Shown here: piece after piece, positions 1 through 25,039 of the stretch
Position numbering within the stretch: the first letter of the stretch is position 1
Layout: each line of letters opens with the position of its first letter
Virus record (IMG/VR): IMGVR_UViG_3300027675_000025
Location: 1 to 25,039 of that record
Length of the DNA: 25,039 nucleotides
Direction: 5' to 3' (one strand)
From: a virus
Notes under the pieces: model-generated
What the model was told of the DNA's origin: nothing
Seen by the model: the letters and a program-made list of their open reading frames with translations, nothing else
Database searches by the model: none
Made by a program: the position numbers and the translations under genes

Positions 1-72
1 GTTTGGGACGACACGCCAGCTCAACATTTACCCTCCCCCATGTGGCATGGCTGTTGACGTCGGGTGTTCACC
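1..72. other. Left-edge non-coding segment downstream of the HNH gene
   Basis: No gene is supported here. The segment follows the HNH stop codon on the minus strand. If the window is a circular or cos-ended phage genome, it joins the right-edge segment upstream of TerL and would be part of the packaging-site region. I see no direct repeat shared between the two window ends. Confidence 0.4.
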
Positions 73-357
73 TTACCCGCCACGCTGGGACTTGGCCACA
101 TGACACGTCGGACACAGCGCCTGCAGGTTTAAACGGTCCCAGAAGCGATGCGGGTCTCCATCGTGTTTGACGATGTGATCAACCTCGAGCTGTGCCTGTA
201 CGCGCCCACAGGCCGCGCATTGATACGCCTGGGACACGAGCACCTGTTGGCGGAGGCGGAACCACCGAGCCCGGGCATACCAGAGTTTCTGATTGTGCTG
301 CGGACAGCGGCCCCTGCGCACCAGCACCGAACACCCGGGCTGCACGCAGTACTGCAT
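73..357 (-). CDS. HNH endonuclease (HK97 gp74-like packaging-associated)
   Basis: Small HNH-family endonuclease of about 94 residues. The core is a CAACG zinc knuckle, then LEVDHIV (the D-H pair of the beta-beta-alpha-metal fold), then NLQALCPTCH carrying the second CxxC and the conserved N and H. A second Cys-rich patch (YCVQPGC, RCPQH) lies at the N-terminus. In HK97-like phages an HNH protein is encoded beside the packaging site and works with TerL in cos cleavage, and position fits: it is the last gene of the early arm, facing TerL across the window ends. I chose ATG at 357, one base after the upstream gene's TGA. A GTG at 381 in the same frame would add eight residues and overlap that gene. 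Role in packaging is inferred from family and location. Confidence 0.88.
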   Translation of the reverse strand: MQYCVQPGCSVLVRRGRCPQHNQKLWYARARWFRLRQQVLVSQAYQCAACGRVQAQLEVDHIVKHDGDPHRFWDRLNLQALCPTCHVAKSQRGG

Positions 358-358
358 C

Positions 359-562
359 TCAGGCTGGCCGGTCCTCGGCACGGAGGGTCAGGCCCGCCTC
401 GAGCGCGGCCGTGCGTTCGTGCAGCTCCTGCAGCGCACAGACGGTGACGGCCAGCGACTCGATGACGGTCAGGAGCTGGTCCTTCATGAGCACCCAGTCA
501 CACTCGGGCACATGATCGCGCAGGTCGCCATCGCAGTACGGACAGCGGCCCGGTTCCCGCAC
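359..562 (-). CDS. Small zinc-finger-like hypothetical protein
   Basis: Protein of 67 residues with an N-terminal CPYC pair followed by H-V-P-E-C, which could form one C2HC zinc knuckle. The rest is a leucine- and glutamate-rich helix (residues about 25-60) that may be a coiled coil. It lies between the beta-helix gene (2 bp upstream) and HNH (1 bp downstream) and so is co-translated with them. No family is recognised. Being directly upstream of an HNH protein at the packaging end, it could be an accessory DNA-binding factor, but nothing in the sequence proves this. Confidence 0.65.
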   Translation of the reverse strand: MREPGRCPYCDGDLRDHVPECDWVLMKDQLLTVIESLAVTVCALQELHERTAALEAGLTLRAEDRPA

Positions 563-564
563 GG

Positions 565-1614
565 CTATCCCACGACCAGGATGCCGGCCGGGTACGGGTA
601 GTTGTTCGGCTGCGTGCGCCAGAGGGTGACGTTGCTGAACTGGGCATCGGGCGCGTAGACGTCGAGGGTCGGCTGGCCGGCGGCGGTATCGTCGCCGTGA
701 ATCCCGTAGGCGCCTTCATTGGCGTCCGAGTCGCTGATCTGCAGGCCGACAATCGGCCGGTCCGGGCCGTTGAACGCCAGCCATTTGCCGTTGTTCGGGC
801 TCCAGAAATTGCAGTCATTGAACCGGATGCCCTCGGCGCCGTGCCCGAGCTGCACGCCGTTCCCGTCCCGATACTCGAACCGGCACCGCTCGAACGCGAT
901 GTTCCGCATGACGCCGGACGGGTGCGTGTCGTCCACGCCGAGGATCTGGATGACGCTGATGGTGTCGCGCGTCACGCACTTGCGGAAGGTGACGTCTTCG
1001 ACACTAGCCCACGGGTTGCCGCCGTCCTGGTTCCTGACGGTGAGGACGATGCAGAACCCGGTTTGCCCGTCGATCCAGCTCTGCGCGAAGTTGCAGTCGA
1101 GAATCTGCACGTTCTTGGCGTTCTTCAGCTCGAAACAGTTCTTGACGGTCGCGCCGGACGGCTTGCTCTGCCAGTAAGTCGGCTTCGTCCAGGTGCAGCG
1201 GCGGATGACGATGTTGGCGGGCTGGCGGTCCTGGCTCAGGGCATCGGCGCCGCCAAAAATGACGTTCTCGCCGGACGCCTCGCCGAAGCAGTCCTCGACC
1301 AGCAGATCCCGGCTGTTGTCCCAGCCGGCGATACATTGCGCGTCCTGCGCGTGGTGCAGATCGCGGAATCGGGACTTCGTGATCACGACGCCCGGGCTGT
1401 TGACGGCAATCCCGCGCCGTCCGCCATACGTGTAGTCGCCGATGAAGTCGCAATCGTGGACCTGCGTCCGTTCGCCCGTGGTCAGGAGCGTATGTTGCGG
1501 GTCTTTTGATTTGAAGATGCAGCGCTCGAACACGACGCCGGGCGCCGTGACTTCGACCGGGCTCTCGAGGAACTGGTCGGTGATGTGTTCGCCGTCGGTT
1601 TCACACTTCAGCAT
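565..1614 (-). CDS. Right-handed parallel beta-helix (pectate-lyase-like) protein
   Basis: Protein of 349 residues built from repeated short strands of the type VxFERCxF, VVITKSRF, LLVEDCF, IVIRRCTW, VQILDCNF, IAFERCRF and IRFNDCNF. This is the ladder expected of a right-handed parallel beta-helix. In phages such folds occur in tail spikes and polysaccharide depolymerases, and also in uncharacterised virion proteins. There is no signal peptide and no recognisable tail-attachment domain, and the gene lies in the early arm away from the tail genes, so a receptor or capsule-degrading role is only a guess. I chose ATG at 1614: GAAGGA lies upstream and it overlaps the preceding gene by only 14 bp. 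An in-frame start at 1692 would add 26 low-complexity residues deep inside that gene. Confidence 0.8.
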   Translation of the reverse strand: MLKCETDGEHITDQFLESPVEVTAPGVVFERCIFKSKDPQHTLLTTGERTQVHDCDFIGDYTYGGRRGIAVNSPGVVITKSRFRDLHHAQDAQCIAGWDNSRDLLVEDCFGEASGENVIFGGADALSQDRQPANIVIRRCTWTKPTYWQSKPSGATVKNCFELKNAKNVQILDCNFAQSWIDGQTGFCIVLTVRNQDGGNPWASVEDVTFRKCVTRDTISVIQILGVDDTHPSGVMRNIAFERCRFEYRDGNGVQLGHGAEGIRFNDCNFWSPNNGKWLAFNGPDRPIVGLQISDSDANEGAYGIHGDDTAAGQPTLDVYAPDAQFSNVTLWRTQPNNYPYPAGILVVG

Positions 1615-1855
1615 TGGGTTTCTGTCCTTCGTTCGCGAGGCGGTTGCGTTCGTCGTCGGCCGTGCCCTCGTCTGCGGCCGCCTTGAGCGCATCCGCGAGC
1701 GCGCCGAGTTGATCGGAATGCACGAACACTTCGTAGCGAATGACCAGGGCCCCAGTCGGTTCGATCGACACTTCCACCAGCCGACACTGGGCCGGCAGTA
1801 ATCCGCGCTCGGCGAGGTGCCTCGAAATCCGACGGTTGCCGACGAGGCTCGCCAT
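1601..1855 (-). CDS. Hypothetical protein (84 aa)
   Basis: No family is recognised. The middle (residues about 25-45) looks like two beta strands, VEVSIEPTGALVIRYEVFV, followed by an alanine-rich helix and a charged tail (residues 60-84). The ATG is one base past the upstream gene's stop and the 3' end overlaps the beta-helix gene by 14 bp, so the gene belongs to a tightly coupled chain. Small acidic proteins of this kind are common in phage early regions. Confidence 0.6.
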   Translation of the reverse strand: MASLVGNRRISRHLAERGLLPAQCRLVEVSIEPTGALVIRYEVFVHSDQLGALADALKAAADEGTADDERNRLANEGQKPNAEV

Positions 1856-1856
1856 C

Positions 1857-2078
1857 TCAGTTCTTTCGTTTCTTTCGTTCGGGCCGGGCCGCCCGGCGTT
1901 CGTCGTCGTCCTGCCAGTCCAGGACGCCGAGCGCCATGGCCCGAATGACCCGCGGCACGTACCCGGAGGCCAGATCGCGCACCTGATCTTCCGTCAGGTC
2001 GACCAGGCTGTACGTGGTTTCGTGCGGCTGGCGGTTCACGCTCGCGCCCAAATCCAGCCGAATGACCTGATCTGTCAC
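1857..2078 (-). CDS. Hypothetical protein with basic C-terminal tail
   Basis: Unrecognised protein of about 73 residues. A central segment (SLVDLTEDQVRDLASGYV) suggests a helix-loop-helix, and the end is strongly basic (RRAARPERKKRKN), which could bind nucleic acid. The open frame extends upstream to 2294, but that part is antisense-like and overlaps two better genes. I chose GTG at 2078, just after the stop of the small membrane protein gene at 2081-2188. GTG at 2096 is an alternative. The start is uncertain. Confidence 0.55.
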   Translation of the reverse strand: MTDQVIRLDLGASVNRQPHETTYSLVDLTEDQVRDLASGYVPRVIRAMALGVLDWQDDDERRAARPERKKRKN

Positions 2079-2080
2079 GC

Positions 2081-2188
2081 CTATGTGATAAGCCACAGAA
2101 TCGCCCAACTCAGAATCACCGTCAGACTCCAGGCGGCCAGCGTCAGCACGATCAGGATCGCCACGCCCCAGCGCGCGTCTGGGCTCAT
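2081..2188 (-). CDS. Small single-span membrane protein (35 aa)
   Basis: A short reading frame encoding 35 residues: six mostly polar residues (MSPDAR), then one long hydrophobic stretch from about residue 7 to 34, rich in I, L, V, A and W. Its ATG overlaps the TGA of the preceding gene in an ATGA junction, the same coupling used through this operon, which is the main argument that it is real. The position excludes the long N-terminal extension of the next frame. Candidate roles are a holin-like or superinfection-exclusion peptide. No family assignment is possible. Confidence 0.6.
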   Translation of the reverse strand: MSPDARWGVAILIVLTLAAWSLTVILSWAILWLIT

Positions 2189-2382
2189 GGCTCGGTAAAC
2201 GGCCATTCCTGGTCGTGGTACTGCTGCACCACGTGCAGGAGCTGTTGCCAGGTGTCGGGCTCGAAGACGATCGTGTTCGTGCCCGCGGTGCCATTCTCCG
2301 TCGTGAGCACCATCCGGCCCGGCTCGAACCGCACGTAGACGCCGGCGCCGAGGTACGCGGCGCGGACTTGGCCGGTCCTCAT
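2185..2382 (-). CDS. Hypothetical protein (65 aa)
   Basis: Small protein with alternating strand-forming segments (VYVRFEPGRMVLTTEN, TIVFEPDTWQQLLHVV) and an acidic C-terminus. ATGA overlaps join it to the gene before (2379-2382) and the gene after (2185-2188). No family is recognised. The pattern of a compact beta sheet followed by a helix resembles small phage regulatory or anti-host proteins, but that is only a structural impression. Confidence 0.6.
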   Translation of the reverse strand: MRTGQVRAAYLGAGVYVRFEPGRMVLTTENGTAGTNTIVFEPDTWQQLLHVVQQYHDQEWPFTEP

Positions 2383-2993
2383 GGCACGGGCTCGTCCGGG
2401 TTCCGGCGCCGCTTCGCGAGAATCAGCACCAGCGCCTTCTGCAGGCTTTCCTCGACCTGGGTTTTGATGCTGTCGATGGTGTCGAGGATGCGCTGCGTAT
2501 TCGCGTCGTCGTGCGCCATGATCTCGGCGGTGTTCTTGGCCTGTTCGGCCGCCATCGAATCGAGCGTGTCGAGAATCTGATCCAGGATGGTTTCCTCCGG
2601 CGGCGGCGTCGGGCCGGGTTCGGGCGTCGTGCCGATGTGCGCCAACTCCGCAGTCGGCTGGCGCCAGTCCGGAATCCGCGCCGGGTCCGGGCCGTGCGCG
2701 TCGCCGTTCAGCGGCAGCGCCTGCGTCCCGTCATCGGTCGCGATGTCCCAGCCGTCGCCGCCGCGGTTCTCGAGGATCCAGTCGACCGAATAGCCCTGGC
2801 TGTTGTTGCCGGACGTCTTGGCGAGCAGGCCGTGGCTCGGGTCGCGTTCGCTGTAGACGTACCAGGCAGCGCGGCGCGTCAGCAGGCCTTTGTCCTGCTC
2901 CACTTCGTCCTGCGTCGCTCGCGGTTTGATCTGGCCTTCGGCTGTCAGCTCGGCGTGCGCCCGGGTGACGCAGTCGTAGTACGGATAGCTCAA
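2379..2993 (-). CDS. Hypothetical phage protein with coiled-coil C-terminus
   Basis: Protein of 204 residues in two parts. The N-terminal part (to about residue 110) contains a GYSVDWILENRGGDGWDI-type segment, a pattern I associate with uncharacterised proteins in other phage genomes. A proline-rich linker follows (TTPEPGPTPPPEET), then a long amphipathic helix from about 133 to 190 (ILDQILDTLDSMAAEQ and similar), probably a coiled coil, ending in a basic KRRR patch. It overlaps its neighbours by 4 bp on each side. No enzymatic motif is visible. An endolysin or virion-associated role cannot be excluded, since no other lysis enzyme is evident. Confidence 0.65.
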   Translation of the reverse strand: MSYPYYDCVTRAHAELTAEGQIKPRATQDEVEQDKGLLTRRAAWYVYSERDPSHGLLAKTSGNNSQGYSVDWILENRGGDGWDIATDDGTQALPLNGDAHGPDPARIPDWRQPTAELAHIGTTPEPGPTPPPEETILDQILDTLDSMAAEQAKNTAEIMAHDDANTQRILDTIDSIKTQVEESLQKALVLILAKRRRNPDEPVP

Positions 2994-4363
2994 TGGACCG
3001 CTCCTTGTGAGGCGGCCTCGAGCCGGCGCCGGGCCGTGGCCGTGGTTTCCTCGTCGATGTCAGCGCCGATAAACACGCCGTCGCGCGCCAACGTGGCGAC
3101 GCCTGTGGTTCCCGAACCCATGAACGGATCCAGGACGACCCAGGCCGGTTGAATGAACCGCTCGACGACCTGGCGCATCAAGATTTCGCCTTGTTGCCAA
3201 TGGTGCATCTCTTGATCGGATGGCGTGTCGCCGCTATGGATGACGTCGTGGAACATCGGCCCGCGATACGTACCATTGGCATAGACCAATAATGGCTTCC
3301 ATCGCGTGAACACCCGGCGTTCGAAGATGCGCGCGTTCTGCGTCAGGATGATCGGGACAACCCAGTGGTACGTCAGATGCGCCCCAAGGCCGGCGAGATA
3401 CGTCGGTAAATGCGTCTTTCCAGTCATCACGACACAGAGCCCGCCATCCTTCAAAACGTGCGCGGCAAGTTGTGATAGGTCTTCATAGACCGTGACGTAC
3501 TTTTCGGGATACGGCGGATCCGTGATGATCAAATCGATACTCTTCGGCGCTAGTCGCGCAGCCAGATCAATCGCCGAGCAATGGTACGTAGACCAGCGTT
3601 GGCCGCGGTCGGGCAGGTTATCGACCCGCCGCTGGTTCTCCTGGCGGTTGACGTGCGCCCAGAGTCCTTGAACCTTACGTTCCTCGGGATGCGCGGCCAT
3701 CGCGGCGGCAATCCGGGACTGTTGGTCCGGATCCATGCCGGCCAATCGGGCGACCGCGACCGGATCATCGCGCAATGGATTCTCATCGAGCACGGTTAAT
3801 AGATCAGGTACTAACGTCGCCGCCTTACCGATCCGGGTCGTATCCATCTCGGCGACTGTGCCGTGCCTGGTTGTATAAAGCCGCGTCCCCTTCTCACTGC
3901 AATCGGATTGCAGTGAGCTTCTGATGGTCTCGACTAGGTGAAATGAAACCTTACAAGCCGCGGCGATCCTGCGGTCGCTCCATTTCCGCCAGATCGGATC
4001 CTCAAACAGCATCAGCACGGCGTGTCGTTTGTCGGCGTTCGTCCGCGGCCTGCCATGCGTGACGTTCGATCCGACGGCGAATAGGATCGCGTCGCGCATC
4101 GTGCCCTTGTGCACGACCGCCTGGATCGTTTTCTTCGGCGGTTCCTGACGCGCGGCGAAGACCCGATGGAACCCATCCGCGAGGTAATACTTCTCGCCAT
4201 CGAAGAACACATCGACCGGCGGGAAGATGCTGCCGGCTTCCATCGCGGCACGGTAATCGCGCGCGACGATGATGTCCACCAGCTCCCGCGGCTGTGTGTC
4301 TTTGCTCGCGACGACCGCCGCGAGCGGAATCGCGATGACGTGTTTAGGCAGCGCTGTTGGCAT
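2990..4363 (-). CDS. ParB-like N-terminal domain fused to DNA methyltransferase
   Basis: Fusion of 457 residues. Residues about 10-100 form a ParB/Srx-like domain (VDVFFDGEKYYLADGFHR, with the GxHR-type motif). Residues 110-152 look like a helix-turn-helix (WSDRRIAAACKVSFHLVETI). The C-terminal 200 residues are an SAM-dependent amino-methyltransferase, with DPPYP at 282-286 (motif IV) and DPFMGSGTTG at 412-421 (motif I). Motif IV precedes motif I, as in beta-class N6-adenine or N4-cytosine enzymes. Phage proteins of this architecture are common and may protect phage DNA or regulate genes. The gene overlaps the possible nuclease gene upstream by 20 bp and the next gene by 4 bp. A perfect 25-bp palindrome lies between the HTH and catalytic parts. 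Confidence 0.88.
   Translation of the reverse strand: MPTALPKHVIAIPLAAVVASKDTQPRELVDIIVARDYRAAMEAGSIFPPVDVFFDGEKYYLADGFHRVFAARQEPPKKTIQAVVHKGTMRDAILFAVGSNVTHGRPRTNADKRHAVLMLFEDPIWRKWSDRRIAAACKVSFHLVETIRSSLQSDCSEKGTRLYTTRHGTVAEMDTTRIGKAATLVPDLLTVLDENPLRDDPVAVARLAGMDPDQQSRIAAAMAAHPEERKVQGLWAHVNRQENQRRVDNLPDRGQRWSTYHCSAIDLAARLAPKSIDLIITDPPYPEKYVTVYEDLSQLAAHVLKDGGLCVVMTGKTHLPTYLAGLGAHLTYHWVVPIILTQNARIFERRVFTRWKPLLVYANGTYRGPMFHDVIHSGDTPSDQEMHHWQQGEILMRQVVERFIQPAWVVLDPFMGSGTTGVATLARDGVFIGADIDEETTATARRRLEAASQGAVH
3893..3917. repeat. Perfect inverted repeat, 12-bp arms, inside the ParB-methyltransferase gene
   Basis: The arm CTCACTGCAATC is followed by a single G and then its exact reverse complement GATTGCAGTGAG. 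A 12-bp perfect palindrome around one base is far beyond chance in one kilobase of coding DNA. On the coding strand it spans codons of about residues 149-157, just after the HTH. It could be an operator for the protein's own HTH/ParB region, or a hairpin in the mRNA. Confidence 0.8.
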
Positions 4364-5135
4364 TGGGTTCGTGTTTCAGGGCGGCCCGTAGGGCGGCGTT
4401 CTCCATGATGGCGTTCTCGAGATCGTGATGGTTCGCGGCGCCACGGACGGCCCGGTCGCGTGGCACGCGGGCGACCAGGATCTGGCCGATGCGCCGGTCC
4501 GGATCGGTTCCGTGTTCCTGGTATGGCCCAGCGGCACGAATCCAGGATTGCGGCGCGGCGATGATGTCCTGCCCGGCCACCATCAGGGCTTCGGCGTAGT
4601 CCGGCGAGACCGCGAGGAAGAACGTCCGATCGGGCTCTTGTTCAAAGAACCGCATCTTGCCGGATTTCCGCCACGACCCATCGGCCCAGCAGTACGGCAC
4701 GTCGCCCCGGTGCGCGGACATCGTCAGGACCGGGATATGGATCGGCAGGTCGTCGCTGAGAAAGACCTGCTGCGTCGTCTTGCGCTCGACATCAACGAAC
4801 AAGAGCCCGTGATCGGGCCGATGCTCCGGGAACCGCAGGACCAGATCGGGGCCGTACTTGTCCTCGACGTTCCCGCGTTCCATGAACAACGTCTTGCCGT
4901 TCTTACAGGGAATCCCCAGCGCCAGCCTCGGGAAGAAATGGTAGAGCGCCTGGCGTTCGCACAGGTCCGGCAGACCGCGATCGATGCTGTAGGGATTGTG
5001 GAATTGGGCGGCGACAGCATCGTCCGCGACTTCGCGGATCCAATCGTTGACCGGTAACGGCGCCGGCGGCGGCTCGCCGAAGTCCAGCCATCCGGCCTCG
5101 ATCTGACCCTTCAGGAACTTGCGGGCGTCCTTCAT
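4344..5135 (-). CDS. Possible PD-(D/E)XK nuclease-like protein
   Basis: Protein of 263 residues with no confident family match. Residues 94-119 read YGPDLVLRF, then a turn, then LLFVDVERKT. This fits the PD-(D/E)XK pattern, with P96-D97 on one strand and E117-x-K119 on the next, and E86 or E91 as a possible helix glutamate. The flanking segments alternate strands and helices as expected. The C-terminal 40 residues are helical. It overlaps the small upstream gene by ATGA and the ParB-methyltransferase gene by 20 bp, so a nuclease and a methyltransferase may be made together. That would fit either a recombination exonuclease partner of the RecT-like protein or a phage-borne modification/cleavage pair. 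The assignment rests on motif spacing alone. Confidence 0.5.
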   Translation of the reverse strand: MKDARKFLKGQIEAGWLDFGEPPPAPLPVNDWIREVADDAVAAQFHNPYSIDRGLPDLCERQALYHFFPRLALGIPCKNGKTLFMERGNVEDKYGPDLVLRFPEHRPDHGLLFVDVERKTTQQVFLSDDLPIHIPVLTMSAHRGDVPYCWADGSWRKSGKMRFFEQEPDRTFFLAVSPDYAEALMVAGQDIIAAPQSWIRAAGPYQEHGTDPDRRIGQILVARVPRDRAVRGAANHHDLENAIMENAALRAALKHEPNANSAA

Positions 5136-5344
5136 AGCAGCCGGCGCCTCGAGCCGACGGAGCGGATCGCCTTGGCGACCTCGTCGCTGTTGTACGGAAT
5201 GCGGTGCTTGGCCAGGGACGCCTTGACGGCCTCCGTCAGATCCGCGATCGAGTCGAAGACTTCGCGGTTCAAGGCGTCGTACACCAGCACCTCGTAGACG
5301 GTGTGGCGGAAGGCTGCGGACTTCGTGGATCGGAGGTTGTCCAT
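5132..5344 (-). CDS. Hypothetical protein (70 aa) beside the replication gene
   Basis: Unrecognised small protein; VYEVLVYDALNREVFDSI is predicted strand-helix, followed by an amphipathic helix and a basic C-terminus (SVGSRRRLL). The next gene starts at an ATGA overlap. The frame is open upstream to a TTG at 5410, which would add 22 basic residues. I prefer the ATG at 5344, although neither start has a strong ribosome-binding site. A small hairpin (GGTGC-gaa-GCACC on the plus strand, 5374-5386) lies just upstream of this ATG and might affect translation. Confidence 0.55.
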   Translation of the reverse strand: MDNLRSTKSAAFRHTVYEVLVYDALNREVFDSIADLTEAVKASLAKHRIPYNSDEVAKAIRSVGSRRRLL

Positions 5345-5442
5345 TCGCGTTTTCACGTTTTTCTTGGGAATTCGGTGCGAAGCACCTGCACTACTCTTTC
5401 TAAGTACCAAGAACGCCGCGCCTATAAGAGATCCTGATCCTG

Positions 5443-5835
5443 TTAACCCTGCGTGTTACCTCGCCTGTTACGCGGCGCGTTACGCCAGTCGTTACGGTCG
5501 TCGTTACCGTCGTCGTGACCGTGCGCCTCCCGGTACCGGCGCTGCTTCGCGGCCCGGGTCGCCGTGGCGCGGAGCACCTGGTCGAGGGTCTCGTTGTGCC
5601 AGCCGTCGGCGAGCTTGTGAAACCGCTTCATGACGACGGCTTTCAGCTTCGGCCAGCGGATCGCGTCGCCGGACGCCTTCGCGATCGATCGATCGTCCAG
5701 CGGCAGCGCGCCGCCGCGGAGGGCCGCCTCGTCGAGCAGGTTCCGATAGGCGCCCTGTTCCTCAAGGCTCATGTCCGTGTAGGCGGTCGATTTCCGCCAC
5801 CGATCGATCCACCAGTACAACGCCCGGACTCGCAT
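5443..5835 (-). CDS. DUF1376/YdaU-like replication protein
   Basis: Protein of 130 residues. The start RALYWWIDRWRKST, followed by MSLEEQGAYRNLLDEA, is the typical opening of DUF1376 (YdaU-like) proteins, found in phage replication modules often upstream of a DnaC- or primase-type gene. The conserved domain covers residues 1-85. The last 45 residues are low complexity and rich in D, N and R, because this DNA consists of GTTAC-bearing 12-bp repeats. The protein is short compared with DUF1376 proteins that carry an extra winged-helix or helicase-loader domain. Like lambda O, the gene appears to contain a repeat array that could be the phage origin. Function is inferred from the domain and context. 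Confidence 0.78.
   Translation of the reverse strand: MRVRALYWWIDRWRKSTAYTDMSLEEQGAYRNLLDEAALRGGALPLDDRSIAKASGDAIRWPKLKAVVMKRFHKLADGWHNETLDQVLRATATRAAKQRRYREAHGHDDGNDDRNDWRNAPRNRRGNTQG
5455..5519. repeat. Iteron-like array, 12-bp period (candidate phage origin)
   Basis: GTTAC occurs at 5455, 5467, 5479, 5491 and 5503, exactly 12 bp apart, with a degenerate GTGAC at 5515 and a near match GTTAA at 5442. On the coding strand each unit reads (C/G)GTAAC plus six variable bases. Exact phasing with variable spacers is typical of initiator-binding iterons. The array lies in the 3' end of the DUF1376 gene, and a comparatively AT-rich stretch follows at about 5340-5450, which could be the unwinding region. 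Confidence 0.7.
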
Positions 5836-5841
5836 CGGTCC

Positions 5842-6045
5842 TCACGACGGCTGCGGCTCATACGCTTCAGTCGGCACCGGCAGCAGCGGCAGGCCGCGGC
5901 GCTTCCGGCTCTCGTTCGACGCCTCGAGGCACGCCAGGCACACCGGCCGGCGTTTCCCAAGCGCCATCACCAGGTACACGCGCCCGATGTTGCAGCGGAA
6001 CGTCCGGCTGCAGAGGCAGCATTCAACGACGCCGTAGACCGGCAT
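5842..6045 (-). CDS. Small zinc-ribbon-like protein
   Basis: Protein of 67 residues with two cysteine pairs, ECCLC near residue 9 and VCLACLEA near residue 35. Together they could form one zinc ribbon. A basic KRRP/SRKRRG character suggests nucleic-acid binding. It sits between the unknown 93-residue protein and the DUF1376 gene, within the replication module, with minimal spacing. No named family is recognised. Confidence 0.65.
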   Translation of the reverse strand: MPVYGVVECCLCSRTFRCNIGRVYLVMALGKRRPVCLACLEASNESRKRRGLPLLPVPTEAYEPQPS

Positions 6046-6326
6046 CAGAACTGGCTCCAGCGGCGCGGAATGACCGGCTTCGGGCTGGTCGCAATCCGGG
6101 CCACGGCGATCCGCTGGCCGACGGTGACCTTCCGGGTTTTCTCGACCGTGGCGATGATGCCGCGCAAGGTCAGCTCAGCCCAGCGGTGATCGTCGGTCGC
6201 CAGCAGGTTCTCGATCTGGTCGATGAACCGGGCGGCCAGCGTCTCGCGGGCGTCATCCGCCAGGATGTCGAGTTGCGCCTCGCGCCTATTCCGTGCCGAG
6301 GTCGCGGTCCGGTTGTGGTGCGGCAT
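6045..6326 (-). CDS. Hypothetical protein in the recombination module
   Basis: Protein of about 93 residues. After a basic N-terminus (RNRREAQ) comes a helical region (DDARETLAARFIDQIENLLA) and a second helix, ending in a basic tail (PKPVIPRRWSQF). The reading frame is open back to 6437, but that portion is the out-of-frame shadow of the RecT-like gene. I chose the ATG at 6326, which overlaps the RecT-like gene by 41 bp. There is no ATG between 6326 and the end of that gene. Function is unknown. The position next to the annealing protein suggests a recombination or replication accessory factor. Confidence 0.6.
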   Translation of the reverse strand: MPHHNRTATSARNRREAQLDILADDARETLAARFIDQIENLLATDDHRWAELTLRGIIATVEKTRKVTVGQRIAVARIATSPKPVIPRRWSQF

Positions 6327-7056
6327 GGGTCTCAATCGCCTCGATGATGCTGTTGAGATCGGCTTGCGCAATCTTCGTCGTGCTGTCGATGCCGCGCGCG
6401 GCCAGCCAGTCCTTGAGCTGCTCCCGGCTCCAGCCACTGTCGGCCGCGGCGGCGAACAGCTTGCGGCGCTGGCCCTCGGTGATCAGCGGTCGGCCGGTCG
6501 GATAGTCCGGCACGATGGCCAAGTCGCTGTTGCCGAGCGAATGCACATGCGCGGGTTCGGGTGCCGGCAGCGGCGCCTCGACCAGGGTCATGCTGTCGAC
6601 TTCGGTCTCGTCCAGCATCCCGAGCCCGCAGATCGCCAGCGTCACCCGGCGCTTGGCCTTGGTCTCGGCTTTCATCATCGCGTTGGCCCGGTTCTCACCG
6701 CGCAGACCGCCGATCGGCACGGCCCCGATCGACTCGTCATGGCGGTCGCCGATGGTCGCGCGGGCCGTCACCACGTAGGTGTCCTCCACCACTTCGCGCG
6801 CCGTGATGTCCAGGCTCACGCCGCGCGTGTTCCGGAGCTGGTCGGTGGCGTCCCGGCCGGCATACAGGATCTGCTTGCCGCTCAGGGTCAGGTACTGAAA
6901 CGGCTTCGTCAGCGGGTTCAGGCCGACGGACTTACAGACGGCGTTGTAGTACGAGACCTTCTGCGCCGGCGTGAGCTGGCTCAGGTCGCCGTGCAGGATG
7001 ACCTGGGCGATGACGGCCGGGTCGATCGCGTCTTGCGTGGCCAGTCCGGTCGTCAT
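6286..7056 (-). CDS. RecT/Bet-like single-strand DNA annealing protein
   Basis: Protein of 256 residues. The segment SVGLNPLTKPFQYLTLSGK, followed by YAGRDATDQLR, matches the signature of phage single-strand annealing proteins of the RecT/Redbeta superfamily (compare GLNPFTKEIYAF in lambda Bet). A second region, about residues 110-150 (RGENRANAMMKAETKAKRR), is the basic DNA-binding part of the core. The C-terminal 50 residues (LITEGQRRKLFAAAADSGW and on) form a separate small helical domain that in relatives contacts SSB or the partner exonuclease. No obvious lambda-exo-type partner is adjacent. The possible nuclease at 4344-5135 is the only candidate. The exact SSAP family is not certain. 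Confidence 0.75.
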   Translation of the reverse strand: MTTGLATQDAIDPAVIAQVILHGDLSQLTPAQKVSYYNAVCKSVGLNPLTKPFQYLTLSGKQILYAGRDATDQLRNTRGVSLDITAREVVEDTYVVTARATIGDRHDESIGAVPIGGLRGENRANAMMKAETKAKRRVTLAICGLGMLDETEVDSMTLVEAPLPAPEPAHVHSLGNSDLAIVPDYPTGRPLITEGQRRKLFAAAADSGWSREQLKDWLAARGIDSTTKIAQADLNSIIEAIETHAAPQPDRDLGTE

Positions 7057-7059
7057 GGC

Positions 7060-7260
7060 TCAGGCCGTGTGTGGCGTCGGGACGGGCGCCGCGGGGTCCG
7101 GCGCGGCGGGCTCGGGAAGATCCTGATCCGGGTGCGCGCCGGGCCGCTCGAGGTCAGGCTGGGGATCGCGCGGGGCGCGGCGCTCCGGGGCGGGCGCCGG
7201 CTTGGGTTGCGCGGGTTCGTTGCTGCCGGGACGACGTGGGCCGGGCTGGGTCTGCGGCAT
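7060..7260 (-). CDS. Proline-rich disordered hypothetical protein
   Basis: Protein of 66 residues, about one third proline with many Q, R, D and E, so almost certainly disordered. Such composition is common for short proteins in GC-rich phages and may reflect composition rather than function. The ATG is well placed between the excisionase-like gene and the RecT-like gene, with only 3 bp before the latter's start. It could also be a spacer frame that is not conserved. Confidence 0.45.
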   Translation of the reverse strand: MPQTQPGPRRPGSNEPAQPKPAPAPERRAPRDPQPDLERPGAHPDQDLPEPAAPDPAAPVPTPHTA

Positions 7261-7277
7261 GTCGGAATCCTCCAGGG

Positions 7278-7487
7278 TTAAGCGGAACGTTTAGCGCGGC
7301 TGAAATCGAGCGCGGAGGCGTGGCCGTGCGTCCAGGCGTCCAGCTCGCGGCGGTCGAACAGGTACAGCCGGCCGCGCCGGCAGAACGGGAGCCGGTGTTC
7401 GCGGATCAGGCGGTAGAGCGCGGACTGGGATTCCAGGCGCAGGTACGCGATGGCTTCCCGGGCGGTCAGGTACGGGGATTCAGTCAT
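7278..7487 (-). CDS. Excisionase-family (HTH_17/AlpA-like) DNA-binding protein
   Basis: Protein of 69 residues with the winged helix-turn-helix pattern of the excisionase family: YLTAREAIAYLRLESQSALY, then RLPFCRRGRLYLFDRRELDAW. This domain binds DNA in Xis, AlpA and related phage regulators. It overlaps the Cro-like gene by ATGA (7484-7487), so it is the second gene of the early operon. It is a candidate directionality factor for the integrase at 8800-9879, or a transcription regulator. The sequence cannot separate these. Confidence 0.82.
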   Translation of the reverse strand: MTESPYLTAREAIAYLRLESQSALYRLIREHRLPFCRRGRLYLFDRRELDAWTHGHASALDFSRAKRSA

Positions 7488-7705
7488 GCGACCTTCACCC
7501 GATGTTTCGCGGTTTCCTTGATGGCTTTGGCGACGGCGCCGGGCGTGACGTGCAGCCCCTCGGCGAGCGCGGCGATCGTGGAATAGCGCGGATCCCGCAC
7601 CTTGCCGAGTTCGATCTGGCTAATCGTGGTCTGTTCGACGCCGGTCAGTTGCGCCAGGCGGTACTGGGTGATCTTGCAATGCTCCCGGAGCTGCCGGAAA
7701 TTCAT
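7484..7705 (-). CDS. Cro-like HTH_XRE regulator
   Basis: Protein of 73 residues consisting almost entirely of one XRE-type helix-turn-helix: QLREHCKITQYRLAQLTGV, then QTTISQIELGKVRDP and a C-terminal helix. Its size and divergent placement from the repressor gene identify it as the Cro-like early regulator. The promoter TTGACA - 17 bp - TATGGT ends only eight bases before the ATG, so the mRNA should be leaderless or nearly so. A TTTCCGGAAA palindrome overlaps the start region and could be an autoregulatory operator. Confidence 0.85.
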   Translation of the reverse strand: MNFRQLREHCKITQYRLAQLTGVEQTTISQIELGKVRDPRYSTIAALAEGLHVTPGAVAKAIKETAKHRVKVA

Positions 7706-7714
7706 TTCCGGAAA
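7705..7714. promoter_or_regulatory. Palindrome TTTCCGGAAA at the Cro-like start (operator candidate)
   Basis: Perfect 10-bp palindrome that spans the region from the -10 element to the ATG of the Cro-like gene. A bound regulator here would block early transcription. It is seen only once as an exact copy. Confidence 0.5.
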
Positions 7715-7742
7715 CCATAGAAAAAATATCCGGGCGTGTCAA
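7714..7742 (-). promoter_or_regulatory. Early promoter for the Cro-like gene (sigma70 type)
   Basis: On the minus strand TTGACA (7742-7737, perfect -35) is followed by a 17-bp spacer and TATGGT (7719-7714, 4 of 6 matches to TATAAT). The expected start site falls within about two bases of the ATG at 7705. Confidence 0.75.
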
Positions 7743-7774
7743 GGAATTTAAACCTATGCTAGGATTTAATTCCC
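7741..7774. promoter_or_regulatory. Paired operator-like repeats in the immunity region
   Basis: Two related elements, AGGAATTTAAACCT (from about 7742) and AGGATTTAATTCCC (from 7761), share an AGGA-(A)TTTAA-CC pattern with partial dyad symmetry. They lie between the divergent repressor and Cro-like genes, next to the early -35 box. An extended -10-like TGCTAGGAT (7757-7765) on the plus strand may belong to the repressor promoter. Confidence 0.5.
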
Positions 7775-7831
7775 GTACTAGGAAACCGTGGAGGGAGATT
7801 GCGCGCAACGCTAGGAGAAAGTTTCTACAAT

Positions 7832-8272
7832 GTGAGCGTGACCTCTTCGGAGATGTGGCTGCTTGTCGGGCGCCACCTGGAGCGCGCCCGGCTCGACCGG
7901 AAGTGGCGATCGATTGACATCGAACGCGCTGGCGGCCCGAGCTACAAGACCGTCCAGGCCATCGACGGCGGGGACGCCGGGACGGTCGACAGCCTCGAGA
8001 AGTACGCCCGCGCGCTGGATCTCTCGATTGTCGACATTCTGCAGGCCGTCTTGGCGTCGACCGTCACGCCGCTCAGTCCGGAAGCGGCGCAGCTCGTACG
8101 GAAATTTAACGAGACGACCGTCGCCGGCCGACAAGCCTTACTGGCGATGGCGCTGGCCTTGCCGTCGGAGGGGGAGTCCAGGCCGCCGATCCCGGCCGGC
8201 GGCGTAGCGCCCGGAACGCCGCGTCCACCGCGGCCTGACCGCCCGGGAATAAAGCGTCGTACTGTGCGATGA
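7832..8272 (+). CDS. Phage repressor-like HTH protein
   Basis: Protein of about 146 residues. Near the N-terminus, LVGRHLERARLDRKWRSIDI, followed by SYKTVQAIDGGDAGTVDSLEKYARAL, is an XRE-like helix-turn-helix with a fourth and fifth helix (DLSIVDILQAVL). A second helical part (LVRKFNETTVAGRQALLAMAL) may mediate dimerisation, and the last 35 residues are proline/arginine-rich and probably disordered. There is no S24 peptidase domain, so induction is unlikely to be through RecA-stimulated self-cleavage. It is divergent from the Cro-like gene, as expected for a CI-type repressor. The start is uncertain: GTG at 7832 has AGGAGA 13 bp upstream. TTG at 7799 and ATG at 7853 are alternatives. Confidence 0.72.
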   Translation: MSVTSSEMWLLVGRHLERARLDRKWRSIDIERAGGPSYKTVQAIDGGDAGTVDSLEKYARALDLSIVDILQAVLASTVTPLSPEAAQLVRKFNETTVAGRQALLAMALALPSEGESRPPIPAGGVAPGTPRPPRPDRPGIKRRTVR

Positions 8273-8315
8273 CCCAACGATGTTTGGCGAGTGTGCCGAC
8301 GGTCGACGACGTCAT
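8106..8315 (-). CDS. Possible small antisense gene overlapping the repressor 3' end
   Basis: Frame of 69 residues starting at ATG 8315 with a good AAGGAG eight or nine bases upstream. The first 40 residues (VGTLAKHRWVIAQYDALFPG, AAVDAAFRALRRRPG) look like a normal protein. The rest is proline/arginine-rich and antisense to the repressor tail over 167 bp. It could be a real convergent gene, or only a GC-rich shadow with a chance ribosome-binding site. Confidence 0.3.
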   Translation of the reverse strand: MTSSTVGTLAKHRWVIAQYDALFPGGQAAVDAAFRALRRRPGSAAWTPPPTARPAPSPVRLVGRRRSSR

Positions 8316-8335
8316 GGACGGCGGCTCCTTGTGGG

Positions 8336-8416
8336 GCGCAACGCTAAACCGAGAAAGAAACTCCAGCAATAGGATTTTTCTACATGAGGTCACAGCTACC
8401 AGAAACGCTGTAGGAG
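8336..8416 (+). promoter_or_regulatory. Leader region of the integrase operon, partial copy of the repressor leader
   Basis: GCGCAACGCTA, GAGAAAG and TTTCTACA occur in the same order here (8336, 8351, 8377) as just upstream of the repressor (7803, 7815, 7822), with extra sequence inserted between them here. AGGATTT, part of an operator-like element at 7761, also recurs at 8371. This suggests a second site controlled by the phage repressor, in front of the genes leading to the integrase. Confidence 0.45.
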
Positions 8417-8426
8417 ATTGACTGAC

Positions 8427-8603
8427 ATGGACGAACAAGAACGCGCGATTACTCGGAAGCTCTACGACCTGCAAATGGAACTGTTCGAGGCCCAGGGTGA
8501 GGAGATCGCCGCGCTGAAACGGGCCAACGATTCGCTACAGCGATCGCACGCCATCATCGGCGAGTTGCTGACACTCACGGCGAAGCTGGCGGGGTTCGCA
8601 TGA
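8427..8603 (+). CDS. Small coiled-coil protein (58 aa)
   Basis: Short protein almost entirely helical, with heptad-like spacing (LYDLQMELFEAQGEEIAAL, NDSLQRSHAIIGELLTL), so probably a coiled coil. TAGGAG lies ten bases before the ATG at 8427. An upstream in-frame TTG at 8418 is too close to that site. It overlaps the next gene by ATGA and belongs to the plus-strand operon leading to the integrase. No family is recognised. Confidence 0.65.
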   Translation: MDEQERAITRKLYDLQMELFEAQGEEIAALKRANDSLQRSHAIIGELLTLTAKLAGFA

Positions 8604-8797
8604 CTGGGCATAGCGACCTCTATATCCAGCTCCATAAGGCCGGCGTGCCTACCGCGCTCGCCGAAACGGCGGCGAATATTCAGAACCATGGCGGCGTGCC
8701 ACCAGGACTCCTCGACATCCTCGCGGCAGTGGTCGCGGCCGTCAATGCACGGTGTGAGCGGCTGGAAGCCCGATTCGACGCACGGGAGCGGTCCTAG
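8600..8797 (+). CDS. Small hypothetical protein upstream of the integrase (65 aa)
   Basis: Helical protein: an N-terminal amphipathic helix (YIQLHKAGVPTALAETAANI), a proline-glycine turn, then a hydrophobic helix running into a charged coiled coil (LDILAAVVAAVNARCERLEARF). It overlaps the preceding small coiled-coil gene by 4 bp and ends 2 bp before the integrase ATG, so the three are translationally coupled. Function is unknown. Roles in recombination control or in partnership with the preceding protein are possible. Confidence 0.65.
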   Translation: MTGHSDLYIQLHKAGVPTALAETAANIQNHGGVPPGLLDILAAVVAAVNARCERLEARFDARERS

Positions 8798-8799
8798 AG

Positions 8800-9879
8800 A
8801 TGGGCATCTATCAACGGGCGAAGGAATCCAAGTATTGGTGGCTGTACCTCGAGACCAGCCAGACCCGCGAGCGCACCGACATCCTGATCGGCGAGACCGT
8901 CGCGCAGAAGAAAGACAACAAGCGCCTCGCCAAGGAGGCCTATCAGCTGCGGATGTTCGAGTTGGCCGAGCAGAAGGTGAAGCGCCTGCGCAACGGCCCG
9001 CCGATGGTCCGGTTCGAGGCCTACGCCGACACCTACGCACGCGACGTGATCGCGCTGCATCGCGGCGCGCGGCGTGAGTTGGAGATGCTGAAACCGCTCC
9101 GCCGGTTCTTCGGCCCCGAGCTGCTGTCCAAGATCACGGCCGACCGCGTCCGGACCTACATGGCGGAGCGTGCCAAGACGGTCCAGCCGCGCACGTTCAA
9201 TCGCGAAGTCGATCTGCTGAAAGGCATGTTGCGCGATGCCGTCGGCACCTACCTCGAGGCGTCGCCGATCGCCGGGCTGAAACGGGTCAAGCCGGCGCCG
9301 GTGACCCGGCGACTGCTACAGCCCGCCGAAGAGAAGCAGCTCCTGGCGGCCTGTGAAGATGATCAGGACCGGGCAATCTTCATCCTCGGCATTGACACGA
9401 TGATCCGGCTGGGCGACCTGCTCGACCTCGAGCGCGCTGACCGGGACGGGAGTTGGCTGCGCGTCAAGCACGCCAAGTCTGGCGACAGCTACCAGACGGC
9501 CCTGTCGCCGCGTGCGCTGGCCGTTCTGGAGGCGATAGAGGCGACCGACGCGACCGACGCCCGCTACTACTTCACGAAGTTCCGCGGCGCCCTAGAGGAG
9601 CGTGATTGGTTGGGCTCGGTCCGGCAGCGGATGGAGACCCTCTGCCGGAAGGCCGGCCTACCCTACGGCAAGACATCTGGTGGCTTGACGTTTCACTGGG
9701 CGACCCGGCGGACGGGCGCGACGCGGTACCTGCTCGAGAAGAAAGACGCGCTGCCGGCGGTCCAAGCGCAAGGCGGCTGGAAACATCCAGAGATGCTGCT
9801 GCGGATTTACGCCGAGTCGCGGCGGGAGGATCAACTGCGGCTCGTCGGCGCGCTGCCGCGGCTGCGCAAAAACGCCTAA
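8800..9879 (+). CDS. int: Tyrosine-family site-specific integrase
   Basis: Tyrosine recombinase of 359 residues. The N-terminal 60 residues (MGIYQRAKESKYWWLYLET and on) form an arm-site-binding-like domain, followed by a SAM-like core-binding domain (about 70-170) and the catalytic domain. Catalytic elements visible are DTMIRLGDLLDLE (first Arg), VKHAKSG (Lys), FHWATRR (H299 and R303, one residue more than the usual HxxR spacing), GGWKHPE (Trp in place of the box II His), and the nucleophile Tyr337 in RIYAES. It ends 73 bp before the tRNA-Ala fragment, the usual arrangement of int beside attP. It should recombine attP with a host tRNA-Ala(CGC) gene, probably with help from the excisionase-like protein for excision. 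Confidence 0.95.
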   Translation: MGIYQRAKESKYWWLYLETSQTRERTDILIGETVAQKKDNKRLAKEAYQLRMFELAEQKVKRLRNGPPMVRFEAYADTYARDVIALHRGARRELEMLKPLRRFFGPELLSKITADRVRTYMAERAKTVQPRTFNREVDLLKGMLRDAVGTYLEASPIAGLKRVKPAPVTRRLLQPAEEKQLLAACEDDQDRAIFILGIDTMIRLGDLLDLERADRDGSWLRVKHAKSGDSYQTALSPRALAVLEAIEATDATDARYYFTKFRGALEERDWLGSVRQRMETLCRKAGLPYGKTSGGLTFHWATRRTGATRYLLEKKDALPAVQAQGGWKHPEMLLRIYAESRREDQLRLVGALPRLRKNA

Positions 9880-9887
9880 CTATTTTT

Positions 9888-9907
9888 CACAGAGCCAGCA
9901 CAGAGCC
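9888..9907. repeat. Tandem CACAGAGCC repeats (candidate integrase arm sites)
   Basis: CACAGAGCC occurs at 9888-9896 and 9899-9907, 11 bp apart, which puts both copies on the same face of the helix. They lie between int and the tRNA-derived core, where arm-type integrase or excisionase sites are expected. Confidence 0.5.
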
Positions 9908-9952
9908 TCAAAACCACCCCAAAACATTAAGGAAATCGCGCCTTGCGACCCG

Positions 9953-9997
9953 TTCGCAACGCGGAGGTCACGAGTTCGAGCCTCGTGCCGTCCACCA
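9953..9997 (+). other. attP: attP core: 3' half of a tRNA-Ala(CGC) gene
   Basis: The 45 bases correspond to tRNA positions 32-76 with no gap: loop TTCGCAA with anticodon CGC (9955-9957), stem CGCGG, variable loop AGGTC, T-arm ACGAG-TTCGAGC-CTCGT, acceptor GCCGTCC, discriminator A and CCA. U at position 70 and A73 fit the alanine identity G3-U70. The upstream bases (ACCCG) do not pair properly with CGCGG, so the host-like segment begins around the anticodon loop and no whole tRNA is present. Integration would restore the host tRNA 3' end. Confidence 0.85.
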
Positions 9998-10063
9998 CTA
10001 AAAAGCCTAAATAAACCAATGAATACGGGCATGAACAGCACACTTCGACAGCAACTCTACGGT

Positions 10064-10080
10064 GTTACCAATCGTTACCA
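10064..10080. repeat. Tandem GTTACCA repeats on the far side of the att core
   Basis: GTTACCA occurs at 10064-10070 and 10074-10080, 10 bp apart (one helical turn). With the repeats at 9888-9907 this gives phased repeats on both arms of attP, consistent with integrase or excisionase binding sites. Confidence 0.45.
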
Positions 10081-10140
10081 TTCGCCGGGAATCGTCGCCT
10101 TTCGGCGTCTTTCATTCCCTGAGCGTTCCCGAAGATTCTA

Positions 10141-10404
10141 ATGGGCATTTTCCGGCGACCAGAGTCGCGGTTCTGGTGGATTTACCTGGAGCCGACGAAG
10201 CGCAAGATAGCGACAAAAATTCCCATCGGCCACGGTGGCACTCGGGCGGAACGAGCCGCCTTCAAGCGCACCGCCCAAACCCTCTACTTTGCGTTGATGC
10301 TTGAGTTCGTCGATCTGGATGCGGATCGCGTACTGGCCCGGGCGATCGACCTGCTGGAGCGGCGAGTTAGCGGCGAGACGCCAGCGGTGCCGCGGTTACC
10401 GTAA
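10141..10404 (+). CDS. Stand-alone paralogue of the integrase N-terminal domain
   Basis: Protein of 87 residues whose first 50 align with the integrase start. MGIFRRPESRFWWIYLEPTK here matches MGIYQRAKESKYWWLYLETS in Int, and the next part, KIPIGHGGTRAERAAFKRTA, follows ILIGETVAQKKDNKRLAKEA. Both continue into an A/L-rich helix. The rest of the recombinase is absent, and the protein ends normally with its own stop. It lies on the opposite side of the attP core from int and in the same orientation. It could compete for arm sites and so control integration/excision direction, or it could be a decaying remnant of a duplicated integrase. No strong ribosome-binding site is visible. Confidence 0.7.
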   Translation: MGIFRRPESRFWWIYLEPTKRKIATKIPIGHGGTRAERAAFKRTAQTLYFALMLEFVDLDADRVLARAIDLLERRVSGETPAVPRLP

Positions 10405-10416
10405 TCCCCGTTATCA

Positions 10417-10438
10417 GACTTACGCCGAGATTTTCGCC
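10417..10438. repeat. 22-bp direct repeat, copy 1 (identical to 11533-11554)
   Basis: The 22 bases beginning GACTTACGCCGAG and ending TTTTCGCC are identical at 10417-10438 and 11533-11554. Similarity continues as CTCAG against TCAG, with a one-base indel. Copy 1 lies just after the PP-loop gene's stop; copy 2 encodes the last residues and stop of the 59-aa gene. They therefore mark the 3' ends of two accessory genes. Confidence 0.8.
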
Positions 10439-10439
10439 C

Positions 10440-11171
10440 TCAGTCGTGGCAATAACACTCCGTCAGTTCGCCCAGCCCAGCCAGTAAATCGCCCTGCTGG
10501 AGTAGCTCAGCGTAACTCGGCACATCGCGCCGGAACGTGCTGCCCGTGCGCGCTTCCTGCTCCAGCCACCATGCCGCCAAGTCTGGACGGTCCCGCATCA
10601 GCCGCTGCCGCTTGATCGGCCCCTTCAGGAAGCACAGATCACAGTTGCCCTCGCTCGGTCGCAGGTGCAGATCGAACGGTTGCCGCGCCCAAAACGCCAT
10701 CACGTCGGCTTCCGAGATGTTCGCCTCTGCGAGCGGGAGCGCAATGTCCCAGCGTTCCTTTTTCAGTTCAGCCGCTTCCCGCATCTTCGCCACTCGGCGC
10801 GGTTCATCGGCGCGAATGCCAACGACGTTCGTCCAGTGGTCGTAACCGTGGCCGCGCATCCAATCGCGCATCGGCCGGATCTTCAGTTCCTGCGTGCAGA
10901 AGCGAAACACCGGGTTCGGCAAGCCGCGATCCGTGATCAGTTGCGTGAATCCGCCAGGCCGCCCGACATGGTGAATCTCGATCCCCCACTGCTCGGCGCA
11001 GTCGTCCACGAACGTATACGTTTCGTCGCGTTCCTTGCCGGTATCGGCGAACAGCACATGCACGTCCGGCTGGAGCCCGGCGTCGAGGATCCGGCGCAGC
11101 ATGTAGCCGCTCGTGCGCCCACCGCTGAACGAAATCACCGCCGGGCCGTCGATGTGGAACGGGTCGGTCAT
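10440..11171 (-). CDS. PP-loop (phosphoadenosine phosphosulfate reductase-family) protein
   Basis: Protein of 243 residues with SFSGGRTSG at 14-22, the PP-loop pyrophosphate-binding motif of the adenine nucleotide alpha-hydrolase superfamily, followed by VHVLFADTGKE as in PAPS-reductase-like proteins. Cysteine-bearing segments FRFCTQELKIRP, GNCDLCFLKG and the C-terminal ECYCHD may hold a zinc ion or iron-sulfur cluster. Phages often carry such proteins; they may act in sulfur or nucleotide modification of DNA, but the reaction is unknown. I chose ATG at 11171, inside a repeated start-site sequence, rather than the longer frame to 11255. It is the last gene of the minus-strand accessory block, close to the att site. 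Confidence 0.82.
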   Translation of the reverse strand: MTDPFHIDGPAVISFSGGRTSGYMLRRILDAGLQPDVHVLFADTGKERDETYTFVDDCAEQWGIEIHHVGRPGGFTQLITDRGLPNPVFRFCTQELKIRPMRDWMRGHGYDHWTNVVGIRADEPRRVAKMREAAELKKERWDIALPLAEANISEADVMAFWARQPFDLHLRPSEGNCDLCFLKGPIKRQRLMRDRPDLAAWWLEQEARTGSTFRRDVPSYAELLQQGDLLAGLGELTECYCHD

Positions 11172-11199
11172 GGAGCCCCCGTGGTCAGCCCGCCGCCGC
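11166..11199. repeat. Gene-junction repeat, copy A
   Basis: On the minus strand it reads as the end of a protein (codons for AAAG, then TGA), the segment CCACGGGGGCTCC, and the start ATGACC of the PP-loop gene. Nearly the same sequence is found at 11430-11470 and 11710-11751. Confidence 0.8.
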
Positions 11200-11427
11200 T
11201 GGTTGAGGTCTGGGGCGCGTGGCGGGCGAGTATTGGCATTCCGTCGCCAGCACATAGCGCCCGTCGTCGAGCTTAATCATCGTGTGCCACGGCGCTTCCA
11301 TGTCGTCGCGCACTATCGTGCCCTGCACCTCTGGCCCGCCGTAATGGAACAGCACGCGCGCCCGCTGCCCGAGATGTTCGCCCTGCTTCGGAAACGTCGT
11401 CGCGGTGATCGTGGCTTCACATCCCAT
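11185..11427 (-). CDS. Small hypothetical beta-rich protein (80 aa)
   Basis: Unrecognised protein with strand-forming segments (ATITATTFPK, RARVLFHYGG, EVQGTIVRDD, HTMIKLDDGRYVLATE), reminiscent of a small beta barrel such as an SH3- or KOW-like fold. Its last residues, AAAG, are encoded by the gene-junction repeat. The ATG belonging to the repeat upstream (11434) is out of frame and opens only a five-codon peptide. The gene's own ATG at 11427 follows closely, so translation may restart from there. Confidence 0.6.
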   Translation of the reverse strand: MGCEATITATTFPKQGEHLGQRARVLFHYGGPEVQGTIVRDDMEAPWHTMIKLDDGRYVLATECQYSPATRPRPQPAAAG

Positions 11428-11429
11428 AA

Positions 11430-11470
11430 GTCATGGTGCCCCCGTGGTCAGCCGGCCGCCGCGCCGGGCG
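11430..11470. repeat. Gene-junction repeat, copy B
   Basis: Second copy of the junction sequence (GGCTGACCACGGGGGCACC, then ATG on the minus strand), sharing a longer upstream part (GCCCGGCGCGGCGG) with copy C. Here no upstream gene uses its stop codon, so it looks like a displaced copy of the methyltransferase 3' end. Confidence 0.75.
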
Positions 11471-11532
11471 TCAATCACGATGCAGAATCAAGAAAAATGG
11501 CGTAGGGCATTCGATGATTTCCCATCCCGAAA

Positions 11533-11554
11533 GACTTACGCCGAGATTTTCGCC
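11533..11554. repeat. 22-bp direct repeat, copy 2 (identical to 10417-10438)
   Basis: Second copy of the 3'-end repeat. It spans the final codons (KISA) and the TAA of the 59-residue gene. Together with copy 1 it bounds a segment of about 1.1 kb. Confidence 0.8.
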
Positions 11555-11715
11555 TCAGCCTTCGTAGGGACGGGGAGACGCCCGAGCAGGGCTTCCAGCG
11601 CATCGATCGCTGCGTCGTGCTCCCGCGCCCAGTCCGCACAGTCCTCCGGCAGATTCCCGCCTGGATCGAATGTCTCACGCAACCGCGCGATCAACTCGAT
11701 CTGTTCATCGGTCAT
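11536..11715 (-). CDS. Small acidic hypothetical protein (59 aa)
   Basis: Short helical acidic protein (EQIELIARLRETFDPGG, CADWAREHDAAIDALEALLG). It starts at the ATG inside junction repeat copy C and ends inside the 22-bp repeat copy 2, so nearly the whole gene is framed by repeats. No family is recognised. The pattern WAREHDAAIDALE resembles small phage proteins of unknown role. Confidence 0.6.
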   Translation of the reverse strand: MTDEQIELIARLRETFDPGGNLPEDCADWAREHDAAIDALEALLGRLPVPTKAEAKISA

Positions 11716-11751
11716 GGAGCCCCCGTGGTCAGCCCGCCGCCGCGCCGGGCG
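11710..11751. repeat. Gene-junction repeat, copy C
   Basis: Includes the 3' end of the C5 methyltransferase gene (codons for APGAAAG and the TGA), the spacer CCACGGGGGCTCC and the ATGACC of the 59-residue gene. It is probably the parental copy of the junction. Confidence 0.8.
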
Positions 11752-12415
11752 CGAGTAGTTGCCGCCCGATGTATTCCGTGTAGGCGGGCGGAATGGCCTG
11801 CATGAGTTCCGGCTTAGACATCCAGTCGATGCCGAGCGCCCGTGCGGCCTCATCCTTGCGACACTGGCCGCCCGCCACCGTAATGATTGACTGCTGACCC
11901 CATGCGCCTTTTGCGCTGCCCGCGTTCAGCGTGCCCTTGCGTCGGTCATTGACCATACGACCGTGGCCGATCACAACGTCGTGCGGCGCGTGACCAGGTG
12001 ACAGCAGCACATCGCTGCACTCAAATTGCCGATGCCGGTAGATCGGCAAACCGAACATCCGGCCGCATAGGGTCAATCCGTTGAGCAAGGGAGCTCGCTC
12101 GACGTTTTCGATCACGTAGGGTCTACCGCTGCGCCGTAACGCCGCGCGCACCGGTTCGATGAGTTCGGGATAGGTGCGATCCTTCAGCCACGGCAGACAA
12201 CGTAGCGCACTATAGGCTTGGCACGGCGGAGAGGCATGAATCAGATCGAAGTCGCCGCCATGCACCGCCAGGTATTCCAGGGCATCGGCCTGCACGAACG
12301 TAAACGGATAGCGCGGCTGCGGCAGGATGTCCACGCCGACGATCTCATCGAATCCGGCCCGGTGATAGCCCATCGCTGCCCCGCCTGCGCCACAAAACAG
12401 GTCGAGCAATCTCAT
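11729..12415 (-). CDS. C5-cytosine DNA methyltransferase
   Basis: Protein of 228 residues with the C5-methyltransferase motifs in order: DLFCGAGGAAMGYHRAGF (motif I, residues 5-22), ASPPCQAYS (motif IV, catalytic Cys65), VIENVE (motif VI, 102-107), RHRQFE (motif VIII), and ELMQAIPPAYTEYIG (motif X) near the end. It is shorter than bacterial enzymes (usually above 300), with only about 60 residues for target recognition. That fits the compact phage type. No cognate restriction enzyme is adjacent, so it probably protects phage DNA from host cleavage. Its 3' end is the source of the gene-junction repeat. Confidence 0.9.
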   Translation of the reverse strand: MRLLDLFCGAGGAAMGYHRAGFDEIVGVDILPQPRYPFTFVQADALEYLAVHGGDFDLIHASPPCQAYSALRCLPWLKDRTYPELIEPVRAALRRSGRPYVIENVERAPLLNGLTLCGRMFGLPIYRHRQFECSDVLLSPGHAPHDVVIGHGRMVNDRRKGTLNAGSAKGAWGQQSIITVAGGQCRKDEAARALGIDWMSKPELMQAIPPAYTEYIGRQLLAPGAAAG

Positions 12416-12471
12416 CGAAATTCCATCGAAGGTCTGATAAGGCGGCTAATGTTAACCGCCGCCGTGACAGG

Positions 12472-12609
12472 TTAGGTCACGATCAGCAGCGACAGGATCC
12501 ACAGCGCCAGGCCGGCCGGGACGAGCTGCACCCGGCTCGGGACGCCGAACGCCGCGACCACGAAACACAGCAGCGCCGCGATCAGCAGGACCAGCCGGAT
12601 CGTGATCAT
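12472..12609 (-). CDS. Small two-span membrane protein (holin candidate)
   Basis: A 45-residue frame preceded by a strong AAGGAGG five to six bases before ATG. Residues 3-22 (TIRLVLLIAALLCFVVAAF) and 28-44 (LVPAGLALWILSLLIV) are hydrophobic and separated by a short VPSRVQ turn, giving two membrane spans. The start abuts the TAG of the preceding tail-region gene. Its position after the tail genes and its topology fit a small holin or another membrane accessory protein, but no endolysin gene is next to it. Confidence 0.7.
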   Translation of the reverse strand: MITIRLVLLIAALLCFVVAAFGVPSRVQLVPAGLALWILSLLIVT

Positions 12610-12897
12610 CTAGCCTCCTTCGGCCGGCCCGCCGCCGGGCCCGTAGACCTCAGTAAATTCCGCGTCGGTCATCGCCCAGTACTTCAGCGGATTGACGACG
12701 AGCGCCACGATCCAGTCGCCGCTCGTCAGCGCCTGCGGGCCGTCGCGGCCGTGCAGGTGCGGCCCGGCTAGCATCGGATCGTTCGTGCAGGTACAGACCC
12801 ACGGGTACGCGGTCGGATACACGGCGCCCGGCATCGTCGCCGCGGTGTACGGATCGGCGTGGACGCGCTCCGGTTTCGCGACGTAGACCTGCGCCAT
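12610..12897 (-). CDS. Hypothetical late protein (95 aa)
   Basis: Protein with a Y/P/T-rich middle (YTAATMPGAVYPTAYPWVC) and a TSGDWIVALVVNPLKYWAMT segment. I chose ATG at 12897, just after the upstream stop, rather than the in-frame start at 12933. It lies between the small tail protein and the two-span membrane protein. No family is recognised. It could be a virion decoration or a lysis-cassette accessory protein. Confidence 0.6.
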   Translation of the reverse strand: MAQVYVAKPERVHADPYTAATMPGAVYPTAYPWVCTCTNDPMLAGPHLHGRDGPQALTSGDWIVALVVNPLKYWAMTDAEFTEVYGPGGGPAEGG

Positions 12898-12898
12898 A

Positions 12899-13396
12899 TC
12901 AGACCACTTCCAGCGTGACGAAGAAATCCACAAAGAACACGCCCGGCTGGATCGGACTGAGATCGACGCGGCGGATCCAGATGTGCCCGGCCGTAAACGC
13001 GGTCAGCTTCTGGATCGCATACGCCCCGTTCGAGTACCCGGCGGCGACGGCATAGTCGGCTTGGTGCCGTGGCATCCGGGTGCCCGGCACGATCGCTTTG
13101 ACGTAGCCGGCCGCTGAGCCACCGAGCGTGATGTCAGCGAGCTTCAGCGCCCAGAGCAGCGTGTTGCCGACGTAGGTGTAGCGGTCAAAGTAGACCTGGG
13201 CGGAGGTCGGCGTCCAGGTCAGCGGCGCCTCGACGCTGTAGTTCGCGGCGTTGAACGCCCGCGCGGTCCAGAGGCCGGACGCGCCACTGAGCGCGTCGAT
13301 CTGGTTGTACAGCTCCTGCTTCCAGGCGTTATCGATGACGGTGCCAGATCGCCCCGTGCCGTCGTCGTCAATAATCGGCGTGCGCGTGATCGGCAT
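12899..13396 (-). CDS. Minor tail protein / tail-tip component (165 aa)
   Basis: Protein of 165 residues. The opening MPITRTPIIDDDGTGRSGTV, followed by NQIDALSG, and the beta-rich remainder (PTSAQVYFDRYTYVGNTLLW, GHIWIRRVDLSP, FVDFFVTLEVV) resemble short tail-tip or fibre-type proteins found after the hub gene in phages. It directly abuts the hub gene stop. The specific role, for example receptor binding, is inferred from gene order. Confidence 0.6.
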   Translation of the reverse strand: MPITRTPIIDDDGTGRSGTVIDNAWKQELYNQIDALSGASGLWTARAFNAANYSVEAPLTWTPTSAQVYFDRYTYVGNTLLWALKLADITLGGSAAGYVKAIVPGTRMPRHQADYAVAAGYSNGAYAIQKLTAFTAGHIWIRRVDLSPIQPGVFFVDFFVTLEVV

Positions 13397-15754
13397 TTAC
13401 TCTTTCGTCTTCATGATGCGGAGCCAGTCCTCGAACGTAAAGCGCGTGCTGGACGCCTGGACCAGAAACGTCGGCGGCTGCTCCGGGCGCGGCCGGAAGT
13501 TCGTAATCGTGACGGCCTGGATCCGGAACGTGCCGACGATGTTGGTCGGCGCGGGTAAGTTCACGGTGATCGTCTTGCCGACCGACGTGCCGAGATCGCG
13601 GCAGCGATACGAAATACTCAGGGCGTCGAGCGGCCGGACGGCCAGCGTGGCCTGGCCGCGGGCCTTGGCTTCGGTGTAACTCAGGCGCCGGTCCGCGATC
13701 CACTCCTCGCGAATGCCGACGGCGACGCCGAGCCGGGACGCCAAGGTGCTCTGCGCCGCCAAGTCGTCCACCTGCACGACGGTATACACTTCGTGCCCTT
13801 CCGCCAGCGCCCGATCAATCGACCGCGCGCCAGTCGCCGGCACACCCAGGATCAGCGGCGCTGCTTCAATCGGCGTGTTATAGGCCGCCGGGCCGGTCAG
13901 CGCGCCCGCGCCGGACGCCGGCACGCCGGTCAACGCGGCGGCCGTGATGCCGGTATAGCGGACGACCTGTTGCCCGGCGATGCGCGCCCAGCCCCCGGCC
14001 GCGCGAAACGGCGCCGTGCTGGCGACGACGATCGCGGTGTCGCCGGGGTTGACCTGGCCGGTCGGCTGCGCCAGGAGCGACGTATCTGAGGCCGGCGCCG
14101 TGGCGCCGAGCGTCGCATCAGCGGCGGCATCCGGCGCCGCCAGCGCGGTCGCGGTATTGTTCGCGAGCGTCGTCAACAGCTTCAGCGTCGCCTGGTTCGC
14201 GGCGGTCCGGTACACCTTGCGCGTCGTCGTGCCGACCGGCCCGATCGCAATGTTGGTGACGGTCATCTGCCGGGACGACAGCGCGGGCGCCGCGAACCGC
14301 GACGGATCCGGTTCGGTCACGTACCGTGTGGACGCCATGAACGGCCCGGACGAGGGGCCGGTCGTGTAATTGATGGCATAGGCCCACAACAGAAATGGGC
14401 CGCTGTTGCGCGAGGCGTAAATCACCACCCACTTGATCGCCGCGTCCGGCGACCGTGGCACGGTCACTTCGATCGGCGCGCTGCGTTGCGGATAGGTCGG
14501 TTCGTTATTCGAGAAGGTTGTGAGCGCGCCGGAGGGTGACCCGATCGGCGCCAACTCCGACGCCTCGATCGTGTCGTAATCGGCCCCGTAGGCATAGCCG
14601 AGCGCGAAGCGGACGGACTCCCCCGTCGGCCAGGTCGAGCCCGTGCCGTTCGTGCTGGTCGCCGGGGTCTGGACCACGGTCGGGACGACGGTCGCGGGCG
14701 GATAGGGATTCTCCGTGGCGACGCGCGTCGCCGGGCTCGGCTTGGTTTCGCCGGACGCCGTGACCCAGGTATAGGCGTAGTCGTGCGTGCCGGGTTCCAT
14801 GCCGGTCGCGGACGCGATCGGTGTCACGGTCGGGCCGCTCGAGGGTGTCACGCCGGGCCCGATCAGCGAGCCGAGCCCGCCGGGATCGATGCCGTCGAAG
14901 TCCAGATGCAGCGCGCCGCCCTCAGCGCCGGTAAAACTGAGTTTCAGGAAGGTATCCGCGGCCGGCGTGATGCCGCCGACGGTCTCGACCGGGAGGATCG
15001 TTTCCGCGGCGTTGACCGCCGACAGCAATCGCGAGCCCTGATGCTCGATGTAGCACCGCGTCAGCGCCTGGGTCTGGTCCACGGTCGCGCGCACGTCGGC
15101 TAACGATGGGTGCGTCGGCGTCAGCGCCATCGGCGGCGTCATCGTCGCGTCCTCGCCAATCCAGGCATGGACATCCTTCGCATAGTCCACGAACCAGTGG
15201 CCGCCGAGCCGCCGCATCAGCCGCGTAATCGCATTCGGGACGTCCTCGTCGGTGAACGTGATTTCCAGCGCCGGCAGGTTCGCTTGCACGGCGTTGGTCG
15301 TGAACCCGTTCGCGGCACCATACGTCGCGATCAGGTCTTGGATAATCGCCGTGCCTGAGACGTTGCGGTACTGCTTCGTCACCTTCGCGAACGCCAGGAG
15401 CCAGGTGTAATCGACGGCCGAGAAATCGGCCTGGATGTTGGCCGGCTTGTCGGCGGCGTAGAGCTGCTGGCGCGTCAGGCCGTAGCCCGCGAACAGGCGC
15501 CGGCCGTTCTGGCTGCCGATCGCGATGACCACTTCCCCGCCGGCCGGCGGCACCGCGGCGTTGATGCGGAGGTTGGCGGTATCGACCACTTCATCGAGCT
15601 GCTGCGTGATGCTCAGGGACTCGATGATCGTGCCGACCTTCGGATCGTCGCGGATGAACCCGATGTCGCTGCCGCCGATCGAAACGTAGACGCGGCCATC
15701 GACATAGCCCCCGCGGCTGGCGCCGCCGCGCATGATCGCCCCCAGGGCGTACAT
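13397..15754 (-). CDS. Tail hub / baseplate protein with inserted Ig-like repeats
   Basis: Protein of 785 residues. The N-terminal 240 residues (IIESLSITQQLDEVVDTANL, GRRLFAGYGLTRQQLY, RLMRRLGGHWFVDY) look like the beta-barrel hub domains of gp27/Tal-type baseplate hubs. The middle carries repeated Ig/fibronectin-like units (YAYTWVTASGETKPSPAT and RKVYRTAANQATLKLLTTL) common in phage tail proteins. The C-terminal 120 residues return to hub-like strands (ADRRLSYTEAKARGQATL). The frame is open to 15841, but the first 29 codons overlap a better small gene. I chose ATG at 15754, which has GAGAAGG just upstream. It follows the tape measure gene, where the hub is expected. Confidence 0.8.
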   Translation of the reverse strand: MYALGAIMRGGASRGGYVDGRVYVSIGGSDIGFIRDDPKVGTIIESLSITQQLDEVVDTANLRINAAVPPAGGEVVIAIGSQNGRRLFAGYGLTRQQLYAADKPANIQADFSAVDYTWLLAFAKVTKQYRNVSGTAIIQDLIATYGAANGFTTNAVQANLPALEITFTDEDVPNAITRLMRRLGGHWFVDYAKDVHAWIGEDATMTPPMALTPTHPSLADVRATVDQTQALTRCYIEHQGSRLLSAVNAAETILPVETVGGITPAADTFLKLSFTGAEGGALHLDFDGIDPGGLGSLIGPGVTPSSGPTVTPIASATGMEPGTHDYAYTWVTASGETKPSPATRVATENPYPPATVVPTVVQTPATSTNGTGSTWPTGESVRFALGYAYGADYDTIEASELAPIGSPSGALTTFSNNEPTYPQRSAPIEVTVPRSPDAAIKWVVIYASRNSGPFLLWAYAINYTTGPSSGPFMASTRYVTEPDPSRFAAPALSSRQMTVTNIAIGPVGTTTRKVYRTAANQATLKLLTTLANNTATALAAPDAAADATLGATAPASDTSLLAQPTGQVNPGDTAIVVASTAPFRAAGGWARIAGQQVVRYTGITAAALTGVPASGAGALTGPAAYNTPIEAAPLILGVPATGARSIDRALAEGHEVYTVVQVDDLAAQSTLASRLGVAVGIREEWIADRRLSYTEAKARGQATLAVRPLDALSISYRCRDLGTSVGKTITVNLPAPTNIVGTFRIQAVTITNFRPRPEQPPTFLVQASSTRFTFEDWLRIMKTKE

Positions 15755-15774
15755 CCGCGCCTTCTCGCCCGGGA

Positions 15775-15864
15775 CTAAGGTCGCCACGCGCGCCCCAGCG
15801 CCTGGATAACCAGCACCAGCGCGATCAGGATGACCGCCCACGTCTGCCGCTGGGACGTGGTCAT
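15775..15864 (-). CDS. Small single-span membrane protein after the tape measure gene (29 aa)
   Basis: A 29-codon frame whose ATG overlaps the tape measure TGA (ATGA at 15861-15864). The sequence is TSQRQ, then a hydrophobic span TWAVILIALVLVIQALG, and a basic end (RAWRP). It lies in a different frame from the long upstream extension of the hub gene and stops 20 bp before the hub ATG. Coupling by ATGA and a clean transmembrane pattern support it; the small size keeps confidence moderate. Confidence 0.5.
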   Translation of the reverse strand: MTTSQRQTWAVILIALVLVIQALGRAWRP

Positions 15865-17366
15865 ACCGGCACGCGGTTCCCGCCCGAGCGGTACGACTGC
15901 ATCATCGCGTCCTGGACCAGACCGGACAGTTCATGCTGCGTCGACAGGACCGAGCCATACACGGCGATCTGGATGTTCTGATGGCCGAGCGAGCGCGGCA
16001 GCGCGTTGAGTTCGCCCTGGCCGGCGACGGGTTGCCCGAAGGCGTTCTTCGCCACGCCGCCGGAGTCGGTCAGGATCGTCATGGCGTTTTTGGCCATGCG
16101 GTTAAACGGCGACGCGAGCCAGGCATCGCTGGCCGCTTTCAGCGCCGCCTCGGTCGCGGACGCGGCGTCCTTCGCGGGCTGGGTCATGACGCCATCCAGC
16201 CGCCCGAACTGCTGGCCGATGCCGTTGATCATGTCGGGCACGTAGGAATGCCCCACGACCTTGTCGTACATGTTCGCGAAAAATCCGGTGACCGAGTCGA
16301 CCGCGCCGCGAATGCTGCCTAAGAGCGCGTTGAACTTGTCGACCAGGTACGTCTTGACCGCGTTGTACACGCCGGCGACAAACGCCGTGATCTGGTCCCA
16401 GTTCTTGAACGCCAGATAGATGCTGCCGATGGCGACGACTGCAATCCCGATCGGCACCGCGAACGCCGCCAAGGCGGCGCCGGCAGCGGTGATCGCGGCC
16501 GTGATGCCGGCGGTCCCGCCCAGCAGCGCGACGAGCGGCGCGGCGGCCGTGACGAGCGCGGCGAAGGCCACCGCAATCGGCGCGAGCGCGGTGCCGAGAA
16601 TGGCGACCGCGGCGATCGTCGTCTGGAGCGGCTCGGGCAGCGACGTGAAAAAGTTCAGGAGCGGCGTCAACCCCTGCACGATGAGTTTGCCGACGGTTTC
16701 GTTGATCTCGCCGAATTGGTTCTGGAGGATCTTCATCTGCCCCGTGGTCGTCTGCGCCGCTGCCGCGGTTTGGCCGCCGAGCTTGTCCGCCAGGGCCGTG
16801 ATGATCTCCTCGAAGCTCGCGGCTTCAGGGACGGTATCGCCGATGACCTGTTTCAGTTTGCCGAGCGATTCGCCGCCGCTGCTGAACGCTTTGGACATCG
16901 TCGTCGCGGCGGTCTCGAGGTCGGTGCCCATGAAGGTCGCGAGGTTGGCCGCCGCGTCCACCGCCAGTTGCATCTGTTCCGGGCCGACCTTGCCGATGGT
17001 CGTAAAGATCGCCTGCGCCCGGGTCACGGCCTCGCCGGAAAAGGTCGTGGTCTTTTGAAATTGATCGGCCATCTCCTGGTACTGGCTGATCACACTGGTC
17101 GTCGCGCTGCCCTGCGCCGTCAAGGACGCGATCAACTTCTGGGTCGCGGCCTCCTCCTCGGCGTACGCGGCGACATAGTCCTTGGCGAGGCCGGTGATCT
17201 CGGTGCCGATGCTGCGGATTTGCCGGCCGACGTCGGCGGCGAGGAGGCCGACCGCCGGCGTGATCTTCTCAGTGGCGATCTGCAACTGCTCAACGTCGCC
17301 CTGCGCGGCCGCGACAGCGGTTTTCCACTGGGAGAAGTCGGCGGTAAATCTGGCGTCAATGGCCAT
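15861..17366 (-). CDS. Tail tape measure protein
   Basis: Protein of 501 residues with the layout of tape measure proteins. The N-terminal helical part (1-240) is rich in alanine and threonine and includes the phage-tail minor domain pattern (GEAVTRAQAIFTTIGKVG, LKQVIGDTVPEAASFEEI). A long hydrophobic region follows at about 249-320 (two or three spans), thought to help DNA entry. The C-terminal part is polar. By the usual rule of about 1.5 angstrom per residue the tail would be near 75 nm. It lies directly after the tail chaperone frameshift product, the standard order in siphophages. The start ATG is three bases after the chaperone's -1 frame stop. Confidence 0.92.
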   Translation of the reverse strand: MAIDARFTADFSQWKTAVAAAQGDVEQLQIATEKITPAVGLLAADVGRQIRSIGTEITGLAKDYVAAYAEEEAATQKLIASLTAQGSATTSVISQYQEMADQFQKTTTFSGEAVTRAQAIFTTIGKVGPEQMQLAVDAAANLATFMGTDLETAATTMSKAFSSGGESLGKLKQVIGDTVPEAASFEEIITALADKLGGQTAAAAQTTTGQMKILQNQFGEINETVGKLIVQGLTPLLNFFTSLPEPLQTTIAAVAILGTALAPIAVAFAALVTAAAPLVALLGGTAGITAAITAAGAALAAFAVPIGIAVVAIGSIYLAFKNWDQITAFVAGVYNAVKTYLVDKFNALLGSIRGAVDSVTGFFANMYDKVVGHSYVPDMINGIGQQFGRLDGVMTQPAKDAASATEAALKAASDAWLASPFNRMAKNAMTILTDSGGVAKNAFGQPVAGQGELNALPRSLGHQNIQIAVYGSVLSTQHELSGLVQDAMMQSYRSGGNRVPV

Positions 17367-17369
17367 GGG

Positions 17370-17533
17370 TTAGCTCGCCCGGTCCGCGGCGCGATCCTCG
17401 GCCTGCAGCTGCTCGACGAGCACCTCGTAGACGTCCGGGTCCAGGTTGATCACCCATTCGTAGCGCCACCCACAACGGCGAGCGACCGCGAGATAGGTCC
17501 GGACCCGCTCGGTCCACCAGACCGTTTTTTTTC
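17370..17533 (-). CDS. -1 frameshift extension of the tail assembly chaperone (GT part)
   Basis: At codons GAA AAA AAA CGG (17533-17522) the zero-frame message has eight A residues, and A-AAA-AAA is in the right phase for a -1 slip. In the -1 frame translation continues for 51 residues (WWTERVRTYLAVARRCGWRY, then EWVINLDPDVYEVLVEQLQ) to TAA at 17372-17370, just before the tape measure ATG. The WxxxxxARRCGW pattern is like the T part of lambda G-GT type chaperones. The fusion would be about 184 residues. The extension is listed here as the extra segment only. Confidence 0.8.
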
Positions 17534-17923
17534 CTGCCGTGCCGCCTGGTTGCGCGCGTCGTGCGCCTGCACGGCCGCGACGATTTCCTGGTAGTCGTCG
17601 AACTCCAGATTCCGCAGGGCCGCCGTCACGACGTCGAGCGGCTGATTGCGAATTGAGACCACCCGGCCGTCGTCGTCGGTGAGCGACCAGTCGAGGAGAT
17701 AGCCGAGCACCATCGACAGGCCGACCTGCAGCGGGTCCAGCGTCATCGACTCCGCGACGCCCGTCTTGCCGACCGTGACGCCGCCCGCGCCGCCGCCCTC
17801 GGCCTTGTAGAGCCGGGCGAACACCTCGAGCTGCTCGCCGGCGGTGAGCTTCTCCTTGACGATCAGATAGTCGCCCTCGCTGAGCGGGAGCCGGACTTCG
17901 GTGGGTTTGACGAAACGAGACAT
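17450..17923 (-). CDS. Tail assembly chaperone (G-type)
   Basis: Protein of 157 residues. It begins VKPTEVRLPLSEGDYLIVKE and continues with helices (LTAGEQLEVFARLYK, LQVGLSMVLGYLLDWSLT, FDDYQEIVAAVQAHD). This is typical of the first product of the tail chaperone pair that binds the tape measure protein during tail assembly. The C-terminus carries the slippery codons for E131-K132-K133. The start codon ATG overlaps the TGA of the preceding gene by one base. The frame is open upstream to 18430, but that part is a shadow of other genes. A -1 shift gives the longer partner. Confidence 0.85.
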   Translation of the reverse strand: MSRFVKPTEVRLPLSEGDYLIVKEKLTAGEQLEVFARLYKAEGGGAGGVTVGKTGVAESMTLDPLQVGLSMVLGYLLDWSLTDDDGRVVSIRNQPLDVVTAALRNLEFDDYQEIVAAVQAHDARNQAARQEKKRSGGPSGSGPISRSLAVVGGATNG

Positions 17924-18198
17924 CAGGACTCCGGCGGCCCGAGCACGGCCGCGAGTGTGCCGGCCCCGAGCGTGGCGCTCAGGACCGGCCAACAGAAAAA
18001 GCCGCCGACCCGCGGCGCCGTGAACTTCAGCGGCTGCTGGCGCAGTTGATACGGGTCGGCACGTTTCAGCGTGGCCTGCAGCGTCCACTGCCCCTGGGGC
18101 GTTCGGGCCGCCGTCCACGAGGTGCAGACGGCGGCCGTGTGGTAGCCCCAGACGATCGTGGCCTCTTGGCCGCGCAGCGTAACGGGCCCCTCGAACAT
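17923..18198 (-). CDS. Hypothetical tail-module protein (91 aa)
   Basis: Small protein with beta-strand segments (GPVTLRGQEATIVWGYHTAA, WTLQATLKRADPY, PLKFTAPRVGGFFC). It sits between the tail tube gene (start abuts its stop) and the chaperone gene (1-base overlap). A tail-module role follows from position. No family is recognised. Confidence 0.6.
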   Translation of the reverse strand: MFEGPVTLRGQEATIVWGYHTAAVCTSWTAARTPQGQWTLQATLKRADPYQLRQQPLKFTAPRVGGFFCWPVLSATLGAGTLAAVLGPPES

Positions 18199-18807
18199 CT
18201 ACGGTTTGGCGCCGGCCACCCAGGCCGTGCCGTTCCAGTGCGCCAGCGTGCCGTCCGCGAGTTGAATCCGCTGGCCGGTCGTCCACGCGGTGGCCGGGTT
18301 GGCGGTCACCGGCGAGGCGTCGGAGAGGTCCGCGAGGTTGACCGGCGGCGTCGCGCCGGCAGGGGTGAACGTCCCCACGCCGGTCCCCGGGCCGGCGCCC
18401 GTCGCGACCACCTGGCCGGGCACGGTCCACGGGCCGGCCGCCACAAACTCACCGCTGACCTTCGGCGCCGACAACGAGCAATCGATATCTGCGCCCATGT
18501 AGGCGAGCCCTTGCCAGTAAAACGCCGGCTCGGTCGTGTTCGGCATCAGCTGCAGCGTGCCCGGCGTCGGCGACATGGCCGCCCGGAACAGCGCCAACTC
18601 CGCCGAGTTCCAGAAGCCTTCAAAGTCACCTTTGATATCCATCAGGCCCGGGATATAGACCTTGTTGGTATCGCCGAAGCAGCTGACGTCCTCGAACTCC
18701 GTCTTGAAGGACGCCGTCCAGGTGTTGATGGAAATAATCTGGACGAGCGCCGAGCCGCCCGCCGGATCCCAGGAGACTTTGCCGTACCGGCCGGTTTTGA
18801 TCGCCAT
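18199..18807 (-). CDS. Major tail (tube) protein
   Basis: Protein of 202 residues. Its first 130 residues are beta-rich (GRYGKVSWDP, QIISINTWTASFKTEFEDVS, PGLMDIKGDFEGFWN), typical of siphophage tail tube proteins. The last 70 residues (AWTTGQRIQLADGTLAHW, NGTAWVAG) form a small add-on domain also seen on other phage virion proteins, probably a surface decoration. It follows the gp10-like gene and precedes the chaperone gene, the conserved place for the tube protein. Confidence 0.78.
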   Translation of the reverse strand: MAIKTGRYGKVSWDPAGGSALVQIISINTWTASFKTEFEDVSCFGDTNKVYIPGLMDIKGDFEGFWNSAELALFRAAMSPTPGTLQLMPNTTEPAFYWQGLAYMGADIDCSLSAPKVSGEFVAAGPWTVPGQVVATGAGPGTGVGTFTPAGATPPVNLADLSDASPVTANPATAWTTGQRIQLADGTLAHWNGTAWVAGAKP

Positions 18808-18813
18808 CGTCTT

Positions 18814-19248
18814 CTACCTTTCCTCTTCGGCGCCGCCCGTGACGCGCGTGGCGCCATGGGCATACAGCCGGAACATCACATCGGAGATTGCCGTCCGGCG
18901 ATACGCATGCGCCCGGGGTTCAAACACCGCGCGGCCGTGCATCTGGCCGCGGTTGGCGCCGGCGGTCGTTTCGCGCACGGTCGTGCCGTGTTCGTAGATC
19001 CAGCCGTGCGGCGCCGTCTGCCGCAGCTCGACGCCGGCGAGGAGCGTGCCGCGCGCCGGGATGAGTTGCAGCCCGCGCCGGAGCGCGCCGCTTTTGCTCG
19101 GATACGCGCCGGCAATATCGGCCTTCGCGGCCTCGGCGCTCTCGCGCATGATCGCCTGCGCTTCCTCGACGAGATTCGCCGGCAGGAGCCGCAGTTCGTC
19201 ATAGAACGTGTCGAGGCCGGTCCACTGCACGCCGGTGAGCTTGGCCAT
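18814..19248 (-). CDS. HK97 gp10-like neck / tail completion protein
   Basis: Protein of 144 residues. The start VQWTGLDTFYDELRLLPANL, a helix with ADIAGAYPSKSGALRRGLQL, then APHGWIYEHGTTVRE and FEPRAHAYRR, are the pattern of HK97 gp10-type neck proteins, which terminate the tail and join it to the head. The YEHGT-like element is a family hallmark. It overlaps the preceding adaptor gene by one base and is followed by the tail tube gene. Confidence 0.78.
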   Translation of the reverse strand: MAKLTGVQWTGLDTFYDELRLLPANLVEEAQAIMRESAEAAKADIAGAYPSKSGALRRGLQLIPARGTLLAGVELRQTAPHGWIYEHGTTVRETTAGANRGQMHGRAVFEPRAHAYRRTAISDVMFRLYAHGATRVTGGAEEER

Positions 19249-19532
19249 CAGGGCACAACCTCGTCATCGAACACTTCATGGCACGTCAGCAGCAGCTCGG
19301 CGTCGCGTTCCTCGCGGCTCCGCACCTCGTCGACGTGGTAGACGTGCCCCTTGAGATGCACGCGCGTATGCACCGTGATCCCCGGGTGATAGCGCCCGAT
19401 GAGCACCGTGCCGCCGGCGCCGCCCTCGGCGATCGCCGCGCAGTACCACGTCGACGGATCAAGTGGGGTGTAGCCGCTCGAGCCGGCGGGCTGGTCGAGC
19501 GTGACGAGTTGCCGCAAGGCCCCGGTATTCAT
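19248..19532 (-). CDS. Head closure / head-tail adaptor protein
   Basis: Protein of 94 residues, beta-rich, starting with NTGALRQLVTLDQPA and continuing TWYCAAIAEGGAGGTVLIGR and VHLKGHVYHVDEVRSREERD. This matches the SPP1 gp16-like adaptor family (phage head-tail joining proteins), with the Gly-Ala-Leu-Arg start and the VxxVxxREERD-type end. It overlaps the connector gene by ATGA. It seals the portal/connector and receives the tail. Confidence 0.78.
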   Translation of the reverse strand: MNTGALRQLVTLDQPAGSSGYTPLDPSTWYCAAIAEGGAGGTVLIGRYHPGITVHTRVHLKGHVYHVDEVRSREERDAELLLTCHEVFDDEVVP

Positions 19533-19864
19533 GCGAGGGTCGGATCGCGGTGCGGGGCCAACAGGAAGTCAATGGTCTCTAAGGCTTTACGTAGCGTGTC
19601 GTTTGCTTCATCCCCGCCGCGCCGCTCATAGAAGGCGTCGAGCAGGATCAGGATCGCGTGGCGGACATCGCGCGGCGTGGTTAGCTCGGTCCACGTCGCA
19701 TCGGCGGCCGGGCCGAGTTTTGCGAGCACCTGCGTTTGCGCCGCGGCGAGTTTCGCAGTCACCTCGGCATCCTGGGCCGTGCCCGTGATGCGGAGATGCT
19801 GTTTGGCATCGGGCAGCGACACGAGCGGGAGCGCGATCGCGACATGCGAAAAGTCGAGCGCCAT
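19529..19864 (-). CDS. Head-tail connector protein (gp6-like)
   Basis: Protein of 111 residues. LPLVSLPDAKQHLRITG, followed by DAEVTAKLAAAQTQVLAKLG and HAILILLDAFYERRGGDE, is the helical pattern of the HK97 gp6 / SPP1 gp15 connector that forms a ring under the portal. The start is fixed by the TAATG overlap with the portal stop. The longer frame to 20245 is a shadow of the portal gene. Confidence 0.85.
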   Translation of the reverse strand: MALDFSHVAIALPLVSLPDAKQHLRITGTAQDAEVTAKLAAAQTQVLAKLGPAADATWTELTTPRDVRHAILILLDAFYERRGGDEANDTLRKALETIDFLLAPHRDPTLA

Positions 19865-21201
19865 TACGTCCTCGCCAGATCGCCGACCGCCGCGGCGACC
19901 GCTTCTTCGGGTGGTTCCTCCGGCGGCGCTGGCTCGGCAGAGCGGGGCGCCGGTGTGGCCAGCGGCGCCTGCGCATCGCGTTCGGCCAGCGCCGCCAGAC
20001 TCCAGTACTGCGCCTGCAGGTACGGCGTATCGCCGCCGTCCACCGGGGGCAGGCCGAAGTACTTCAAGCGGGCTTCGTTCGGGGTCATCGCGCCGGCGCT
20101 GATCGCATCGTGCGAGGCCTTGGTGCGGGTCGCCGTGTCCATCCAGATCAGATCGTCGAGGTCGAACTCCGTGCCGTAGGGCGCGGGCAGCTCGAGACCG
20201 GCGTCGAGCGCGGCCTCGATGCCGGTCAGGTGCGTTTGCAGGCACTGACTGTGGTACTGCAGGCTCGAGGCTTCGCTGTTCGCATACGGCGGCTGCTGGC
20301 TGGAGTCGACCATGCTGATCGGCACGCCGAAACAGCCGGCGATCGTCTTGACGGTCTGCCCGTACTGCTCGGTGAGCTGCGCATCGGCGGCGGAGGTGCC
20401 GACCGCTTCGTACTTCATGCCGTTGCCGACGATGGCCGTCTTGCCCGGGCCGAGCGCGTGCCAGGTGTCGCTGAGGCGCTGCGCCGTCAGCGGATCGATC
20501 TCGGTCGGCGCGATGAGCATGCCGCTCGGCCGGCCGCCATTCGAGAAAAACGTGCTGCTGCTGGATTCGATCTGGTTGCCCTGCAGCGCCGCCGAGCCGC
20601 AGCCGTAGAGCGGCGACAGCCCGACCAGCGGATGGAACGCGCAGTTCCAGCGGTCGTGAATGATCTCGCGCGCGGGGACCGCCAGTTCCTCCTGCGGGAT
20701 GCCGGCGAGATCATCGACCTTGAGCTGGTAATAGACGCTGCCGTCGGCGACACGGAGCGGCGTCACCTTCGCCGGGTCGAGCACATACAGCGCCGTGACG
20801 ACCCCGCGCGCGTCGCGATCTTTCAGGACGTAGGTATTGCCCCACAGGAGCTTGCTGAACATCCAGCGCTCGAGGAACAGCTGAATGGTTTGCGTGCGGT
20901 TCGGCGTGCGCAGGACCGGCGAGAAGGCCGGCGACGTGGCTTCGATCCAGATGCCGTCGTCGTCGAGCGCCACCAGGCGCAGGCGCAGCTTGGCGACGTC
21001 GGTACTGATCAGCGACACGCAGCGGAACACGGCCGGATTGCTCAAGGCCGTGTCCGCGCGGATCTCCTCGTTGCGCTGCCAGGCGCCGGTGTACGGCTCG
21101 CGCACCACGACCGGCCACCAGCCGCCGCGACCCGCGACCGGTGACGCGGCGGCCGGCCAGACGGTGCGCAGCTGCGACCGGATCGTCGACAGCACGCCCA
21201 C
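19864..21201 (-). CDS. Portal protein (HK97 family)
   Basis: Protein of 445 residues that forms the dodecameric portal through which DNA is packaged. Family landmarks include ALSNPAVFRCVSLISTDVAK, SKLLWGNTYVLKDRD, LYVLDPAKVTPLR, SPLYGCGSAALQGNQ, GCFGVPISMVD, SLQYHSQCLQTHL (the wing/stem) and MTPNEARLKYFGLPPVDGGD. The C-terminal 45 residues are Pro/Ala/Glu-rich. It begins 3 bp after the protease-capsid gene, so portal follows capsid. In most HK97-type clusters the portal comes directly after TerL and before the protease, so this order is unusual. Confidence 0.93.
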   Translation of the reverse strand: MGVLSTIRSQLRTVWPAAASPVAGRGGWWPVVVREPYTGAWQRNEEIRADTALSNPAVFRCVSLISTDVAKLRLRLVALDDDGIWIEATSPAFSPVLRTPNRTQTIQLFLERWMFSKLLWGNTYVLKDRDARGVVTALYVLDPAKVTPLRVADGSVYYQLKVDDLAGIPQEELAVPAREIIHDRWNCAFHPLVGLSPLYGCGSAALQGNQIESSSSTFFSNGGRPSGMLIAPTEIDPLTAQRLSDTWHALGPGKTAIVGNGMKYEAVGTSAADAQLTEQYGQTVKTIAGCFGVPISMVDSSQQPPYANSEASSLQYHSQCLQTHLTGIEAALDAGLELPAPYGTEFDLDDLIWMDTATRTKASHDAISAGAMTPNEARLKYFGLPPVDGGDTPYLQAQYWSLAALAERDAQAPLATPAPRSAEPAPPEEPPEEAVAAAVGDLART

Positions 21202-21204
21202 GGG

Positions 21205-23097
21205 CTAGGCTCCGTTGCGCTTGGTGGTGCCGTTCGGCTCGAGCGCCTGCGTCCCGCCGGTCGGCGCCGGCCACGCCGTCGCCGTCAGGTACTTCACGGC
21301 GTTCGCGTTCGCCTTGTTCCAGTTGACGAACCGCTCCGCGCGCAGGCCGACCGTGTTCGTCTGCCAGAGCGACACATACACCGTGGTCGCGTCCGCCGGT
21401 GACGCTGGCGCGGAATCCATCTGCAGCGAGGCTTCCTGCGAGGCGTCGATCTCGATGCCGCCGTCCGCATAGAGAATCAGCGACGGCTGCATGGCGATCA
21501 CGTTGCCGCCGGCCGCCTGGCTGGTGATAAACGTCAAGCCCTTGTAGCTGCCGCCGTTGACGGTGACGCCGGGATATTGCGGCGAGCCGTCCAGGTTGCT
21601 ACGGAACGACAGCGCGAGCGCGTTTGCCGCCGACATGATGAACGTGACGCCGTCCACCGAGATGTTGTTGGTCGCGAAATGGCCGATCAAATTCATGATG
21701 TCGGCCATCGGGTTCGCGGTCGCGGCGGCGGTCGGCGCCCCGTTCGTGATCGAGGCCGGGTTCACACCCGCGACCGCGGCGACGGCCGGATCGATGAACT
21801 GCGAATCGAGGAACTGCGCGATCCCGGCGACCATGTCCTTGCGCACGATGTCTTCCGCGTCCGGGTCGGACAGCAGGATCAATTCCTTAGTGAGCACGAT
21901 GATCCCGGCGGCCTTGGCCACACCCAACGAGGTCGCGGAGAAGGCTAACTTTGTGACGGGTTTCGGCTTGGTTTCTCCAACCCAGCCATATGTCCCGCCA
22001 GCCGTCTGACTCGGGACTTTCACGTTGAACGGGACTTTCCGGAGGCCGGGAATCTTGCCGAGAATCGTCGCCGGCCGCAGCAGCTCGATAAAATCTTTGG
22101 CCACGGTCTGTGTCACGAGCGGCTGCGCCCAGGTCGCGTCCGTGATCGTGCCGGGCGCGACCGCGGCCTTGAGATACAGCCCGACTTCCGGCGTGTCCTT
22201 CCAGCGCTGCTCGGCGTAGGTCGCGGCGTCGCGGATCTGGCCGCTGCGCTCCATCAGCCGCGCGCAGGCGGCGCGCACAAACTGCGTCCCGATCGGCACG
22301 TTCGGCCGGACCGAGACCGAGTGCCCGGGCTGGGTCGTGGTCGTGTGGCCTGGCACGATCGCCGGGACCGGCGTCGCGGTCGCGGCCTGAATCTTCTCCA
22401 GCTCGCGCCAGCGCTGGAGATCCTTGTCGAGGCTTTTGACCTGCAGCTCGAGGCCGTCGTACTCGGTCGCCTGCTCGTCGGTGAGCGTGGCCGAATCGTC
22501 GGCCGCGGTCGACATGATGTCGCCTAATCGGGCCGCGAGCGCCGCGCGCTTGTTCTCGAGCGCCTGGACGTGATCGGCCGCCGTTTCTTTTTGCATAGTC
22601 GGTCTCTCCGGGCGGCGTGGCGCCGCGAGTGATTTCACCAGCAGGATCGAGGCGTTGGCGTTCGCCGGGATGGTGACCAGCGACAGCTCGCAGATTTCGG
22701 TATGGGTCAGGCGGCGGGTGCCGTCCTGCAGGTACGTGATGCCGTCTTTCAGAATCCGGTGGCCAATGGACACGCCGGTGATCACGCCGGCCTTGATCGA
22801 ATGCCACGCTTCGTCGACGCGGTCCTTGAAGCGGCCCGGCTCGTCGACCGTCGGCAGGGTCGCCTCGAACAGAATCCCGGCCGGCGTGGCCTTGAGGATC
22901 ACCGTGCCGATCGGTTGCTTGGTGTCGTGATGGAACAGGAGCGGCAGCGGATTGCGGAACGTGACGCCGGCCGGATCGACCATATCCCCCTGGCGATCGA
23001 GTTCCGGCGTCGAGGCAATCCCCGAAAATGTCCGGCGGGCCGGTGCAACGGCTTTGATTTCGAGCAGGCTATAGGCGCGGTCCAAGTGGACCGCCAC
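21205..23097 (-). CDS. Prohead protease fused to HK97-fold major capsid protein
   Basis: Fusion of 630 residues. Residues 1-155 are a U35-type prohead protease, with TFSGIASTPELDRQGDMVDP, FHHDT (His56/57), GVSIGHRI (Ser110) and CELSLVTIPANANAS. After a linker, residues about 175-240 form the coiled-coil delta scaffold (VQALENKRAALAARLG), and the rest is the capsid (TDATWAQPLVTQTVAKDFIE, LAFSATSLGVAKAAGIIVLT, NGGSYKGLTFITSQAAGGN). The gene starts at GTG 23097, without an obvious ribosome-binding site. Inside, ATG at 22596 (Met168) follows GGAGAG, so capsid protein could also be made separately. Capsid cleavage after the delta region is expected. Confidence 0.92.
   Translation of the reverse strand: MAVHLDRAYSLLEIKAVAPARRTFSGIASTPELDRQGDMVDPAGVTFRNPLPLLFHHDTKQPIGTVILKATPAGILFEATLPTVDEPGRFKDRVDEAWHSIKAGVITGVSIGHRILKDGITYLQDGTRRLTHTEICELSLVTIPANANASILLVKSLAAPRRPERPTMQKETAADHVQALENKRAALAARLGDIMSTAADDSATLTDEQATEYDGLELQVKSLDKDLQRWRELEKIQAATATPVPAIVPGHTTTTQPGHSVSVRPNVPIGTQFVRAACARLMERSGQIRDAATYAEQRWKDTPEVGLYLKAAVAPGTITDATWAQPLVTQTVAKDFIELLRPATILGKIPGLRKVPFNVKVPSQTAGGTYGWVGETKPKPVTKLAFSATSLGVAKAAGIIVLTKELILLSDPDAEDIVRKDMVAGIAQFLDSQFIDPAVAAVAGVNPASITNGAPTAAATANPMADIMNLIGHFATNNISVDGVTFIMSAANALALSFRSNLDGSPQYPGVTVNGGSYKGLTFITSQAAGGNVIAMQPSLILYADGGIEIDASQEASLQMDSAPASPADATTVYVSLWQTNTVGLRAERFVNWNKANANAVKYLTATAWPAPTGGTQALEPNGTTKRNGA
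22594..22609 (-). promoter_or_regulatory. Internal ribosome-binding site and start for separate capsid protein
   Basis: On the minus strand CGGAGAGACCGACT precedes ATG (22596-22594), which is codon 168 of the protease-capsid fusion. The position, between the end of the protease domain and the start of the delta coiled coil, is where a separate capsid gene would begin in other phages. Confidence 0.55.
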
Positions 23098-23114
23098 GAT
23101 ACCGACGGGCTCGG

Positions 23115-23300
23115 TTACGGCCTATTTTTAAATACGGAATTGCCGCGGGCCAACATCTGGCGGATCCATTCCGCCATGGTCATATTCGCCGCGGCGGCCT
23201 GGCGTTGCGTCTCCTCGAACTGCTTCGCCGAGACGCGGACGGAGAGCGGCGTCGAGCGTTGTTCCTCCGGCGTTAAGCGCGGCCGGCCTGGGCGTGTCAT
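23115..23300 (-). CDS. Ribbon-helix-helix (CopG/Arc-like) protein
   Basis: Protein of 61 residues with the ribbon-helix-helix pattern: STPLSVRVSAKQFEETQRQA, then MTMAEWIRQMLARG. It should bind DNA as a dimer. ATG at 23300 is preceded by AGGAG with five bases between, so it is preferred to the in-frame GTG at 23318. It lies between TerL and the protease-capsid gene. It could regulate late genes or bind the packaging site in place of a small terminase, but there is no direct evidence for either. Confidence 0.75.
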   Translation of the reverse strand: MTRPGRPRLTPEEQRSTPLSVRVSAKQFEETQRQAAAANMTMAEWIRQMLARGNSVFKNRP

Positions 23301-23326
23301 GCGCGCTCCTGTGGCCACACAGGGAG

Positions 23327-24937
23327 TTAGCCGACGACCATCATGGAGTAGGACGGCGTCGCGCGGGCGTTCCGGTCCATGACGTCGACCGCCATGATCA
23401 ACGCGACGACCGCATCAATCCGTTCCGTCGACGCCACTTTCGACGGCTTGAGATTCCCAGCCGGGTCGCTGTCCACGGCGACGTTCGAGACGCACCAGCG
23501 CAGGACCGGGTGCCCGTCGTGCCGCAGCTGCCGGCCGAGCACCGCGCGCTCCAGGGACTTAGTCGCCGCGCTCAGGCCGGCGAAGGTCTGCCGCATCGCG
23601 ACGCACGGGACGCTGTCCTGCTTCTCGAGCCGCGACACCAGATCGGTCGCGTTCCACGGGTCATACGCGACGAGCTGCACGTCGAACTCCGCGCGCCACG
23701 CCAGCAGCGTCGCCCGGACCACTTCGTAGTCCACGGTCGGCCCGGGCATCGCCGTCATCCACCCCTCACGCGCCCACTGGTCGTACGGCACCTTGTCCCG
23801 CAGCGCCCGAGCCCGGATCCGCTCGGCCGGCACGAAACACTGCGCCAGCACGTCGAACCCGTCCGCGCGCGGAAACACGGCCACCAGCGCCGTCAGGTCG
23901 GTCGTGGTCGACAGGTCCATCCCGACGTAACACTTCCGCCCGGCGAGCGCGGCGCGGTCGATCGGCGCCTGGCAGGCATCCCACGCCGCCATCGGGATCC
24001 ACCGTGACGCCTGCTCCGTCCACTGGTTCAGGTAGAGCCGGCGAAACGTGTTCTCCTGCGCCGGGATTTCCTGCGCCCGCTTCGCCAGAATTTCCAGATC
24101 CTCAAGACTCCGGAAATCGCCGAGCGCCGGGTTGGCCTTTTTCCAGACCCGTCGGCTCGTCCAATCCGCGTCCGCCGGCGCCTCGTACAGCAGCGGCAGG
24201 AATGACGGATCGAGCGCCGGGTGTTCCTGGACCTTGCGCGCGTGCTGGTACAGCTCCCACAGAATCGAATGCCGGTCGTACCCGGCCGTGGAAATCACCA
24301 GAAACAGCGGGTTCTCGCGCCCGCCCATCGACGTCGACAGCACGTCGTACAGGTTGCGATTCGGCGCCGCGTGCAGTTCGTCGTAAATCACCAGCGAGGC
24401 GTTGAAGCCGTGCTTGCTATACGCCTCGGCCGAAATCGCCTTGTAAATGCTGCCGCTCAGCCGGTGTTCGATCCGTTTCTGCGAGTCGACCAAATAGCAG
24501 GCGTTCTCGAGCTTGGCGCTGTTCCGGATCATCTGCGCCGCGACCCCGAACACGAGCCCGGCCTGGTCCCGGTCGGCCGCCGCCGAGTAGACCTCCGCGC
24601 CCGCTTCCCCATCGGCCAGGAGCCCGTAGACCGCAATGGCCGCCGCCAGCTCGGTCTTCCCGTTCTTCCGCGGCAGCATCAGTAGGACCGTCCGGTACTG
24701 CCGGCGGCCGTCTGGGCGCCGCTTGAAAATCTGCCGCACGATGCGCCGCTGCCACGGCCGCAGGTTGAACGTCTGGCCCGCGAATTTGCCCTTGGTATGG
24801 GTCAGGCCGTTAATGAACGCGATCGGGTCCAGGGCGGCCCGTGGCGCGTCCGTGAGGCCATAGTGGCGCGGGAGTCCAACGCCATTGGACCCGCCACGCC
24901 GGTCGGGTTTCGGCCGGGTTAGAACGGCCTCAGCCAT
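23327..24937 (-). CDS. terL: Terminase large subunit
   Basis: Protein of 536 residues, the packaging motor. The N-terminal ATPase has Walker A LPRKNGKTE (88-96; the Gly-Lys-Thr part at 93-95), and Walker B LVIYDELHA (182-190; D186, E187). The C-terminal RNase-H-like nuclease begins with YVGMDLSTTTDLTAL (D341, D347), a later acidic site lies in VAYDPWNATDLV, and a final Asp in STERIDAVVAL. It belongs to the HK97-like TerL group. It starts 102 bp from the window end, and no small terminase gene precedes it inside the window. The HNH gene at the other edge is the natural partner. Confidence 0.95.
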   Translation of the reverse strand: MAEAVLTRPKPDRRGGSNGVGLPRHYGLTDAPRAALDPIAFINGLTHTKGKFAGQTFNLRPWQRRIVRQIFKRRPDGRRQYRTVLLMLPRKNGKTELAAAIAVYGLLADGEAGAEVYSAAADRDQAGLVFGVAAQMIRNSAKLENACYLVDSQKRIEHRLSGSIYKAISAEAYSKHGFNASLVIYDELHAAPNRNLYDVLSTSMGGRENPLFLVISTAGYDRHSILWELYQHARKVQEHPALDPSFLPLLYEAPADADWTSRRVWKKANPALGDFRSLEDLEILAKRAQEIPAQENTFRRLYLNQWTEQASRWIPMAAWDACQAPIDRAALAGRKCYVGMDLSTTTDLTALVAVFPRADGFDVLAQCFVPAERIRARALRDKVPYDQWAREGWMTAMPGPTVDYEVVRATLLAWRAEFDVQLVAYDPWNATDLVSRLEKQDSVPCVAMRQTFAGLSAATKSLERAVLGRQLRHDGHPVLRWCVSNVAVDSDPAGNLKPSKVASTERIDAVVALIMAVDVMDRNARATPSYSMMVVG

Positions 24938-25039
24938 GGGTCAGTGTTGCATACCGGAATGCATATGCACGCCGGCGGGCGGGCCGCCGAGAAACACGTA
25001 AAATCCTTAACAAAAACGAGGGCAAAGGTTGCGCGAGGG
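24938..25039. other. Right-edge non-coding segment upstream of TerL
   Basis: No gene is supported. The segment contains TGCATATGCA (24960-24969, perfect palindrome) and a nearby TGCATA at 24947-24952, forming an inverted pair TGCATA/TATGCA about ten bases apart. A comparatively AT-rich patch (about 24995-25018) follows. This may hold late control sites or part of the packaging site. Confidence 0.4.

Follow-up and report, generated by a model that had tools for sequence, protein, structure and literature searches.

A small gene at the attachment site of this phage encodes a protein that is, on the evidence of its sequence, a homologue of the N-terminal, arm-binding (AB) domain (NTD) of the integrase, set down as a gene of its own just beyond the P' arm of attP. 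The gene lies in the window, by which we mean the whole stretch of 25,039 nt that was analyzed, a 25-kb temperate phage record (Table 1). It is a patchy accessory gene of putative function, and we regard the chances as evenly balanced that its product is a functional, trans-acting binder of arm sites, an accessory of attP that would compete with the integrase or repress it.

Table 1. Features of the window discussed in the text, with the evidence for each.
Feature	Positions	Strand	Evidence or remark
Stand-alone integrase-NTD-like (arm-binding domain) protein	10141..10404	+	87 aa; BLASTP, NTD-only HMM, homologues in L003 and G011, AF2 model
Tyrosine integrase of 359 aa, with the NTD at about residues 1-63 and the catalytic domain at 173-341	8800..9879	+	Pfam PF00589 E = 8e-10; PHROG_1 integrase E = 8e-30
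attP core: 3' half of tRNA-Ala(CGC), anticodon loop to CCACCA	9951..9997	+	pattern recurs in 28 viral contigs
P'-arm arm-type pair ATTCCC-N5-GTTCCC	10114..10130	+	equivalent pairs in most relatives
P'-arm array, 10-bp period (GTTACCAATC/GTTACCATTC etc.)	about 10062..10111	+	self-match 0.60 at lag 10
Diverged P-arm repeat (CACAGAGCC, two copies)	9886..9907	+	occupies the place of the relatives' P-arm pair, about -70 from the core
HTH_17 protein, 69 aa	7278..7487	-	Pfam HTH_17 E = 5e-12

An earlier note on this DNA had described an 87-residue protein with its own start and stop that aligns with the first ~60 residues of the integrase, and this description was borne out by our analysis. The ORF begins with ATG, ends with TAA and comprises 87 codons, and in BLASTP it matched the integrase with 37% identity over 65 residues (E = 1e-10), the match falling on the first ~60 residues. 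A six-frame protein search of the 25-kb record returned only the ORF itself and the start of the integrase (E = 3.5e-8). Moreover, when 12,571 ORFs were searched with an HMM built on the NTD sequences of 24 related integrases, from which all stand-alone copies had been left out, the small ORF scored 68.3 bits (E = 3e-19) and the best unrelated ORF 13.5 bits, and shuffled versions of the small ORF (n = 5,000) reached 11.1 bits at most. A chance resemblance to the integrase NTD is ruled out by the BLASTP E value together with the score of 68 bits set against shuffles at or below 11.1.

In the AF2 model, the small protein is predicted to form three strands and a helix (E3-5, E11-16, E21-28 and H35-58), with a mean pLDDT of 79.5 and values of 86-92 for residues 1-50, and this modelled arrangement is the one reported for AB domains (PMC8138268). 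Comparison of the model with known structures gave no significant Foldseek match (best E 1.7) and placed the lambda Int NTD (1kjk; Z 4.7, 46 residues, 2.7 A) among the top VIA-align rows, where this low Z was similar to that of other rows and where several AP2 DNA-binding domains also appeared with low Z values. Searches of Pfam, PHROG and NCBIfam gave no model match for the small protein, including none to a known Xis or HTH family; comparison with PDB sequences returned nothing meaningful, and PADLOC returned nothing for the small ORFs. Nor is the product a full tyrosine integrase, as its 87 residues stop after the NTD and lack a Phage_integrase match. Among the features expected of an AB domain, it has homology to integrase NTDs and a fold predicted to comprise three strands and a helix.

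The location of the gene was likewise as the earlier note had stated, i.e. beyond a tRNA-derived core, with the gene reading the same way as that of the integrase. The core, whose parts are an anticodon loop (TTCGCAA), a T arm and an acceptor end (CCACCA), was confirmed, and across the same core in contig L119 ARAGORN called an intact tRNA-Ala(cgc). The integrase gene reads toward and into the core, and the small ORF starts 143 nt past the core end, its ATG lying 10 nt beyond the P' pair. This is the most conserved arm-type pair, found in most relatives as ATTC(C/A)C-N5-(G/A)TTC(C/A)C between +104 and +117 relative to the core. A P-arm pair of the same form (ATTCCC/ATTCAC) lies ~70 nt before the core in relatives (-67 to -71) and is kept in the sister phage L003; none was found at -67 to -71 in the window, where two copies of CACAGAGCC stand instead. 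The repeat pointed out previously at 9888-9907 does occupy the P-arm position of the relatives, but as a diverged version peculiar to the window phage. The repeat noted at 10064-10080 belongs to the 10-bp-phased array, for which the self-match at lag 10 compares with values of 0.11-0.38 at the other lags from 5 to 15. Such a phased run ahead of the P' pair is also present in most relatives checked, with GCCACCTTTC as its form there, and is possibly an array for a directionality factor or a host factor. Outside coding sequence, the P' arm is 84% identical between the window and L003. The HTH_17 protein is a candidate excisionase or directionality factor. A scan of 8300-10500 found no sigma-70-like promoter, a result that is uninformative as to the promoters of the actual host. 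Elsewhere in the window, the single ORF at 21205-23097 finds its matches among head maturation proteases as well as among major head proteins (families PHROG_80 and PHROG_617), i.e. it is a protease-capsid fusion.

Homologues of the small gene beside att, for which the earlier note had proposed a search, were indeed found in two related phages. Our survey took in all 28 viral contigs that carry this 3' half of the tRNA, together with their whole records; many of the records are fragmentary, and at least two (L117 and L125) look like one phage. An NTD-bearing integrase of this type is present in 26 records (the window, L003, G011, G027 and 22 others); a second NTD stands alone in three of them, is fused to MUG113/T5orf172 in one (L108/L137) and is absent from 22. 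The IMG/VR contig L003 has the same order of integrase, core and small ORF as the window, with a small ORF of 66 aa that again starts 143 nt past the core, and in G011, found by an NTD-profile search of the records of terminase relatives, the ORF measures 76 aa and starts 151 nt past the core. The ORF is intact in all three phages and takes the same position and direction at the P' edge. With its presence in only 3 of 26 records (four with the fusion), the small gene is evidently dispensable, which speaks against a core role. No convincing homologue was found in GenBank phages, and no relative of the integrase in the bacterial genome collection, which thus showed neither a host nor an integrated prophage. 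In seven contigs (L111, L113, L118, L119, L127, L134 and L136) the same tRNA-Ala core has its integrase gene on the P' side, pointing toward the core; as judged from gene order, the integrase has changed attP sides within one family.

The genes downstream of the small gene, all convergent with it, differ among the three phages and encode a PAPS-reductase-like protein in the window, a DNA-methylase-like protein in L003 and a 216-aa protein of unknown type in G011. (The window gene, at 10440-11255 on the minus strand, carries a PAPS-reductase domain with a Pfam E of 1e-13.) Since the gene beyond differs in each case, the small gene is tied to the attachment site and not to its other neighbour. 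These arrangements bear on the proposal that the protein is an unrelated DNA-binding regulator, either a transcription factor or a factor directed against competing phages, which would be found at attP as a boundary of exchange. Genes adjoining the P' arm do vary freely among relatives, and the G011 copy resembles NTDs from other integrases targeting this tRNA. However, the attachment site is the sole constant companion of the gene in all three phages, and we consider this proposal improbable.

The beta-sheet half of the small protein is under purifying selection, with a dN/dS of about 0.13. Between the window and L003, codons 1-31 contain 9.5 synonymous changes at 22 sites versus 5.5 non-synonymous changes at 71 sites (Fisher p = 0.0003), and third positions hold 10 of the 15 differences (p = 0.0085); the whole integrase, against which the earlier note had suggested comparing the gene, has a dN/dS of 0.30 for the same pair of phages. 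The helix half, at 40% identity and with saturated synonymous sites, points to strong divergence in the window lineage. Neither a broken frame nor relaxed selection, as expected of a pseudogene, was observed, given three intact ORFs and a dN/dS of 0.13 over codons 1-31, the second half being saturated. With the reading frames intact and purifying selection acting on codons 1-31, a working protein has more in its favour than a decaying or chance remnant, and the option of a duplication remnant, also raised in the earlier note, is disfavoured.

In the phylogenetic analysis the small copies of the window and L003 were sisters (99/97), and so were the integrases of these two phages (98/97); the small gene is thus older than their split. 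The G011 copy, in contrast, groups with the NTDs of the L113 and L119 integrases (96/86), and it is 57% identical to the NTD of the L119 integrase, which uses the same tRNA, versus 39% to that of its own integrase. A recent duplication of the start of the phage's own integrase is ruled out, as the copies in the window and in L003 lie well apart from the integrases of both phages, and that of G011 is nearer to other integrases. The description of the small gene as a copy of the integrase NTD therefore holds in the sense of a homologous domain and not in that of a recent duplicate. The grouping of the G011 copy suggests a second recruitment, and two recruitments to the same spot are likely; one common origin for all three is also compatible with the data (p-AU = 0.166).

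The main rival to a functional arm-site binder is a relic. According to this explanation the small gene would be the 5' end of an older integrase gene in the order tRNA, attL arm and int, as in intS of KplE1, whose catalytic part was lost after a P-side integrase took over, leaving a translatable piece with no selected role. The gene does start where such integrases start, just beyond the P' arm (PMC2951348), integrase genes of the group occur on both sides of the core, and both the patchy distribution and the divergent helix half fit a relic. On the other hand, the ORFs are intact in three phages with the sheet half under selection, tblastn found no decayed or frameshifted relics of the small gene in the attP regions of other phages, and the survey contained no P'-side integrase in the required orientation, those on the P' side pointing toward the core. 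A relic is thus possible but on the unlikely side.

A different fate of the NTD was found in L108, where a gene at 2252-2782 (+) (10250-10807 in L137) joins an integrase-NTD-like part to a MUG113/T5orf172 part of GIY-YIG type (Pfam E 7e-11 and 2.5e-7). The gene lies on the P side, flanked by a canonical P arm and by another P-arm pair, which adjoins the core and is contained in the 3' coding end of the gene. From its arrangement, the fusion has the look of a homing-type nuclease gene that was inserted at the attP crossover point; a fusion of this kind, occurring in a sister phage, gives a hint that other enzymes can use integrase arm domains as targeting modules. The stand-alone genes might accordingly descend from an NTD-GIY-YIG fusion that settled at attP and lost its nuclease part, the DNA-binding part being left as a remnant or domesticated. 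The L108 fusion itself, with its place between two P arms, and the derivation of CapR from T5orf172 DNA-binding domains (PMC10448857) speak for such a descent, which we nevertheless judge highly improbable, since the fusion lies on the P side and the stand-alone genes on the P' side, no other copy of the NTD is as divergent as that of the fusion (31-40% identity to the rest) and none of the three stand-alone ORFs is followed by a trace of a nuclease.

The suggestion of the earlier note, that a free arm-binding domain could compete with the integrase for arm sites and act as a directionality or dosage factor, is partly supported: the evidence is on the side of a working protein, of which binding to the arms, competition and an effect on directionality are putative properties. 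If the small protein is a functional arm-site binder, a free AB domain would act in trans on the phage's own attachment site. It would still bind the arm-type pair at the P' edge, and perhaps the 10-bp array as well, and would thereby occupy sites that the integrase must bridge, offering no catalytic domain itself, so that integration or excision would be lowered. Alternatively, it may act as a repressor of its own gene and of others transcribed from attP, attL or attR. The core being the 3' half of a tRNA, the small gene would land immediately after the host tRNA-Ala on integration, as the first phage gene downstream, with int at the far end. From this position it might be switched on in the lysogen, either to keep the prophage where it is or to shut out another element targeting that tRNA. 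For this reading as a whole count the homology, the shared position, offsets (143, 143 and 151 nt) and direction, the different neighbours, the selection on the sheet half, the 84% identity of the non-coding P' arm, the fold, the second recruitment suggested by the G011 copy and the precedents of IntS and CapR; against it count the occurrence in 3 of 26 records, the diverged helix half, the Foldseek best E of 1.7 with low VIA Z values and the lack of a promoter-like site upstream, and the two sides appear to us to be in balance. A broader proposal, that phages have repeatedly split off the AB domain into a P'-boundary gene, yielding a class of trans-acting recombination regulators that are expressed from the tRNA promoter in the lysogen and lock the prophage or exclude competitors for the same tRNA, is tentative and in our view rather doubtful.

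Arm binding sets the direction of lambda-type integration, and a free arm-binding domain encoded at the arm would, if our reading is true, be an inhibitor or tuner beyond the Xis, IHF and Fis set. A literature search of incomplete coverage found no description of a natural stand-alone arm-binding domain. The small protein resembles the AB domains of tyrosine recombinases (lambda Int 1-64, PDB 1kjk/2wcc; the Tn916 Int NTD) in its predicted three strands and helix and in its place beside arm-type repeats. Unlike these, it is encoded by a separate gene that lacks a core-binding or catalytic domain. With recombination directionality factors such as Xis and TorI it would share the character of a small, att-encoded, putative DNA-binding protein that could bias recombination. 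Factors of this kind are usually winged-helix or HTH proteins, whereas the small protein is of a different domain type and the window has a separate HTH_17 candidate. In KplE1, the intS promoter overlaps attL and the integrase represses itself through its own arm binding (PMC2951348). Modules of the intS type are similar to the window in the position and direction of the gene relative to the tRNA and the arms, the start lying just past the attL arms (PMC2951348), but contain a full integrase, while the P' gene of the window is an NTD only and the full integrase lies across the core. Finally, CapR is an example of a DNA-binding domain that derives from T5orf172 nucleases and serves as a free repressor (PMC10448857). 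Although the parent of the window's domain is an integrase and its role as a repressor is putative, it has in common with CapR and other T5orf172-derived repressors that a DNA-binding domain was freed from an enzyme, possibly to act as a repressor.
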